Assembly (NCBI RefSeq): GCF_005877905.1
Contig: NZ_SWDV01000036.1
Location: 1 to 64,000 of the forward strand
Length of the DNA: 64,000 nt
Reading direction: 5' to 3'
Source: Pseudomonas nicosulfuronedens
GTDB taxonomy: Bacteria; Pseudomonadota; Gammaproteobacteria; Pseudomonadales; Pseudomonadaceae
The position numbers and the translations under genes are program-made. Of this stretch, positions 1 through 64,000 are shown one piece after another (position 1 is the first letter of the stretch; every line of letters begins with the position of its first letter). The notes below the pieces were generated by a model. The model was given only the letters and a program-made list of their open reading frames with translations. It was not told where the DNA came from and ran no database searches.

Positions 1-120
1 TTCGATGGGCGATATTGGTGTGATTGGTAGTATCTAAATAATAGATGTAATTATCGAGCAGCTTGAGCTGGAAGGCTCTGGAATGCGGGTTTTCGGCAGG
101 AGGGAGGAAGCGCTGGCATG

Positions 121-142
121 ATGCCCGGCCGAAGCCGGGCAT
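121..142 (-). terminator. hairpin terminator of the ferritin-like gene
   Basis: A perfect 9-bp stem (ATGCCCGGC / GCCGGGCAT) closes a 4-nt loop that reads TTCG on the minus strand, a very stable tetraloop. It sits 22 bases past the stop of the minus-strand ferritin-like gene. There is no clear T-run after it, so efficiency is uncertain. Confidence 0.65.
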
Positions 143-164
143 CGATGAGGACGATGCAGAGGGG

Positions 165-698
165 TTACCTGAGGTCCTGGAGCAGATCTGCCATGTCGTC
201 GGCGTGCTCTTCCTCCTGGGCGAGGATCTCCTCGAACAGGCGGCGCGTGGTCGGGTCGTCGTCGCCCAGGTAGACGACGATCTCGCGGTAGCTGTCGACC
301 GCGATGCGTTCGGCCACCAGGTTCTCGGTGATCATCTCGCGCAGGTTGGTGCCAGCTACGTACTCCGCGTGTGAGCGCTCGGTCAGCCCGTTGGGGTTGA
401 AGTCCGGCTCGCCGCCCAGTTGCATGATGCGCTCGGCCAGCCGGTCGGCATGCTGCAACTCCTGGGTGGCGTGCTCGAGGAACTCGGCGGCGGCCACGCT
501 GGCCTTCAGCCCGGTAGCCATGAAGTAGTGGCGCTTGTAGCGCAGGTAGCAGACCAGTTCGGTCGCCAGCGACTCATTAAGCAGGCGCAGTACAGTCTTG
601 CGGTCGGCATGGTAGCCCTCGGTCACTGCGCCGTCTTCGATGTTCTGGCGCGCCCTCTGGCGCAGGGTCTGGACGTCGGTCAGGTGTGCCTGGTTCAT
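165..698 (-). CDS. bacterioferritin-like (ferritin-like di-iron) protein
   Basis: A 177-residue ferritin-like four-helix protein, expected to oxidise and store iron or protect DNA and proteins from iron-driven oxidation in the cytosol. The di-iron ligand pattern is visible: Glu47, then an ExxH motif (Glu80-His83), Glu130, and a second ExxH motif (Glu162-His165). The start at 698 follows an AGGAGA ribosome binding site; a longer upstream reading frame lacks one and does not look like protein. Length and motifs match the probable bacterioferritin at the equivalent place in P. aeruginosa (PA4880). It is transcribed divergently from the AsmA-family gene and ends in a hairpin terminator. Whether it binds haem like true Bfr is not evident; it could also be a Dps-like mini-ferritin. 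Confidence 0.88.
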   Translation of the reverse strand: MNQAHLTDVQTLRQRARQNIEDGAVTEGYHADRKTVLRLLNESLATELVCYLRYKRHYFMATGLKASVAAAEFLEHATQELQHADRLAERIMQLGGEPDFNPNGLTERSHAEYVAGTNLREMITENLVAERIAVDSYREIVVYLGDDDPTTRRLFEEILAQEEEHADDMADLLQDLR

Positions 699-994
699 CG
701 GTTGTCTCCTTGACGGTGGGCCTTGTGGCGGGCCGGCGCTGCGGTGGTGCGCGGCACGGTTCGGGTCACAAGGGTGTGAGTCGCGGGCTGCCGGGAAAGT
801 TTGGTTTTTTTGCCCGACAGGGCCGCTGAGCCGAATCGCCGAGCAGATTGTGGGAGCCATTGGCTCGCTATGCTGGTCCAAGACGACAGGCCAAGGGAGA
901 ATGCCGGCCCGGCATGCTCAGGCGGCCGATGATGACCGGCAGCGGCGTGGGGACGTCGCTGCTTCCACCGACGCGGCCAGCAGGGAGTTCAGGT

Positions 995-3085
995 ATGACG
1001 CGCGGGAAACGAATCTGCCTCTGGAGCTTCACGGGGTTCATCGCGGTGATCGCCGCACTGGTGGTGTTCATTGCCACCTTCGACTGGAACCGGGTGAAGC
1101 CGACCATCAACGAGAAGGTGTCGGCCGAGCTGGGGCGCCCCTTCGCCATCAATGGCGACCTGCAGGTGTTCTGGCGCACGGAACCGGCCGAGGGCGGCTG
1201 GCGCGCCTATGTACCGTGGCCGCACTTCAGCGCCGCCGACATCACCCTGGGCAACCCCGACTGGGCGGCCGGCAAGACGCGCTCGCCCAACTTTGCGAGC
1301 CTGGAAAAAGTCGAGTTCCGCCTCGCACCGTTGCCGCTGCTGTGGCAAACCGTGAACATCCCGCAGATCGTCCTCACCCGCCCCAGCGCCGACCTGCTGC
1401 GCCTGGCCGATGGTCGTGCGAGCTGGACCTTCGAGCTGCCGAAGCAGGAAGAGGACCCCGGCGCCCCGGCCGAGCCGTCGCCCTGGAAGCTGGATATCGG
1501 CGAGATCGGCTTCGACAAGGGCAGCGTCACCCTCGACGACCAGCGCCTGAAGACCCGCCTGGAGCTGCTGGTGGACCCACTCGGCAAACCGGTGCCGTTC
1601 GGCGAGCTGGCGGGCAAGGCACTGGCCGGCGGCGACAAGGCCGAGACCCAGGACTACGTGTTCGGCTGGAAGCTCAAGGGCCAGTACAAAGGGCTGCCGC
1701 TCAATGGCTCGGGCAAGGTTGGCGGCATGCTCGCCCTGCAGGATGCCGCCAAGCCCTTCCCGGTGCAGGCCGAGGTTTCCGCCGGCAGCACCCGCGCGAA
1801 CATCGTCGGCACCCTGGTCGACCCGCTGAACCTCGGTGCGCTGGACCTGCGCCTGAAACTGGCCGGCACCAGCATGGCCAACCTGTTTCCGCTGACCGGC
1901 GTGACCCTGCCCGATACGCCGGCCTACGAGACCGACGGCCGCCTGAAAGCCGAGTTGCACGATTCCGCCGGCGCGCAATTCCACTACGAGAATTTCAACG
2001 GCAAGGTCGGTGACAGCGATCTGCATGGCGACCTGGTGTTCGTCAATCGCCAGCCGCGGCCCAAGCTGTCGGGCAAGCTGCGCTCGGACCAGCTGCGCAT
2101 GGCCGACCTCGGTCCGCTGATCGGCGCCGACTCCAACAAGGAGAAGCAGGCGCGCGGCCAGAGCACCCGCCAGCCGGCGGACAAGGTGTTGCCGGTGGAG
2201 GAGTTCCGCACCGACCGCTGGCGCGCCATGGACGCCGACGTGGAATTCACCGGCAAGCGCATCGTGCACAGCGACAAGCTGCCGATCAGCGACCTCTATA
2301 CCCACCTGGTGCTCAACGACGGCCTGCTGACCCTGGAGCCGCTGCGCTTCGGCGTGGCCGGCGGCACGCTGGACTCGCACATCCGTCTGGATGGCGGCAA
2401 GACGCCGCTGCAGAGCAAGGTCCAGTTGCAGGCGCGCAGCTTCAAGCTCAAGGAACTGTTCCCCAGCTTTGCGCCGATGCAGTCCAGCTTTGGTGAGCTG
2501 AATGGCGACGCGGCCATCAGCGGCACCGGCAATTCGGTGGCGGCCATCCTGGCGGGCGCCAACGGCGAGATGAAGCTTCTGATCAACGACGGGCGCATCA
2601 GCCGCAGCCTGATGGAAATCGCTGGACTCAACGTGGGCAACTACGTGGTGAATAAACTGTTCGGTGACGACGAGGTGAAGATCAACTGCGCGGCTGCCGA
2701 CGTGGGCATCACCAACGGTCTGGCCAAGCCAAGGGTGTTCGCCTTCGATACCGAGAACGCGATCATCACGGTGGACGGCACGGCCAACTTCGCCACCGAG
2801 CAGCTGGACCTGGACATCACTCCGCAGAGCAAGGGTGTGCGTATCTTCTCCCTGCGCTCGCCGCTCTACGTGCAAGGCACCTTCAAGAACCCGAAGGCGG
2901 GTGTGCATGTGCTGCCGCTGGCTGCTCGCGGTGCGGGGATGGTCGCCCTTGGCGTGGCGGTGGCTCCGGCGGCGGCGCTGCTGGCGTTGATCGCGCCGAG
3001 CAAGCAGGACGACAACCAGTGTGCTGCGCTGTTGCAGCAGATGAAGCAGCCGTCGAAGGCGCCGGCGCCCGCCAAGCGCAAGTAA
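995..3085 (+). CDS. AsmA family protein
   Basis: A 696-residue AsmA-type protein. An N-terminal membrane anchor (about residues 8-28, rich in Ile/Val/Ala) is followed by a long periplasmic beta-rich region. The DWNRVKPTINEKV stretch right after the anchor is typical of AsmA/YhdP-like bridge proteins, which are implicated in phospholipid movement to the outer membrane. A short hydrophobic segment lies near the C-terminus (about residues 645-665), followed by a basic tail. The start at 995 has GGGAG eight bases upstream; the open frame continues to 848 but without a ribosome binding site. The gene is monocistronic and followed by a REP-like hairpin. Family membership is clear; the precise cargo is not known. 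Confidence 0.85.
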   Translation: MTRGKRICLWSFTGFIAVIAALVVFIATFDWNRVKPTINEKVSAELGRPFAINGDLQVFWRTEPAEGGWRAYVPWPHFSAADITLGNPDWAAGKTRSPNFASLEKVEFRLAPLPLLWQTVNIPQIVLTRPSADLLRLADGRASWTFELPKQEEDPGAPAEPSPWKLDIGEIGFDKGSVTLDDQRLKTRLELLVDPLGKPVPFGELAGKALAGGDKAETQDYVFGWKLKGQYKGLPLNGSGKVGGMLALQDAAKPFPVQAEVSAGSTRANIVGTLVDPLNLGALDLRLKLAGTSMANLFPLTGVTLPDTPAYETDGRLKAELHDSAGAQFHYENFNGKVGDSDLHGDLVFVNRQPRPKLSGKLRSDQLRMADLGPLIGADSNKEKQARGQSTRQPADKVLPVEEFRTDRWRAMDADVEFTGKRIVHSDKLPISDLYTHLVLNDGLLTLEPLRFGVAGGTLDSHIRLDGGKTPLQSKVQLQARSFKLKELFPSFAPMQSSFGELNGDAAISGTGNSVAAILAGANGEMKLLINDGRISRSLMEIAGLNVGNYVVNKLFGDDEVKINCAAADVGITNGLAKPRVFAFDTENAIITVDGTANFATEQLDLDITPQSKGVRIFSLRSPLYVQGTFKNPKAGVHVLPLAARGAGMVALGVAVAPAAALLALIAPSKQDDNQCAALLQQMKQPSKAPAPAKRK

Positions 3086-3100
3086 AAGGTGGGTGGCCCT

Positions 3101-3126
3101 GTAGGAGCGAGCAAGCTCGCTCCTAC
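3101..3126. repeat. single REP-like palindrome
   Basis: A perfect palindrome with 12-bp arms (GTAGGAGCGAGC / GCTCGCTCCTAC) around AA. It is the single-unit version of the paired REP-like repeats found at five other places in this window. It lies between the convergent AsmA-family and GyrI-like genes and may help stop transcription. Confidence 0.85.
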
Positions 3127-3147
3127 GAAAGGCCGGGTCGGTGTTCG

Positions 3148-3603
3148 CTAATAGACCGGTACGTAGAGGTCGGTTTCCGAAGCCGGGTCTTCCGGGCCAA
3201 GGAAACGCTCGGTGTAACGCTCAAGGTCCACGCCTTTCTTCGGCTCCAGGCCGTGGCGCGACAGCAGGCTGGAATAGATGGCCTGGAAGCTGTCGGCGAT
3301 GGCGGTGACTGGGCCGATGTGGGTGAACACCGCGTACTTCTGCGCTGGTACCTGGAAGCTCACCATGCCCTCGGGAATGGCGGCGCCGGGCGCCACCGGC
3401 AGGCCGGCGATGTAGTGGAACTCGCCGCCCGGCAGTTGAGTGCAGACGCCATAGGCGGTCTTGTCCGTCGCGCTGGCCGCGACTTCCTGCTCGCGTGGCA
3501 GGAAGCGTTGCCACAGCTGGCCGATACTGTCGTCCTGCGTGCTGCCACGGTAGTCCATGCCCACCACTTCGAAGGCGGGCAATTCGATGATGCGGTATTT
3601 CAT
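3148..3603 (-). CDS. GyrI-like small-molecule-binding domain protein
   Basis: A stand-alone 151-residue GyrI-like / AraC effector-binding domain (SOUL/BacT fold). These domains bind hydrophobic or cationic small molecules; alone they act as drug-sequestering or inhibitor proteins. The N-terminal pattern 'MKYRIIELPAFEVVGM' and the Tyr-rich 'KYAVFTHIGPV' segment are characteristic. There is no helix-turn-helix, so it is not a transcription factor by itself. The start at 3603 is preceded by AGGAG. It is convergent with the AsmA-family gene and downstream of the osmE terminator, so probably its own unit. Confidence 0.8.
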   Translation of the reverse strand: MKYRIIELPAFEVVGMDYRGSTQDDSIGQLWQRFLPREQEVAASATDKTAYGVCTQLPGGEFHYIAGLPVAPGAAIPEGMVSFQVPAQKYAVFTHIGPVTAIADSFQAIYSSLLSRHGLEPKKGVDLERYTERFLGPEDPASETDLYVPVY

Positions 3604-3710
3604 GGTCGGCTCCTGAGGTCGCTGCTCGGATGATAGACGGCCACCGAGTGGTGGGAACATCCCCGGCGTCCGTGACCGTGGCGCTCTGCCAGGAAAGGTT
3701 GCCGAATGAA

Positions 3711-3738
3711 AAGGCCCCCGCCGATGGGCGAGGGCCTT
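3711..3738 (-). terminator. rho-independent terminator after osmE
   Basis: Stem AAGGCCC / GGGCCTT with a 14-base loop; on the minus strand it is followed by TTTTCATT. It lies 22 bases downstream of the stop codon of the OsmE gene. Confidence 0.75.
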
Positions 3739-3759
3739 GTGGTCACACCGGGAGCACCG

Positions 3760-4104
3760 TCACGGCTGGGCATCACGCTCGTGGCGGTCGAGTTCGGAAC
3801 AGGTCATGAAGCCCGACCCATCCACCCGGCCACTGCCGTCGAAACTCACGTAGAAAGGCTGTTGCTGCCCGTCCTTGCTGAGAATGTAGCTGTTGCAGCT
3901 GCCCGGCTTCATCAGGCGTTTCTGCGTGGAGGACGGCGTGCCGCCGACCTTCAGGACTTCTTCCTGGCTCATCCCCTTCTCGACGTTGCGCACCAGCGGC
4001 TGGTCGCGGAAGGTGATGTAGTTGACCGGGTTCTGCACCTTGGTGGAAGCGCAGCCCGCCACCGAGGCCAGTACGAACAGCGCCAGCAGTGATCGCTTGT
4101 ACAT
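3760..4104 (-). CDS. osmE: osmotically inducible lipoprotein OsmE
   Basis: A 114-residue OsmE-type outer-membrane lipoprotein of the SmpA/OmlA (BamE-like) fold. The signal peptide ends in a lipobox, VAGC, with Cys19 as the lipidated residue. The segment VEKGMSQEEVLKVGGTPSS is the family's conserved core. The start at 4104 follows AAGGAG. In enterobacteria OsmE is induced by osmotic and stationary-phase stress; no sigma-S promoter was identified here. A terminator follows, and an independent small lipoprotein gene lies upstream on the same strand. Confidence 0.88.
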   Translation of the reverse strand: MYKRSLLALFVLASVAGCASTKVQNPVNYITFRDQPLVRNVEKGMSQEEVLKVGGTPSSTQKRLMKPGSCNSYILSKDGQQQPFYVSFDGSGRVDGSGFMTCSELDRHERDAQP

Positions 4105-4200
4105 GGTGTTCTCCTTGGTTGAGCAACTCACTCGCTCAAGTTTGAGCCACCTGAGCGCGCGGACGTTCAAGAAATCTGCGTGCTGTGATCGCTGCCGCTT

Positions 4201-4419
4201 TTACTCGCTGGCTTTGATTGCGTCGTCCAGCCGCTGCTGGTTCTGCACATTGGCCGCATCGACCTGCTGCTTGAGCTGCTGCATCTGCTGTTGGGCCTGT
4301 TGTGCCTGCTGGGCCTGCAGGTTGGCGGTGGTGGCCGCGGTGGCGGCAGTCTCGCCCAGGCCGCAGGCGGAGAGTGCGGCGGACAGGAGCAGCAGGCTGG
4401 TCAGTTGGACGGTGCGCAT
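4201..4419 (-). CDS. small coiled-coil lipoprotein
   Basis: A 72-residue predicted lipoprotein. The signal peptide ends in the lipobox LSAC (Cys19), and the mature part is almost entirely Gln/Ala-rich heptads (about residues 32-65), predicting a short coiled coil anchored to a membrane. A GGAG ribosome binding site precedes the ATG at 4419. It lies between osmE and the Hsp70-like gene on the same strand, and P. aeruginosa appears to have a similar small gene here. Function unknown; it is reminiscent of small structural lipoproteins such as Lpp, but no family is asserted. Confidence 0.7.
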   Translation of the reverse strand: MRTVQLTSLLLLSAALSACGLGETAATAATTANLQAQQAQQAQQQMQQLKQQVDAANVQNQQRLDDAIKASE

Positions 4420-4491
4420 GGCGGACTCCGGACGCGAGGGGTATTACCGCCACACTAGCGCATGGCGGCCGTTGCGTCAGTGAGCGGCTGC

Positions 4492-5757
4492 TCAGCCGTA
4501 GCGCTTCATCGCCTCGATGGCCAGGCCGTTACCGATCCCGCCGAAGCGGTCGCCGTCGATGTGGCGGGCGTTGGGTAGCATCGCCGCCACGCTCTGGCGC
4601 AACGCAGGCACGCCGGAGGAACCGCCGGTGAAGAACACCGTGTCGACCCGCGCCGGGTCCACGTCGGCCGAACTCAGCAGCTCGGTGATGCTGCCGCGCA
4701 CGCGCTCCAGCAGGGGGCCGATGGCGCCTTCGAACAGCTCGCGGCTCAGCTCGGCGAGCAGACCGGCTTCGATGCGCGCCAGGTCGATGTCGCGGCGCTC
4801 GGTGTCGGACAGCTCGATCTTGCTGGCTTCCACCTGCATCGCCAGCCAGTGGCCGGCGCGCTGCTCGATGAGCTTGAACAGGCGGTCGATGCCGGTGGCG
4901 TCGACGATGTCGTAGCGCATGTTCTGCAGCGCCAGCTGAGACTTCTGCGCGTACACCGCGTTGATGGTGTGCCAGGTGGCGAGGTTGAGGTGGTAGCTGG
5001 TCGGCATGAAGGCATCGCTCTTCATCTTGCTGCCGTAGCCGAACAGCGGCATCACGCCCTGGATACTCAGTTGCTTGTCGAAGTCCGTACCGCCGATGTG
5101 CACGCCGCCGGTGGCGAGGATGTCGCCTTGGCGGTCGGCCACTTCGCGGCGCTCGGGCGACAGGCGCACGAGCGAGAAGTCCGAGGTACCGCCGCCGATG
5201 TCGACGATCAGGACCAGTTCCTCACGCTGGATGCTGCGCTCGTAGTCGAAGGCCGCGGCGAGCGGTTCGTACTGGAAGGAGACGTCCTTGAAGCCGAGCT
5301 TCTGCGCCACGGCCACCAGGGTGTCCTGGGCTTCCTGGTCGGCCTTGGGATCGTCGTCGACGAAGAACACCGGGCGACCCAGCACCACGGACTCGAACTC
5401 GCGCCCGGCGACCGCTTCGGCGCGCTTCTTCAGTTCGCCGATGAACAGCCCCAGCAGGTCCTTGAACGGCATGGCGCTGCCCAGCACGGTGGTCTCGCTT
5501 TTCAACAGCGAGGAGCCCAGCAGGCTTTTCAGCGAACGCATCAGGCGGCCTTCGTAGCCTTCCAGGTATTCGTGCAGGGCCAGGCGGCCGTATACCGGAC
5601 GGCGTTCCTCGACGTTGAAGAAGATCACCGAGGGCAGGGTGATCTTGTCGTCTTCCAGGGCGATCAGCGGTTCGGTGCCCGGGCGCCACCAGCCGACGGT
5701 GGAGTTGGAGGTGCCGAAGTCGATGCCCAGGGCGCGGGCCGCAGTGGTCGGGAACAT
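4492..5757 (-). CDS. Hsp70-family (YegD/DnaK-like) ATPase
   Basis: A 421-residue Hsp70-like protein containing essentially only the actin-like nucleotide-binding domain. Visible motifs are phosphate 1 (GIDFGTSNSTVG, residues 10-21), phosphate 2 (VDIGGGTSDFS, about residue 180) and the adenosine motif (FFTGGSSGVPALR, about residue 380). The substrate-binding domain and lid of canonical DnaK (about 640 aa) are absent, as in E. coli YegD (about 450 aa). No DnaJ or GrpE gene is adjacent. The ATG at 5757 gives a protein starting at the first conserved motif; its ribosome binding site is weak. It corresponds to the 'probable heat shock protein' next to the oxaloacetate decarboxylase gene in P. aeruginosa. 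Client unknown. Confidence 0.85.
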   Translation of the reverse strand: MFPTTAARALGIDFGTSNSTVGWWRPGTEPLIALEDDKITLPSVIFFNVEERRPVYGRLALHEYLEGYEGRLMRSLKSLLGSSLLKSETTVLGSAMPFKDLLGLFIGELKKRAEAVAGREFESVVLGRPVFFVDDDPKADQEAQDTLVAVAQKLGFKDVSFQYEPLAAAFDYERSIQREELVLIVDIGGGTSDFSLVRLSPERREVADRQGDILATGGVHIGGTDFDKQLSIQGVMPLFGYGSKMKSDAFMPTSYHLNLATWHTINAVYAQKSQLALQNMRYDIVDATGIDRLFKLIEQRAGHWLAMQVEASKIELSDTERRDIDLARIEAGLLAELSRELFEGAIGPLLERVRGSITELLSSADVDPARVDTVFFTGGSSGVPALRQSVAAMLPNARHIDGDRFGGIGNGLAIEAMKRYG

Positions 5758-5868
5758 GATGCGGAGGTGTCCGGAGAAAAAACGGCCGCGCAGTGTACGC
5801 GAGTGTTCGCCGAAATTCAGGGTATCCGTCGGAAGACGATGGTGGCAAAGAGGGCTTGGGGAGTAGCT

Positions 5869-5907
5869 TGTAGTTTTGCTACATTGTGTTCCTGTAGTTT
5901 TCCTACA
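5869..5907. promoter_or_regulatory. two tandem palindromes TGTAG-N5-CTACA (putative operators)
   Basis: Two perfect inverted repeats, TGTAG-ttttg-CTACA (5869-5883) and TGTAG-ttttc-CTACA (5893-5907), have centres 24 bp apart in an AT-rich patch of the divergent Hsp70-like / oxaloacetate decarboxylase intergenic region. A third copy lies inside the decarboxylase gene. Arm length and spacing suit a dimeric repressor. The pattern loosely resembles HexR/RpiR-type operators, but the regulator is not identified. Confidence 0.6.
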
Positions 5908-5966
5908 AGAGTTTTCCACTATCTGATTTCCGTTCTCCCACCCCGTATTAGCAGTTGGATCCCACC

Positions 5967-6830
5967 ATGCACAGAGCCTCCTTTCACGAATTGCGCAAGG
6001 ATTTCCGCGCCTTACTGAATTCATCAGCCTGCTATCACACCGCTTCGGTGTTCGATCCCATGTCGGCGCGCATCGCCGCGGATCTGGGGTTCGAGGTGGG
6101 CATCCTGGGCGGTTCTGTAGCTTCACTACAAGTTCTGGCGGCGCCGGACTTCGCGCTGATCACCCTGAGCGAATTCACCGAGCAGGCCACCCGCATCGGT
6201 CGCGTTGCCCGTCTGCCGGTGATCGCCGACGCCGACCACGGCTACGGCAACGCGCTGAACACCATGCGCACCATCGTCGAGCTGGAACGCGCCGGCGTCG
6301 CTGCGCTGACCATCGAGGACACCCTGCTGCCGGCGCAGTTCGGCCGCAAGTCCACCGACCTGATTCCGGTCGAGGAAGGCGTCGGCAAGATCCGCGCGGC
6401 GCTGGAAGCGCGCATCGACTCGGAAATGGCGATCATCGCCCGCACCAACGCCGAAGTGCTGGAAGTGGACGATGTGATCCGCCGCACCCTGGCCTACCAG
6501 GCCGCCGGCGCCGACGGCATTTGCATGGTCGGCATCCGCGACTTCGACCACCTGGAGTCCATCTCCCGCCACCTGTCCGTGCCGCTGATGCTGGTGTCCT
6601 ACGGCAACCCCGAGCTGCGCGACGACGCGCGCCTGGCCGAGCTGGGCGTGCGCATCGTGGTCGACGGTCACGCCGCCTACTTCGCTGCGATCAAGGCCAC
6701 CTACGACTGCCTGCGTGAGCAGCGCGGCGTGCATGCCTCCGACCTGACCGCTTCGGAGCTGGCGAAGAAGTACACGCTGCCCGAGGAGTACCAGATCTGG
6801 GCGCGCGAATACATGGAAGTCAAAGAGTAG
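5967..6830 (+). CDS. oxaloacetate decarboxylase (isocitrate lyase/PEP mutase superfamily)
   Basis: A 287-residue member of the isocitrate lyase / PEP mutase superfamily. It closely matches the P. aeruginosa PA4872 type, a Mg-dependent oxaloacetate decarboxylase giving pyruvate and CO2. The (beta/alpha)8 barrel landmarks are visible: DADHGYGN near residue 90, [12 protein letters not shown] near 115, ARTNAEVL near 155, and the SYGNPELRD and VDGHAAY segments near 210-235, which hold the Tyr and His that distinguish this decarboxylase from lyases. The ATG at 5967 was chosen over a TTG 12 bases upstream; no strong ribosome binding site is seen for either. The promoter region carries two palindromes and the coding region a third (6116-6130), implying dedicated control. 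Confidence 0.85.
6116..6130. promoter_or_regulatory. intragenic third copy of TGTAG-N5-CTACA
   Basis: TGTAG-cttca-CTACA lies about 150 bp inside the oxaloacetate decarboxylase gene, matching the two promoter-proximal palindromes exactly in both arms and spacing. Its position suggests an auxiliary operator for looping or roadblock repression; this is inference. Confidence 0.5.
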
Positions 6831-6870
6831 GACCGCCTGTTCTGTCCTGTTTTGTTCTTTCCTGCGCCGC

Positions 6871-7515
6871 TCAGCTGCGCGGCAGATGCGCCAGCAGGTA
6901 CTCGACCTGGGCGTTGAAGGGATAGAGCAGAGTGCCTTCGGGTTTCTCCGCCTTGCGCAGGTAGCTCCAGCGCGAGAGCAGGGAGTCCCGGCTGGCACCG
7001 GCGGGTAGTGCCGCCAGGCGTTCGCCGATCAGTTCCTGCAAGTCCCTGATCCGTGCCGCATCCCCCTCGCTTTCCTTCCCCAGCAAACGACCGTTGGCCC
7101 GCCGCGCCTCTAGCAGCGCCAGCTCGCGCAACTCGTCTTCCAGCCCCTGTGGTGCCGGCTCACGTGCCAGGATGAAGGTGTCGAACAGTCCAGCGACTTC
7201 CTGCGTCTGCTCCACGGCGTTTTGCAGGTCCACGCCCTTCTGCGAGTAGGCCGCGCGCACCTGCTCCAGCGTCTGCCGATAGAGCTTCCAGAGGTCCTGC
7301 AGATTGTTCGCATTCTTCTGCTGCGACAGCTGCTGTTCGAAGCTCGGCCCAAGGCCGTCCAATCGTGCGAGGAAACGTTCGTCACCGGTGGCGCTGTACA
7401 GCAGCAGGTAGCGCTCCATGTCGCGCAGGCTGGCATCCACGGTGTCGGCATTGGCAGCGCGCGGCAGGAGGCCTGCGAGCAGGAGGCTGGCGATCAGGGC
7501 AGAGGCGTAGCGCAT
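6871..7515 (-). CDS. conserved periplasmic protein of unknown function
   Basis: A 214-residue exported protein: Sec signal peptide of about 23 residues (basic start, LIASLLLAGLL core, cleavage after ANA), then a largely alpha-helical, Leu/Glu/Arg-rich body with coiled-coil-like character (residues 50-170). No catalytic motif or named domain is recognised. P. aeruginosa has a hypothetical gene at this place in the same order. The start at 7515 has only a weak GGAA upstream. It is convergent with the oxaloacetate decarboxylase gene. Confidence 0.7.
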   Translation of the reverse strand: MRYASALIASLLLAGLLPRAANADTVDASLRDMERYLLLYSATGDERFLARLDGLGPSFEQQLSQQKNANNLQDLWKLYRQTLEQVRAAYSQKGVDLQNAVEQTQEVAGLFDTFILAREPAPQGLEDELRELALLEARRANGRLLGKESEGDAARIRDLQELIGERLAALPAGASRDSLLSRWSYLRKAEKPEGTLLYPFNAQVEYLLAHLPRS

Positions 7516-7691
7516 GGCAGGGTTCCGGCTGACAGAGATCTGTCGATTCTCGGCAGCCTTGCCGCTGCGGGACATCAGACGTATCTGGTTTCATCGCGAC
7601 GCACTCGTCGCCTCCCGCGCCGTCGCCCTTGCATTCATCGCCAGCGCCCTGCATATCTTCAGAACACACGACGATTCCACGGGAGGTCGCC

Positions 7692-7958
7692 ATGGCCAGC
7701 GGCTGGGCAAACGACGGAGCGGTTCAGGAACAGATCGACAGCACCATCGAGGACGCCATCGCACGGGCACGCAGCCAGTTGCCCAGAGGCGAGAGCCTGA
7801 CCCATTGCGAGGAATGCGATGCACCGATCCCCGAGGCACGGCGCAAGGCCATTCCTGGCGTGCACCTGTGTGTGAACTGCCAGGCCGAGCACGACAAGGA
7901 GCAGTCCGCCCACAGCGGCTACAACCGCCGCGGCAGCAAGGACAGCCAGTTGCGTTGA
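7692..7958 (+). CDS. DksA/TraR family C4-type zinc finger protein
   Basis: An 88-residue TraR/YbiI-like relative of DksA. The four zinc-binding cysteines are Cys39, Cys42, Cys60 and Cys63 (CEEC ... CVNC). The N-terminal coiled coil is short, about 25 residues, far shorter than in DksA (about 150 aa), as in TraR and YbiI. Such proteins enter the RNA polymerase secondary channel and modulate initiation, but this subfamily is not well characterised. A strong GGGAGG ribosome binding site precedes the ATG. Monocistronic with its own terminator. Confidence 0.88.
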   Translation: MASGWANDGAVQEQIDSTIEDAIARARSQLPRGESLTHCEECDAPIPEARRKAIPGVHLCVNCQAEHDKEQSAHSGYNRRGSKDSQLR

Positions 7959-7979
7959 GCCTGTTTTGGCAGGCATGGG

Positions 7980-8002
7980 AACGGCGCCTTCAGGGCGCCG
8001 TT
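7980..8002 (+). terminator. rho-independent terminator
   Basis: A 9-bp stem AACGGCGCC / GGCGCCGTT with loop TTCAG is followed by TCGGTTTG, 22 bases after the DksA/TraR-family gene. Confidence 0.8.
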
Positions 8003-8033
8003 TCGGTTTGTGTGGCGTGCCCCGTGGGGGCTG

Positions 8034-10199
8034 TCAGGGCGAAGTTTTTAGTGGCACCAGCACGCTGAAGGTGATGATGCCGTCGGCCTGCTCGACTTCG
8101 ATGCGGCCATCGTGGGCGCTGACGATGGCCTGGGAAATGTACAGGCCGATGCCCAGCCCGCTCTTGTTGCGGCCATGGCCACCGGCCTCCTGCTTGAAGG
8201 GTTCGAAGAGGTTGGCGAGGCGTGCCTCATCCAGCGCTTCGGCTTCGTTTAGGATGCTCAGTCTCGCCAGCTCGCCCTGGCGGCGCAACTCCACCAGCAC
8301 AGGGCGGCCGGGGCGGCCATGGTGGCGGGCGTTGCTCAGCAGGTTGGCGATTACCTGCAGGTAGCGGTCCGGGTCGACCTGCGCCTGCACACCTTCCTCG
8401 ATGGCGGTCTCGATGGACAGGCCCGGATAGGCCACGTCGGTTTCCTGGACGATATCGCGCACCAGACGCGATAGATCGGCGGCCACCGGTTTCACCGTCA
8501 TGCCCGCGCCGCTCTGCAGGCGGCTCATCTCCAGGATCTGGCTGATCAGCCGCTCCATGCGGCTGCTGGAGTAGGTGATGTGCTGGCGCAGTTCGGCGTT
8601 TCGCACATCGCTGGAGGAAAGCATGGCAGCGGCCATGGAGATCGACTGCAGCGGGTTGCGCAGGTCGTGGCCGAGCACGGCGATCAGGCGCTGGCGCATA
8701 CGATCGATTTCACCCGCGCGGTTCAGGCACAACTCCACCAGTTCGGTGCGCAGCTTCTCGGCGATGCTCAGGTCAATGCCGGTCCAGGGCATGGAGCGTC
8801 CGCGTACCACTTCTTCCCAGGCTTCGAACGAACCACGCGGGGTCAGACGCGGGCCGGAGGGGCCGGTGCTGATGATCTTCTCCGGCTTGCCGCCCCAGCG
8901 GATACGGTGCACCTGCTCCAGGCGCAACCAGACGATCCAGCCCGACTCCTGGCGATGGAAACGAATCGCCATGACACCGCAGTAGCGCGGATCGTACGCG
9001 CCGTCGGGTAGTTCCAGGCGATGGTCGCTGTGGAACAGGTCGAGCTCTTCGTCCTGTTGCAACTGGGCGACCATGGCCACCGCCAGGTCCTCGAAGTCGC
9101 CGCCGATACTGCTGGTGCGCCCGCCGAGCATCACCACTGCGCCGTCGCACGGCAGCAGATCGGCGATGCTGGCGCCGGGGCGCGACAGCGCACTGAGCAG
9201 GTCGTCGGAGTCGCGGGTGCGGCGCAGCAGCGCCTGCTGGCGTTCGGAGGCCTGGCGCAGCAGCTCGCTGATGCGGCTCTGCTCCAGGCGCTCGACCATG
9301 GCGCTGCACACCTGGGAGAACACCTGGAAGGACATGCGGATCGGATAGGGCACCACCTTCGGGCTCATGTGGTGGCAGGAGAACAGTCCCCACAGCCGCC
9401 CGCCGACGACGATGGAGATACTCATCGACGCGCGTACGCCCATGTTGGCGAGGTACTCGCAATGGATCGGCGAGACGCTGCGCAAGGTGCTGAAGCTCAG
9501 GTCGAAGGGTTTGCGGCTGGTCGGGTTCAGTGTCGGGCGCACGGCCACCGGCTGATAGGCTGCGTCGCCGATCAGCCGCACCGGGTTCTGCAGGTACAGG
9601 CGCCGCGCCTGGGCGGGAATGTCCGAGGCCGGGTAGCGCTGGCCGAGATAGCTTTCCAGGTCCTCGCGGCGGGATTCGGCGACCACCTCACCCGAGTCGT
9701 CCTCGTTGAAGCGGTAGGCCATGACGCGGTCGTAGCCGGTCATCCGCCGCACCTCCTCGGTGACGCTGACCAACAGGCTCTCCACGTCGTTGCGCAGTTG
9801 CAACTGGCTGACCAGGCGTTGGGCGTTGAGGGCGAAGGTGGTGAAGGACGCAGTGCCGGCGGCGCGCCGCTCGAATTCCAGGTAGCGCACGCCGTCATGG
9901 CTGTGGCCGATCACGTCGAAGAAGCGCCGGTTGATCCGCGCTTCCACGCTGTTGACCCAGGGCCCTTCCTCGCTCAGCCCCTCTTCGAGCATCGCCAGTA
10001 CGCCGGGGCCGACGTCGGTTTCCGCCAGCGGCTCGCCCAATACTGGAGCGATGCCCAGCAGGGTGCCAAGGTTGTCGCTGACACCGAGCACGCGGCCCTG
10101 GTCGTCGACGGCAATCAGTGCGCCGTGGGGCTGGATCGCACCGGGTACATGGATGGGTTCGTCCTCGCAGTTGGCAAGGGTGACCGTCTGCTCGCTCAT
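8034..10199 (-). CDS. bphP: bacteriophytochrome histidine kinase BphP
   Basis: A 721-residue red/far-red photoreceptor kinase that binds biliverdin. The N-terminal PAS domain (residues 1-120) has the biliverdin-attachment Cys11 followed by EDEPIHVPGAIQPHG. The GAF domain (about 135-305) has the PASDIPxxAR motif and the YLANMGVRAS region. A PHY domain spans about 320-490. The kinase core has the phospho-acceptor His in GHDLRNPLQ (about residue 511), an N-box (LLSNARHHG) and a G-box (SGLGIGLYIS). There is no receiver domain. Length is close to P. aeruginosa BphP (728 aa). The ATG overlaps the TGA of bphO by four bases (ATGA), so the two are translationally coupled. In PAO1 this pair lies elsewhere (PA4116-PA4117), so it has moved or been acquired here. 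No response regulator gene is adjacent. Confidence 0.95.
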   Translation of the reverse strand: MSEQTVTLANCEDEPIHVPGAIQPHGALIAVDDQGRVLGVSDNLGTLLGIAPVLGEPLAETDVGPGVLAMLEEGLSEEGPWVNSVEARINRRFFDVIGHSHDGVRYLEFERRAAGTASFTTFALNAQRLVSQLQLRNDVESLLVSVTEEVRRMTGYDRVMAYRFNEDDSGEVVAESRREDLESYLGQRYPASDIPAQARRLYLQNPVRLIGDAAYQPVAVRPTLNPTSRKPFDLSFSTLRSVSPIHCEYLANMGVRASMSISIVVGGRLWGLFSCHHMSPKVVPYPIRMSFQVFSQVCSAMVERLEQSRISELLRQASERQQALLRRTRDSDDLLSALSRPGASIADLLPCDGAVVMLGGRTSSIGGDFEDLAVAMVAQLQQDEELDLFHSDHRLELPDGAYDPRYCGVMAIRFHRQESGWIVWLRLEQVHRIRWGGKPEKIISTGPSGPRLTPRGSFEAWEEVVRGRSMPWTGIDLSIAEKLRTELVELCLNRAGEIDRMRQRLIAVLGHDLRNPLQSISMAAAMLSSSDVRNAELRQHITYSSSRMERLISQILEMSRLQSGAGMTVKPVAADLSRLVRDIVQETDVAYPGLSIETAIEEGVQAQVDPDRYLQVIANLLSNARHHGRPGRPVLVELRRQGELARLSILNEAEALDEARLANLFEPFKQEAGGHGRNKSGLGIGLYISQAIVSAHDGRIEVEQADGIITFSVLVPLKTSP

Positions 10200-10810
10200 G
10201 CCGGGACCGCCCGCTGCGGCGCGGCGTCGAGCACCCAGTCGCGGAACGAAGTGAAGGCGCGCACGGCGGCCTTCTGGGCGTGGGCGATGTCTTCGGGGGT
10301 GGAAACATGCTCGGCCAGCAGGCGCTGGAAGGCTACCCAGCGCTCGCCGGTGTGTTCGCCGTAGCCTTGCAGCCAGAGCAGTGGCAGTGGCTCGAGAGAG
10401 GCCTTGAGTCGCTTGTAGAGCACCCGTCCGCCCAGGGTCGCGCCTTCGGCAACGTAGGCAATACCGAAGGCTTCGGCGAGGCTGTTGGCAACCGGCGCGA
10501 CGGGGCAGTCCGGCCAATCGGCGGCGGCCTGCGAGCCCGCCTGCAGGTCGGCTTGCAGCCATTGGCTTTTGCCGCGTCGCAGACATGCATCCTCGGCGTC
10601 AGGCCAGAGCGGCCAGAGGGCTTGCTCCAGCGGGCGCATCCAGCCCAGTACGCGGGCGGCGTGGTCGAGGTAGTCGGCGTGGGTCAGTGCGGCAGTGAGC
10701 GGCGAGCGGCTGTCGAGGTCGGCATGCAGCTCATGGGTGGCGGCACGCAGCGCGGCCAGCGCGGGCGAGATGCCCGGGCGTTCGTTCGGTTGCGAAGTCA
10801 TCGCCGTCAT
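10196..10810 (-). CDS. bphO: heme oxygenase BphO
   Basis: A 204-residue bacterial heme oxygenase that opens heme to biliverdin, the chromophore for the neighbouring phytochrome. The N-terminal helix LRAATHELHADLD holds the candidate proximal heme-ligand histidine (His26 or His29). The distal segment around GGRVLYKRLKASL and the ALRAATHELH pattern fit the BphO/PigA family. The start at 10810 is preceded by AAGGTGG; an in-frame ATG three codons later is a less likely alternative. It is the first gene of the bphO-bphP unit. An extended -10-like TGCTATGCT lies about 30 bases upstream, but no convincing -35 was found. Confidence 0.92.
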   Translation of the reverse strand: MTAMTSQPNERPGISPALAALRAATHELHADLDSRSPLTAALTHADYLDHAARVLGWMRPLEQALWPLWPDAEDACLRRGKSQWLQADLQAGSQAAADWPDCPVAPVANSLAEAFGIAYVAEGATLGGRVLYKRLKASLEPLPLLWLQGYGEHTGERWVAFQRLLAEHVSTPEDIAHAQKAAVRAFTSFRDWVLDAAPQRAVPA

Positions 10811-10945
10811 CGCGGGTCCACCTTTTTCTTCGAGCAGCAGAGCATAGCAGTTCGAGCTGGACGACCGGGCCGACGGCGAGAAAGTTGATCGACCTGTCAG
10901 CTTGCGGGGCTTCCAACAGCAGGCGCGAGATGGGAGCGCGGGCGC

Positions 10946-10977
10946 AAAAAGGCCGCCGCACAAGGTGTGCGGCGGCC
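10946..10977 (-). terminator. rho-independent terminator of the autotransporter gene
   Basis: An 11-bp perfect stem GGCCGCCGCAC / GTGCGGCGGCC is followed on the minus strand by TTTTT, 17 bases past the autotransporter stop. Confidence 0.9.
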
Positions 10978-10993
10978 CGGTTTCACGGCAGGA

Positions 10994-13687
10994 TCAGAAG
11001 TTGACCTTGAAGCCTACGGTCACCGCCTGGTCGCGGTAGCCGTTGTCGCCGAACTGGTGGCCCACTTCACCCCAGACGTTGACCCGGCTGTTTACCTTGC
11101 TGGTGGCGCCGAGCTTCACTTCGAAGATGTCGCTGGCTCCGTCCATCTCGAACTTCGTGCTGCCCATCTTCGCGCCGAAGTCCTTGGAGTTGTGGATCCA
11201 GTTGGTCTCCACGTAGGGCTCCACGCCGTAGGTGTTGGCGAAACCACCGGCCTCGTTGCTGCGCACGGCGGCGCGGGCACCCAGGCGGGTCATGACGTTG
11301 CCGTCACCTTTGCCGGTGACCTGGGTGCCATTGGCTTCGCGGTGGTTGTCGGCCTTCACGCCCATGTAGACGATCTGTGCCTGAGGCTGCACGTAGTAGG
11401 TGGCACTTTCGGTCTTGGCGACTTCGAAGGTCTTGCCGGCTTCGACGGAAGCGGTGATGCCCTTGAGGTCGTAGCTCTCCTTGGCCAGTTGGTCACCTTT
11501 CACGTCGGCGTCGAATTCGTTGTAGAGAATCCAGCTGTCGACGTATGCGCCGTTCTCGTCTTCCCGGTTCTCATACCAGGTGCCGTAGACGCCCAGGCTG
11601 TAGCCATCGATCTCGCCGCGCGAGCGATAGCCGGTGATGCGCGACTTGGTGGTGGAGTTGCCGTTGGCGTAGCCGGCCATCACGCCGAAGACCCAGTCAC
11701 CGTTATCGGTTTCCTTGCGGTACAGGTCGCTGCCCAGTTGCAGCACGTAGCGGTTGGACTCGGTCTTGAGCTGGCCGGTGCTGTCTTCCCAACGGGTCGA
11801 CCCATCGACGTTGCGCATCCAGAGCATGGAGGTGACTTCCTTGCCGGTATCCGGGTCGATGTAGGTCAGGTTGCCGGTGCGGTCATGCAGGCGATGCAGG
11901 AACATGGTGTTGGCCGCTGCGATGTTGGCGGTGTAGCTGCCACCTTCGGGCTGGCGCACGCGGTCCTTGTCGCTGGGCGTGGGCTTCTCCGGTGCCGGGT
12001 CGGTTGGGCCCGGATCGACCGGGCCCGGCTCCTCGGGGCCTGGATCTACCGGACCGGGCTCTTCGGGACCTGGATCGACGGGACCGGGCTCTTCGGGACC
12101 TGGATCGACAGGACCGGGATCTTCCGGACCCGGATCGACGGGGCCGGGATCTTCAGGACCTGGGTCCACCGGATCGGGATCTTCCGGCTCCGGTTCGGTC
12201 GGCTTGTAGGAGGTCAGGTACCAGTCGCTGTTCGAGCCGGTGGAACCGACGAAGCTGCCGCCGCGGCGCAGCACGTACTCGTAGCCGCCCTCGGTCACCC
12301 GGTCGGACTTGAACTCGCCGGCCGAGGTGCCGCCGACGGTGATCATCTGGATGCCTTCCAGGGTTTCGGCGCCTGGGCCGTCGGTATTGTTGACGGTGAC
12401 GCGGGTGTCGCCCGAGGTACTGCCGGTGATGGCGAGCTTGTCGGTCTCGGAGGTGTCATTGCCCAGGTAGGTGTTCATCACCAGGTGGCCGCCGCCGGTG
12501 AAATCGCCATCCACCGTCAGTGTCTTGTAGGTGTAGGCACCGTGCTCGTCATGACGATCGTAGATCAGCTGCGCTCCGTCGGTGAGCGAGAGGTTGGTGA
12601 GGTTGGAATTGCCGGTCATGAACCACTGGCTGGCGGCACCGTCCATGGCGAGGTCGATCACGCCGTCGGTGGCGGTACTGGTGGTACCGTTGAAGTAGGA
12701 TCCGGCGGCCATTTTCAGGTCGAGCTTGCCGAGGTTCTCGGCGTACAGGGCAACCCCTTTTCGGTTGGCAAGGTCGTCCGCTGCGCTGCTGTCGAGTACG
12801 TAGATCGCCGCATTCTCCGAGACGATGCTGGAGTCCTCGCCGTTGGCCGCCATGGCGCGGTTGCCGTCGGTGACCGTGACCTGGGTGTCGCCATAAAGAT
12901 GGACCTTGCCGCCGCGCATGCCGTTGAAGTCTTCCAGCGTCTGCGCGTAGATGCCGTAGGCGTTGTTCTTCTCGGTGCTGATATCGGTGCTGCCGAGCTT
13001 GATCACGCCACCGCGATTGGCGAATACGGCGTGGGCGGCTGAACCTTTGGTGGTAATTGTGCTGTCATCGCCGAGTGTGACTTCGGCGTTGCCCTTGAAG
13101 GTGGCATAGCCGGTGTCGCGGTTGCCGGCATAGACCGCGTAACCGTTGCCGTCGGAGGTGTTGTTCCCCGCGCCGGATGTGCTGATGGTGGCTCCATCGC
13201 CGAGAGTGATTCGGTTGGTACCGCCATTCTTAGAAGTGTTGGCGCGCACGCCCATGCCGGCGGTGGTGATGCTGGCGTTATTGCCAATGGTGACGGTGCT
13301 GTCCTTGGCATTCTCGGTCACGTTGATGCCGTCCGCCGAATAGCTCTTGGTCACGATGGTCAGCTTGTCGATCGAGATAGTGCTGCTGCCGGCGTTGGCC
13401 TGGATGGCGTCGGCCATCATGCCGCCCGTGGTCAGAGTGGCTTCCGCCAGATTGTACTTGGCGCTGTTGCCATAGATCGCGATGCCGGCCTTGCCGGCGC
13501 TGCCCATGGTGGTGCCGGTATTGATCACGAAGGTATCGACGCCCGTCGGTTGGCCATCGTAGAAGATGGTGTCGCAGGTCATGATGTTTCCGGATGTGCT
13601 GCAAGCGGCCGATGCGGTCTGGGCCTGCACCGTCAAGCCGAAAGCCAGTGCCACGTGGACCGCCAGCAGAGATTTCTTGAAGCGCAT
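10994..13687 (-). CDS. type V autotransporter with Pro/Glu/Gly decapeptide repeat
   Basis: An 897-residue classical autotransporter. A Sec signal peptide (about 27 residues, ending ASA) leads into a passenger of repeated TxxxGxxAxA/ITVxGNA-like turns (residues 28-490), predicting a right-handed beta-helix. A stalk of Pro-Gly-Pro-Glu/Val-Asp repeats (about 495-575) connects to a C-terminal 12-strand beta-barrel (about 600-897) that ends in Phe (VGFKVNF), as outer-membrane barrels do. The ATG follows a strong AAGGAGG. No protease triad is seen in the passenger, so adhesion or surface structure is more likely than proteolysis. It is not part of the PAO1 gene order here and is an accessory gene. 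A palindrome lies in its leader and a strong terminator follows. Confidence 0.9.
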   Translation of the reverse strand: MRFKKSLLAVHVALAFGLTVQAQTASAACSTSGNIMTCDTIFYDGQPTGVDTFVINTGTTMGSAGKAGIAIYGNSAKYNLAEATLTTGGMMADAIQANAGSSTISIDKLTIVTKSYSADGINVTENAKDSTVTIGNNASITTAGMGVRANTSKNGGTNRITLGDGATISTSGAGNNTSDGNGYAVYAGNRDTGYATFKGNAEVTLGDDSTITTKGSAAHAVFANRGGVIKLGSTDISTEKNNAYGIYAQTLEDFNGMRGGKVHLYGDTQVTVTDGNRAMAANGEDSSIVSENAAIYVLDSSAADDLANRKGVALYAENLGKLDLKMAAGSYFNGTTSTATDGVIDLAMDGAASQWFMTGNSNLTNLSLTDGAQLIYDRHDEHGAYTYKTLTVDGDFTGGGHLVMNTYLGNDTSETDKLAITGSTSGDTRVTVNNTDGPGAETLEGIQMITVGGTSAGEFKSDRVTEGGYEYVLRRGGSFVGSTGSNSDWYLTSYKPTEPEPEDPDPVDPGPEDPGPVDPGPEDPGPVDPGPEEPGPVDPGPEEPGPVDPGPEEPGPVDPGPTDPAPEKPTPSDKDRVRQPEGGSYTANIAAANTMFLHRLHDRTGNLTYIDPDTGKEVTSMLWMRNVDGSTRWEDSTGQLKTESNRYVLQLGSDLYRKETDNGDWVFGVMAGYANGNSTTKSRITGYRSRGEIDGYSLGVYGTWYENREDENGAYVDSWILYNEFDADVKGDQLAKESYDLKGITASVEAGKTFEVAKTESATYYVQPQAQIVYMGVKADNHREANGTQVTGKGDGNVMTRLGARAAVRSNEAGGFANTYGVEPYVETNWIHNSKDFGAKMGSTKFEMDGASDIFEVKLGATSKVNSRVNVWGEVGHQFGDNGYRDQAVTVGFKVNF
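11998..12196 (-). repeat. in-frame 30-bp tandem repeats (decapeptide PGPVDPGPEE type)
   Basis: About six to seven imperfect 30-bp units encode a ten-residue Pro/Gly/Asp/Glu repeat in the autotransporter stalk. Units are nearly identical at DNA level, alternating EE and ED versions, which makes the array prone to copy-number change without frameshift. Confidence 0.85.
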
Positions 13688-13704
13688 TGCATTCCTCCTT
13701 GCGC

Positions 13705-13723
13705 CCGCTCACTGGGTGAGCGG
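13705..13723. promoter_or_regulatory. palindrome in the autotransporter leader
   Basis: Perfect inverted repeat CCGCTCAC-TGG-GTGAGCGG lies just upstream of the ribosome binding site of the autotransporter gene. A degraded copy (TTCACTGGCTGAAGCG) lies about 40 bp further upstream. It could be a repressor site or an mRNA hairpin that affects translation. The remaining intergenic sequence to 14005 holds another short palindrome (GGAAGCC-T-GGCTTCC at 13766-13780) and no gene that could be supported. Confidence 0.45.
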
Positions 13724-14005
13724 ATGCGTATTCCGGCGCAAGGAGCCGTTCACTGGCTGAAGCGTGGAAGCCTGGCTTCCAAGAGCGGGTCCTTCCTGCA
13801 CCGGGAGATGGCGCCTGATCGCATCAGGCAAGGGGAGGGCAGAACTCCGGACGGCGGAGCCTCACCCAACCAGCGGCAGAGGGGCGCGCTGGATCAGTGG
13901 GCTCATTGTTCAGGCGCGGTTCAGTTGGCCGAATAAGACGAATCTCAATCGGCAGGCAGCAGGGCGGGGGATCGGGAAAAGCTTGATATATGACAAGGGT
14001 GGAAG

Positions 14006-14033
14006 CCGGACCGGGCATTGCACACCGGTCCGG
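14006..14033 (-). terminator. hairpin terminator after the small lipoprotein gene
   Basis: A 9-bp perfect stem CCGGACCGG / CCGGTCCGG with a 10-base loop lies 16 bases downstream of the stop of the 108-residue lipoprotein gene; the T-run is weak. Confidence 0.6.
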
Positions 14034-14049
14034 AGCAGCAGGCAGAGCC

Positions 14050-14376
14050 TTACTTGTTCAGCTTGACCACGTCACCGGAAACGGTGGTGGTGTAGCCGTT
14101 CAGGACCCAGGCCCAGAACCACTTTTCCTGCACCTGGGTGTTGATCAGCGCGTCGCCGCCCTTGGATTTCACTGCGGCATTCTGCGCACGGACGAAGCGA
14201 TCGTTCTGCTGGATCGGGATGAAGCCCAGCAGCATGATCCCGGTGGCCTTGCCTTCGCCATGGCCGATCACGGTGTACTGCTCGGGGCTGTAGGTCTGGG
14301 TCTTCATCGGGGTGCCGGTGCAGCCGGCGAGGATTGCGGTGGCCAGCAGGGTGGCGGCGATACGGGAAAACTTCAC
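14050..14376 (-). CDS. predicted lipoprotein of unknown function
   Basis: A 108-residue predicted lipoprotein. The signal peptide ends in the lipobox LAGC (Cys19). The mature domain contains a conserved-looking 'GxATGIMLLGFIPIQQNDRFVRAQNAAV' region that resembles small envelope lipoproteins with a TRL- or YqeF-like core, but no name is asserted. The start is GTG at 14376, placed correctly behind AGGAGA. An overlapping out-of-frame ATG is followed at once by TGA and cannot be used. It sits in the accessory block between the autotransporter and urease genes, next to a second lipoprotein gene in the same direction. Confidence 0.72.
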   Translation of the reverse strand: MKFSRIAATLLATAILAGCTGTPMKTQTYSPEQYTVIGHGEGKATGIMLLGFIPIQQNDRFVRAQNAAVKSKGGDALINTQVQEKWFWAWVLNGYTTTVSGDVVKLNK

Positions 14377-14504
14377 ATGACTCTCCTGAGATGCAACCCC
14401 CGGGACTCTTTCCCAGGGGGAGCGCAGGGTAGCCATCATTGCGCCACAACGGAAGCTGCTAAACGCATCGGGTTCAAGAGTCGAAGGGGCGTTGTGTCAA
14501 AAGA

Positions 14505-14984
14505 CTAGCGGATGGCAGGCACCTGGTTTTCGATGTACATGCACTCCTTGATTTCGCTCATCCCGGCATCTGCAGATACCTGCGAAAGGTTCGAGCTGAC
14601 GGAGGTACTGAGCCCGTGAACGCCGGGAAAGAACATCATGCCTCCGCCCAGTCGGAGGTAGTACACCTCGCCGTTTTTGACGTCGAGCGTTCCGTTCATG
14701 TTGAGCGGAAACAGGTCGATTGCCCATTTCGTCGCGATCTTGTGAGTGCCTTCGGCGAGATAGAAGTAGGTGAAGCTCTTGTTCTTGATCTCGCTGACCT
14801 CCCGATCATCGATAAGGAGCGTCGGGTCGCGCCAGAGGGGAGGAATACCCTTGCGGTAAACGTAAACCAGCGCCGCGTCGCTTCGCGTGGCCGCTGGTTC
14901 CTTGAAAGATTCTCCGCTGTGAAGGGTGGTGCAACTCGCCAGCAGCATTGTGCCGATCAGTAGGAGTACTCGATGGAAGTGCAT
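14505..14984 (-). CDS. DUF2846-like lipoprotein
   Basis: A 159-residue predicted lipoprotein. The signal peptide ends in the lipobox LASC (Cys18). The core ALVYVYRKG ... LLIDDREVSEIKNKSFTYFYL followed by a GxHKIATKW-like strand is typical of DUF2846-type periplasmic lipoproteins. Function is unknown; relatives are often found near envelope-stress and secretion genes. The ribosome binding site is weak (GGACT). It lies directly downstream of the urease operon in the same direction, separated by 90 bases, and could be read through from it. Confidence 0.7.
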   Translation of the reverse strand: MHFHRVLLLIGTMLLASCTTLHSGESFKEPAATRSDAALVYVYRKGIPPLWRDPTLLIDDREVSEIKNKSFTYFYLAEGTHKIATKWAIDLFPLNMNGTLDVKNGEVYYLRLGGGMMFFPGVHGLSTSVSSNLSQVSADAGMSEIKECMYIENQVPAIR

Positions 14985-15074
14985 CTGTAGAAGTCCGTTT
15001 CTGGGGGATGGAAATCCTAGAGGGTTTCCTCACTCAGTGACATGTGGCGTTGTGCCGTCCAGGCATCAGATGAG

Positions 15075-16775
15075 TCAGAACAGGAAGTAACGCTGCGCCA
15101 TCGGCAGCACGTCCGCCGGCTCGCACCACAGCAGTTGCCCGTCTGCGCGCACCTGATAGTTCTGCGCATCGACTTCGATGTGCGGCAGGTACGCGTTGTG
15201 GATCAGGTCGGTCTTCTGCACGCTGCGGCAGCCCTTCACCACGCCGATGGCCTTGCGCAGGCCCAGCTCGTGGTGCACGCCGAGGTCGAACGCGGCCTGG
15301 CTGATGAAGGTCAGGCAGGTGGCGTGGCGACTGCCGGCGTAGCTGGCGAACATCGGTCGGTAGTGCACCGGCTGCGGCGTCGGGATCGACGCGTTGGCGT
15401 CGCCCATCAGGCTCGCGGCGATGGCGCCACCCTTGAGGATCAGGCTCGGCTTCACGCCGAAGAAAGCTGGGCGCCAGAGCACCAGGTCGGCCAGCTTGCC
15501 TACTTCGATGCTGCCCACTTCATGGGCTACGCCATGGGTGATCGCCGGGTTGATGGTGTACTTGGCGATGTAGCGCTTGGCGCGGAAGTTGTCGTTGCGT
15601 GCGCCGTCGCCGTCCAGTGCACCGCGCTGCTTCTTCATCTTGTCGGCGGTCTGCCAGGTGCGCGTGATCACTTCGCCGACGCGGCCCATGGCCTGGCTGT
15701 CGGAGCTGATCATGCTGAAGGCTCCGAGGTCGTGGAGGATATCCTCGGCGGCGATGGTCTCGCGGCGAATGCGCGACTCGGCGAAGGCCACGTCCTCGGC
15801 GATGCTCGGGTCCAGGTGGTGGCAGACCATGAGCATGTCCAGGTGCTCGTCGATGGTGTTGCGGGTGAACGGCCGGGTCGGATTGGTCGAGCTGGGCAGC
15901 ACGTTGGCGAAGCCGCAGGCCTTGATGATGTCCGGCGCGTGGCCGCCTCCGGCGCCCTCGGTATGGTAGGTGTGGATGGTGCGGCCCTTGAACGCGGCCA
16001 GGGTGGTTTCGACGAAGCCGGATTCGTTGAGGGTGTCGGTGTGGATCGCCACCTGCACGTCGAGGCGGTCGGCCACGGACAGGCAATTGTCGATCGCCGC
16101 CGGGGTGGTGCCCCAGTCCTCGTGCAGCTTCAGACCGATGGCGCCAGCTCGAACCTGCTCCTCCAGCGGTAGCGGCAGGCTGGCGTTACCCTTGCCGGTG
16201 AGCCCGATGTTCATCGGGAAGGCGTCGGCGGCCTGGAGCATGCGCGCCATGTGCCACGGGCCGGAAGTGCAGGTGGTGGCATTGGTGCCGGTGGCCGGCC
16301 CGGTGCCGCCACCGATCATGGTGGTCACTCCGCTCATCAGCGCCTCTTCGATCTGCTGCGGGCAGATGAAGTGGATGTGCGTGTCGATGCCGCCGGCGGT
16401 GAGGATCATGCCTTCGCCAGCGATCACTTCGGTGCTGGCGCCCAGGGCGATGGTGACGCCGGGCTGGATGTCCGGGTTGCCGGCCTTGCCGATGGCGGAG
16501 ATGCGGCCGTGCTTGAGGCCCACGTCGGCTTTCACGATGCCCCAGTGGTCGAGGATCAGCGCGTTGGTGATCACCGTGTCGACCACCTGCGCGGCGCACA
16601 GCTGGCCCTGGCCCATGCCGTCGCGGATAACCTTGCCGCCGCCGAACTTCACTTCCTCGCCGTAGACGGTGAAGTCCTGCTCCACCTCGATCCACAGGTC
16701 GGTGTCGGCCAGACGCACGCGGTCGCCGACGGTGGGGCCGAACATGTCGGCGTAGGCTTGTCTGCTGATTTTCAT
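15075..16775 (-). CDS. ureC: urease alpha subunit UreC
   Basis: The 566-residue catalytic subunit of urease, hydrolysing urea to ammonia and carbamate in the cytosol. Nickel ligands and active-site residues are present: His133 and His135 (DTHIH), the carbamylated Lys216 (GLKLHEDWG), the HTDTLNESG and [15 protein letters not shown] motifs, and the mobile-flap MVCHHLD with Cys and His near residue 320. Length is standard. The ATG at 16775 has AAGGAG upstream. It is the last gene of the order ureD-ureA-acetyltransferase-ureB-ureC on the minus strand. Accessory genes ureE, ureF and ureG are not in this window. Confidence 0.97.
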
Positions 16776-16808
16776 CGGGGCTCCTTGGTCATTCCCTGCG
16801 CTGGTTTG

Positions 16809-16935
16809 CCCTCTCCCCAACCCTCTCCCTGAAGTGAGAGGGGGCTGATCGGAGCACAGTGTGGTCCCGCCGTGGCGGCCTGCTTTCTCCCTCTCCCTTC
16901 GGAGCGGGGCGCGTAGCTAGGGCGGGGGAGAGGGG
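16809..16935. repeat. C/T-G/A-rich intergenic repeat (ccctctccc family)
   Basis: This stretch carries oppositely oriented CCCTCTCCC / GGGAGAGGG motifs between ureC and ureB. Related copies lie at 19201-19337 and 24534-24668. They form a distinct intergenic repeat family that could fold into long hairpins. Confidence 0.6.
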
Positions 16936-16938
16936 CTC

Positions 16939-17244
16939 TCAGAGCGCACCCATCACCCGTCCCGCAAATCCATAAACCTTCCTGTCACCCGCCAGCTCCA
17001 CCAGCTCCACCTCGCGGCTCTGCCCCGGCTCGAAGCGCACCGCGGTACCGGCGGGAATGTTCAGGCGCATGCCGCGTGCCGCGTCGCGGTCGAACAGCAG
17101 CGCGTCGTTGGTCTCGAAGAAGTGGTAGTGCGAGCCGACCTGGATCGGCCGGTCGCCGCTGTTGGCCACGGTCAGGCCGAGCGTGCGGCGGCCGGCGTTG
17201 AGTTCGATCTCGCCGGGCTGGATGTCGTATTCGCCTGGGATCAT
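16939..17244 (-). CDS. ureB: urease beta subunit UreB
   Basis: The 101-residue urease beta subunit, a structural part of the (alpha-beta-gamma)3 enzyme. The conserved [18 protein letters not shown] start, [21 protein letters not shown] and [15 protein letters not shown] segments are all present. The start overlaps the stop of the upstream acetyltransferase gene by ATGA, so expression is coupled. A repeat-filled gap separates it from ureC. Confidence 0.97.
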
Positions 17245-17747
17245 GGGGCGCTCCGTGAGTCGAGGTTGAGTTGCATGAAGGTCAGGTCCAGCCAGCGGCC
17301 AAATTTCTGGCCGACCTGCGGCATCTGCCCGCTGGTGATGAAGCCCAGGCGTTCGTGCAGGCGGATCGACGCGGCGTTGCCGCTCTCGATGGCCGCGACC
17401 ATCACGTGCAAACCCTGGGCGCGGGCGCGCTCGATCAGTGCCTGCATCAGGATCGGGCCAAGGCCTTTGCCGCGCTGGTCGGCGCGCACGTAGACCGAGT
17501 GCTCCACGGTTTCGCGGAAGCCATCGAAGGCCCGCCACGGGCCGTAGCTGGCGTAGCCCACCACCTCGCCGCCGTCCTCGGCCACCAGCACCGGGAACCC
17601 CTGCTGTGCGCGCAGTTCCAGCCAGGCGCGGCGGTTCTCCAGGTCGATGGCGACCTCGTTCCAGATGGCGGTGGTGTTGAGCACGGCGTCGTTGTAGATG
17701 TCGCGCAGACTGCCGAGGTCGGCTTGGCTGGCATCGCGGATGAGCAT
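17241..17747 (-). CDS. GNAT acetyltransferase (methionine sulfone/sulfoximine type)
   Basis: A 168-residue GNAT-fold N-acetyltransferase resembling phosphinothricin acetyltransferases. Motif [23 protein letters not shown] (about residues 85-106), holds the acetyl-CoA pyrophosphate loop (RGKGLG). It follows the position of P. aeruginosa PA4866, which acetylates methionine sulfoximine and sulfone and so protects glutamine synthetase from such inhibitors. Insertion between ureA and ureB is also seen in P. aeruginosa. The stop overlaps ureB by ATGA. A nitrogen-protection role is inferred from family and context. Confidence 0.85.
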
Positions 17748-17827
17748 GTTGGTTCCTCTGTACGTAGGGCGAATGAAGCGGAACGCTTCATTCGCCATTG
17801 TCGCCGCACCTTGGTTCGGGGGCGCGA

Positions 17828-18130
17828 TCAGGCGATGGGCTGGTGCACGGTGACCAGCTTGGTGCCGTCCGGGAAGGTGGCTTCCACCTGGATCTCCGGG
17901 ATCATTTCCGGTACGCCTTCCATCACCTGGTCACGGGTCAGCAGCGTGGTGCCGTAGTGCATCAGGTCGGCGACCGTCTGGCCATCCCGGGCACCTTCGA
18001 GCAGCGCGGCGGAAATCAGCGCCACGGCCTCCGGGTAGTTGAGCTTCACCCCCCGGGCGAGGCGACGCTCGGCGACCAGGCCGGCGGTGAAGATCAGCAG
18101 CTTGTCTTTTTCGCGGGGCGTCAGGTCCAT
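17828..18130 (-). CDS. ureA: urease gamma subunit UreA
   Basis: The 100-residue urease gamma subunit. The conserved [20 protein letters not shown] start, [15 protein letters not shown] and [21 protein letters not shown] segments match the family over its whole length. It begins one base after the ureD stop codon, which implies translational coupling. Confidence 0.97.
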
Positions 18131-18131
18131 C

Positions 18132-18965
18132 TCAGGTGCTCCAGATTCGCGGAGGAACGGCCTCACGGCCGAGCAGCGCGGGCCGCAGCCGGCGCCAGAG
18201 TTCGATGAGCCAGGCACGGGCATGCAGCGCCTCGTGGGCGAGGCAGCGGGCGACCACCAGGCCGGGCAGTTGGGTGAGGTTGCCACGCCCCTGGCAGGGG
18301 ATGGCGCGGCAGGCTTCGATCAGCTCCGCGTCGATCTGTCCGCTGGCGATCAGCGTGGCCATTACCGGATGGCCAGCGAGACCGATGGGCGAGTCGAGCA
18401 GGCGATCGCTCCCCGTTACGCGCTGACGTTCATGCCACAGGCGCTGGCCGTCGCGGCGGATGTCCAGGGCGGCGGCAAAGTGGCCTTCGCCGAAGCGCTC
18501 GCTGCTGGCCGGGCGGCCGAGGGCGACCACATCCCAGTAGAACAGCCGGGAGTCGGCTTCGAGATCGATACGGGTCGTCAGTTCGGCCTGCGCGCCGGAG
18601 TAGACGATGGTTTCCTGCGGCAGCCATTCCAGCGTGGCGCCGGGGCCGATGCGGATGTCCAGCTGCTGCTTCGCCGGGCAACCGGCGCGGTACCACTTGG
18701 CCGCGCCGGGGCTGGTGAGTTGCGCCCAACTGTCGTTGCCGGCGCGGATGTCGAGGTTCAGGGTGTCGCCACCGGCGATGCCGCCGGGCGGGTGCACGAT
18801 GATGTGCTGGCAGACCTGCGGCCCCTCCGCGTACAGGTGCTTCTGCACCCGTAGCGGGCCAAGGTGCCTGCGCGTGACCGGGCGTGTGCACTCGTCGACG
18901 CTGGCATAAGCCAACTCGAGCTCGGCATGCCAGGCAGGGTGGAAAAGGGTGGCCGGTGCGTTCAT
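18132..18965 (-). CDS. ureD: urease accessory protein UreD
   Basis: The 277-residue UreD (UreH) accessory protein, which binds apo-urease and helps load nickel together with UreF and UreG. Motifs seen are [16 protein letters not shown] and [10 protein letters not shown]. It is the first gene of the operon. A sigma-54-type promoter is placed so that the leader would be only about 24 nt. The ribosome binding site is weak. Confidence 0.95.
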
Positions 18966-18998
18966 GGGCAGCTTCGAAACGAAGAATGCACACGACAG

Positions 18999-19014
18999 AG
19001 CAATTGCCGTGCCG
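18999..19014 (-). promoter_or_regulatory. sigma-54 promoter of the urease operon
   Basis: On the minus strand the sequence reads CGGCAC-GGCAA-TTGCT. This is a near-perfect match to the RpoN consensus TGGCAC-N5-TTGCW with the essential GC pairs correctly spaced, 34 bases upstream of the ureD start. Confidence 0.75.
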
Positions 19015-19145
19015 GCTGCGCCAGGATAGTGCGTGGTGACTGTCCCACGTCGCCGAGGACAGGTTTGGCGCGGGCTGGGCGGCCGGCTGAGGAATTGTCC
19101 GATCGGTCAGGTATGAGCGCGCTTGCGGTGCGTTGGTCGCACCAA

Positions 19146-19162
19146 TGCACTTGAATGGTGCG
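19146..19162. promoter_or_regulatory. NtrC-like enhancer box upstream of ureD
   Basis: TGCACT-TGAAT-GGTGCG has the arms and 5-bp spacing of the NtrC consensus TGCACC-N5-GGTGCA. It lies about 140 bp upstream of the sigma-54 promoter, a typical enhancer distance. Flanking GCACC and GGTGC half-sites (19138-19143 region) suggest a second, weaker site. Confidence 0.65.
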
Positions 19163-19200
19163 TTGGCGGTGAGGGAGTTCCTGGAGCATGGTGCCGGTGC

Positions 19201-19337
19201 AGCCCTCACCCCAGCCCTGGCTGCGCGCCCCGCTCCTGAGGGGAGAGGGGGTAGATCGTGCCGGCTAACGCTGTGGCTTGCTCCTGCTCCGAACGGTCCC
19301 CTCTCCCGCGTGCGGGAGAGGGTCAGGGTGAGGGGCT
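19201..19337. repeat. ccctctccc-family intergenic repeat
   Basis: A second copy of the C/T-G/A-rich repeat (compare 16809-16935), ending in the hairpin CCCTCTCCCG-cgtg-CGGGAGAGGG. It fills most of the gap between the acetyltransferase gene that follows urtE and the ureD upstream region. No gene is seen between 18966 and 19360. Confidence 0.65.
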
Positions 19338-19360
19338 CCTGATTTCGTAAGAGCGGGCGC

Positions 19361-19813
19361 TCAGCCCAGCTGCTTGCGCATGTACACCCGGCGGAAGCCG
19401 TTCTCGAGCTTGCGCGCGTATTCCTGGTAGCCGTTCTTCGCGTACAGCTCGATGTTCTCGGTCATGCGCTCGTTGGTGTAGAGGTACAGCGACGAGTAGC
19501 CTTGCTGCGTGGCCGTTGCCTCGGCGTGGATCAGCAGCTCGCGGCCGATGCCTTGCCCGGCGCACTCGGGCAGCACGGCGATGTTGTCGAGCAGGAAGCC
19601 CTCGTCGGTCTCGCGCATCACCAGCAGGCCGACCGGCGCGCCGTCCTGCTCGGCGATCAGCACGCGGTCCTCGGCGATCACGGCGTGGTAGTCGTCGAGC
19701 ATCGGCCCCGGCTTGCGGCCCAGCTTGGGAATCCACTGGGCGTAGGCCGCCGCCACGCAGACCGCGGCGAATCCGGCGTCGTCGTTGACGGCGGGGCGCA
19801 GGGTGATCGGCAT
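19361..19813 (-). CDS. GNAT family N-acetyltransferase
   Basis: A 150-residue GNAT acetyltransferase with motif A LLDNIAVLPECAGQGIGRELLIHAEA (about residues 75-100; acetyl-CoA loop CAGQGIG) and a C-terminal YAKNGYQEY motif B. The substrate is unknown. It lies downstream of urtE in the same direction, after a REP-like pair, so it may be the tail of the urea transporter transcript or separate. The start at 19813 follows TGGAG. Confidence 0.82.
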   Translation of the reverse strand: MPITLRPAVNDDAGFAAVCVAAAYAQWIPKLGRKPGPMLDDYHAVIAEDRVLIAEQDGAPVGLLVMRETDEGFLLDNIAVLPECAGQGIGRELLIHAEATATQQGYSSLYLYTNERMTENIELYAKNGYQEYARKLENGFRRVYMRKQLG

Positions 19814-19907
19814 GGCAGGCTCCAGAAAAAACGAATACGGGGCCTGGCAGCTTGCCACCCGATACCGTCATGCGCCAGTGACAGGTCGTCTCACGATGAG
19901 GCCATGG

Positions 19908-19976
19908 TTCGCGAACAAGCTCGCTCCTGCAAGAAGCGTACGGGCCCGAACTGTAGGAGCGAGCTTGCTCGCGAAC
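19908..19976. repeat. REP-like inverted pair
   Basis: Two oppositely oriented copies of GTAGGAGCGAGCTTGCTCGC (one with CTGC at its outer end) flank a short spacer, forming a BIME-like element between urtE and the acetyltransferase gene. Confidence 0.85.
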
Positions 19977-19992
19977 CCGCCGACAGGTGGGC

Positions 19993-20691
19993 CTAGATGG
20001 CTACCAGCCCGCGCACACCGTCGCTTTCCATGTCCGCGCCACGGCCCTGCTGGACGATCTCGCCGCGGGACATCACCAGGTACTGGTCGGCCAGTTCGGC
20101 GGCGAAATCGTAGAACTGCTCCACCAGCAAGATGGCCATGTCGCCGCGCTCGGCGAGCTTGCGGATCACCGCGCCGATCTCCTTGATCACCGAGGGCTGG
20201 ATGCCTTCGGTGGGCTCGTCGAGGATCAGCAGGCGCGGCTTGCTGGCCAGCGCGCGGCCGATGGCGAGTTGTTGCTGCTGGCCGCCGGAGAGGTCGCCGC
20301 CGCGGCGCTGCTTCATCTCCCTGAGCACCGGGAACAGCTCGTAGATGAACTCGGGCACTGCCTTGGCTTCGCCAGCGCTGAACCGCGACAGCCCCATCAG
20401 CAGGTTTTCCTCCACCGTCAGGCGGGTGAAGATTTCCCGCCCCTGGGGTACGTAGGCGATGCCGGCGTGCACGCGCTGATGCGGCTTGAAACCGGTAATC
20501 GGTTTGCCCTCCCAGCTGACCATGCCTTCCTTGGCCGGCACCAGGCCCATCAGGCAGCGTAGCAGGGTGGTCTTGCCCACGCCGTTGCGTCCGAGCAGGC
20601 AGGTGACCTCGCCGATCTTCGCGTCGAACGACAGGCCACGCAGGATGTGGCTGCCGCCGTAGTACTGGTGCAGTTTGTCGACTTGCAGCAT
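19993..20691 (-). CDS. urtE: urea ABC transporter ATP-binding protein UrtE
   Basis: The 232-residue second ATPase of the urea importer (LivF-like). Visible are the Walker A motif GRNGVGKTTL (about residue 35), the signature LSGGQQQQLAIGRAL (about 130), Walker B LLILDEPTEGI and the H-loop region ILLVEQ. The reading QQQQ with EGIQPSVI is characteristic of UrtE. It lies 149 bases downstream of urtD across a repeat. Confidence 0.95.
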   Translation of the reverse strand: MLQVDKLHQYYGGSHILRGLSFDAKIGEVTCLLGRNGVGKTTLLRCLMGLVPAKEGMVSWEGKPITGFKPHQRVHAGIAYVPQGREIFTRLTVEENLLMGLSRFSAGEAKAVPEFIYELFPVLREMKQRRGGDLSGGQQQQLAIGRALASKPRLLILDEPTEGIQPSVIKEIGAVIRKLAERGDMAILLVEQFYDFAAELADQYLVMSRGEIVQQGRGADMESDGVRGLVAI

Positions 20692-20740
20692 GTCTTTTGT
20701 CCTTGATGATTCCCGAACATCTGGTGTGCATCGAGAGCTG

Positions 20741-20827
20741 TTGGGTATCGCTGCGCTCCACGCCAACCTCCGACGTGCCTCCCGGCGGACTGCGTTCGTA
20801 GGATGGGTGGAGCGCAGCGATACCCAT
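20741..20827. repeat. inverted repeat pair (gggtatcgctgcgctcca family)
   Basis: Two oppositely oriented copies of TTGGGTATCGCTGCGCTCCA lie in the urtD-urtE gap. Related copies are at 31259-31290 (single) and 45151-45228 (pair). Confidence 0.75.
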
Positions 20828-20840
20828 GCTGTGGTGAGAG

Positions 20841-21686
20841 TCAGCGCCCCAGGTAAACTTCGATCACCTGCTCGTTCGCCTGCACTTCCTCCAGTGAGCC
20901 CTCGGCCAGTACATGCCCCTGGTGCAACACGCTGACGTGGTCGGCGATGCTGCCGACAAAGCCCATGTCGTGCTCCACCACCATCAGCGAATGCTGGCCG
21001 GCGAGGGACTTGAACAGCTCGGCGGTGAACTCGGTCTCGGCGTCGGTCATGCCCGCCACCGGCTCGTCCAGCAGCAGGAGTTGCGGCTCCTGTACCAGCA
21101 GCATGCCGATCTCCAGGAACTGCTTCTGCCCGTGGGACAGCAATCCGGCGGGGCGATGGCGCGACTCGCGCAGGCGAATGGTGGTGAGCACGTCCTCGAT
21201 GCGGTCCTTCTGCTCGCCGGAGAGCCTGGCCTTGAGGCTTGCCCACACCGACTTGTCGGTCCTCTGTGCCAGCTCCAGGTTCTCGAACACCGAGAGCGCC
21301 TCGAACACCGTGGGCTTCTGGAACTTGCGGCCGATGCCGGCCTGGGCGATCTCCACCTCGCTCATGCGGGTGAGGTCGAGGGTTTCGCCGAAGAAGGCCT
21401 TGCCGTTGTCCGGACGGGTCTTGCCGGTGATCACGTCCATCAGCGTGGTCTTGCCCGCGCCGTTGGGGCCGATGATGCAACGCAGCTCGCCCACGCCTAT
21501 GTAGAGCGTAAGGTTACGCAGCGCTTTGAAGCCATCGAAGCTAACGTTGATGTCTTCCAGGGTGAGGATGGTGCCGTGGCGCAGGTCCAGCTGGCCGCTG
21601 GCGCTGGAACCGATGCCGATGGCGTCACGACTGGCGCCCGACGGGTCATAGGCCGGTTCCAGCATCAGGTGGGGGACCGCTCTCAT
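20841..21686 (-). CDS. urtD: urea ABC transporter ATP-binding protein UrtD
   Basis: The 281-residue first ATPase of the urea importer (LivG-like). Walker A is GPNGAGKTTLMD (about residue 75), the signature region LLSHGQKQFLEIG (about 185), Walker B LLLLDEPVAGMTDAE and the H-loop VVEHDMGFV. A roughly 38-residue N-terminal extension precedes the ABC core, so an internal Met may also serve as start. The first ATG overlaps the urtC stop (ATGA), supporting coupling. Confidence 0.95.
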   Translation of the reverse strand: MRAVPHLMLEPAYDPSGASRDAIGIGSSASGQLDLRHGTILTLEDINVSFDGFKALRNLTLYIGVGELRCIIGPNGAGKTTLMDVITGKTRPDNGKAFFGETLDLTRMSEVEIAQAGIGRKFQKPTVFEALSVFENLELAQRTDKSVWASLKARLSGEQKDRIEDVLTTIRLRESRHRPAGLLSHGQKQFLEIGMLLVQEPQLLLLDEPVAGMTDAETEFTAELFKSLAGQHSLMVVEHDMGFVGSIADHVSVLHQGHVLAEGSLEEVQANEQVIEVYLGR

Positions 21687-22762
21687 TGCTCTTTCTCCCG
21701 CTTGATCAGGCCGAGGATGCCGCGCGGCAGGTACAGGGTGACGACGATGAACAGCGCGCCGAGGAAGAACAGCCAGTACTCGGGGAAGGCCACGGTGAAC
21801 CAGCTCTTCGCACCATTCACCACGCCTGCGCCCAGCAGCGGACCGATCAGCGTGCCGCGCCCGCCGAGGGCGACCCAGACGGCGGCCTCGATGGAGTTGG
21901 TCGGCGACATCTCGCTGGGGTTGATGATCCCCACCAGCGGCACGAACAGCGCGCCGGCAAGACCGCAGAGCACTGCGCTCAGGGTCCAGACGAAGAGCTT
22001 GTAGCCGCGCGGGTCATAGCCGCAGAACATCAGGCGGTTCTCGGCGTCGCGCAGGGCAGTGAGTACCCGGCCGAACTTGCTGCGCGCCAGGGCGAAGCCG
22101 ATGGCCAGGCTCGCCGCCAGCAGCACGACGATGGCGAGGAACAGCGCCACCCGTGTGCCCGGTGCGGTGATCGAGAATCCGAGGATGCTGCGGAAGTTGG
22201 TGAAGCCGTTGTTGCCGCCAAAGCCGGTCTCGTTGCGGAAGAACAGCAGCATGCCGGCGAAGGTCAGCGCCTGGGTCATGATCGAGAAGTACACGCCCTT
22301 GATCCGCGAGCGGAAGGCGAAGAAACCGAACACCAGGGCCAGCAGGCCGGGCGCCAGCACGACGAGGCACAGCGCCCAGAGGAAGTGCTGGGTTCCGGCC
22401 CAATACCACGGCAGCTCGGTCCAGGAGAGGAACGTCATGAACGCTGGCAACTGGTCGCCCGCCGCTTCGCGCATCAGGTACATGCCCATGGCGTAGCCGC
22501 CCAGGGCGAAGAACAGCCCGTGGCCCAGCGACAGCAGGCCGGCATAGCCCCAGACGAGGTCCAGCGCCAGCGCGACGATGGCGTAGCAGAGGATCTTGCC
22601 GGTCAGCGTCAGCCCGTAGGCGGACAGGTACAGTGCGCTGCTCTCGGGCAACAGGTGCAGCAGCGGCAGGACCAGCAGCGCGACGAGTGTGACCCCAACC
22701 AGGCCGGCGGTGAGTTTCGGGCCGGCCTTCTGCGCGGCCGTCACGGTGAGTGGCTGGTTCAT
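21683..22762 (-). CDS. urtC: urea ABC transporter permease UrtC
   Basis: A 359-residue inner-membrane permease of the LivM family with about ten hydrophobic segments. Conserved loops include LVWGYAGLLSLGHGLFFALGGYAMGMY, FRSRIKGVYFSIMTQA and the EAA-like VWVALGGRGTLIGPLLGAG. It pairs with UrtB to form the urea channel across the inner membrane. It overlaps urtD by four bases. Confidence 0.95.
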   Translation of the reverse strand: MNQPLTVTAAQKAGPKLTAGLVGVTLVALLVLPLLHLLPESSALYLSAYGLTLTGKILCYAIVALALDLVWGYAGLLSLGHGLFFALGGYAMGMYLMREAAGDQLPAFMTFLSWTELPWYWAGTQHFLWALCLVVLAPGLLALVFGFFAFRSRIKGVYFSIMTQALTFAGMLLFFRNETGFGGNNGFTNFRSILGFSITAPGTRVALFLAIVVLLAASLAIGFALARSKFGRVLTALRDAENRLMFCGYDPRGYKLFVWTLSAVLCGLAGALFVPLVGIINPSEMSPTNSIEAAVWVALGGRGTLIGPLLGAGVVNGAKSWFTVAFPEYWLFFLGALFIVVTLYLPRGILGLIKREKEQ

Positions 22763-22797
22763 GGGGAAACCTTCCTTTGCGGCGCGGGCGAACCCTG

Positions 22798-22874
22798 TAG
22801 GAGCGAGCTTGCTCGCGAATCCGCCCAGCACCTGAGCTGCCGGGGAATCCGTTCGCGAGCAAGCTCGCTCCTAC
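22798..22874. repeat. REP-like inverted pair
   Basis: Oppositely oriented copies of GTAGGAGCGAGCTTGCTCGCGAA are separated by about 30 bases in the urtB-urtC gap. Confidence 0.85.
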
Positions 22875-22907
22875 GAAGAGCAATCAGTTCGGGCATTGGT
22901 GTGTTCA

Positions 22908-24497
22908 TCAGTCGATGACCCTCCCTTTCAGAGCGAAGAGCCCCTGCGGACGTTTCTGGATGAACAGGATGATCAGCGCGAGGATCAGGATCTTGCCCAG
23001 CACCGCGCCGATCTGCGGTTCGAGGATCTTGTTCGCCACGCCCAGGCCGAAGGCGGCGAACACGCTGCCGGCGAGCTGGCCGACACCGCCGAGCACCACC
23101 ACCAGGAACGAGTCGATGATGTAGCTCTGGCCCAGGTCGGGGCCGACGTTGCCGACCTGCGACAGCGCCACGCCGCCCAGGCCGGCAATGCCCGAGCCCA
23201 GGCCGAAGGCGAGCATGTCCACGCGGCCGGTGGGCACCCCGCAGCAGGCGGCCATGTTGCGGTTCTGTGTGACGGCGCGGACGTTCAGGCCCAGCCGCGT
23301 GCGGTTGAGCAACAGCCAGGTGAGCGCCAGCACGAACAGCGCAAAGCCGATGATGATGATGCGGTTCCACGGCAGTACGAGGTTGGGCAGCACCTGGATG
23401 CCGCCGGACAGCCAGGCCGGGTTGGCGACCTCGACGTTCTGCGCGCCGAACAGTACGCGCACCAGCTGGATCAGCACCAGGCTGATACCCCAGGTGGCGA
23501 GCAGGGTTTCCAGCGGGCGGCCATAGAGGTGGCGGATCACCGTGCGCTCCAGCGCCATGCCGATGCACGCGGTGACCAGGAAGGCCACTGGCAGGGCCAG
23601 CAGCGGATACAGCTCCAGCACGCCCGGCGCATAGCGCTGGCAGAGCAACTGCACCACGTAGGTGGAGTAGGCGCCGAGCATCAGCATCTCGCCGTGGGCC
23701 ATGTTGATCACCCCGAGCAGGCCGTAAGTGATCGCCAGGCCCAGGGCGGCGAGCAGCAGGATTGAGCCCAGCGACAGGCCGCTGAAGGCCTGGCCGAACA
23801 GGTCCCCCATCAGCAGCCGGCGCTTCACCTGGCCGAGGCTGGTGGCGGCAGCGGTACGCACCGAATCATCGGGTTCGGCAGCGGGGTCGAGGAGATTTTC
23901 CAGGCGGGTGCGTGCCTGCGGGTCACCGGATTCGCCCAGCAGGCGCACGGCGGAGAGGCGCACCGCCGGAGCCGGGTCGGCCAACTGCAGGTTGGCCAGG
24001 GCCAGTTGCAGGGCGGCTTTGACGCCGTCGTCGGATTCTTCGTTGAGACGGTATTCGAGCAACGTGCGCTGCGCAGGACGGGCACTCTTCTGCAACTGGC
24101 GCGCGGCTTCCAGGCGTACTTCGGCGCTGTCGGCGACTAGCTGGTGACTGGCCATCGCGGTGTTCACCAGGCCGCGCAGGCGATTGTTCAGGCGTAGCTT
24201 GTCGGGCTCGCCGACCGGTGCGGCGCCTCCGTCGGCGGGGTGGTACTGGCCAGCGTCACCGAGGAGGAAGGCGCGGCCCTGCGCATCGATGGCGAGGCGG
24301 CCGGACTGGATGGCTTCCAGGAGAGGAAGGCGGTCGGCGTCGGGCGCGGCGGCCCATTGTTCGAGCAGTTTGGCGCGGGCGTCGTTGTCGGCGCTGGCGA
24401 AGTCCTGCGCGGGGCCGGCGAAGGCGGGCAGCGCATAGAGTGCGGCCAGCATGAGCGCGCAGACGTGGAGCAGGCGGTGGAGAAAGGCAGTGGGCAT
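22908..24497 (-). CDS. urtB: urea ABC transporter permease UrtB with N-terminal periplasmic domain
   Basis: A 529-residue LivH-family permease with an unusual front half. A signal peptide (to about residue 27) is followed by some 200 residues of helical, HEAT-like repeats such as EVRLEAARQLQKSA and AVRLSAVRLLGESGDPQAR. The permease proper starts near residue 245 (SLGSILLLAALGLAITYGLLGVINMAHGEMLMLGAYS) with the usual eight or nine transmembrane helices and AVTQNRNMAACCGV and GLGSGIAGLGGVALSQ motifs. Long UrtB versions with this extra domain are known from Pseudomonas and related bacteria. Its role is unknown, perhaps contacting UrtA. Confidence 0.93.
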   Translation of the reverse strand: MPTAFLHRLLHVCALMLAALYALPAFAGPAQDFASADNDARAKLLEQWAAAPDADRLPLLEAIQSGRLAIDAQGRAFLLGDAGQYHPADGGAAPVGEPDKLRLNNRLRGLVNTAMASHQLVADSAEVRLEAARQLQKSARPAQRTLLEYRLNEESDDGVKAALQLALANLQLADPAPAVRLSAVRLLGESGDPQARTRLENLLDPAAEPDDSVRTAAATSLGQVKRRLLMGDLFGQAFSGLSLGSILLLAALGLAITYGLLGVINMAHGEMLMLGAYSTYVVQLLCQRYAPGVLELYPLLALPVAFLVTACIGMALERTVIRHLYGRPLETLLATWGISLVLIQLVRVLFGAQNVEVANPAWLSGGIQVLPNLVLPWNRIIIIGFALFVLALTWLLLNRTRLGLNVRAVTQNRNMAACCGVPTGRVDMLAFGLGSGIAGLGGVALSQVGNVGPDLGQSYIIDSFLVVVLGGVGQLAGSVFAAFGLGVANKILEPQIGAVLGKILILALIILFIQKRPQGLFALKGRVID

Positions 24498-24533
24498 GCG
24501 TGTGTTCCCTGAGAGGCGGGTGTGGGCTGCTGC

Positions 24534-24668
24534 ACCCTCTTCCTAACCCTGGCTGCGCGCCCCACTCCGAAGGGAAAGGGGACCGTACGGTGCAGGGTGA
24601 AACCGAGGTCTCAGCCGGCAGGGACAGCTCCCTCTCCCTTCAGGGAGAGGGCGGGGGAGAGGGACTCT
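24534..24668. repeat. ccctctccc-family intergenic repeat
   Basis: Third copy of the C/T-G/A-rich repeat family, filling the gap between urtA and urtB. Confidence 0.6.
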
Positions 24669-24682
24669 AGGCCCGCTCCGGA

Positions 24683-25951
24683 TCAGTTGCTACGCACCGC
24701 ATAATCCGGCTTCTTGTCGTTGCCCGGAATGAACGGGCTCCACGGCTGGGCGCGGATCGGTTCGGGGGTCTTCCAGACCACGTTGAACTGACCGTTGTCC
24801 TCGATCTCGCCGATCATCACCGGCTTGTGCAGGTGGTGGTTGGTCTTGTCCATGGTCAGGGTGAAGCCCGACGGCGCCTTGAAGGTCTGGCCGCCCATGG
24901 CCTCGCGAACCTTGTCGACGTCGGTGCTGCCGGCCTTCTGCGCGGCCTGTGCCCACATGTGGATGCCGACGTACGTGGCTTCCATCGGGTCGTTGGTCAC
25001 CGCGGTGCTGTAGTTGGGCAGGTTCTTGGCTTTGGCGTAGGCCTTCCAGTCGGCGACGAACTGGGTGTTTTCAGGGTTCTTTACCGACTCGAAGTAGTTC
25101 CATGCGGCGAGGTTGCCCACCAGCGGCTTGGTGTCGATACCGCGCAGCTCTTCCTCGCCCACAGAGAAGGCCACCACTGGCACGTCGGTGGCTTCCAGGC
25201 CCTGGTTGGCCAGTTCCTTGTAGAAGGGCACGTTGGAGTCGCCGTTGACGGTGGAGATCACCGCGGTCTTGCCGCCAGCGGAGAACTTCTTGATGTCGGC
25301 GACGATGGTTTGATAGTCGCTGTGGCCGAACGGCGTGTAGACCTCCTGGATATCCTTGTCGGCCACGCCCTTGCTGTGCAGGAAGGCGCGCAGGATCTTG
25401 TTCGTGGTGCGCGGGTAGACGTAGTCGGTGCCCAGCAGGAAGAAGCGCTTGGCGGCGCCACCGTCCTCGCTCATCAGGTACTCCACCGCCGGGATTGCCT
25501 GCTGGTTTGGTGCGGCGCCGGTGTAGAAGACGTTGGGCGACATTTCCTCACCCTCGTACTGCACCGGGTAGAACAGCAGGCCGTTGAGTTCCTCGAACAC
25601 CGGCAGCACGGACTTGCGCGACACGCTGGTCCAGCAGCCGAAGACCACTGCCACCTTGTCCTGGGTCAGCAGCTGGCGCGCCTTCTCGGCAAACAGCGGC
25701 CAGTTGGAGGCCGGATCGACCACCACCGCCTCGAGCTTCTTGCCGTTCACGCCGCCCTTGGCGTTGATCTCGTCGATGGTCATCAGCGCCATGTCCTTGA
25801 GCGAGGTCTCGGAGATCGCCATGGTGCCGGACAGCGAATGCAGGATGCCGACCTTGATGGTCTCGGCAGCCTGGGTGCTGAACGGGAACAGGCCGGTGAG
25901 CAGCAGGGCACTCACGGCCAGCGTACTTTTCAACAGCGGACGACGTTTCAT
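24683..25951 (-). CDS. urtA: urea ABC transporter substrate-binding protein UrtA
   Basis: A 422-residue periplasmic urea-binding protein, first gene of the urtABCDE operon. An N-terminal signal peptide (cleavage after TQA, about residue 28) precedes the mature ETIKVGILHSLSGTMAISET. The ligand-binding motifs VVFGCWTSVSRKSVLPVFEE and LLFYPVQYEGEEMSPNVFYTGAAPNQQ are characteristic of urea and short-chain amide binders. The start at 25951 is preceded by AAGGAGG; the open frame extends further upstream without a ribosome binding site. A sigma-54 promoter lies about 100 bp upstream. Confidence 0.96.
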   Translation of the reverse strand: MKRRPLLKSTLAVSALLLTGLFPFSTQAAETIKVGILHSLSGTMAISETSLKDMALMTIDEINAKGGVNGKKLEAVVVDPASNWPLFAEKARQLLTQDKVAVVFGCWTSVSRKSVLPVFEELNGLLFYPVQYEGEEMSPNVFYTGAAPNQQAIPAVEYLMSEDGGAAKRFFLLGTDYVYPRTTNKILRAFLHSKGVADKDIQEVYTPFGHSDYQTIVADIKKFSAGGKTAVISTVNGDSNVPFYKELANQGLEATDVPVVAFSVGEEELRGIDTKPLVGNLAAWNYFESVKNPENTQFVADWKAYAKAKNLPNYSTAVTNDPMEATYVGIHMWAQAAQKAGSTDVDKVREAMGGQTFKAPSGFTLTMDKTNHHLHKPVMIGEIEDNGQFNVVWKTPEPIRAQPWSPFIPGNDKKPDYAVRSN

Positions 25952-26048
25952 CGCGGCAGCCTCCTTGGCTATCCAGGGGCGGGGAGCTGCCGGCGCGGCA
26001 GCTTCCCCGGAAATGGGGCGATCCTTGAGCGGGATCGAGGCTGCCATC

Positions 26049-26063
26049 GCAGCATCCGTGCCA
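26049..26063 (-). promoter_or_regulatory. sigma-54-type promoter upstream of urtA
   Basis: On the minus strand TGGCAC-GGATG-CTGC matches the RpoN consensus except for one base in the -12 element; the critical GC of both elements is kept. It would give a leader of about 85 nt. Confidence 0.55.
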
Positions 26064-26141
26064 AACAGGCAAAAGCCTCGGCGCAGATGGGTCGGACGAG
26101 ATTTTCTGTCGAAATGGTGAGGTTTTTCAGTGCGCAGCTTT

Positions 26142-26175
26142 GGTGCGCCGAGCACCCCTTGGTGCGTGGTGCTCC
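26142..26175. promoter_or_regulatory. cluster of GGTGC/GCACC half-sites upstream of urtA
   Basis: Three GGTGC and one GCACC half-sites occur in 34 bp, including GCACC-CCTT-GGTGC. They look like NtrC half-sites, but the spacing is 4 rather than 5 bp and one pair is in inverted order. They lie about 80-110 bp upstream of the sigma-54 promoter. Confidence 0.35.
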
Positions 26176-26187
26176 CCAAAGGGGAGC
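26171..26187 (-). terminator. hairpin after the MarC-family gene
   Basis: A perfect 7-bp stem GCTCCCC-AAA-GGGGAGC lies one base past the stop codon of the MarC-family gene; no T-run follows. It adjoins the GGTGC cluster. Confidence 0.5.
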
Positions 26188-26188
26188 G

Positions 26189-26782
26189 TCACTGCGGGAG
26201 GAAGTAGCCGCGCACGCCGGTCATGATGATCTGCGCAGCAAGGGCGCACACGAACAGGCCCATCAGGCGGCTGACGATCATCAGGCCCTGTTCGCCGAGA
26301 ATCTTCTCGATCTTGTCGGAGAGGTAAAGCGTGATGCCCACCGTCAGGCACGCGAGGAAGATCGCGGCCAGCGCGAGGAGCTTGTGTTCCCAGTCCTGGT
26401 TCACGCCCATCACCAGCAGCGCACCGATGGTGCCGGGGCCAACGGTGATGGGGATGGTCAGCGGGACGATGGTGACGTCCTGTTGCACGTTGTCCGCCTG
26501 CACCGCCGAGCGGCCCTGGGCCATGCCCAGCGCGGAGATGAACAGTACGCTGCCCGCGCCGATACGGAAGGCGTCAGCGGTGATGCCGAACAGGGTGAAG
26601 ATGTAGCGCCCGAACAGGTACAGCAGCACGCTGGCGATCAGCGCCGCCAGGGCCACGCGCCAGGCCATGTGCTTGCGGTCGCGGGGAGCGAAGCCGCGGT
26701 TGAGGCTGATGAAGCAGGACAGCACGAAGAACGGGCTGTAGAGCACCAGCATCTTCAGGTACACGCTGAACATCACTTGCAT
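26189..26782 (-). CDS. MarC family integral membrane protein
   Basis: A 197-residue MarC-family inner-membrane protein with about six hydrophobic helices. The motif VPLTIPITVGPGTIGALLVMG (about residues 105-125) is the family hallmark. The start at 26782 was chosen because the upstream in-frame stretch is not protein-like; its ribosome binding site is weak. In P. aeruginosa the gene next to retS (PA4857) has been linked to type III secretion control, and this is probably its counterpart. That link is by position and family only; transport function is unproven for the whole family. Confidence 0.85.
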   Translation of the reverse strand: MQVMFSVYLKMLVLYSPFFVLSCFISLNRGFAPRDRKHMAWRVALAALIASVLLYLFGRYIFTLFGITADAFRIGAGSVLFISALGMAQGRSAVQADNVQQDVTIVPLTIPITVGPGTIGALLVMGVNQDWEHKLLALAAIFLACLTVGITLYLSDKIEKILGEQGLMIVSRLMGLFVCALAAQIIMTGVRGYFLPQ

Positions 26783-26891
26783 GGGAACGACTCGTCCGGA
26801 TTGAGTGGGCGCGGCTGGGCAAAGCATAGCGGGTGGGACGAGGAGCGGCATTGCGGCGGGGCAACTCAAGCACGCGGCGCTTGATTCGTGG

Positions 26892-26964
26892 GTAGGAGCG
26901 GACCTTGTCCGCGATCGATTTCGCATCGCGTCGGAGGCCAGTCGCGGACAAAGTCCGCTCCTGC
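26892..26964. repeat. large inverted repeat (gtaggagcggac family)
   Basis: GTAGGAGCGGACCTTGTCCGCGA is followed after about 25 bases by its inverted near-copy ending GTCCGCTCCTGC. It is a variant of the REP-like family in which GAGC is replaced by GGAC, lying between retS and the MarC-family gene. Confidence 0.8.
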
Positions 26965-26995
26965 GCCGAGGGATATGACGTGCGGAAGGGCGGTA

Positions 26996-29806
26996 TCAGG
27001 AAGGCAGTGCGTCGCTCTGCTGCTGGCGCAGGCGGCGATCACGCTCGCCTACCCAGTACGCCACCAGCTCGCGCAGTTGCGACAACTCCACCGGCTTGGC
27101 CATGTGGCCGTCCATGCCGACCAGCCGTGCGCGCTCCTTGTGCTCGCTGAGGATGTGCGCGGTGAGCGCCACCACCGGGGTGTGCGGGCGGTGTTCGCTG
27201 GCTTCCCAGGCGCGCAGGCGTTCGGTGGCGGAGAAGCCGTCGAGCACCGGCATCTCGCAGTCCATCAGTACCAGGTCGTACTGGGTAGCCTTCATCGCGG
27301 CCAGGGCTTCCTCGCCGTTGCTGGCGGTATCGGGCTGCAGGTTGAGCTTGCTCAGCATGCCGCGGATGACCTTGGTGGAGATGCTGTTGTCCTCGGCGAC
27401 CAGGATGCGGAAGTCGCTGGGCGGTACGTTCGACGCCGGCTCGCTCGCCGGTGCGAGGTAGTTGCTCACTCCGCTCGGTCCGCGCTGCGACAACTCTTCG
27501 GCCAGGGTCGCCTTGAGCGTATAGCCCGCCACCGGCTTGGCGAGGATGCGCTTGATGCCAGCGTTGCGCGCAATGATCTTGCTTGGCGCATTGCTGATGC
27601 CGGTGAGCATGATCAGCAGGATGTCGTGGTTGAGGTTCGGGTCTTCCTGGATCTTGGTTGCCAGCTGCATGCCGGTCATGCCGGGCATATCCTGATCCAG
27701 CAGGACCACATCGAAGTACTCGCGCAGATGCGCCTTGGTGCGCAGCTGGGCCAGTGCTTCCTTGCCCGAAGACACCGCGCTGACGTTCATGCCCCAGGCG
27801 CTGCACTGTTGCACCACTACCTTGCGGCAGGTCTGGTTGTCGTCCACCACCAGCAGGCGTGCGCCCTGCAACGGGCCGTCGAGGTCGGCGCCGGCCTGGT
27901 CGATCTGCTGCGGGTCGAGCGGCAGGCTGAGCCACAGCAGGTTGCCGGCACCTTCGGCGCCGTGGCCGCTCTCATTGCCGCCCTCTATTCCAAAATCGCC
28001 GTTCATCAGGCGGATCAGCTGGCGCGCGATGATCAGGCCCAGGCGACTGCTCATGCGGGTGGCGGAGAGGAAGTCGCGGCTGTGCACTTCGGCGGTGAGC
28101 AGGGCCTGGCGGTCAGCGCTATCCAGCGGTCGGCCGCTGTCCTGCACGGCGATGCGCAAGCGCGGACGTTCGGCCGGGCCGTCGAGGGCGACGACGAGGA
28201 GGATCTCGCCTTCGTCGGTCTGCTTGAAAGCGTTGTCCAGCAGGCTCAACACGGCCTGGCGCAGGCGCGTCGGGTCGCCGCTGACGATGCGCGGCACCTG
28301 TGGTTGGGTGAAGCTGATCAGCTCGACCTTCTGCTGCTCGGCCTTGGCGCGGAAGATCGCCAGGCAGTCCTCGATCAGCGCGCCGAGGTCGAACTGCACC
28401 TCGTCCAACTCGATCTGCCCGGACTCCAGCTTGGAGATGTCGAGAATCTCGTTGATCAGCGACAGCAGCTCATTGCCTGCGCTATGAATGGTCTGCACGT
28501 AGTCGCGCTGCTTGGCCGATAGCGGGGTGCCGAGCAGCAGCTCGGTCATGCCCAGCACACCGTTCATGGGGGTGCGGATCTCGTGGCTGATCTTGGCCAG
28601 GAAGTCACCCTTGGCCTTCAGCTCGGCGACATTGGCCGCGCGTTGGCGGCTGGCGGCGAAGTGGTCGTTCTGGATCTTCCGCTGGCGTTCGGCGAGCGCC
28701 AGGCTGAGCAGGAAGCCGACCACCGCCGAGAGACCGAGCAGGCCGCTGCCCAGCCATTCCGTGCGAGTCGCCACATAGCCCAGCAGCGATGGCAGGCACA
28801 GGCACCAGACCACCGCGAAGAGGCCCATGCCGATGGCGAACAGGCGGGCCGGTCGGTAGGCGTGTATCCAGTAGTAGACCGCCACGCCCAGCATGCCCAG
28901 GGTCACCAGGGTAATCAGCCCGTAGACCAGGCTGCTGATGGACAGGCCGAGCATCAGGTTGAGCGCGACGCCCAGCACGACCAGCGCGGCAGTACCGCCC
29001 AGCAGCAGGCGCTTGAGGGGCAGGCGCGGGTTGAGGTCACGAAAGAAGCTGGCGGTGTAGCCCAGTGCGCAGAACAGCGTCACCACCAGGCAGGCCAGGG
29101 CGGCCATCGGTTGCAGCGACTGGCTGTTGCCATACCAGGGGCTGAGCAGGCCGAACAGGTTGAGGCAGGCCAGCAGCAGGCTGGCGTGTACGCCGGCCAG
29201 CCACAGGCCACTGGCGACGCGGGTGTAGGCGAAGCGCACGAGGTTGTAGATCAGCAGCATGGCCAGGCAGCCGATCAGCACGCCGAAATGCAGCGGGCGC
29301 TGGTCGTTGCTCGGCTGGCCGGCGGCCTCGATGCTGATGTTCGGCCGCAGCGGCATCGTCGAGGCGAGGCGCAGGTAGAGGTCCAGCGGCTCGGCTGCAG
29401 TGCGCAGGGGAATCACCAGGTCGCTGTTGAGCAGCGGGCGCTGCACCGGGGAGAGGTTGCCGGCGCTCTTCTGCTCGAGGACTTTCTGCCCGTCGAGGAT
29501 GAACATCTCGAAGCTGTCCAGGCTCGGCGCGAACAGGCGCAGTTGCTGGGGCTCGTCGTTGGCGGGAAGGCGGAAGTGCAGCCAGGTCGCGCCGGGGCCG
29601 GCGGGGGCGTGCAGATCGTTGATGTCGAGGGGGCTGAAGAGGGTGCGGTAGCGCGGGGAGATCACGTCCTGCAGTTGCAGGCGGGCGTCACTGTCGTGGA
29701 GCTGGGACCAGCCGGGATCCTGGCTTGCCGCGTAGGTCGGAAGACAGACCAGAGCGGCCAGCAGCAAGCTGACGAGGAGTCCTGTGGCAGTCCAGAGCCG
29801 ACGCAC
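26996..29806 (-). CDS. retS: RetS-type hybrid sensor histidine kinase
   Basis: A 936-residue hybrid sensor kinase of 7TMR-DISM type (RetS in P. aeruginosa is 942 aa and likewise next to purD). A signal peptide is followed by a periplasmic DISMED2 sensor (about residues 25-175), seven transmembrane helices (about 190-390), HisKA with [14 protein letters not shown] (His near 430), HATPase_c, and two receiver domains (LLVVDDN...LLDQDMPGM and ILVAEDN...[11 protein letters not shown]). The ATP-lid motifs look degenerate (DSGRPL and SSRLGL), consistent with RetS acting by binding GacS rather than as an ordinary kinase. That mechanism (activation of GacS/GacA-rsmYZ is blocked, favouring acute virulence) is known from P. 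aeruginosa. The start is GTG at 29806 behind AGGGA. Confidence 0.93.
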
Positions 29807-29897
29807 GGCGAAGTCCCTTCGGTAGTGAGTGGGCGGATTATAGCCAAGTGTGCTGAAGGCCGTAATCCACCCGTGCACGCCGGGACCGCCGGGAGGA

Positions 29898-29919
29898 AGG
29901 CGTCCGACGAGGAACGCCT
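29898..29919 (-). terminator. possible terminator after purD
   Basis: A short stem AGGCGT / ACGCCT lies 12 bases after the purD stop; the following bases are only moderately T-rich. Confidence 0.35.
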
Positions 29920-29931
29920 CCGCCCGTCGGA

Positions 29932-31221
29932 TCAGCCCTCGCCGCGCTCGCGGGCGATGGCGCGATAGCCGATGTCCTTGCGGTAGAAGCTGCCGTTCCA
30001 GCGGACCTTCTCGGCCAGCCGGTAAGCCTGTTCCTGGGCCGAGGAGACGGTCGGGCCGATGGCGGTGGCGCACAGTACGCGGCCGCCGGCGGTGACGATC
30101 TGGCCGTCCTTGAGCGCGGTGCCGGCGTGGAAGACCTTGCCGTCGAGTTGAGCGGCATCGTCCAGGCCTTCGATGACGTCACCCTTGGCGTAGTTGCCCG
30201 GGTAGCCGCCTGCGGCGATCACCACGCCCACGGTGGGACGCGGGTCCCAGGTGGCTTCGACCTTGTCCAGCGCCTTGGCCAGGGCGGCCTCGACCAGCAG
30301 GACCAGCGACGATTCCAGGCGGACCATGATCGGCTGGGTTTCCGGATCGCCGAAGCGGCAGTTGAACTCGATGACCTTGGGCTTGCCGCTCTTGTCGATC
30401 ATCAGGCCGGCGTAGAGGAAACCGGTATAGACGTTGCCTTCCTCGGCCATGCCGCGCACGGTCGGGTAGATCACCTCGTCCATCACGCGCTGGTGCACGT
30501 CCGGGGTGACGACCGGAGCGGGGGAGTACGCGCCCATGCCGCCGGTGTTCGGGCCGCTGTCGCCGTCGCCGACGCGCTTGTGGTCCTGGCTGGTGGCCAT
30601 GGGCAGCACGTTCTGGCCGTCGACCATGACGATGAAGCTGGCTTCCTCGCCGTCGAGGAATTCTTCGATCACCACGCGCGAACCCGCGTCACCGAAGGCG
30701 TTGCCGGCGAGCATGTCGCGCACGGCTTCCTCGGCTTCGGCCAGGGTCATGGCGACGATCACACCCTTGCCTGCGGCCAGACCGTCGGCCTTGATCACGA
30801 TGGGCGCGCCTTTCTCCTTCAGGTAGGCCAGCGCCGGCTCGACTTCGGTGAAGTTCTGGTAGTCGGCGGTGGGGATCTGGTGGCGCGCGAGGAAGTCCTT
30901 GGTGAAGGCCTTGGAGCCTTCCAGCTGGGCTGCGCCGGCGGTGGGGCCGAAGATGTCCAGGCCACGGCTGCGGAACAGGTCGACCACGCCTTTGACCAGC
31001 GGAGCCTCGGGGCCGACGATGGTCAGCTGCACGTTCTTCGCGGCGAAATCGGCCAGCTCTTCCAGGGCCAGTACGTCGATGGCGACGTTCTCGCACTTGG
31101 CTTCGGTGGCGGTACCGGCGTTGCCCGGCGCGACGAAGACCTTCTGTACGCGCGAATCCTGCGCGACCTTCCAGGCCAGCGCGTGCTCGCGACCGCCGCT
31201 GCCGATGATGAGTACGTTCAT
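29932..31221 (-). CDS. purD: phosphoribosylamine-glycine ligase PurD
   Basis: The 429-residue GAR synthetase, joining phosphoribosylamine and glycine with ATP in the second step of purine synthesis. N-domain MNVLIIGSGGREHALAWK, the ATP-grasp region (PIVIKADGLAAGKGV, about residue 145) and the metal/phosphate segment EFNCRFGDPETQ (about 290) are intact. AGGAG precedes the ATG. It follows purH in the same direction across a 239-bp gap and precedes retS. Confidence 0.97.
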   Translation of the reverse strand: MNVLIIGSGGREHALAWKVAQDSRVQKVFVAPGNAGTATEAKCENVAIDVLALEELADFAAKNVQLTIVGPEAPLVKGVVDLFRSRGLDIFGPTAGAAQLEGSKAFTKDFLARHQIPTADYQNFTEVEPALAYLKEKGAPIVIKADGLAAGKGVIVAMTLAEAEEAVRDMLAGNAFGDAGSRVVIEEFLDGEEASFIVMVDGQNVLPMATSQDHKRVGDGDSGPNTGGMGAYSPAPVVTPDVHQRVMDEVIYPTVRGMAEEGNVYTGFLYAGLMIDKSGKPKVIEFNCRFGDPETQPIMVRLESSLVLLVEAALAKALDKVEATWDPRPTVGVVIAAGGYPGNYAKGDVIEGLDDAAQLDGKVFHAGTALKDGQIVTAGGRVLCATAIGPTVSSAQEQAYRLAEKVRWNGSFYRKDIGYRAIARERGEG

Positions 31222-31258
31222 TGGAGTTCTCCTGAACAGTTCCGGCAGTGCCGGATCG

Positions 31259-31290
31259 TTGGGTATCGCTTCGCTCCACCCAACCTACGA
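31259..31290. repeat. single gggtatcgct-family repeat
   Basis: TTGGGTATCGCTTCGCTCCACCCAACCTACGA-type unit, one member of the family seen as pairs at 20741 and 45151. The rest of the purH-purD gap (31291-31460) holds an imperfect inverted repeat CCCGAGCGTTC / GAACGTTCGGG (31364-31374 and 31411-31421). Confidence 0.65.
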
Positions 31291-31460
31291 AAGCTTCACG
31301 ACCGAATCGCGCTTTTAATCAATCGATCTCAAGGGGCGCGATGAAGCGGGTAGATGCAAGGCGCCCGAGCGTTCACCAAGCGGAGTTGCCTTCTGGCAAT
31401 GAGCATTGGGGAACGTTCGGGCAACGCAGCAGGTGCCTGCTTCAGCGCGTCCGATCCACC

Positions 31461-33068
31461 TTAGTGGCGGAAGTGGCGCATACCGGTGAACACCATGGCA
31501 ATGCCGGCTTCGTCGGCAGCGGCGATCACTTCGTTATCGCGCATCGATCCACCCGGCTGGATCACGGCGGTGATACCGGCCTTGGCCGCATTGTCGATGC
31601 CATCGCGGAACGGGAAGAAGGCGTCGGAAGCCATGACCGCACCCTTCACTTCCAGACCAGCATGCTCGGCCTTGATGGCGGCGATGCGGGCGGAGTTCAC
31701 GCGGCTCATCTGGCCGGCGCCGACGCCGACGGTCTGGCGCGCCTTGGCGTAGACGATGGCGTTGGACTTGACGAACTTGGCGACTTTCCAGGCGAAGATC
31801 AGGTCGTGGATTTCCTGCTCGCTCGGGGCGCGCTGGGTGACGATCTTCAGGTCATCGGCGGTGATCATGCCGATGTCGCGGCTCTGTACCAGCAGGCCGC
31901 CGTTGACGCGCTTGAAGTCCCAGCCCGGCGCACGCTCGGCCGGCCACTCGCCGCACTCCAGCAGGCGCACGTTGGCCTTGGCAGCGACCACGGCACGGGC
32001 GGCTTCGGAGATTTTCGGCGCGATGATGACTTCGACGAACTGGCGCTCGACGATGGCCTGGGCGGTGTCGCCATCCAGCTCGCGGTTGAAGGCGATGATG
32101 CCGCCGAAGGCTGACTCGGTGTCGGTGGCGTAGGCCAGGTCGTAGGCCTTGCGGATGCCGCCTTCATTTTCCGGAACCACGGCCACGCCGCACGGGTTGG
32201 CGTGCTTGACGATGACGCAGGCCGGCTTGACGAAGCTCTTCACGCACTCCAGCGCAGCGTCGGTGTCGGCCACGTTGTTGAACGACAGTTCCTTGCCCTG
32301 CAGCTGGATGGCGGTGGAGACGCTGGCTTCGCCCTTCTTCGCCTCGACGTAGAAGGCCGCGCTCTGGTGCGGGTTCTCGCCGTAGCGCATTTCCTGCGCC
32401 TTGATGAACTGGCTGTTGAAGGTGCGCGGGAAGGCGCCGCGATCTTCGGTGGACAGGGTGTCGCGCGCCTGGTCGATGGTGCCCAGGTAGTTGGCGATCA
32501 TGCCGTCGTAGGCCGAGGTGTGCTCGAAGGCCTTCAGGGCCAGGTCGAAGCGCTGGGCGTAGGTCAGGCCGCCGGCTTTCAGGCCAGCCACGATACCGGC
32601 GTAGTCAGCGGCGTTGACCACGATGGCGACGTCCTTGTGGTTCTTCGCGGCGGAACGAACCATGGTCGGGCCGCCGATGTCGATGTTCTCGATGGCGGTC
32701 GGCAGGTCGCAGTCGGCCTTGGCCACGGTCGCTTCGAACGGGTACAGGTTGACCGCCACCAGGTCGATCGGCTTGATGCCGTGCTGCTCCATCACCGCGC
32801 CGTCGAGGTCGCGACGGCCGAGGATGCCACCGTGGATCTTCGGGTGCAGGGTCTTCACGCGGCCGTCCATCATTTCCGGGAAGCCGGTGTAGTCGGCCAC
32901 TTCCACGGCGGCGATGGCGTTGTCCTTGAGCAGCTTGTAGGTGCCGCCGGTGGAGAGGATCTCCACGCCGAGGGCAGCCAGCTCACGGGCGAAATCGACG
33001 ACGCCGGTCTTGTCGGAAACGCTGATCAGCGCACGGCGGACGGGCAGGCGGGTGGTTTGGTCGGTCAT
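31461..33068 (-). CDS. purH: bifunctional AICAR transformylase/IMP cyclohydrolase PurH
   Basis: A 535-residue bifunctional enzyme for the last two purine steps (AICAR to FAICAR to IMP). The N-terminal IMP cyclohydrolase/MGS-like domain (residues 8-155) has [14 protein letters not shown] and STGGTYKLL. The C-terminal AICAR transformylase has [17 protein letters not shown], the catalytic [10 protein letters not shown] and MRYGENPHQ. Length and start (ATG at 33068 behind GGAAG) are normal. Confidence 0.97.
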
Positions 33069-33111
33069 AACGGCTTCCACAAAGGCTTCGGGCTTTTCGC
33101 GTGTCAGGCGT

Positions 33112-33141
33112 GGGCCCGGCTGACCTTGTGGTCGCGGGCCC
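33112..33141 (-). terminator. possible terminator of dusB-fis
   Basis: An interrupted stem, GGGCCC-ggct-GACC / GGTC-gc-GGGCCC with loop TTGT, lies 15 bases after the fis stop. There is no T-run. Confidence 0.4.
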
Positions 33142-33155
33142 GCGCCTGCCACCTG

Positions 33156-33476
33156 TCAGAGAAGATCGTACTGCTTGAGTTTCTTGCGCAGGGTCCCGCG
33201 GTTCAGCCCCAGCAGTTCGGAGGCTTTGGTCTGGTTACCCTTCACGTGGTTCATGACGGTTTCCAGCAGCGGCGCTTCGACTTCGCAAAGCACCATGTTG
33301 TACACGTCCGTGACCGGCTGCCCTTCGAGATGGGCGAAATAGTTGTGCAGCGCCTTTTCCACGCTGTCGCGGAGGGTCTGGCCCTCCTGCGTCGGAGTGG
33401 TCAGGTGCTGTTTAAGGTTGGCGTTGTCGCTCACGGGTGTCATTCCACTCACTAATGTCTCGGTCATCGTTGTCAT
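33156..33476 (-). CDS. fis: DNA-binding protein Fis
   Basis: A 106-residue Fis nucleoid protein and transcription factor. The C-terminal helix-turn-helix ([26 protein letters not shown], split about residues 78-104) is strongly conserved, preceded by the beta-hairpin and dimer helices. The start overlaps the dusB stop by ATGA, giving the widespread dusB-fis operon. An alternative in-frame Met lies at codon 4. Confidence 0.96.
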
Positions 33477-34480
33477 GCGGCCACCCCTTCTCCGTTATTG
33501 TGGCGCTCGGCGAAGAACTGCCTGACGCTGGCGCTCTGTGCATCCGTGTCCTGCAAACGATTGAACTGGGAACGGAACTCCGCCGCTCCCGGTAGGGTTG
33601 CGAGGTACCAGCCCACATGCTTGCGGGCAATTCGCACACCCATTTCCTCCCCATAAAACGCATGCAATGCAGCGAGGTGCTCGAGCAGGATGCTCTGTAC
33701 CTCGTGCAGACTCGGCGCCGGCAACAGCTCGCCGGTGCTCAGGTAATGATCGATCTCGCGGAAGATCCAGGGGTTCCCCTGTGCGGCGCGGCCGATCAGC
33801 AGGGCATCCACGCCCGTCTGCTCGAACACCTGCCGTGCCTTGCGCGGTGAATCGATATCACCATTGGCGAAGACCGGAATCGAAACCGCCTGCTTGATCG
33901 CCGCGATGGTTTCGTACTCCGCTTCGCCGGTGTAGAGGTCGGCACGGGTCCTGCCGTGTACCGCCAGCGCCTGGATGCCCGACTGCTCGGCGATCCGCGC
34001 CACCGTCACACCGTTCTTGTTCGACCGGTCCCAACCGGTACGAATCTTCAGGGTGACGGGAACCTCTACAGCCGCGACCACCGCCTCGAGGATGTCGGCC
34101 ACCAGCCGTTCATCCTTCATCAGCGCGGAACCCGCGGCCTTGTTGCAAACCTTCTTCGCCGGACAGCCCATGTTGATGTCGATGATCTGGGCGCCGAGCT
34201 CCACGTTGCACCGTGCGGCTTCCGCGAGCATCTGCGGGTCGCCGCCGGCGATCTGCACCGAGCGCGGTTGATCCTCATGGTCGTGCTGCAGACGCAGGCG
34301 CGACTTGCGGCTGTTCCACAGGCGGACATCACTGGTGACCATCTCGGAGACCACCATGCCGGCGCCGAGACGGCGGCACAGCTGGCGGAACGGACGATCG
34401 GTGACGCCGGCCATCGGGGCCAGGATCAGTCTGTTGGGCAGTGTGTAGGAGCCGATGCGTACCACCGACTGGTTTTCCAT
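33473..34480 (-). CDS. dusB: tRNA-dihydrouridine synthase B
   Basis: A 335-residue FMN-dependent tRNA-dihydrouridine synthase. [13 protein letters not shown] (about residue 20), [21 protein letters not shown] with the catalytic Cys (about 110), LKIRTGWD and [12 protein letters not shown] are all present. The ATG at 34480 gives a normal family length (E. coli 321 aa); a TTG 42 bases upstream is possible but lacks a ribosome binding site. First gene of dusB-fis. Confidence 0.95.
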
Positions 34481-34574
34481 GGTCAATGGGGCGGGAACAC
34501 CGAGGCGCCGCGCGCTGTACAACTCGCGGATGCGTTTCGGGGCCTGCCACCGGTGCTAGCAAAAAAGGGAGGGC

Positions 34575-34603
34575 ATGATACCCGCTCTCGATGACCGGAT
34601 AAA
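34575..34603 (-). promoter_or_regulatory. possible sigma-70 promoter of dusB-fis
   Basis: On the minus strand TTTATC-N17-TATCAT lies in an AT-rich patch about 95 bp upstream of the dusB ATG. The -10 is good, the -35 is weak. Confidence 0.4.
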
Positions 34604-34702
34604 GGCGATTTTGGATAAATTCTGAACAGCTTCGGGCTTAGCACCCAAGGTAGGAAGACGAGCGGAACTGGCGCGCTCAGGCGCTTTGAGCTACCCGCCG
34701 GC

Positions 34703-36322
34703 TCATTCCGGCGAGTGGAAGCTCAGGCTGTAGTTCACCGCTTTCGGGCCCGGATCAAGGATGTCCAGGGAGATATGGATCGGCGTCTGCGGCGGCATCT
34801 CGCTTTGTCCGGCCAGCTCGCCCGAGAGGTATTCGCTGGGTTTGAAGCGGCGGCTGGCGATCAGCTGGCCGTTCAGGTCGGCGAAGCGCATTTCCAGCAG
34901 CGGGAAGGGCTGGGAGAAGTTGGCGCGGTTGTAGATGATCGCGTCCACCACCAGCGCACCGCTGAAGTCCGGGTGGCTGCGCACCACCAGGTTGCTGCTG
35001 CGGATCTGCTCCACGTCGACCTTGGAGGGCAGGATGCAGCCCAGCTCCGGGCAGGCCTGGGCGAACCAGGGGCGATACTGGTCCTGGCGGGCCAGTTCGT
35101 CGAAGTGATAGGCGATGTACTGCCCGGCGAGACCGGCCAGGGCCAGCAGCACCAGCAGCAGCCAGAACAGGCGACGGCCCCAGCGGCTCTTGGGCTTCTG
35201 CCAGTCGAGTTGCAGGGGTTCGTCGCTCAGGTCATGCAGGCCAGCATCGTGCAGGCCGGGTTCGGCACGGCGGTTGTCGCCGCGCTGGTCGGCCAGCGGC
35301 GGCTCTTCGTCCTCATCGTCCTCGGCGTCAGGCTCGTCGTCATCGCGGCGAGCGCTGAAGGCGGGAAGTCTCTCGTCGTCGCTCTCTGCCCGAAGGGGGG
35401 GCGGATCGATGCGGGGCTCGTGCTCCGGCTCTTCCTCGGGTTGCTCCGGCTCGGATTCCTTGTCGGCCACCAGACGTGCGCTGGCGGGCGGCTCTTCCGG
35501 CTCGTCGGCGGGCAACTGGCCGAGGCTGGGTTCCTGGCGGGATACGCGGCTGGTGCCTTTCTGTTCCTCTTCGATCAAGGCTTCGGCCCAGCGCTCGTCG
35601 TGCGGGTCGCGCTTCTCTTCCTGGCGGGTCTGCAGGGCTTCGCTGGGGCGCGGCGCGCGTTCGATGCTGAGGAATTCCTGGGACAGTTCGAACTCGTCGA
35701 GCTTGGCCAGCTCCTCGTCGAGGTTGAGGCTGTCCAGGTCGAGATCGTCGTGGATCCACAGCGTCTCGTCTTTTTTCCCGTTTGCCGGGGCAGGCGCGGG
35801 CCTGGCCGGCTCGCTGGTCACGGTTGCCGCCGGGGCGATCACCGTGGCCGCGGCGATCGCAGGAGTGGTTTCGACCACCGGTGCCGGTTTCGCTTCCGCC
35901 TTCGGCTCGGCGCCGTCGGGCTTTTCCGCTACATCGCTGGAATGCCGCGCGGCATGGGGAGCCAGCGGCCAGCCGAGGGTGGCGGTGCCGGGGGCGCTGG
36001 GTGCGGCGGGCTTCTCAGGAGCGAAGGAGCTGAAGGCCGGCGCGGGAGCCGGCGCTGCCGCGATGGGCTCCGGGGCTTTCGGCGGCACCGATGGTGCGGC
36101 CGGCTTCGGAGCAGGGATCGATTCAAGGGTGTCGACGGACGGTGTTGCCGTAACAGTCTGCGCCGGAACCTGTGTCGGCTCGCCGACCATGTTCTGTGGC
36201 GCGCTGAAGACTTTCAGGCAGGTTCCGCAGCGCACAGCACCGCTGGCCGCGCCCAGTTGCGCCGAGTTGACGCGGAAACGGGTCTGGCAATGGGGGCACT
36301 GTGTGATGAAGCTGTCGCTCAT
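34703..36322 (-). CDS. zinc-ribbon and DUF3426 membrane protein
   Basis: A 539-residue protein with a recognisable plan. An N-terminal MJ0042-type zinc ribbon (CPHCQTRFRV ... VRCGTC, residues 9-35) is followed by a long low-complexity linker rich in Pro/Ala then Asp/Glu (about 45-370), one transmembrane helix (about 378-400), and a C-terminal DUF3426 domain outside the membrane. Similar genes sit next to prmA in other Pseudomonas. Function is unknown; a membrane-tethered cytoplasmic zinc ribbon suggests protein or nucleic-acid contacts. The C-terminal stop lies inside a small hairpin. Confidence 0.8.
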   Translation of the reverse strand: MSDSFITQCPHCQTRFRVNSAQLGAASGAVRCGTCLKVFSAPQNMVGEPTQVPAQTVTATPSVDTLESIPAPKPAAPSVPPKAPEPIAAAPAPAPAFSSFAPEKPAAPSAPGTATLGWPLAPHAARHSSDVAEKPDGAEPKAEAKPAPVVETTPAIAAATVIAPAATVTSEPARPAPAPANGKKDETLWIHDDLDLDSLNLDEELAKLDEFELSQEFLSIERAPRPSEALQTRQEEKRDPHDERWAEALIEEEQKGTSRVSRQEPSLGQLPADEPEEPPASARLVADKESEPEQPEEEPEHEPRIDPPPLRAESDDERLPAFSARRDDDEPDAEDDEDEEPPLADQRGDNRRAEPGLHDAGLHDLSDEPLQLDWQKPKSRWGRRLFWLLLVLLALAGLAGQYIAYHFDELARQDQYRPWFAQACPELGCILPSKVDVEQIRSSNLVVRSHPDFSGALVVDAIIYNRANFSQPFPLLEMRFADLNGQLIASRRFKPSEYLSGELAGQSEMPPQTPIHISLDILDPGPKAVNYSLSFHSPE

Positions 36323-36382
36323 GCGGCGGTCCGGCGGAAAAATCTGGCGGTTAGTCTAACTCAAGCCCCGTACGGCGGGCAC

Positions 36383-37261
36383 TCAGCGGCGGCGGCCGCT
36401 GATGCGGATCCAGCCATCGCGCTCGGCGGTCGGGTCGAGGTCGAAGGCGTCTGCATAGGCGGCGCGCACTTCCTCGGCCTGCTCGGCGAGGATGCCCGAG
36501 AGGGCCAGCAGGCCACCGGATTTCACCAGTCCGGTGAGCTGTTCTGCCAATGTGACCAGCGGGCCGGCCAGAATGTTCGCCACCAGGACGTCCGCGGGTT
36601 GCTTCGGCAGATCAGCGGGCAGGTAGACGGGGAATTTCGCCGGGTCGATGCCGTTGCGCGAGGCGTTGTCGCGGGAGGCTTCCAGCGCCTGCGGGTCGAT
36701 GTCGGTACCGACCGCCTGTTCGGCGCCCAGCAGCAGCGCGGCGATGGCAAGGATGCCCGAGCCGCAGCCGAAATCCAGTACCTGCTGGCCGGCCAGCTCC
36801 TGGCCGTCGAGCCATTCCAGGCACAGCGCGGTGGTCGGGTGGGTGCCGGTGCCGAAGGCCAGGCCCGGGTCGAGCAGCAGGTTCACCGCGTCCGGCTCCG
36901 GGGCGTCGTGCCAGCTGGGGACGATCCACAGGCGGCGGCCGAAGCGCATCGGCTTGAAGTTGTCCATCCAGCTGCGTTCCCAGTCCTGGTCCTCGATGCG
37001 CTCGATCTGGTGCTCCGGCAGTGCGCCGCCGGTGAGCAGGGACAGGTGGGCGATGAGCGCCGTCTCGTCGGTGTCGGCCTCGAACAGCGCGAGCAGGTGG
37101 GTGTGGCTCCACAGCGGGGTGGTGCCCAGGTCCGGCTCGAAGATCGGCTGGTCTTCGGCGTCCATGAAGGTCACGGAGACAGCGCCGACTTCCAGCAATG
37201 CATCTTCATAGGTTTCCGCCTGATCCGGGGTGATGGCGAGTCGGACTTGAAGCCAGGGCAT
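36383..37261 (-). CDS. prmA: ribosomal protein L11 methyltransferase PrmA
   Basis: The 292-residue SAM-dependent methyltransferase that trimethylates ribosomal protein L11. The N-terminal L11-recognition domain (residues 1-60) starts [16 protein letters not shown]. The SAM pocket motif [19 protein letters not shown] is near residue 165 and the catalytic-region NILAGPL near 230. GAGG precedes the ATG. It lies downstream of accC. Confidence 0.96.
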
Positions 37262-37387
37262 GGGCGGTACCTCGATCGTGCTGGGATGGCACTGGAAAAG
37301 ACAACGGACCGCCTGGGCGGCCCGCAGATAAAGGCGGCAAGCTTACTGCACGGCACCCTGCCATGCCAGCGTGCGGGCTTCGCAAAG

Positions 37388-37417
37388 CACAAGGGCCGCC
37401 CGGAGGCAGCCCTTGTG
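37388..37417 (-). terminator. terminator of the accB-accC operon
   Basis: A 9-bp stem CACAAGGGC / GCCCTTGTG with a partly paired 12-base loop lies 23 bases past the accC stop. Confidence 0.65.
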
Positions 37418-37439
37418 ATGGAGCGAAGTGGCGTCGGAC

Positions 37440-38789
<1,350 letters not shown>

Positions 38790-38806
38790 CGCAGGTTCCC
38801 CGCGGT

Positions 38807-39274
38807 TTAAACGATGGTGAACAGGGGCTGGTCGAACTCGACCGGCTGGCCGTTCTCCACGAGGATCTGACCGATCACGCCGCTGGTCTCGGCCTCGATG
38901 TGGTTCATCATCTTCATGGCTTCGACGATGCAGAGGATGTCGCCTTTCTTCACGCTCTGGCCGACTTCGACGAAGTTGGCGGAGGTCGGCGAGGCCGCGC
39001 GGTAGAAGGTGCCGACCATCGGCGAGCGCACGGCGCCAGCGAGGTTCTGGGCAGCCGGGGCTGCTTCGGCTGCCGGGGCAGCAGCGGCAGCGGCAGCGAC
39101 CGGAGCGGCGGCCGGGGCCGGGGCGTAGGCCGGGGCGGCAGCGTAGATCGGCTGGGCGGCGGTCTTGCTGTGACGGCTGATGCGTACGGACTCTTCGCCC
39201 TCTTTGATCTCCAGTTCGTCGATACCGGATTCTTCGAGCAGTTCGATCAGTTTCTTGACTTTACGGATGTCCAT
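38807..39274 (-). CDS. accB: acetyl-CoA carboxylase biotin carboxyl carrier protein AccB
   Basis: The 155-residue BCCP. An N-terminal helical region, an Ala/Pro-rich linker (about residues 40-75) and the biotinyl domain with the biotinylation site EAMKMMN (Lys121) are present. It is co-transcribed with accC in the usual order and lies 24 bases downstream of aroQ. Confidence 0.97.
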
Positions 39275-39298
39275 CAGTGTTCGCTCTCCCAGGTGAGG

Positions 39299-39742
39299 TC
39301 ACGGGCGTTCAAGTTGTTCGAGGGCGGATTCCAGGGCCAGGCGGTAGCCTGTGGCTCCCAGACCGCAGATCACCCCTACCGCCACGTCGGAAAAGTAGGA
39401 GTGATGCCGGAAAGGTTCACGTTTGTGCACGTTGGAGAGGTGCACTTCGATGAATGGGATGCTCACTGCGAGCAATGCGTCACGTAGAGCGACACTTGTA
39501 TGCGTGAAAGCGGCCGGATTGATGACGATGTAGTCCACGCCTTCGTTGCGCGCGGCGTGGATCCGGTCGATCAGTTCGTACTCGGCGTTGCTCTGCAGGT
39601 GCATCAGGTGGTGGCCGGCCTCACGGGCGCGGCGCTCCAGGTCCTGGTTGATCTGCTCGAGGGTGACGGAGCCGTACTTGTCGGGCTCGCGGGTACCCAG
39701 CAGGTTGAGGTTGGGCCCGTGCAGTACCAGTAAGGTCGCCAT
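39299..39742 (-). CDS. aroQ: type II 3-dehydroquinate dehydratase AroQ
   Basis: A 147-residue type II dehydroquinase of the shikimate pathway. [20 protein letters not shown], the [16 protein letters not shown] segment (active-site His) and [18 protein letters not shown] are all conserved. It precedes accB-accC, as in P. aeruginosa (aroQ1). Confidence 0.97.
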
Positions 39743-39825
39743 CTGGATGCTGTAGTCCTTGTTATTGGCGGGAAAAGAGTGGGCGGGACTATGCCGGAAA
39801 GCTGGCGTGACTGTCCAGTCATGCG

Positions 39826-39873
39826 GGTTTTGCCGTAGATGTCAGCATGTTGCCAGCCGATTACGGCAAAACC
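39826..39873. repeat. 12-bp perfect inverted repeat between dsbD and aroQ
   Basis: GGTTTTGCCGTA and TACGGCAAAACC are separated by 24 bases. It lies downstream of dsbD and upstream of aroQ. It may be a dsbD terminator-like structure or an operator for aroQ; the lack of a T-run argues against a simple terminator. Confidence 0.6.
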
Positions 39874-39891
39874 ATTGCAATCAAACGGTGA

Positions 39892-41745
39892 TCAGGAGCG
39901 CGTTCCAGCCTGTTTCAGGCGGTCAGCGAGGGTGGCGGCATCGGTCTCGCCGATGATGCGCAGGTCCGACCATTCGTCGCCTTTGGGCGAGAAGAACAGC
40001 AGCGCCGGCGGGCCGAACAGGTTGTAGCGGTCGAGCAGGGCGCGCTGTTCCTCGGTGCTGGCGGTCATGTCGAAGCGCAGCAGGACGAAGCCGGGCAGTT
40101 GCGACTGGACTTCCGGCGCCGGCAACACCTGGCGCTCGATGATCTTGCAGCTGATACACCAGTCGGCGTACCAGTCCAGCAGCACCGGGCGACCGGCGGC
40201 CTGGGCGCTGGCCAGCGCGGCGTTGAGCTGCGCCGGGGTGGTGATGTTCTGCCAGTCGCCAGGCGTGGAGCTGGGCGGGCCGGCATGGATGCGTTGACCG
40301 CTGCGGCCCAGCGGGTGCAGCGGGTCGGATTCGCCTTGCAGGGCGCCGGTCCAGGCGGCCACGGCGTAGACCAGCAGCATCAGGCCGATCAGTTGGCCGC
40401 CGCGTTGCAGCGGTTTCTTCGGCCCCAGCTCGAGGGTGCCGATGGCCAGGGCGATGCCGCCGGCCAGGGTGCCCCAGAGGGTCAGCGCCACCGGACCGGA
40501 GACCAGCCGCTCAAGCATCCAGATCGCTACCGCCAGCAGCATCACGCCGAAGACGTTGCGCACGCCGTTCATCCAGGCGCCGCTCTTGGGCAACAGCGCT
40601 CCGCCGCCGACGGCGAAGATCACCAGCGGCGTGCCCATGCCCAGGCCCAGGGAGAACAGCAGCAGGCCGCCGCCCACTGCGTCGCCGGTGCTGCTGATAT
40701 ACAGCAGCAGGCCGGCCAGCGGGGCGGTGACGCAGGGCGATACCAGCAGGCTGGAGAGCACGCCCAGGGTCGCCGCGCCGGCGATGGAGCCGCCACGGGT
40801 GTTGTTCGCCATGTTGTCCAGGCGCTCGCGCAGGAAGCCCGGCAAGCGCATCTCGAACACGCCGAACATGGCGATGGCGAAGACCACGAAGAAGGCCGCG
40901 AAGGGGATCAGCACCCAGGGCGACTGCAGCATCGCCTGAAGGTTGAGCTTGGCACCGAACAGGCCCATCAGCGTGCCGAGCACCGCGTAGCAGGCGGCCA
41001 TCGGCAGTACGTAGGCCAACGACAGTGCCAGGCCGCGCATGCCGCCCGGACGGCCGCGCAGGACCACGCCGGAGAGGATCGGCAGCATCGGCAGCACACA
41101 GGGGGTGAAGGTCAGCGCCAGACCCAGCAGGAAGAAGATCACCAGGGCGCGGCCGAGCTTCTTGATCTTGCCCGGCTCGTGGTCGCCCAGCAGGCTGGCC
41201 AGCGGGTTGCTCGAAGCAGCGGCGGAGTTGGCGGCAGAGGAGGGGGCGGGGCCTGTCACCACACTGGCAGCCTGGCCGTCGGCGATCTGCAGGCGGGTGG
41301 TTTCCGGTGCATAGCACAGTCCCTTGTCGGCGCAGCCCTGGTAGCTGACGACAAGGGTGAAGGGCTTGTGCTGCGGATTGATCAGCGGCACGTCGATGTC
41401 GGTGATGGCGTAGTAGACCACCGTGTCGCCGAAGTAGTCGTCGTGGTGCTGTTTGCCTGGCGGCAGCTTCACTTCGCCGACGCTCACGCCGCTGTCGGCG
41501 GGCTCGACCTTGAAGCTGAAGCGATGCTGGTAGAGGTAGTAGCCGTCGGCGTTGATGAAACGCAGCTTCACCTGCTGGCTGTCACTGTCCTCGACGCTGA
41601 CGCGGAAGGCTTCGGCCACGGGCAGGAAGTCGCCCTTGGCCGGTTGCCCGACGGCGAAGCTGCCCTTGTCGGCGGGTTTGTCGAACAGGCCGGCGGACAC
41701 AGGCAGGGCGACCAGGAGCAGGAGCAGGGTGAGCAGGCGGCGCAT
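39892..41745 (-). CDS. dsbD: thiol:disulfide interchange protein DsbD
   Basis: A 617-residue electron shuttle that carries reducing power from cytosolic thioredoxin to the periplasm. A signal peptide (cut near SAG, residue 18) leads into the N-terminal DsbD-alpha domain with the redox pair in GCADKGLCY. An eight-helix membrane domain has the Cys motifs FTPCVLP and SPCVTAPL. The C-terminal thioredoxin-like domain has ADWCISCK (about residue 505). All three cysteine pairs are intact. ATG at 41745 was chosen behind GAGAT; an ATG two codons earlier is possible. Confidence 0.95.
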   Translation of the reverse strand: MRRLLTLLLLLVALPVSAGLFDKPADKGSFAVGQPAKGDFLPVAEAFRVSVEDSDSQQVKLRFINADGYYLYQHRFSFKVEPADSGVSVGEVKLPPGKQHHDDYFGDTVVYYAITDIDVPLINPQHKPFTLVVSYQGCADKGLCYAPETTRLQIADGQAASVVTGPAPSSAANSAAASSNPLASLLGDHEPGKIKKLGRALVIFFLLGLALTFTPCVLPMLPILSGVVLRGRPGGMRGLALSLAYVLPMAACYAVLGTLMGLFGAKLNLQAMLQSPWVLIPFAAFFVVFAIAMFGVFEMRLPGFLRERLDNMANNTRGGSIAGAATLGVLSSLLVSPCVTAPLAGLLLYISSTGDAVGGGLLLFSLGLGMGTPLVIFAVGGGALLPKSGAWMNGVRNVFGVMLLAVAIWMLERLVSGPVALTLWGTLAGGIALAIGTLELGPKKPLQRGGQLIGLMLLVYAVAAWTGALQGESDPLHPLGRSGQRIHAGPPSSTPGDWQNITTPAQLNAALASAQAAGRPVLLDWYADWCISCKIIERQVLPAPEVQSQLPGFVLLRFDMTASTEEQRALLDRYNLFGPPALLFFSPKGDEWSDLRIIGETDAATLADRLKQAGTRS

Positions 41746-41890
41746 GGACATCTCGCGGACTACAGGGTGGCGGGCATGATAGCGGAAAGCTTCCGGCGCG
41801 GCCCGAGGCGTTGCCGGATCAGCTGTCACAAGAAGTGATAGAGGCTGTGGGACTGCGCCTACGAGTCTCGGTTCCCATGGCGCCGCTGCG

Positions 41891-42799
41891 TCAATCGGCC
41901 GCGTGCTGGCCGAAGGCTGCCAGCAGGTCGCCGACGAAGGCCTGTTCGGCGTCGCCGGGGTGGCGGCCGCGGTGGCGGGTCAGGCTGAAGGCGACGTCGA
42001 AGCCCAACTCGCCCGCCAGCAATTCGCGTAGCTGGCCACGTTCGATCCAGGGCTGGGCGACATGTCGGGGCAAGTAGCCGATGTGCGCGCCGGAGAGGAT
42101 GAACGCCAGGCTACCGTCCACCTGTTCGCAGCGTGCGCTGCTACGGCTGGTCTGCAACGGCTCGTCGGCGGCGATGAAGCGGTAGGGATGCAACACCTGG
42201 TCGGCGTCGGCCAGGGAATCGCGGGTTGGTTTCTTTTCCTTGAATGCCGGATGGCCAGCCCCGCAGTACAGCCCCTGCGGCTCGATGAAGAGGGTGGTGT
42301 GCTGCAGCGCCGCCTGGGTGCCGGCGAAATAACCCACCGCCAGGTGCAGGCGATCCTGCAACAGCAGGCGCTCCAGTTCGGCGGGTGTGGCGGTGAGCAG
42401 GTCCAGGGTGACTGCCTCGTTGCGCTGGCGAAAGCGCCGGATGGCATCGGACAGCTGCTCCAGAACACTCTCTTCCAGGCTTTCCGAAAGGCCGATTCGT
42501 ACTTCGCCGAGCAGCTTGTCGGCTACGCCACGGGCCTCATCGCGGAAGTCCTCGATGGAGAGGAACAGTCGCCGCGTTGCCTGCAGCAGGTGCTCGCCCT
42601 TGGGCGTCAGGCGGAAGCCGCCCTTGCCGCGCTCGCACAGGCGGTAGCCCAGGCGCGTCTCCAGCTTGGCCATCTGGATGCTGATGCTTGGCTGGCTCAA
42701 GCCCAGCTCGCCCTGTGCCGCGCTGAAGCCTCCGCACTCCACCACCGTGACGAAGAGGCGCAGCAACTGCAGGTCGAGGTCGCGCAACTGGCTGAGCAT
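41891..42799 (-). CDS. LysR family transcriptional regulator
   Basis: A 302-residue LysR regulator with an N-terminal winged helix-turn-helix (residues 6-65; FSAAQGELGLSQPSISIQMAKLETRLGYRL) and a periplasmic-binding-like effector domain. It is transcribed divergently from the polyamine-binding protein gene, and the shared intergenic region carries nested CAAAGT/ACTTTG palindromes. It is therefore the likely regulator of that gene and the agmatinase gene. The start at 42799 follows TTTGGAG; a TTG four codons upstream is disregarded. The effector is unknown; agmatine or putrescine would fit. Confidence 0.88.
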   Translation of the reverse strand: MLSQLRDLDLQLLRLFVTVVECGGFSAAQGELGLSQPSISIQMAKLETRLGYRLCERGKGGFRLTPKGEHLLQATRRLFLSIEDFRDEARGVADKLLGEVRIGLSESLEESVLEQLSDAIRRFRQRNEAVTLDLLTATPAELERLLLQDRLHLAVGYFAGTQAALQHTTLFIEPQGLYCGAGHPAFKEKKPTRDSLADADQVLHPYRFIAADEPLQTSRSSARCEQVDGSLAFILSGAHIGYLPRHVAQPWIERGQLRELLAGELGFDVAFSLTRHRGRHPGDAEQAFVGDLLAAFGQHAAD

Positions 42800-42831
42800 G
42801 GTGGGCTCCAAACATTGTCAGGGTGAAATGC

Positions 42832-42862
42832 CAAAGTAATTAACTTTGTATTTTTACAAAGT
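42832..42862. promoter_or_regulatory. overlapping CAAAGT/ACTTTG palindromes (LysR operator candidate)
   Basis: Three half-sites make two overlapping palindromes: CAAAGT-AATTA-ACTTTG (42832-42848) and ACTTTGTA-TTTT-TACAAAGT (42843-42862). They fill a strongly AT-rich patch between the divergent LysR and binding-protein genes, where a LysR regulator would be expected to act. Confidence 0.65.
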
Positions 42863-42914
42863 AAAGCCCGCCCCATGCTCGTCGCATAACCACAACAACC
42901 CTGAGGCGATGATC

Positions 42915-44006
42915 ATGCGTGTGTTCTTCCGGGCGACCCTCGCGGCACTGGCCGTGTCGCTGGCCGTGCCCCTGCAGGCGCAGGAGCGGGTGCTCAACCT
43001 CTACAACTGGGCGGACTACGTCGGCGCGGACGCGCTGCAGCGGTTCCAGAAGGAAACCGGCATCCGGGTCAAGTACGACACCTTCGACAGTGCCGAGGTG
43101 CTCGACAGCAAGCTGATGACCGGCCGCAGCGGCTATGACGTCGTCTTCCCCGCCAGTAGCGGGCTGGCCCGCGCGATTCAGGCCAAGGCCGTGCAGCCGG
43201 TGGACGATGCGCAACTGAAGAACTTCCCCAACCTCGATCCGGAACTGCTGGCCAAACTCGCCGCCATCGATCCGGGCAATCGCTTCGGTGTGCCTTATAC
43301 GTGGGGCACCGTGGGCCTGGCGATCAACAAGGACGAAGTGCTCAAGCGCATCCCCGATGCGCCGCTGGACAGCCTCGACCTGCTGTTCAAACCCGAATAC
43401 GCCAGTCGCCTGGCCGACTGTGGCATCTCGCTGATCGACTCGCCCCAGGAGGTCATCAGCGTCGCGCTCAACTACCTCGGCAAGTCGCCCTACAGCACCG
43501 AGCCGTCCGACCTCGCCCAGGTCCGTGAACTGCTGGGCAAGCTGCAACCCAACGTGCGCTACATCGCCAGCGGCAAGCACATCAATGACCTGGCCAATGG
43601 TTCGCTGTGCGTCGCCCTGACCTACACCGGCGACGCGCTGATGGGCGCAGCGCAGGCCAAGCAGGCGAACAAGCCGTTCGAGGTGATCTACCGGATTCCC
43701 AGAGAAGGCACGCTGATCTGGTTCGACACCATGGCCATCCCGGTGGACGCTCCGCACCCGCAGGAAGCTCGTGCTTTCATCGACTTCATGCTGCGTCCGG
43801 ACTCCATCGCCGAGCTGACCAACACCCTGTACTTCGCCAACGCCAACCTGAGGGCGACGCCGCTGCTCAACGCTGACGTGGCCAGCGACCCGGACATCTA
43901 CCCGCCGGCGGCCATGCGCCAGAAGCTGTTCGGCGAGCAGCTGCTGACCCTCAAGCAACAGCGCGACCGTACCCGGCTCTGGTCGGCGTTCCGTACCCGT
44001 AGCTGA
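42915..44006 (+). CDS. polyamine-type ABC transporter substrate-binding protein
   Basis: A 363-residue periplasmic binding protein of the PotF/SpuD family (putrescine/spermidine and related amines). A signal peptide ends near QAQ (residue 20). The mature start RVLNLYNWADYVGAD and FDSAEVLDSKLMTGRSGYDVVFP are family hallmarks, and VPYTWGTVGLAINKDEVL follows. No permease or ATPase genes are next to it, so it is an orphan component that either feeds another transporter or acts as a sensor. The second of two ATGs was chosen because GAGG is then 7 bases away. The agmatinase gene follows after 147 bases. Confidence 0.88.
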   Translation: MRVFFRATLAALAVSLAVPLQAQERVLNLYNWADYVGADALQRFQKETGIRVKYDTFDSAEVLDSKLMTGRSGYDVVFPASSGLARAIQAKAVQPVDDAQLKNFPNLDPELLAKLAAIDPGNRFGVPYTWGTVGLAINKDEVLKRIPDAPLDSLDLLFKPEYASRLADCGISLIDSPQEVISVALNYLGKSPYSTEPSDLAQVRELLGKLQPNVRYIASGKHINDLANGSLCVALTYTGDALMGAAQAKQANKPFEVIYRIPREGTLIWFDTMAIPVDAPHPQEARAFIDFMLRPDSIAELTNTLYFANANLRATPLLNADVASDPDIYPPAAMRQKLFGEQLLTLKQQRDRTRLWSAFRTRS

Positions 44007-44019
44007 CCTGGAACCTCTC

Positions 44020-44100
44020 GTAGGGCGCATAACGCGCCAGCGTTATCCGCCGAGCTGAAACGGGGCTGGCGGATAACCTGTTCCAGGTTATGCGCCCTAC
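44020..44100. repeat. inverted repeat gtagggcgcataac
   Basis: GTAGGGCGCATAAC and its exact inverse GTTATGCGCCCTAC bracket an 81-bp element with an inner near-repeat (GTTATCCGCC / GGCGGATAAC). It is a separate intergenic repeat family in this window, between the binding-protein and agmatinase genes. Confidence 0.75.
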
Positions 44101-44153
44101 GTTGTAGAGCGCTCCGAACACCGTGATCACCTGATAACTAAAAAGAGGACGCC

Positions 44154-45116
44154 ATGGATCTCGCAAACGACAACGACCAGGCCATAACCCGCGACAGCCT
44201 TTACGGCACCGCTGCCGAATCCACCTACGCCGGCGTCACCAGCTTCATGCGTCGCCGCTACAGCCGCGACCTGCGCGGCGTCGACCTGGTGGTCAGCGGC
44301 GTGCCCTTCGACACGGCCACCACCAATCGCCCCGGCAGCCGCTTCGGACCGCGTGCGATCCGCGCCGCCTCGGTGCAGATGGCCTGGGCCCGGCACTTCC
44401 CCTGGGAGTTCGATCCCTTCGACCACCTGGCCGTGATCGACTACGGCGACTGCTCCTTCGACCACGGCGTACCGCAGGAAACCCCGGAGGTCATCGAGGC
44501 CCACGCCGCGCGCATCCTCGATGCCGGCTGCGCGCTGCTGACCCTGGGCGGTGATCACTTCATCAGCTACCCGCTGCTCAAGGCCCACGCGAAGCAACAC
44601 GGGCCGCTGTCGCTGATCCACTTCGACGCCCACAGCGATACGTGGCCGGACGAGGACTGCCAGCGCATCGACCATGGCACCATGTTCTACCACGCCGCCC
44701 GCGAGGGGCTGGTCGACCCGGCGCGCTCGGTGCAGGTCGGACTGCGCACCACCAACGACGACGTCATGGGTTTCCAGGTACTCGATGCCCGCGAGGTGCA
44801 CCGCAACACACCGCAGGCCATCGCCGAACGCATCCGCGCGCGGGTCGGCGACAACCCGGTGTACCTGACCTTCGACATCGACTGCCTCGACCCGGCCTTC
44901 GCACCGGGTACCGGCACACCGGTCTGCGGCGGGCTGAGTTCGCACCAGGCGCTGGAAATCCTCCGCGCGCTGCGCGGTATCAACCTGGTGGGGATGGACG
45001 TGGTGGAAGTCGCGCCGCCCTACGACAGCGCCGAGATCACCGCCCTGGCCGGCGCGACCCTGGCGATGGAGATGGTTTGCCTGTACGCGGCGCGGCACAA
45101 GCTCGGCGAGCGTTAA
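44154..45116 (+). CDS. speB: agmatinase (agmatine ureohydrolase)
   Basis: A 320-residue arginase-superfamily enzyme closest in pattern to E. coli SpeB, converting agmatine to putrescine and urea. The di-manganese ligands are visible: GGDHF (His135), FDAHSD (Asp158, His160, Asp162) and TFDIDCLDPAFAPGTGTP. VPFDTATTNRPGSRFGP and GMDVVEVAPPYDSAEIT are also family signatures. It is less like the guanidinobutyrases of P. aeruginosa, whose substrate loop differs. It follows the orphan polyamine-binding protein, and speA lies about 7 kb downstream. Urea made here could feed the urease in this window. Confidence 0.88.
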   Translation: MDLANDNDQAITRDSLYGTAAESTYAGVTSFMRRRYSRDLRGVDLVVSGVPFDTATTNRPGSRFGPRAIRAASVQMAWARHFPWEFDPFDHLAVIDYGDCSFDHGVPQETPEVIEAHAARILDAGCALLTLGGDHFISYPLLKAHAKQHGPLSLIHFDAHSDTWPDEDCQRIDHGTMFYHAAREGLVDPARSVQVGLRTTNDDVMGFQVLDAREVHRNTPQAIAERIRARVGDNPVYLTFDIDCLDPAFAPGTGTPVCGGLSSHQALEILRALRGINLVGMDVVEVAPPYDSAEITALAGATLAMEMVCLYAARHKLGER

Positions 45117-45150
45117 CAGCCCGCGTCCGCAATCACGGGGAAACCCGGAT

Positions 45151-45228
45151 GTAGGATGGTGTGGAGCGCAGCGATACCCATCGATCCTGCGACACAGCAT
45201 GGGTATCGCTGCGCTCCACCCATCCTGC
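45151..45228. repeat. inverted pair of the gggtatcgctgcgctcca family
   Basis: Two oppositely oriented copies (GGATGGTGTGGAGCGCAGCG and the inverse ending CGCTGCGCTCCACCCATCC) lie between the convergent agmatinase and chemoreceptor genes. Confidence 0.75.
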
Positions 45229-45240
45229 GAGTGCCTTGTT

Positions 45241-47208
45241 TCAGACCCGGAACGCTCTAACGGCGGTGTGCAATGCCCCGCCCAACTCCTGCAACTGCTC
45301 GCCCTGGCTACGCCCCTGGCCGATCAGGCGCAGGTTCTGGCTGCCCAGTTCGTGGATGCGTTCGCTGTGGGAGCGGATTTCGCTGACCGCGCCGCTCTGC
45401 TGCGCGGAGCTCTCGGCAATGCGCTCGGCCATGCTGGCGATGGTGCGGATGGCGCCGACCACCTCGTCCAATGCGCCCTCGGCGGCGCCAGCCTGGTTGG
45501 CGGTGACTTCCGCGTGCTCGACCTGACTGCGCATCGCCTCCACCGACTGCCGCGCGGCCTGCTGCAGGCGCGCGGTGAGTTGCTGAATTTCCTCGGTGGC
45601 GCCGGCCGTGCGCAGGGCCAGTGAACGGACCTCTTCGGCGACCACGGCAAAGCCACGGCCTTGCTCACCGGCTCGTGCGGCCTCGATGGCGGCGTTCAGC
45701 GCCAGCAGGTTGGTCTGGTCGGCGATGGAGCGGATCACTCCCAGCACATTGCCGATGGTGGCCGACTCTTCCGCCAGGTTCTCGATGGCCTGGGCATTGC
45801 TCTGCACTTCGTCCACCAGCGCGCGCATGCCGCTCAAGCTGTTGCCAATCACCTGCTGGCCCTGCTCGACGGCCGTGCCGGCGGCGTGGCTGGCCGAAGC
45901 GGCCTGGCTGGCATCGCCGGCCACCTGCTGGATCGCCGCTTCCATATTGCCCAGCGCGTCGCGGATTTCCCCGGTGTCGCTGGCCTGGCGTTCTGCACCG
46001 GCGTGCAGGCCGCCGCTCAGTTCGGCCAGGGCGCGGCTGCTGCCGGCCACTTCCTCGGCGCGCTGGTGAATGGTGCCGACCAGGGTGCCGAGAAAGTCGC
46101 GCAGGCGATTCAGGGATTCCTGCAGCTCCACCAGGTCCCGGGTACGGGTATTCAGCGCAATGGGGTTGGCGAAGTCGCCGCGCGCCCAGGTCGAGAGCGC
46201 CGGAACCAGTAGGCCGAGCACGCGCGCCAGGCGACGCTGCAGGGTGTCGATGAGTAGCGCGGTGGCGAGGATCAGGGCGATCAGCGCACCCTGGATGATG
46301 CGCACCTGCGCCTGGATCTTCGAGCGTTCCTCGCGCACCTGCGGCTCCAGGGTCGCCAGTGCCTGCTGCACGGCGCCCACGCGCTGGGCAGTGGCGTTGG
46401 CCAGCTGCTGGCGCTGGGCGATCAGCTGGCGGGTGCGATCGAGTTCGTCCGGATAGCGGCGCAACACGCTGGCGAGGTCGCGCTTGAGGGTGACGCCACG
46501 GTCCTCGCTCTGTGCCTCGGCGGCCGGCTGGGATTCCAGGCCCATCATCGAAGCGAAGTCGTCGGAGGCGGAGGCCTGTTGTTCCAGTACGCCGAGCAGC
46601 GGCAGGGCATCGATGCGTTCGGCCAGTTGGCGCAGGGATTCCAGCTCGCGCTGGATATCCTCGGCCAGCGCCGGGTTGCCGCTTTCCACCAGCTTGGCGC
46701 GGGCGTGGGCCAGACGCGTCAGGTGCAGGCCGGCCTGCAGCAGCGGGGTGCGGTATTCGGCGGCGGCGGGGTTCTGGCTGGCATCGGTATAGGCGCCGAG
46801 CTGGTCCAGCGCGGCCAGCAGGTCGCGTTCGGCCTGCAGCAGCAGGCCCTGCGGATCACCGGCCAGCTTGCCGGCGGCGAGTAGCTGGTTGCCGCTGAAC
46901 TGGTGCAGTTCCTCGAGGCTCTGGCCAAGCAGCTGGCTGAGGCTGTCCGGCAGTCGTGGCAGCTCCTGGGCCAGTTCGTCCAGCCCTTGCTGGGCAGCTT
47001 TCTGCTTGAGCGCGTCGCCGCTGGCGAGGTACGCCTGGATGTTCTGCGCGACCTTGCGCTCGAAGCCCTGGGAGAGTTCCAGGTAGCGGTCCATCAACGT
47101 GAAGGGGCGCTCCAGCGCGCGTTGCGACCACCACAGGGTGGCGCCCAGCGCGAGACAGACGAGCAGGAGCAGGAAGGTGTTGAGGTTGGTGAGCAGCTTG
47201 AGGCGCAT
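45241..47208 (-). CDS. methyl-accepting chemotaxis protein, CtpL-type
   Basis: A 655-residue chemoreceptor. TM1 (about residues 9-28) and TM2 (about 303-323) bracket a roughly 275-residue all-helical periplasmic domain, unusually long and similar to helical-bimodular types. A HAMP domain and a cytoplasmic signalling hairpin follow, with the highly conserved [23 protein letters not shown] tip (about 530). By position it matches CtpL (PA4844), known in P. aeruginosa for taxis to low phosphate. No CheB/CheR pentapeptide is present at the C-terminus. Immediately downstream in gene order is the diguanylate cyclase, on the same strand but upstream of this promoter. Confidence 0.88.
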
Positions 47209-47341
47209 GGCAGGTCTCGACCGACAGCGAAAAAACGGCGAGCCCTGAACCTATTGCAGTTTCGTTACTGGCTGATGACACGGTGCCATCATTCGGTCGG
47301 AAAATGGCGCGGCAGAGCGCCGCGCCAGACCGGGACGGGGG

Positions 47342-48952
47342 TTACCTGTAGACCTCGACGCGGTTGCGGCCGCCGTGCTTGGCGGTGTACAGCGCCTCGT
47401 CGGCCTGCTTGGCGAGGGTCTTGATGTCCATCTCCGGCCCCAGCTCGGCGATCCCGCAGCTGAAGGTGCAGGAGAGGTCGTGGGGCTGCGCGGGGTAGTG
47501 GATCTCGGCGAAACGCTGGCGGATTTCCTCCAGCACCTTGCGCGCGGAGTCGGCGTCGGTGTCCGGCAGCACCACGGCGAACTCTTCGCCGCCGTAACGG
47601 CCGATGTGATCGGTCTTGCGCAGGCGCTGCTTGAGGAACAGTGCCAGACTCTTGATCACCCGGTCGCCCATAGGGTGACCGTAGGTGTCGTTGACCCGCT
47701 TGAAGTGGTCGATGTCGAGCATCGCGAAGGTCAGCGGGCGCTCTTCGCGGCGGGCGCGGAAGCGGGCGTCGTCGAGCAGTTGCAGGGTATGGGTGTGGTT
47801 GTACAGGCCGGTGAGGCTGTCGCGCACCATACGCGCCTTCAGGCTTCGCGCGCGGGCAGCGCGGTTGCGCACGGTGGCGATCAGGTGGCGCGGCTTGATC
47901 GGCTTGGTGAGGAAGTCATCGCCGCCTTCGCTCATGGCGTCGAGCTGCTTGTCCAGGTCGTCCTCGGCGGACAGGTAGATGATCGGCACACTGACATAGC
48001 GCTCGTGCTGGCGGATCACCTTGGCCAGCTCGGTGCCCAGGCATTCGGGCATGTACATGTCGAGGATGATCAGGTCCGGCTGGAACTCGGCCAGCTCGGC
48101 CATCACCGACAGCGGCGCGGTGAGCGCGCGGGTGACGATGCCGGCGCTGTTGAGGACCATCTCGGTGTGCGCGGCCTGGGCGCGGGAATCGTCGACGATC
48201 AGCACGCGGAACGGCTCGTAATGGGCCACACGGGTGAGCGTCTCGATCTTCTCCAGCAGGCCGGAGGCGTCCAGTGCACCGCTGAAGAAATCCTGGCCAC
48301 CGGCGCGGGCAGCGGCCAGGCGGGTCGGGGTGTCGGTTTCCTCGTGGCTGAAGAACAGTACCGGCAGCTTCTGCTTGAGGCCGGCCTGGGCCTCGTCGGC
48401 CAGCGCGAGGCCCTGGCCACCGGCGAAGTCGATTTCCATCACGATGGCCGCCGGATGGCGGTCAGCCATGGCGGCGCGGAAGGCGTTGGCATGCTCGCAG
48501 GGCTGCGCGGCCATGCCGAAGAATTCCAGCTGCTGGGCCAGGCGTTCGGCGCGCTCGAGGTCTTGCAGGGCGAGGTAGACGGGCTTGCGCAGCGGCGGCA
48601 GGTGGGTCTGCTCAAACTGGTCACCATGACGCAGGCCCGTACGCGACAGGCGCTGCATCAGGCGATTGAGTTCGGTGATCAGTTCGCTGGAGAGGCGCCC
48701 GCGGTTGTCCTGAACGGCGCGCAGACACTGGTCGATGGCCTTGGCCAGGTCCGCATGCTCGGCCTGCTCGAAGCGTTCGGCGTAGCGCTGCAGGCGCAGG
48801 CAGGCCTCGGCCAGCTCGGCCGTGCCGGTACTGTTCCACTCCGAGCGCGACAAACGCTGCCAGACTTCCAGCAGGTGACGGGCCTGGTGGATCACCCGCT
48901 GGGCGAAGTGATGCTTGAGGCGGTCGAGGGATGGATCGTCGAGCTCGGTCAT
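47342..48952 (-). CDS. receiver-GGDEF diguanylate cyclase, GcbA/AdcA-type
   Basis: A 536-residue diguanylate cyclase. The N-terminal region (1-120) is helical. A degenerate receiver-like domain (about 125-240) is followed by a true receiver (248-365; phospho-acceptor Asp298 in LIILDMYMP, Lys350 in FLTKPIKP) and a GGDEF domain with GGEEF at 454-458. The product-inhibition I-site RxxD (RKTD, 445-448) is intact, so it should make c-di-GMP and be feedback inhibited. The architecture and position match P. aeruginosa PA4843 (GcbA/AdcA), which affects surface attachment and dispersion. Start ATG at 48952. Confidence 0.9.
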   Translation of the reverse strand: MTELDDPSLDRLKHHFAQRVIHQARHLLEVWQRLSRSEWNSTGTAELAEACLRLQRYAERFEQAEHADLAKAIDQCLRAVQDNRGRLSSELITELNRLMQRLSRTGLRHGDQFEQTHLPPLRKPVYLALQDLERAERLAQQLEFFGMAAQPCEHANAFRAAMADRHPAAIVMEIDFAGGQGLALADEAQAGLKQKLPVLFFSHEETDTPTRLAAARAGGQDFFSGALDASGLLEKIETLTRVAHYEPFRVLIVDDSRAQAAHTEMVLNSAGIVTRALTAPLSVMAELAEFQPDLIILDMYMPECLGTELAKVIRQHERYVSVPIIYLSAEDDLDKQLDAMSEGGDDFLTKPIKPRHLIATVRNRAARARSLKARMVRDSLTGLYNHTHTLQLLDDARFRARREERPLTFAMLDIDHFKRVNDTYGHPMGDRVIKSLALFLKQRLRKTDHIGRYGGEEFAVVLPDTDADSARKVLEEIRQRFAEIHYPAQPHDLSCTFSCGIAELGPEMDIKTLAKQADEALYTAKHGGRNRVEVYR

Positions 48953-49240
48953 CGCGCGCTTCTTTATAGGGCCGTACCGGCGGCCTGCGGGGCGAACATG
49001 TTTCCGCCGTGATACACACTGATGGCCCTATGCTACCAATCCTTGATGGCAATAACAGTGCCTTCGGTCAAACATCTCAAGCTTTGTAATTCGCACCATT
49101 ACCTAGCACCATGCGCAGGGTAGGCTGCGCTGACGTGCCTGCGTGCGGCATGCTTGCGCAGCGAGGCCTAAAATCGCGGCACCCTGGGGCCGGTTGCGGG
49201 TCCAAGCTATCTTCGAATTCGGGACATCAAGGAACTTGCC

Positions 49241-50305
49241 ATGTGGAACTGGAAGAAACGCGGCTCCGTACGTGATCGCGTGAACGACTCGGTGGACGAC
49301 GCGCGCGCCTACTTCGGCGGCCCCTGGCTGGGCCGTGTGCTCGGTGGTCTGCTGGGCGTCTACCTGGTGATCTGCGGCGCGATCGGCTGGTACTGGAGCC
49401 AGGAGCCGGACCTCTTCCCCGTGCAGCAGAACGCCCAGGCCGCCGCCGAGCGTGCCGGCCGACAGATGGTGGTGGGCTACACCACGGTGGAAACCCTCAA
49501 GGAAGTGGTCGCCACGCTGCTCAACAAGCCAGGCGGTTACCTGTCCAACGACATCTTCCCGCCGGGTGTCTGGCTGGACAACATGCCCAGCTGGGAATAC
49601 GGCGCCCTGGTCCAGGTGCGCGACCTGTCCCGCGCGCTGCGCAAGGACTTCGCCCGTTCCCAGTCGCAGTCCACCGAGGACGCCGACCTGGCGCGCGCCG
49701 AGCCGCGCTTCAACTTCGACAACAAGAGCTGGGCGCTGCCGTCCTCCGAGTCGGAGTACGCCGAGGGCATCAAGTCCCTGGACCGCTACCTCGGCCGTCT
49801 TTCCGCCGATCCGGCCGGCGCGCAGTTCTATGCCCGCGCCGACAGCCTGAACAACTGGCTGGGTGACGTCTCCACCCGTCTGGGCTCGCTGTCCCAGCGC
49901 CTCTCGGCCAGTGTCGGCCGGGTCAAGCTGAACACCAACATCACGCCGATGCAGCCGGTCACCCCGGGCCAGGCGCCGGAAGTCGAGGAAGTGATCCAGG
50001 AAACCCCCTGGATGCAGATCGACAACGTGTTCTACGAAGCCCGCGGCCAGGCCTGGGCGCTGTCGCACATCCTGCGCGCCATCGAGGTGGACTTCGCCGA
50101 CGTGCTGGCGAAGAAGAACGCCACCGTCAGCGTGCGCCAGATCATCCGCGAGCTGGAGGCCGCCGAGGCGCCGCTGTGGAGCCCGATGGTCCTCAACGGC
50201 AGCGGTTTCGGCGTGCTGGCCAACCACTCGCTGGTGATGGCCAACTACATCTCCCGCGCCAACGCCGCGATCATCGACCTGCGCCAGCTGCTGGCCCAGG
50301 GCTGA
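49241..50305 (+). CDS. DUF2333 family protein
   Basis: A 354-residue DUF2333 protein with one N-terminal transmembrane helix (about residues 31-50) and the bulk in the periplasm. The conserved-looking VETLKEVVATLLNKPGGYLSNDIFPPGVWLDN core is characteristic of the family, which is of unknown function and widespread in Pseudomonas. AAGGAACTTGCC precedes the ATG. It lies 3 bases upstream of the Nudix gene, implying a two-gene operon. Confidence 0.85.
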   Translation: MWNWKKRGSVRDRVNDSVDDARAYFGGPWLGRVLGGLLGVYLVICGAIGWYWSQEPDLFPVQQNAQAAAERAGRQMVVGYTTVETLKEVVATLLNKPGGYLSNDIFPPGVWLDNMPSWEYGALVQVRDLSRALRKDFARSQSQSTEDADLARAEPRFNFDNKSWALPSSESEYAEGIKSLDRYLGRLSADPAGAQFYARADSLNNWLGDVSTRLGSLSQRLSASVGRVKLNTNITPMQPVTPGQAPEVEEVIQETPWMQIDNVFYEARGQAWALSHILRAIEVDFADVLAKKNATVSVRQIIRELEAAEAPLWSPMVLNGSGFGVLANHSLVMANYISRANAAIIDLRQLLAQG

Positions 50306-50308
50306 TCG

Positions 50309-50848
50309 ATGGAAGGCATCAGCCAGAAGGAAGCCGCCCATCGGGCGGCTTCGGACGCCGAGAAGATCGCCTGGGTCGACGACGACGATCAGTTGCTGGG
50401 CAGCCTGCCACGCGCTGAGCTGCGCGCGCGTGGGTTGATCGGGCGGGGCACCTTTATCCTGCTGTTCAATTCCGCCGGTGAGCTGTGCGTGCATCGGCGT
50501 ACCCTGAGCAAGGCGGTCTACCCCGGCTACTGGGACCCGGCCGCCGGCGGCATGGTGCAAGCGGACGAGAGCTACGCCGAGTCCGCCGCCCGCGAGCTGG
50601 AAGAAGAGCTGGGCATCGCGGGCGTCGAACTGCGCGCCCATGGCACCTTCTTCTTCGACCAGCCGGACAATCGATTGTGGTGCGCGGTGTTCTCCGCGGT
50701 TTCCGATGCACCGCTGAGGTTGCAGCCGGAGGAAGTGCTGGAAGCGAAATTCATCGACCCGCACCAGGCGCTGGCCGAGGCCAAGGCAGGCACGCCTTAC
50801 TGCCCGGATTCACTGGCGGCGTTGCGCAAGTACCTGGTCAGCTTCTGA
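50309..50848 (+). CDS. Nudix hydrolase
   Basis: A 179-residue Nudix hydrolase with a complete Nudix box GxxxxxExxxxxxxREUxEExGU between Gly and Ile in GGMVQADESYAESAARELEE (about residues 72-95). It resembles YfcD-type Nudix proteins that act on nucleoside diphosphate derivatives; the substrate is not evident. The ATG begins 3 bases after the DUF2333 stop, so translation is coupled. Confidence 0.88.
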   Translation: MEGISQKEAAHRAASDAEKIAWVDDDDQLLGSLPRAELRARGLIGRGTFILLFNSAGELCVHRRTLSKAVYPGYWDPAAGGMVQADESYAESAARELEEELGIAGVELRAHGTFFFDQPDNRLWCAVFSAVSDAPLRLQPEEVLEAKFIDPHQALAEAKAGTPYCPDSLAALRKYLVSF

Positions 50849-50876
50849 CCCCGGCCTCGGGCTGGGCAGCTCTTCT

Positions 50877-50942
50877 GTAGGAGCGAGCTTGCTCGCGAAC
50901 CGACTCCGCAGCGGGCCCGTTCGCGAGCAAGCTCGCTCCTAC
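50877..50942. repeat. REP-like inverted pair
   Basis: GTAGGAGCGAGCTTGCTCGC and its inverse GCGAGCAAGCTCGCTCCTAC flank about 25 bases after the Nudix gene. The remaining 215 bases up to the SUI1 gene hold no supported gene and presumably its promoter. Confidence 0.88.
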
Positions 50943-51157
50943 AACCGCCCTGCCGCGCAGGCATGTCGCCAATGTGCCGATCAATGACGCATTTTCGCTC
51001 TTAGCATTTGCCTTCAATGCTGCTAAATTGCGCGACCTTTCCGGCAGGGTCCTCCGCCGGGAATTGCGCAGCCCCTGCCTGAGTGGGGCGTCGCGGTCGG
51101 CACCCGCCGGCCATTCGTTGACCTGGCCCGAAGAGGCCAATCCTGGGGAAACGCCCG

Positions 51158-51529
51158 GTGGTCAAGAAAGCATCCTCCCTGTCCGCCCTCGGCGGGCTCG
51201 TCTACTCCACTGATACCGGCCGGCACTGCCCGGACTGCAATCAGCCCATTGGCGCGTGCATCTGCAAGCAGGCCGAGATTCCGGCCGGCGATGGCATCGC
51301 TCGTGTGCGTCGTGAAACCAAGGGCCGCGGTGGCAAGACCGTGACCACGGTGACTGGCGTGCCGCTGGCGGCCGATGCGCTGAAGGACCTGGCTACCGCG
51401 CTGAAGAAGCGCTGCGGCACGGGTGGCGCGTTGAAGGACGGCATCATCGAAATCCAGGGCGACCACGTCGACCTGCTGCTCGAAGAGCTGACCAAGCGCG
51501 GCCTCAAGGCGAAGAAATCCGGCGGCTGA
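51158..51529 (+). CDS. SUI1/eIF1-like translation initiation factor (YciH family)
   Basis: A 123-residue YciH-type homologue of eIF1/SUI1. The N-terminal region has CPDC and CICK cysteines (possible metal site), and the SUI1 domain has VRRETKGRGGKTVTTVTGVPL and CGTGGALKDGIIEIQGDH, the conserved core. The start is GTG at 51158 behind GGGGAAA. It sits upstream of speA as in P. aeruginosa (PA4840). Its role in bacteria is poorly defined. Confidence 0.9.
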   Translation: MVKKASSLSALGGLVYSTDTGRHCPDCNQPIGACICKQAEIPAGDGIARVRRETKGRGGKTVTTVTGVPLAADALKDLATALKKRCGTGGALKDGIIEIQGDHVDLLLEELTKRGLKAKKSGG

Positions 51530-51681
51530 GCCGCCCTGCTGCTTGTCTGAAGGGGCAAGCGACTCTCCCCTGTCGAGAACGGGTTCCAGGCGATGTGCCC
51601 CGCACATGGCCGGCAAGCCCTTTCCCTAGATGGGAGATTTATCGGTGCGTCCTGGGCGCGTCGTCGGATTTTCCTAAACTT

Positions 51682-51699
51682 ACCGCCAACCACGGCGGT
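51682..51699 (+). other. leader hairpin upstream of speA
   Basis: ACCGCC-AACCAC-GGCGGT forms a 6-bp hairpin in the 285-bp gap before speA, surrounded by TCCTAAACTTACC. Its role is unknown; it could be part of an untranslated leader. Confidence 0.3.
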
Positions 51700-51814
51700 C
51701 AACACGGCAACGTCATCAGGCCCGGCTAGGTTTACACCACCAGGCCTTGACGACTCACCCGCACGCCGGGCGGGCGCCTGCATACATTCGCGCAATTTGA
51801 GGAGACCACCACGC

Positions 51815-53728
51815 ATGGCCGCTAGACGGACCCGCAAAGACGACGGCAGCAACTGGACCGTGGCAGACAGCCGCAGCATCTACGGAATTCGCCACTGGGG
51901 CGCGGGCTATTACGCCATCAACGACGCCGGTAACGTGGAAGTTCGCCCGCAGGGCGCCGATGCCCAGCCGATCGATCTGCACGGGCTGGTCGAGCAGCTG
52001 CGTGAAGCGGGCCTGTCGATGCCGCTGCTGGTGCGCTTCCCGGACATCCTTCAGGACCGCGTGCGTAAGCTCACCGGCGCCTTCGATGCCAACATCGCGC
52101 GCCTGGAATACGGCAGCCGCTACACCGCGCTGTACCCGATCAAGGTGAACCAGCAGGAAGCGGTGGTGGAAAGCATCATCGCCACCCAGAACGTCTCCAT
52201 CGGCCTGGAAGCCGGTTCCAAGCCCGAGCTGATGGCCGTGCTGGCCCTGGCGCCCAAGGGCGGCACCATCGTTTGCAACGGTTACAAGGACCGCGAGTTC
52301 ATCAAGCTGGCGCTGATGGGGCAGAAGCTCGGCCACAACGTGTTCATCGTGATCGAGAAGGAATCCGAGGTGCAGCTGGTGATCGAGGAAGCCGCCGTGA
52401 TCGGCGTGCTGCCCCAGGTCGGTTTGCGCGTGCGCCTGTCCTCGCTGGCGTCCTCCAAGTGGGCCGATACCGGTGGCGAGAAGGCCAAGTTCGGCCTGTC
52501 CGCCGCGCAACTGCTGTCGGTGGTCGAGCGCTTCCGCGCTGCCGGCCTGGACCAGGGCGTGCGCCTGCTGCACTTCCACATGGGCTCGCAGATCGCCAAC
52601 CTGGCCGACTACCAGCACGGCTTCAAGGAAGCCATCCGCTACTACGGCGAACTGCGCGCCCTCGGCCTGCCGGTGGACCACGTGGACGTCGGTGGCGGCC
52701 TGGGCGTGGACTACGACGGCACCCACTCGCGCAACGCCAGCTCGATCAACTACGACATCGACGACTACGCCGGTGTCGTGGTCGGCATGCTCAAGGAATT
52801 CTGCGACGCGCAGGGCCTGCCGCATCCGCATATCTTCTCCGAGAGTGGCCGCGCGCTGACCGCGCACCACGCGGTGCTGATCACCCAGGTCACCGACGTC
52901 GAGCGCCACAACGACGAAGTACCGAAGATCACCGACCTCGCCGAACAGCCGGAGATCGTCCAGTGGCTGGCCGACCTGCTCGGCCCGACCGACGCCGAGA
53001 TGGTCACCGAGACCTACTGGCGCGCGACCCACTACATGAGCGACGCCGCCGCGCAGTACGCCGAGGGCAAGATCAGCCTCGCGCAGAAGGCCCTGGCCGA
53101 GCAGTGCTACTTCGCCATCTGCCGTCGCCTGCACAACCAGCTCAAGGCGCATCAGCGTTCGCACCGCCAGGTGCTCGACGAGCTGAACGACAAACTGGCC
53201 GACAAGTACATCTGCAACTTCTCGGTGTTCCAGAGCCTGCCCGACACCTGGGCCATCGGCCAGGTGCTGCCGATCCTGCCGATCCACCGCCTGGGCGAGG
53301 AACCGACCCGCCGCGCGGTACTGCAGGACCTGACCTGCGACTCCGACGGCAAGATCACCCAGTACGTCGACGAGCAGAGCATCGAGACCAGCATGCCGGT
53401 GCACGACGTGAAGGAAGGCGAGGACTACCTGATCGGCACCTTCCTGGTCGGCGCTTACCAGGAGATCCTCGGCGACATGCACAACCTGTTCGGCGACACC
53501 GACTCGGTGAACGTCTACCAGAACGCTGACGGCAGCTACTACCACGCCGGCATCGAGACCCACGACACCATCGAGGACATGCTGCGCTACGTGCACCTGT
53601 CGCCCGAGGAGCTGATGACCCACTACCGCGACAAGGTGGCCGGGGCCAAGCTCACCGTGCGCGAGCGTACCCAGTACCTCGATGCGCTGCGCCTGGGGCT
53701 GACGCGTTCGGCTTACCTGTCGTCCTGA
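51815..53728 (+). CDS. speA: biosynthetic arginine decarboxylase SpeA
   Basis: A 637-residue PLP-dependent biosynthetic arginine decarboxylase producing agmatine. The PLP lysine is in YPIKVNQQ (Lys110). [16 protein letters not shown] (about 290), [12 protein letters not shown] (about 345) and the catalytic segment with CDSDGKIT (about 510) are conserved. The ATG at 51815 follows TTGAGGAG; the frame stays open upstream without a start signal. With the agmatinase at 44154 it gives a two-step arginine-to-putrescine path. A strong terminator follows. Confidence 0.97.
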
Positions 53729-53751
53729 TGGGCTGGCGGTTCGGGTAAGTG

Positions 53752-53781
53752 AAAAGCCCCGCTTCGGCGGGGCTTTTCTTT
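53752..53781. terminator. strong rho-independent terminator after speA
   Basis: An 11-bp stem AAAAGCCCCGC / GCGGGGCTTTT with TTCG loop is followed by CTTT. The flanking A- and T-runs allow function on both strands. Confidence 0.95.
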
Positions 53782-53812
53782 GCCTGCAAATCACCAATGC
53801 CGTAGGCCCGTT

Positions 53813-53880
53813 GTAGAAGCGAGCTTGCTCGCGAACCGACGCCTGCAGCGGGGCCCTTTCGCGAGCAAGCTCGCTCCTAC
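53813..53880. repeat. REP-like inverted pair
   Basis: GTAGAAGCGAGCTTGCTCGC and GCGAGCAAGCTCGCTCCTAC flank about 28 bases between the speA terminator and nrdG. It lies 13 bases past the nrdG stop, where it could also end the nrd transcript. Confidence 0.88.
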
Positions 53881-53892
53881 AGTCGAATCCTG

Positions 53893-54591
53893 TCAGGTGT
53901 CGCGTAATTCGAAGGTCGGGAACAGTGCATGCAGCTCCCGCCAGAGATCAGATGCGCCATGAGGAGACGGCGTGGCGATCAGCTCAGGATCGAGCTGCCG
54001 CTCGCTGCGGGCCAGTTGCACCACGAAGTTATCCACACCGGTCTCGCGCAGGCGCAAAGCCAGCCGTCGCAATCGCTGCAGATCGAACAACTGCCAATGC
54101 ACTGTCGTCCTGCACTCGTGCTCCACACCGCTCGCCAGCAACAGTTCCAGGCTGCGCCAGTTGGCCAGCCCACTGCGTTTCACGCCGGTCGTGGCGTCCA
54201 CGTCCTCGGCCAATCCCTTCACGTCGAAGCCGACCCAGTCGGCATGGGGCAGCGCGCGGGCGAAAGCCTCCGGGCGGATGCCGGCGCTGTGCAGCCCGGC
54301 GCGAAAACCCATCGCGCGTACGCTGGCCATGGCTTGCGGCAAAGCGCCCTGCAGCGTTGCCTCGCCGCCGCTGAATACCACCGCCTGCAGCAGGCCCTGG
54401 CGTCGCCGGAGGAACGCGAGGATGTCGTCCCAGTGGATTTCGTGCTCGCCCCTCGGCGCAATCAGCTCCGGGTTGTGGCAGTAGCGGCAGCGCCACGCGC
54501 AGCCCTGGCAGAACAACACGCAGGCGAGCAATCCGGGATAGTCCAAGGTGGTCAGGGGCACCAGGCCCCCGACCCTGAGCGTACTGTTCAT
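53893..54591 (-). CDS. nrdG: anaerobic ribonucleotide reductase-activating protein NrdG
   Basis: A 232-residue radical SAM enzyme that installs the glycyl radical on class III ribonucleotide reductase. The [4Fe-4S] cluster motif CxxxCxxC is CAWRCRYC (about residues 31-38), followed by HNPELI and the SAM-binding GGE (VVFSGGEATLQ, about 72). Its ATG overlaps the TGA of the preceding small ORF (ATGA), so it is the third gene of nrdD-(radical tail)-nrdG. It is larger than E. coli NrdG (154 aa), in line with the NrdG type found with Thermotoga-like NrdD. Confidence 0.92.
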   Translation of the reverse strand: MNSTLRVGGLVPLTTLDYPGLLACVLFCQGCAWRCRYCHNPELIAPRGEHEIHWDDILAFLRRRQGLLQAVVFSGGEATLQGALPQAMASVRAMGFRAGLHSAGIRPEAFARALPHADWVGFDVKGLAEDVDATTGVKRSGLANWRSLELLLASGVEHECRTTVHWQLFDLQRLRRLALRLRETGVDNFVVQLARSERQLDPELIATPSPHGASDLWRELHALFPTFELRDT

Positions 54592-54734
54592 CGCGTCTCG
54601 CGGAAGTGACGGCGCTCGCGGTGCTCGGATTGCTTGCCGGCGTTGAATGCCGTCACCGGGCGGTGATAGCCCATTACGCGGGTCCACACCTCGCAGCGCT
54701 GGCGCTGGCTTTCGGGTAATTGGTTGGCGGTCAT
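54588..54734 (-). CDS. separate glycyl-radical tail of anaerobic ribonucleotide reductase
   Basis: A 48-codon ORF between nrdD and nrdG. It begins with MTANQLPESQRQR and contains RVMGYHRPVTAFNAGKQSE, matching the glycyl-radical motif (R-V-x-G-Y-x-x-P-V-x-x-W/F-N-x-G-K) that normally ends single-chain NrdD. The radical glycine would be Gly33 (NAGK). It has a strong ribosome binding site (AAAAGGAG, 8 bases from ATG). It lies in the same reading frame as nrdD, 42 bases beyond the nrdD TGA, and its TGA overlaps the nrdG ATG. The main NrdD chain lacks this motif, so the two polypeptides should assemble, as the spare-part protein GrcA does with pyruvate formate-lyase. A nonsense mutation in an originally fused gene is the alternative, but the dedicated ribosome binding site argues for a true split. 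Confidence 0.85.
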   Translation of the reverse strand: MTANQLPESQRQRCEVWTRVMGYHRPVTAFNAGKQSEHRERRHFRETR

Positions 54735-54776
54735 CGGTGGTGCTCCTTTTTGCGTGGATGAAAGTTGAAGTGGAAA

Positions 54777-56795
54777 TCAGCGGGCACAACAGCTCCTGGT
54801 GTCGGCTTTTTGCAGTGCGGCTTCGTCGCACCGCGGGCAGAACTCGTGTTCGCCGGCGAGGTAGCCGTGGACCGGGCAGATGGAGAAAGTCGGAGTCACT
54901 GTCAGGTAGGGCAGGCGGAAGCGCCCGAGAGCGGTGCGCACCAGGGTCTTGCAGGCCTCGGCGCTGGAGATGCGTTCGGCCATGTACAGGTGCAGCACCG
55001 TGCCGCCGGTGTATTTGCACTGCAGGGCGTCCTGCAGTTCCAGGGCCTCGAACGGATCGTCGGTGAGACCCACCGGCAACTGCGAAGAGTTGGTGTAGTA
55101 GGGCGCATCCGGCGTGCCGGCCTGGAGGATGTCCGGGTGGCGCTTCTGGTCCTCACGGGCGAAGCGGTAGGTGGTGCCTTCGGCTGGCGTGGCTTCCAGG
55201 TTGTAGAGGTGCCCGCTGTCTTCCTGGAAGCGCACCAGCCGCGCCCGTACATGGTCCAGCAGCTCCAGCGCCATCTGCCGGCCGACCTCGGTGTGCAGGC
55301 CTTCGCGGTCATCGGTGAAGTTGCGCAGCATCTCGTGCAGGCCGTTCACGCCGATGGTGGAGAAGTGGTTGCGCAGGGTGCCCAGGTAGCGCTGGGTGTA
55401 GGGGTACAGCCCGGCGTCCATGTGCTGCTGGATGACCTTGCGCTTGACCTCCAGACTGTCGAAGGCCAGCTCCAGCAGATAGTCGAGTTGCGCGTAGAGG
55501 GCGGCAGCGTCGCCGCGATGACGGTAGCCCAGGCGTGCGCAGTTGAGGGTCACCACGCCCAGCGAGCCGGTCTGCTCCGCCGAGCCGAACAGCCCGTTGC
55601 CGCGCTTGAGCAGTTCGCGCACATCCAACTGCAGGCGGCAGCACATGGAGCGCACCTGGTTGGGCTGCATGTCCGAGTTGAGGAAGTTCTGGAAGTACGG
55701 CAGGCCGTAGCGCGCGGTCATCTCGAAGAGGCGCGTGGCGTTGTCGCTGTCCCAGGGGAAGTCGTGGGTGATGTTGTACGTCGGGATCGGGAAGGTGAAC
55801 ACCCGGCCGTGAGCGTCGCCGGCCTGCATCACCTCGATGTAGGCGCGGTTGATCAGGTCCATCTCGCTTTGCAGATCGCCATAGGCGAAGGGCATTTCCA
55901 CGCCGCCGATATAGGGAATCTGTTCGCGCAGGTCCTCCGGGCAGACCCAGTCGAAGGTCAGGTTGGTGAAGGGCGTCTGGGTGCCCCAGCGCGACGGCAC
56001 GTTGAGGTTGTAGATGAACTCCTGCAGCGCCTGGCGCACCTGTTGATAACTCAGGTTGTCCTGGCGCACGTAAGGCGCGAGGTAGGTGTCGAACGAGCTG
56101 AAGGCCTGGGCGCCGGCCCACTCGTTCTGCAGGGTGCCGAGGAAATTGACCATCTGCCCCAGGGCGCTGGAGAGGTGCTTCGGCGGCCCGGCCTCGACCC
56201 GTCCCGGCACGCCGTTCAGGCCTTCGCTGAGCAAGGTGCGCAACGACCAGCCGGCGCAGTAGCCGGCGAGCATGTCCAGATCGTGGATGTGCAGGTCGGC
56301 CTCGCGGTGGGCGATGGCGATGCCCTCGCTGTACACCTCGTCCAGCCAGTAGTTGGCGGTGACCTTGCCGGACACGTTGAGAATCAGCCCGCCCAGGGAA
56401 TAGCCCTGGTTGGCGTTGGCGCGCACCCGCCAGTCTTCCCGCGAGAGGTATTCGTTCATTGACGCGGCGACGTCCACCAGCGTCTTGCGCTCGCGGCGCA
56501 GGCGGCCGTGGCGTTCGCGGTAGACAATGTAGGCGCGCGCGGTGGGGTAGTGGCCGGCTTCCATCAGAGCGCGCTCGACCACGTCCTGCACCTGCTCCAC
56601 GTCCAGGTCGTTTTGTGCCGGCAGGCGGGCCACTACGCGACGGGTCAGCTCCTGCGCATGGGGCGCGGTGAATTCGCCGCTGGCCTCGCCGGCGGCGGCA
56701 ATGGCTCGTTCGATCTTGCTCGAGTCGAAGGCGGCGGAGCTGCCGTTACGCTTGCGCAGGCTGGTGGGAAGAGGGGCGGTCCGTGTCGGAGGCAT
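54777..56795 (-). CDS. nrdD: anaerobic ribonucleoside-triphosphate reductase NrdD (catalytic part)
   Basis: A 672-residue class III ribonucleotide reductase, making dNTPs without oxygen. An N-terminal ATP-cone (about residues 12-100; KRNGSSAAFDSSKIERAI) binds effector nucleotides. The ten-stranded barrel includes EGIAIAHREADLHIHDLDM, PSRWGTQTPFTNLTFDW and FLNSDMQPNQVRSMCCRLQLD with candidate catalytic cysteines. Near the end is the zinc ribbon CPVHGYLAGEHEFCPRC, after which the protein stops at CCAR. Single-chain homologues continue with a glycyl-radical tail; here that is a separate ORF. The ATG at 56795 was chosen because it precedes the ATP-cone; the upstream in-frame ATG lies inside an NrdR-like box. 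ANR- and NrdR-type sites lie upstream. In PAO1 nrdD-nrdG are elsewhere (PA1919-PA1920). Confidence 0.93.
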   Translation of the reverse strand: MPPTRTAPLPTSLRKRNGSSAAFDSSKIERAIAAAGEASGEFTAPHAQELTRRVVARLPAQNDLDVEQVQDVVERALMEAGHYPTARAYIVYRERHGRLRRERKTLVDVAASMNEYLSREDWRVRANANQGYSLGGLILNVSGKVTANYWLDEVYSEGIAIAHREADLHIHDLDMLAGYCAGWSLRTLLSEGLNGVPGRVEAGPPKHLSSALGQMVNFLGTLQNEWAGAQAFSSFDTYLAPYVRQDNLSYQQVRQALQEFIYNLNVPSRWGTQTPFTNLTFDWVCPEDLREQIPYIGGVEMPFAYGDLQSEMDLINRAYIEVMQAGDAHGRVFTFPIPTYNITHDFPWDSDNATRLFEMTARYGLPYFQNFLNSDMQPNQVRSMCCRLQLDVRELLKRGNGLFGSAEQTGSLGVVTLNCARLGYRHRGDAAALYAQLDYLLELAFDSLEVKRKVIQQHMDAGLYPYTQRYLGTLRNHFSTIGVNGLHEMLRNFTDDREGLHTEVGRQMALELLDHVRARLVRFQEDSGHLYNLEATPAEGTTYRFAREDQKRHPDILQAGTPDAPYYTNSSQLPVGLTDDPFEALELQDALQCKYTGGTVLHLYMAERISSAEACKTLVRTALGRFRLPYLTVTPTFSICPVHGYLAGEHEFCPRCDEAALQKADTRSCCAR

Positions 56796-56805
56796 TGGCT
56801 TGATT

Positions 56806-56853
56806 CCACAACATGCTGTGTCTCGATGTATTCGAGACAACAAGATGTTGTGG
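56806..56853 (-). promoter_or_regulatory. tandem NrdR-like boxes upstream of nrdD
   Basis: Two 16-bp sites resemble the NrdR box acaCwAtATaTwGtgt: CCACAACATGCTGTGT (56806-56821) and CAACAAGATGTTGTGG (56838-56853). The gap of 16 bp puts the centres 32 bp apart, three helical turns, the usual NrdR arrangement. The same bases also form a long cruciform, with inner arms TGTCTCGA / TCGAGACA. Confidence 0.7.
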
Positions 56854-56854
56854 G

Positions 56855-56895
56855 AATCTAACGGCTTCGTCCGTAGGAAAATTGACCTCGGTCAA
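56855..56895 (-). promoter_or_regulatory. ANR/FNR-type promoter of nrdD
   Basis: TTGAC-CTCG-GTCAA (56882-56895) is a close variant of the ANR/FNR box TTGAT-N4-ATCAA. Its centre lies about 41 bp upstream of a start site predicted by the -10-like TAGATT (56855-56860, minus strand). This is the class II activator arrangement and would switch nrdD on when oxygen is low. Confidence 0.6.
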
Positions 56896-57035
56896 CGTCA
56901 CCTGTCAGTCAATTTTTGCCATCGGAGGTATTGACCGCCCCGCACTCCAGAATCAGCCGAGCAAGAGCGCCAGTCGCTCTGCCTGGGGCCCGGCAAGACC
57001 TCACGGTGACGCTGGCTGTGGTCGTCATCGGTCGG

Positions 57036-57106
57036 GTCGCGAGCAAGCTCGCTCCTACGCAGGGCGCGCCGGCGCCGGCCTTGTAGGAGCGAGCTTGCTC
57101 GCGAAC
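57036..57106. repeat. REP-like inverted pair
   Basis: TCGCGAGCAAGCTCGCTCC and GGAGCGAGCTTGCTCGCGA point outward from a GGCGCGCCGGCGCC-rich centre, between the MocR gene and the nrdD promoter. Between 56900 and 57035 nothing else is recognised. Confidence 0.85.
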
Positions 57107-57134
57107 GGGAAGGCGCGCTGAGCGCGGGGAAACT

Positions 57135-58565
57135 TCAGGTCAGCAACGGCGCCAGCCGCTCTGCCAGGCGCCCGGAGAACTGCTCGTCGGTGACATTGGT
57201 GAAGCTCATGATCAGTGCCGGCTCGCGCCTGGCCTCCACGCACCAGGCGTTCAGCGCTTGCAGACCGAGGCCCTCGGCGTGGGCGCGGCGGGCGACGGCG
57301 AGGTCGTCCTGGTCCAGCGCACCGATCAAGTGCAGCCCGCCGGGCGTGTCGGCGAAGCGCAGGCGTTCGCCCAGGCGCTCTTCCAGCGCCTTGCGCAGCC
57401 ACTGGCGGCGCTGGGCATAGAGCGCGCGGGTGCGCTTGAGGTGACGGGCGAAATGGCCCTCCTGCATGAAATCGCAGAGGGTCGCCTGCAGCAGTTCCGC
57501 GCAGCCGGAGGAGAACACCTGCTGCGCACGTACGAAGTCTTCCACCAACCCCGCCGGTACGACGAGGTAGCCCAGGCGCAGGGCAGGATAGAGCACCTTG
57601 CTGAAGGTGCCGGTGTAGAGCACGCGGCCGGCGCGGTCTAGGCTTTTCAGCGCTGGCAGCGGGAAGCCGGCGTAGCGGTACTCGCTGTCGTAGTCGTCCT
57701 CGACTATCCACGCGCCGCTGCTGGCGGCCCAGTCCAGCAGGGCCAGACGGCGCGGCAGGCTGAGGGCGACGCCGGTGGGACTCTGCTGCGACGGGGTGAC
57801 CAGCGCGAAGCGAGCATCCGGCGCACGGGCGATACCGTCCTCCACGCGCAGGCCATCGGCGTCCACCGCGACCGGCACTGGCACGCCGCCGGCCCGGCGC
57901 AGCAGTTCACGGCCGCGCGGGTAGCCGGGGTCTTCGTGCCAGTAGCGTTGGCCGGGTTCGAGCAGGGTGCGGCTGATCAGGTCCAGTGCACCCTGGTAAC
58001 CCGCGCAGATGAATACCTGTGCAGGGTCGCAGGCGATGCCACGGGAGATTCCCAGGTAGCCGGCGACCGCCTCGCGCAGCGGCCCGTAACCGCAAGGCTC
58101 CGGGTAAGCCAGCATGGACGCGCTCTGCTGTCGCAGACGCCGCGCGCACAGCCGCGACCAGAGCGCGCGGGGGAAGGCGTCCAGCGCCGGCACGCCGAGC
58201 TGGAACGGCCGCAGGGTCGGACCGTGGGCGATCAGGCCGGGCAGGGCGCGTTCGACGGTATCCGGCGCAACGAGCACGGGCGGTGCAGCGGCGGTGCGCC
58301 CCGCCAGTTGCGGCGATACCACGGTGCCCGCCGGTCCGCGTGCCAGCAGGTAGCCCTCGCTGGTCAGCAACTGATAGGCCAGCTCCACCGTGCCGCGCGC
58401 CACGCCCAGCTCTCCGGCGAGCCCACGCACCGGTGGCACGCGCTCGCCGGGGCGCAGCGCGCCACGGGTAATGGCATCGCGGATGCGCTCGTAAAGCTGG
58501 CGATAGATCGGCAGCTCGTGGCTCGGGTCCAGCGGCTGGCGGAAGGAATCGAGGGGCGAGGTCAT
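57135..58565 (-). CDS. MocR-type GntR regulator with aminotransferase-like domain
   Basis: A 476-residue MocR/PdxR-type regulator. The N-terminal GntR winged helix (residues 14-85; LPIYRQLYERIRDAI...GYLLARGPAGTVV) is fused to a fold-type I aminotransferase-like domain with the PLP lysine in GTFSKVLYP (Lys323) and EDDYDSEYRY. Such proteins sense PLP or PLP adducts and control neighbouring vitamin B6, GABA or amino-acid genes. No obvious target gene adjoins; the divergent gene is cbpA, 263 bp away. Target unknown. Confidence 0.9.
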   Translation of the reverse strand: MTSPLDSFRQPLDPSHELPIYRQLYERIRDAITRGALRPGERVPPVRGLAGELGVARGTVELAYQLLTSEGYLLARGPAGTVVSPQLAGRTAAAPPVLVAPDTVERALPGLIAHGPTLRPFQLGVPALDAFPRALWSRLCARRLRQQSASMLAYPEPCGYGPLREAVAGYLGISRGIACDPAQVFICAGYQGALDLISRTLLEPGQRYWHEDPGYPRGRELLRRAGGVPVPVAVDADGLRVEDGIARAPDARFALVTPSQQSPTGVALSLPRRLALLDWAASSGAWIVEDDYDSEYRYAGFPLPALKSLDRAGRVLYTGTFSKVLYPALRLGYLVVPAGLVEDFVRAQQVFSSGCAELLQATLCDFMQEGHFARHLKRTRALYAQRRQWLRKALEERLGERLRFADTPGGLHLIGALDQDDLAVARRAHAEGLGLQALNAWCVEARREPALIMSFTNVTDEQFSGRLAERLAPLLT

Positions 58566-58675
58566 GGCCTATCCAGGGTGGGGATGATTCCGGAAGACGA
58601 CTATGCCATGACCGATATCAAGTCGTCCTGGCGGCCGCGATGCAGGATCAGCGTCTAGGCTTGCAGGCAGTGTTG

Positions 58676-58722
58676 AAAAGCGGGCGCCGCGACTCCATCT
58701 GTTAGGACAGAACCCGCTTTTT
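58676..58722. terminator. nested hairpin with T-run (possible terminator or RNA end)
   Basis: Outer arms AAAAGCGGG / CCCGCTTTT enclose an inner hairpin TCTGT-TAGG-ACAGA, followed by TT on the plus strand. It lies between divergent genes, where no known transcript should end. It could close a short unannotated RNA, or its inner palindrome could be an operator. Confidence 0.35.
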
Positions 58723-58828
58723 CCACCTGTTCGCCTCGCAGTGCGCGCAGCGGCTCCGACTGCCCGCGCGAATCCCCCGTGTCCCAGGCGCCGACAGGTC
58801 CAACGCATGTGAGGAGTGACCGTTACCG

Positions 58829-59797
58829 ATGGAATTCAAGGACTATTACGCGGCGCTCGGGGTCGAACCCGATGCCGACGACAAGGCGATCAAGACCGCC
58901 TACCGCAAGCTGGCGCGCAAGTACCATCCGGACGTCAGCAAGGAGCCGGACGCCGAGGCGAAGTTCAAGGACGTCTCCGAGGCCTACGAGGTGCTGAAAA
59001 GCCCGGAGAAGCGTGCCGAGTACGACGAACTGCGCAAGTACGGCTCGCAAGGACCGCAGTTCGAGGCGCCGCCCGGCTGGCAGCCACGCGGTGGTTTCGA
59101 CGGCCCGTCGCCGGGGCACGAACAGGACTTCAGCGACTTCTTCGAGCAGATATTCGGTGGCCGTGCCGGTGGCGCTCACGCTGGCTTCGGCGGTGCGCGC
59201 CAGCCGCAGGCCCATCGTGGCCGGGACGTGGAGATGGAAGTCCCGCTGTTCCTCGAGGAAACCCTCTCAGGCGACAGCCGGCCGATCAGCTTCAGCCTGC
59301 CCAGCTACGACGAGTACGGCCGCAAGCTGCCTCCGCAGAGCAAGACGCTGAACGTGAAGATTCCCGTGGGCACCGCCGACGGCGAACGCATCCGCCTCAA
59401 GGGGCAGGGTGCGCCGGGTATCAACGGCGGGCCGGCGGGTGATCTGTACCTGGCGATTCGCCTGGTTCCGCACCCGGTCTTCGATGTCGATGGCCGCGAC
59501 CTGGTCGTTACCGTGCCGGTGGCGCCCTGGGAAGCTGCGCTCGGCGCCAAGGTGGAAGTACCCACGCTGAGCGGGCGGATCAACCTCGGCATCCCGGCCA
59601 ACAGCCAGGCCGGCCAGCGCCTGCGCATCAAGGGTAAGGGCCTGCCGAACAAGGGCGAGGCCTTCGCCGGCGATCTGTATGCCGTGCTCAAGGTGGTAAT
59701 GCCGAAGACGGCGGACGAGGCGACCCGCAAACTCTGGGAAGAACTGGCTGCCAAGGCGGCCTTCGACCCCCGTGCCGATTGGGGTAAACGCGCATGA
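58829..59797 (+). CDS. cbpA: curved DNA-binding protein CbpA (DnaJ-like co-chaperone)
   Basis: A 322-residue type II J-protein. The J domain (residues 4-69) carries the HPD motif (33-35). A Gly/Phe-poor linker and two C-terminal substrate-binding domains follow, without the zinc-finger of DnaJ. It stimulates DnaK and binds curved DNA. GAGGAG lies about 15 bases upstream of the ATG. It overlaps cbpM by ATGA. Confidence 0.95.
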
Positions 59798-60096
59798 CGA
59801 CGACAGTGATGGTGGTGGACCTCGACGAGCTCTGCCAGTCGGTGAACCTCCCCCGCGACGTGCTCGTCGAGATCGTCGAGGTGGGTATCGTGGAGCCCCG
59901 CGAACAACGCGCAGGGCATTGGGTCTTCGATTACCAGGCGGTCAGCGTGGTGCGTCGCGCGGTGCGCTTGCGCCGAGAGTTCGAGCTCGACTGGCCGGGC
60001 ATCGCCCTGGCGCTGCGCCTGCTGGACGAAGTGGACGAGTTGCGTGCGGAGAACCGCTACCTGCGCCAGCGCCTGGCACGGTTGCTGGAGGATTAG
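59794..60096 (+). CDS. cbpM: CbpA modulator CbpM
   Basis: A 100-residue MerR-like helical protein that binds the CbpA J domain and blocks its interaction with DnaK and DNA. The [27 protein letters not shown] motif and C-terminal coiled coil are typical. Its start overlaps the cbpA stop, fixing stoichiometric expression. It ends 6 bases before the convergent lipoprotein gene. Confidence 0.92.
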
Positions 60097-60102
60097 CCGC
60101 CG

Positions 60103-60852
60103 CTACTGCACTGCCGCCGCAGCCTGGTCCAGTGGGATGAACTGCACCAGGCCGAGGATCGGCGCGGCCAGGATGCCCTGCACGTAGTTGATACCGCTGC
60201 GGCGCAGGCTTTCATGGGTCATCTGCGCCAGCAACTCCAGGCGGCCGATCATGCGGCCGAACTCCCGCTCGAAGGACAGGTTGCGCCCGCTGCTGCTGAT
60301 CTCGTTGGAGAGCAGCAACGGTTGGCCATTGCTGTCGGTTCGACTGGCCAGCAGCCAGGCAGCCACCTCGATGTTCCAGGCCGCATTGGCGGTCATCTGC
60401 GCGTTCAGTCCACTGAGCAGGTGCTGCGTGTCGGTTCCGCCGTAAAGCTCGAAGAGCATGCTGCCTATCCCGTAGATCAACGTGCCGGCCCGGTCGCCCT
60501 GGAATTCGGGGGCGAAGGCCAGGGGGAGCACGTCCACCGACTTCCTGCCGTCCAGCCCGGGCAGCGGTTGTTGGTTGCGGATGGCGTCCATGACTCGCTG
60601 GTGAGCCTGTTCCCGTGAAGTCGCGCCTGTTTTCTTCCATTGGCCAGGATTGCGCTTGTAGAGCTTGTCGAGCAGCAGCGACAGGCTGCCGAGGTTGTCG
60701 CGCATCGCCAGGTTGGCGGCGCGGTTGGCGTCGTTCTGCAGCATCTGCCCGGAGCTGAATCCCTCGCCGTCGACCTTCTTTTTCACCGGCGGTGAAGTGC
60801 AGCCGGTGAGCAGGGCGGTGGCTAGGATGCAAAACAGAAGGTGGCGCAGCAT
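60103..60852 (-). CDS. predicted lipoprotein of unknown function
   Basis: A 249-residue predicted lipoprotein: the signal peptide ends in the lipobox LTGC (Cys18), then a Lys-rich stretch and a helical body with GTLIYGIGSMLFELYGGTDTQHLLSGL near residue 120. A hydrophobic segment near the C-terminus (GILAAPILGLVQFIPL) may pack or insert. No named domain is recognised. It is convergent with cbpM. Confidence 0.72.
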   Translation of the reverse strand: MLRHLLFCILATALLTGCTSPPVKKKVDGEGFSSGQMLQNDANRAANLAMRDNLGSLSLLLDKLYKRNPGQWKKTGATSREQAHQRVMDAIRNQQPLPGLDGRKSVDVLPLAFAPEFQGDRAGTLIYGIGSMLFELYGGTDTQHLLSGLNAQMTANAAWNIEVAAWLLASRTDSNGQPLLLSNEISSSGRNLSFEREFGRMIGRLELLAQMTHESLRRSGINYVQGILAAPILGLVQFIPLDQAAAAVQ

Positions 60853-60981
60853 TGACGGTCCGGGCGCAGGTAGCGGGCCTGAACCTTGGCGTGTGAGGAG
60901 TCGTGGGGCCAGCCGGAACGATCGCGAATGCCGGGTGCCGCAGCGGCCTGCGACCGGCTACTCAGAATGGCGGGGAGGGAA

Positions 60982-61003
60982 AGCGCCGGCGGGTGCCGGC
61001 GCT
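60982..61003 (-). terminator. terminator of the FMN reductase gene
   Basis: A 9-bp stem AGCGCCGGC / GCCGGCGCT with a 4-base loop is followed on the minus strand by TTTCCC, 8 bases past the stop. Confidence 0.75.
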
Positions 61004-61011
61004 CGCGGCGA

Positions 61012-61572
61012 TCAGCGCGGCTGGTTCTGCACGATCCAGGCGGAGAAGGCATCGATGATGCTCTTCAGGAAGGGCTCGGTCTTCTCCGACAGCTTGCCGG
61101 CTTCGTCGAAGAAGCCGCCCGCACCGCCCAGGTAGGCTTCAGGCTGCTGCAGCACCGGCATGTTGAGGAACACCAGCGACTGGCGCAGATGGTGGTTGGC
61201 GCCAAAGCCGCCGATGGCCCCCGGAGAGGCACTCACCACGGCGCAGGGCTTGGCGTTCCAGGCGCTCTTGCCGTATGGGCGCGAGCCGACGTCGATGGCG
61301 TTCTTCAGCACGCCGGGCACCGAGCGGTTGTATTCGGGAGTGACGAAGAGCACCGCGTCAGCGCGGGCGATGCGCTCGCGGAAGGCGCTGTAGGTGGCGG
61401 GCGGAGTGCCCACATCGAGCTCTTCGTTGTACAGCGGCAGGTCGCCGATCTCCACGATCTCCAGCTTCAGGTTGGCCGGCGCCAATGCGGCGAACGCCTT
61501 GGCTATCTTGCGGTTCAGGGATTCCTTGCGCAGGCTGCCGACGACAACGGCAACATCGAAGACTTGGCTCAT
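61012..61572 (-). CDS. NADPH-dependent FMN reductase (ChrR/quinone reductase family)
   Basis: A 186-residue flavodoxin-like NAD(P)H:FMN oxidoreductase. The phosphate loop GSLRKESLNRKIA (about residues 12-24), the FVTPEYNRSVPGVLKNAIDVGSR segment (75-97) and SPGAIGGFGANHHLRQ are typical of the ChrR/YieF quinone and chromate reductases. It probably protects against quinones and oxidative stress. GAGGAG precedes the ATG. Confidence 0.9.
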   Translation of the reverse strand: MSQVFDVAVVVGSLRKESLNRKIAKAFAALAPANLKLEIVEIGDLPLYNEELDVGTPPATYSAFRERIARADAVLFVTPEYNRSVPGVLKNAIDVGSRPYGKSAWNAKPCAVVSASPGAIGGFGANHHLRQSLVFLNMPVLQQPEAYLGGAGGFFDEAGKLSEKTEPFLKSIIDAFSAWIVQNQPR

Positions 61573-61755
61573 GGCGACTCCTCAGGATCGGGGTATTGAG
61601 CCGTTTGTTATAGACGATGAGCGTGACATTGCGTGGACATGGATCAAGGTTCGGCAATCATGTCCTGGTTGTTCTGCATGATCTTGGCTCTGTGGGGTGG
61701 GGCATGGCGTCACTAGAGTGGTGCCATGTCCCGCCCGTCCGATTCGAGGTCTCCC

Positions 61756-62496
61756 ATGTGCATGAAAGTCTTCTTCGCCGGCGCCAGCGGTGCCATCGGC
61801 CAGCGACTGTTGCCGATGCTGCTGGAGCGCGGCTATCAGGTATTGGCGATCAGCCGCTCCGCACAACGCGCCGCAACGCTGGAAAGCGCCGGCGCGCGGG
61901 CGATGCTGCTGGACGTTTATGACGCGCCAGCCCTGCATGCCGCGCTGCTGGAGTTCCAGCCGCGCTGGGTGATCCATCAGCTCACGGACCTGCCAGCCGG
62001 TCTGGAGCCAGCCCTGATGCCTGCCGCCCAGTCGTGCAACGCGCGCGTTCGCCGAGAAGGTACCGCCAATCTGGTGGCCGCGGCCCGTGCCGCCGGCGTC
62101 GAGCGCATGGTCGCGCAGAGCATCGCCTGGGCTTACGCGCCGGGCGAGCTGCCGCTGCACGAGGAACAACCGTTGGACCTGGGGGCTGAAGGCCCACGCG
62201 CCGTCAGTGTCGGCGGCGTCGCCGCGCTTGAGGAGGCGGTGCTCGGTGCCCGTCCGATGGAGGGCATCGTATTGCGCTATGGCCGGCTTTATGGGCCTGG
62301 AACCGGTACCGACATGGCTGATCCGAGGCTGGCCGTGCATGTCGACGATGCCGCCCGCGCCGCGCTGCTGGCGCTGGAGTGGGGGGCGCACGGCGTCTAC
62401 AACGTCGCCGAGCAGGACATCGACGTCAGTTCGGCCAAGGCGCGCCATCGCCTGGGCTGGCAGCCGGGCTTTCGCCTGGCGGGACTGTCAGCGTGA
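61756..62496 (+). CDS. NAD-dependent epimerase/dehydratase family protein
   Basis: A 246-residue short-chain (extended SDR) protein. The Rossmann motif GASGAIGQ (about residues 9-16) binds NAD(P). The usual YxxxK catalytic pair is not clear; SVGGVAALE takes the expected place. It is short for the family (about 300), so it may be an atypical reductase or NAD(P)-binding sensor. GAGG lies at good distance from the ATG at 61756; a further ATG two codons on is possible. Its stop overlaps the cupin gene start. Confidence 0.78.
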   Translation: MCMKVFFAGASGAIGQRLLPMLLERGYQVLAISRSAQRAATLESAGARAMLLDVYDAPALHAALLEFQPRWVIHQLTDLPAGLEPALMPAAQSCNARVRREGTANLVAAARAAGVERMVAQSIAWAYAPGELPLHEEQPLDLGAEGPRAVSVGGVAALEEAVLGARPMEGIVLRYGRLYGPGTGTDMADPRLAVHVDDAARAALLALEWGAHGVYNVAEQDIDVSSAKARHRLGWQPGFRLAGLSA

Positions 62497-62999
62497 ACCT
62501 CGCCGTGATTCTCGTATCGCGACGTGAGGTACGCACCGGGCTGGCGCTGGTCGTGACCGTCGCCGCAGGCGCTTTGCTCTGGCAGCCCGGATCGCGGCCA
62601 GTGGCGAGCCTTGCGCAAAGCCATGCCGGACCTTTGGCCAGTGCACGGCCCGGCACACAGGTGAAGCGCCTGTCCTGCGAGCCGCTGGCCGACATGCCCG
62701 GCAAGGTCGTCACCACGTTGCAGGTGGACTTCCCGCCCAACGGCTACACCCCGGCGCACCGCCATCCCGGCGCGGTAACCGCCATCGTGCTCAGTGGTCA
62801 GGTGCGCTCGCAGATGCAGGGCCTGCCGGCGCAGACTTACGCCGCGGGCCAGACCTGGTTCGAGCCCAGCCGCGAACTGCACCTGTTCGCCGAGAACCCC
62901 AGCGCCAGCGAGCCTGCGCGCCTGCTGGCAGTGATTGTCAGTGAAGAGAATTGCGGCCCGTTGGTGATCCCCGAACCGACCGTCGACCACCGCCATTGA
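62493..62999 (+). CDS. cupin-domain protein with N-terminal membrane anchor
   Basis: A 168-residue protein with a hydrophobic N-terminal segment (about residues 15-33, signal anchor or signal peptide) and a cupin barrel. The metal-binding motif appears as PAHRHPGAVTAIVLSGQV (HxH with downstream residues), and TWFEPSRELHLFAENPS is the second half. It begins at GTG, overlapping the upstream stop codon (GTGA). Likely a periplasmic metal-binding cupin; substrate unknown. Confidence 0.78.
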   Translation: MNLAVILVSRREVRTGLALVVTVAAGALLWQPGSRPVASLAQSHAGPLASARPGTQVKRLSCEPLADMPGKVVTTLQVDFPPNGYTPAHRHPGAVTAIVLSGQVRSQMQGLPAQTYAAGQTWFEPSRELHLFAENPSASEPARLLAVIVSEENCGPLVIPEPTVDHRH

Positions 63000-63021
63000 T
63001 GCTTTGCGAAAGGAGACTCGC

Positions 63022-63861
63022 ATGACCCCGCTCACCCCCTTTGGCGCCGCCCAGCTCGATGCGGCCCTGGCACGCCTCGGTCTGCCGCCGCGGCGCCCCG
63101 CGCCGACGCTGGAGAACCTCGACCGGCTGATCGTCGCAGCACTGCATCACCTGCCTTTCGAGAACCTCGACGTGCTGCTGGAAAAGCCCATCCTGATCGA
63201 GCCGGATGCCGTGTTCGCCAAAGTCGTCGAACATCGACGCGGCGGTTACTGCTTCGAGCTGAACAGTCTGTTCGCCCGCCTGCTGTCCAGCCTCGACTAC
63301 CGGGTGACGCTGCTGGTGGCGCGGGTGCGCTGGGGCCTTCCTGCGGATGCGCCGCTGACCCCGCAGACGCACCTGCTGCTGCGTGTCGACCTGCCCGAGG
63401 GGCCACACTTGGTGGATATCGGTTTCGGCGGCCCTGCCTCGCCGAAAGCCCTGCCACTGCGGGTGAACGACGAGTTGCCCGGTGGCTGGCGCATCGCCGG
63501 TTCTCTCGAGGAGGAGCTGGAAATCGCCACGCGTTCATCCTCCGGCTGGCAGACGCTGTACCGCTTCACCCTCGCCCCTCAGCACTGGGCGGACTACGGC
63601 ATGCGCAACTGGTACACCTCGACCTACCCGCAGAGCGTGTTTCGCAACTCCCTGCGGGTGGCACTCAGCGAGGAGGGCGCGCGGTTGTCGTTGCTCAATG
63701 GACAGTTCACCCGGCGTTGCGCGGACGGCGAAGTCGAGCAGCACAGCATCGAGAGTGCCGATGAACTGCTTGGCCTGCTGCGTGAGCGTTTCCATCTGCA
63801 GCCGGAGGTGGTGGATAGCGATGCGCTACATCGCCGGCTTGGGCAACTGCTGCTGGCGTAA
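63022..63861 (+). CDS. nat: arylamine N-acetyltransferase
   Basis: A 279-residue NAT enzyme that transfers acetyl from acetyl-CoA to arylamines and hydrazines. The catalytic triad is visible: Cys77 in RRGGYCFELN, His117 in PQTHLLL and Asp132 in HLVDIGFGG. Length is normal. AAGGAG precedes the ATG. It is the third gene after the epimerase-like and cupin genes (22-base gap), suggesting a small detoxification operon. Confidence 0.95.
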   Translation: MTPLTPFGAAQLDAALARLGLPPRRPAPTLENLDRLIVAALHHLPFENLDVLLEKPILIEPDAVFAKVVEHRRGGYCFELNSLFARLLSSLDYRVTLLVARVRWGLPADAPLTPQTHLLLRVDLPEGPHLVDIGFGGPASPKALPLRVNDELPGGWRIAGSLEEELEIATRSSSGWQTLYRFTLAPQHWADYGMRNWYTSTYPQSVFRNSLRVALSEEGARLSLLNGQFTRRCADGEVEQHSIESADELLGLLRERFHLQPEVVDSDALHRRLGQLLLA

Positions 63862-63863
63862 GG

Positions 63864-64000
63864 TCATTCGCCAGCGGCGGTGGCCGGCACGTCCGGCGCC
63901 ATGCCGATGGCCAGCCGCACGATGCGCCCCGGCAACTCGTCGCGTTGCAGCGAGCCACCGGGTGAGCCCTCCAGCCAGCTTCCCGCGAGGTCGGAGGCTT
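63864..64000 (-). CDS. 3' end of a gene running off the window
   Basis: The last 44 or so codons of a minus-strand frame ending at TGA (63864-63866) are open to the window edge and read GSWLEGSPGGSLQRDELPGR and LAIGMAPDVPATAAGE near the end. Codon use is like neighbouring genes and it is tightly convergent with nat (2-base gap). Too little is present to name it. Confidence 0.5.
   Translation of the reverse strand, partial: ASDLAGSWLEGSPGGSLQRDELPGRIVRLAIGMAPDVPATAAGE

What the first reader, a model, noticed from the sequence alone, without database searches (positions are those of the whole stretch)
54588..56795. Class III ribonucleotide reductase split: glycyl-radical tail on a separate 48-codon gene
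NrdD ends at the zinc-ribbon cysteines (CPVH...CPRC, then CCAR-stop) and lacks the glycyl-radical motif. The motif (RVMGYHRPVTAFNAGK, radical Gly33) is on a 48-codon ORF with its own AAAAGGAG, in the same frame as nrdD but 42 bases beyond the TGA, and its stop overlaps nrdG by ATGA. A separately made radical domain would let the cell replace an oxygen-cleaved radical segment cheaply, like GrcA for pyruvate formate-lyase. I cannot tell from here whether the split is fixed across the genus.
Basis: partly seen in the sequence, partly recalled or inferred. Interest (0 to 1): 0.72.

Follow-up and report, generated by a model that had tools for sequence, protein, structure and literature searches.

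The report
Two-piece anaerobic ribonucleotide reductase
In Pseudomonas and many other bacteria the oxygen-sensitive radical tip of the enzyme that makes DNA building blocks without oxygen is encoded as its own tiny protein, and many viruses of bacteria appear to carry that tip alone, perhaps as a spare part.

Summary
In detail: nrdD (672 aa) stops after its zinc ribbon, and the glycyl-radical segment is a separate 48-codon gene overlapping nrdG. One detail is wrong: the radical glycine is Gly22, not Gly33.

It is not an error, decay or stop-codon recoding. All 14 nrdD-bearing genomes of 25 searched in the genus are split. Of 162 distinct cores compared, 148 are split, with TGA, TAA or TAG stops and the small gene in another frame in 111. 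The small gene is under purifying selection (pN/pS 0.06). In one genome it sits with nrdG about 9 kb from nrdD. All 148 small proteins have a cysteine eight residues before the radical glycine; seven short-linker fused relatives do not.

Best reading: an obligate two-chain class III reductase whose radical subunit docks in trans.

Unexpected: 80 IMG/VR loci carry the radical domain with no nrdD core in the DNA held; 30 of 30 whole records searched have none. This suggests phage-borne spare parts, like T4 Y06I for pyruvate formate-lyase.

Ten literature searches found no description; a 2015 paper calls the split class II enzyme the only split non-viral reductase. Two 1999 papers were not read. 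Replaceability and phage rescue are inferred.

The parts
56882..56895 (.). Anr/Dnr (FNR-type) box TTGACCTCGGTCAA, 87 bp upstream of nrdD
   Evidence: only match of TTGA[CT]-N4-[GA]TCAA in the 64-kb window; consensus recalled; a Dnr box controls nrdDG in P. aeruginosa (PMC5645315, passages)
54777..56795 (-). nrdD: class III RNR core, 672 aa, without a glycyl-radical motif
   Evidence: PF13597 2-529 and ATP-cone; NCBIfam PRK08270 1117.9 bits
56505..56756 (-). ATP-cone, residues 14-97
   Evidence: PF03477, 72.7 bits
55635..55646 (-). MCCR motif, residues 384-387 (NrdDh4-type)
   Evidence: sequence; motif described in PMC4493059 (passages)
54828..54878 (-). zinc ribbon C640-x2-H643-x9-C653-x2-C656, followed by Asp657
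   Evidence: Cys3His zinc site described for T. maritima NrdD (PMC4493059)
54777..54779 (-). TGA stop of nrdD
   Evidence: relatives use TGA, TAA or TAG
54735..54776 (-). 42-nt spacer holding the ribosome-binding site AAAAAGGAG (54743-54751)
   Evidence: length and sequence vary in the genus while an AGGAG is kept in all 14
54588..54734 (-). 48-aa stand-alone glycyl-radical subunit; radical Gly22 at 54669-54671, signature Cys14 at 54693-54695
53893..54591 (-). nrdG: radical-SAM activase, 232 aa, start overlaps the previous stop (ATGA)
   Evidence: TIGR02495 NrdG2, 208 bits; Radical_SAM

Best explanation
An NrdDh-type class III ribonucleotide reductase is built from two gene products. NrdD supplies ATP-cone, barrel and zinc ribbon. 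A separately translated ~50-residue subunit supplies the glycyl-radical loop. The small chain docks beside the zinc ribbon with its loop in the barrel; NrdG puts the radical on its Gly22; the radical then starts catalysis in the NrdD active site. Oxygen would cut only the 48-residue chain, so activity could be renewed by making and docking a new one. SHOWN: gene structure, its conservation, purifying selection, autonomy of the small gene, sequence signatures of the split form. INFERRED: docking in trans, radical on Gly22, replaceability.
For: The two ORFs tile one Pfam model. Genus: 14 of 14 nrdD-bearing genomes split. Among 162 distinct cores at >=40% identity (window included), 148 split, 10 fused, 4 without a call. 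Stops TGA 122, TAA 19, TAG 7; small gene in another frame in 111 of 148. Small ORF pN/pS 0.062 in the 13 of 14 genus sequences of equal length. In G855 the small gene sits with nrdG about 9 kb from nrdD, with opposite-strand ORFs between. Signatures: Cys at Gly-8 in 148 of 148 and Asp after the last zinc Cys in 148 of 148; seven short-linker fused relatives have Thr/Ala/Leu and Gly. Three fused forms that fall inside the split clade (L028, L199, L204), and two more seen only as sequences (L221, L222), keep the Cys and have somewhat longer linkers with Ala or Gln after the zinc Cys. C. necator H16 is split, and its NrdDG is reported essential for complete denitrification (PMC2864759, passage). 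A read-through model with 30 aligned rows gave pLDDT 81.9 and superposes on T. maritima NrdD over 141-735, radical segment included.
Against: No protein, EPR or activity data. The good model is of a single read-through chain with fused homologues in its alignment, so it does not test docking in trans; a first model with 26 closer rows was poor (pLDDT 62, residues 670-735 under 50). Fused relatives L211 and L142 lie among the split ones, and one clade of split plus Cys-bearing fused rows is rejected (AU p 7.75e-5), so the history is not one simple event; the placements of L199 and L204 inside the split clade have weak support. Split viral enzymes L318 and L331 lack the Cys. In one draft genome (L229) the small gene has an in-frame stop. 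Fused plasmid-borne relatives exist: Actinomyces oris, Geoalkalibacter, Acidiphilium. Many compared loci were found through the small protein, so only the genus, family, class and phylum searches give unbiased shares.
Confidence: 0.88

Rival explanations
1. The TGA is read through (selenocysteine or suppression), giving one chain.
For: In the window the small ORF is in frame with nrdD and no other stop lies between.
Against: 26 of 148 relatives use TAA or TAG, and in 111 of 148 the small gene is in another frame. The small ORF has its own ATG and a conserved ribosome-binding site. In G855 the genes are ~9 kb apart.
Confidence: 0.02
2. Sequencing error or a decaying nrdD.
For: A nonsense codon inside a known gene often means this; one relative (L229) has a stop inside the small gene.
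Against: 14 of 14 nrdD-bearing genomes in the genus share the layout with conserved residues on both sides. pN/pS 0.062. There is no second NRDD match in the genome.
Confidence: 0.01
3. The small protein is purely a repair part and the 672-aa core has another way to hold a radical.
For: Solo copies in virus contigs look like spare parts. Thermotoga NrdDh has an unusual active site (PMC4493059, passages).
Against: The genome has no other NRDD radical segment, and fused relatives hold exactly this segment at their C-terminus.
Confidence: 0.05
4. Solo viral domains have a role unrelated to spare-part repair, such as inhibiting or capturing host NrdD.
For: No host partner is known for the IMG/VR contigs; function untested.
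Against: The radical loop residues are kept (partly forced by the search patterns), and pN/pS is 0.27.
Confidence: 0.3

Closest known systems
GrcA/YfiD and T4 Y06I, spare-part radical domains of pyruvate formate-lyase (PMC8683613, passages)
   Same: Small stand-alone protein copying the C-terminal radical segment of a glycyl radical enzyme; one is phage-borne; it is activated by the parent enzyme's activase.
   Different: Serves PFL, which has its own radical domain; here the core has none, so the small chain should be obligate. Different family (PF13597, not PF01228). The paper says only YfiD and Y06I are validated and that spare parts for other such enzymes may exist.
Split class II RNR NrdJa/NrdJb of P. 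aeruginosa (PMC4520616, passages)
   Same: An RNR of the same bacterial groups made as two chains from one operon, both needed.
   Different: Other RNR class; NrdJb mediates disulfide exchange and does not carry the radical. [quoted passage not shown]
NrdDh subclass, group NrdDh4 (PMC4493059, passages)
   Same: MCCR motif, Phe near the finger-loop tip, Cys3His zinc ribbon.
   Different: The passages seen describe no split; 'split', 'truncated' and 'open reading' do not occur in its main text.
Split nrdD genes of phages (PMC3653736, passages)
   Same: nrdD in pieces.
   Different: Six phage cases; those described in the passages involve introns, inteins or unexplained fragmentation. No stand-alone radical domain is mentioned in the passages seen.

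Membership tests
Class III RNR (NrdD/NrdG) | NRDD core and ATP-cone | tested here: met
   PF13597 568 bits, PF03477 73 bits
Class III RNR (NrdD/NrdG) | C-terminal glycyl-radical segment | tested here: met
   present, but on a separate chain (PF13597 531-562)
Class III RNR (NrdD/NrdG) | dedicated radical-SAM activase | tested here: met
   TIGR02495 208 bits next to it
Class III RNR (NrdD/NrdG) | NTP reduction with a glycyl radical | not testable with these tools
   needs assay and EPR
NrdDh4 | MCCR in place of SCCR | tested here: met
   M384-R387 invariant in 26 rows; motif from PMC4493059
NrdDh4 | Phe at the finger-loop tip | tested here: inconclusive
   GLF403GS by sequence; the paper itself warns that this alignment is uncertain
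GrcA (autonomous glycyl radical cofactor) | PF01228-type Gly_radical domain | tested here: not met
   no PF01228 match in the genome; the small protein matches PF13597
GrcA (autonomous glycyl radical cofactor) | parent enzyme has its own radical domain | tested here: not met
   no other NRDD piece in the genome
Selenocysteine-containing NrdD | in-frame TGA conserved at the position | tested here: not met
   TAA/TAG in 26 of 148, other frame in 111 of 148

The most novel reading that the evidence does not exclude
The radical tip of anaerobic ribonucleotide reductase is an exchangeable cartridge. Bacteria that meet oxygen often make it as a separate disposable subunit, and many phages carry a cartridge alone, without the reductase, to start or revive the host's reductase during infection. 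This would make phrog_4132, now of unknown function, a family of RNR spare parts.
Probability: 0.45. Interest if true: 0.93.

Novelty: new variant of a known kind. Interest (0 to 1): 0.82.

Why it matters
Class III RNR is a textbook single-chain glycyl radical enzyme. A two-chain form, fixed across Pseudomonas-type bacteria and common in other proteobacteria that have the enzyme, means that the long nrdD gene of this group encodes an enzyme without its radical site, and that expressing nrdD and nrdG without the small gene should fail. It makes an open question testable: whether glycyl radical enzymes other than PFL have replaceable radical parts. The solo viral copies would be a very small auxiliary gene for making DNA precursors under low oxygen.

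Tried and rejected
Selenocysteine or read-through, sequencing error and pseudogene were tested and rejected. Small protein as a PFL partner: no PF01228 in the genome. Tail cysteines of NrdD (SCCAR) as a redox pair with the small protein: not kept outside Pseudomonas-like sequences. The Cys at Gly-8 as a zinc ligand: the C/H/C/C set is also present in fused relatives without it, so its role is open. First structure model uninformative. Whether P. aeruginosa itself is split could not be checked with a named sequence; its 675-aa PA1920 is recalled only. Named cultured phages with a solo domain: none found with three queries (the hits are two records annotated as anaerobic reductase there and MT835493, whose nrdD is fused). 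Single origin of the split: rejected in the form tested. Literature: ten searches and passages of 15 papers; Jordan 1999 is not held, and Siedow 1999 was not looked up; either may have noticed the separated glycine.

Full report
WHAT IS THERE. On the minus strand the window holds nrdD (54777-56795, 672 aa), a 42-nt spacer with AAAAAGGAG, a 48-codon ORF (54588-54734) and nrdG (53893-54591), whose start overlaps the small ORF's stop. The core matches Pfam NRDD at positions 2-529 and the small ORF at 531-562, so the protein is cut between its zinc ribbon and its radical loop. The activase is of the NrdG2 family. An FNR-type box, the only match in the window, lies 87 bp upstream of nrdD. The radical glycine is Gly22, not Gly33.

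IT IS FIXED. In the genus 14 of 25 genomes have NRDD, and all 14 are split (sequences). In the family 112 of 298 genomes have it. By the printed core matches, 110 end before profile position 546 or cross a stop codon, one (G295) is fused, and one (G098) is a contig-edge fragment; the printed list of the small-domain matches was cut, so for part of the 110 this rests on the core alone. One of them (G242) also has a second, fused nrdD of another type on a plasmid. I read 43 loci of genus and family: 41 split, L028 fused, and L053, whose small gene has an in-frame stop. In the class 28 of 274 genomes have a match: 20 split, 6 fused, 2 too weak or partial. In the phylum 57 of 398 have one: 12 split of this type, 2 split of another type (below), the rest fused or weak. 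Of the 80 named loci found with the small protein, 79 have the split layout. They include Pseudomonas, Stutzerimonas, Marinobacter, Halomonas, Kangiella, Thiobacillus and Massilia. The exception, L135, has no zinc-ribbon motif in its 3 kb upstream and lies next to a phage neck gene. Plasmid records show the split layout in Cupriavidus necator H16, Sulfuricurvum (Campylobacterota), Bradyrhizobium and Shinella and a fused nrdD in Actinomyces oris, Geoalkalibacter and Acidiphilium. The RefSeq records name the small gene nrdD as well.

IT IS A GENE, NOT A RECODED OR BROKEN TAIL. Among 162 distinct cores at 40% identity or more, 148 are split, 10 fused and 4 without a call; stops are TGA 122, TAA 19, TAG 7; the small gene is in another frame in 111. 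One of the four without a call (L209) is split on reading, one is L053, two are partial. Within the genus the small ORF has pN/pS 0.062 (13 of 14 sequences, equal length), while the spacer changes length and sequence but keeps a ribosome-binding site. In G855 the small gene and an nrdG lie about 9 kb from nrdD, with opposite-strand ORFs between.

SIGNATURES AND HISTORY. All 148 split pairs have Cys eight residues before the radical glycine and Asp after the last zinc Cys. Seven short-linker fused relatives have Thr, Ala or Leu and Gly there, as do 18 fused viral enzymes (Thr in 17, Asn in one; Gly in all). Fused L028, L199 and L204 fall inside the split clade (only L028 with strong support) and, like L221 and L222 seen as sequences, keep the Cys with other linkers, which looks like re-fusion. 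The trees need six changes of state, of which starred branches force five in the quick tree and three in the careful one. Holding split and Cys-bearing fused rows as one side was rejected; fused L211 pairs with split Sulfuricurvum at full support, which may be the main reason. Of the 24 viral core loci, three are split with the small domain downstream: L317 has the Cys, L318 and L331 do not. A second, unrelated split exists in an E. coli-like NrdD of two near-identical genomes (L196, L212).

SOLO DOMAINS IN VIRUSES. A scan of IMG/VR with an alignment of eight small proteins found 210 encoding stretches; the best 80 were kept. None of the 80 loci has an NrdD core by tblastn or HMM, or an nrdG by tblastn, within the DNA held, at most 6 kb each side. 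Controls: the nrdD core was found in five of five control loci by tblastn and four of four by HMM; the nrdG query found three loci but missed the E. coli-type nrdG of L170, so absence of nrdG is the weaker claim. Thirteen of 76 loci have under 1 kb upstream. In the 76 with a clear motif, 75 have the Cys, partly because one of the two search patterns asks for it. Thirty longer records (30 of the 80; 21-108 kb; completeness not known) hold only the radical-domain part of NRDD. In five of six contigs checked, neighbours match portal, head, tape-measure, tail-fibre or other virion families; in the sixth, a helicase. pN/pS is 0.27 over 53 pairs. Four of four domains tested match phrog_4132, unknown function. 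A scan for the core found 24 viral loci, 18 fused; the scans differ in sensitivity, so the numbers are not a ratio. One bacterial draft genome (G563) has a normal split operon and, on another contig beside RecT, YqaJ and an RNR-barrel (NrdJ-like by eye) gene, a solo domain. Caveats: uncultivated contigs without known host; no solo domain in the cultured-phage collection with three queries.

MECHANISM. The small chain supplies the radical loop in trans; NrdG activates it; NrdD does the chemistry. Oxygen would cut only the small chain. The gene layout is shown; the rest is inferred from the homologous single-chain enzymes. Function of a split enzyme in a cell is supported by C. necator H16, whose locus is split and whose NrdDG is reported as essential for complete denitrification (PMC2864759, passage). 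That paper lists NrdD and NrdG of C. metallidurans as Rmet_5137 and Rmet_5139, skipping the number between; the CH34 locus is split too, which fits an overlooked small gene (inference).

KNOWN OR NEW. No description was found in ten searches (listings) or in passages of 15 papers. [quoted passage not shown] PMC8683613 (passages) says that only YfiD and Y06I are validated spare parts and that others may exist. Two 1999 papers on these enzymes were not read. I file it as a new variant: it works like an autonomous glycyl radical cofactor but is not a GrcA family member.

Noticed in passing
L196 and L212 (G906, G842): Independent split of an E. coli-like NrdD: core stops after the zinc ribbon, a 60-aa ORF carries the radical motif and overlaps nrdG. 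Only two near-identical genomes.
   Followed up: partly
L228:4306-4491 (G563 contig C3): Solo radical domain beside RecT, YqaJ and an RNR-barrel gene in a genome that also has its own split nrdD operon.
   Followed up: yes
L135:3001-3144: Radical domain without an nrdD zinc-ribbon motif upstream, in a betaproteobacterial draft genome, next to a phage neck/tail-completion gene.
   Followed up: partly
L028 (G295): A Pseudomonas-family genome with the two parts fused by a short linker; the ORF seems to lack the ATP-cone.
   Followed up: partly
L164, L168 (G431): nrdD core interrupted by what looks like an intein after GTQ (recognised by eye).
   Followed up: no
L229 (G124): Small radical gene with an in-frame stop inside the motif in a draft genome.
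   Followed up: no
L037-L039: Spacers of about 230-480 nt between nrdD and the small gene, with repeat-like sequence.
   Followed up: no
L243, L249, L291, L293, L308: Some viral solo domains lie in frames with Cys-rich stretches upstream of the motif; the frames shown run stop to stop, so translation of that part is unsure.
   Followed up: no
window 51593-53728 and 57135-58565: Flanking ORFs look like arginine decarboxylase SpeA and a MocR-type regulator (recognised by eye, not searched).
   Followed up: no
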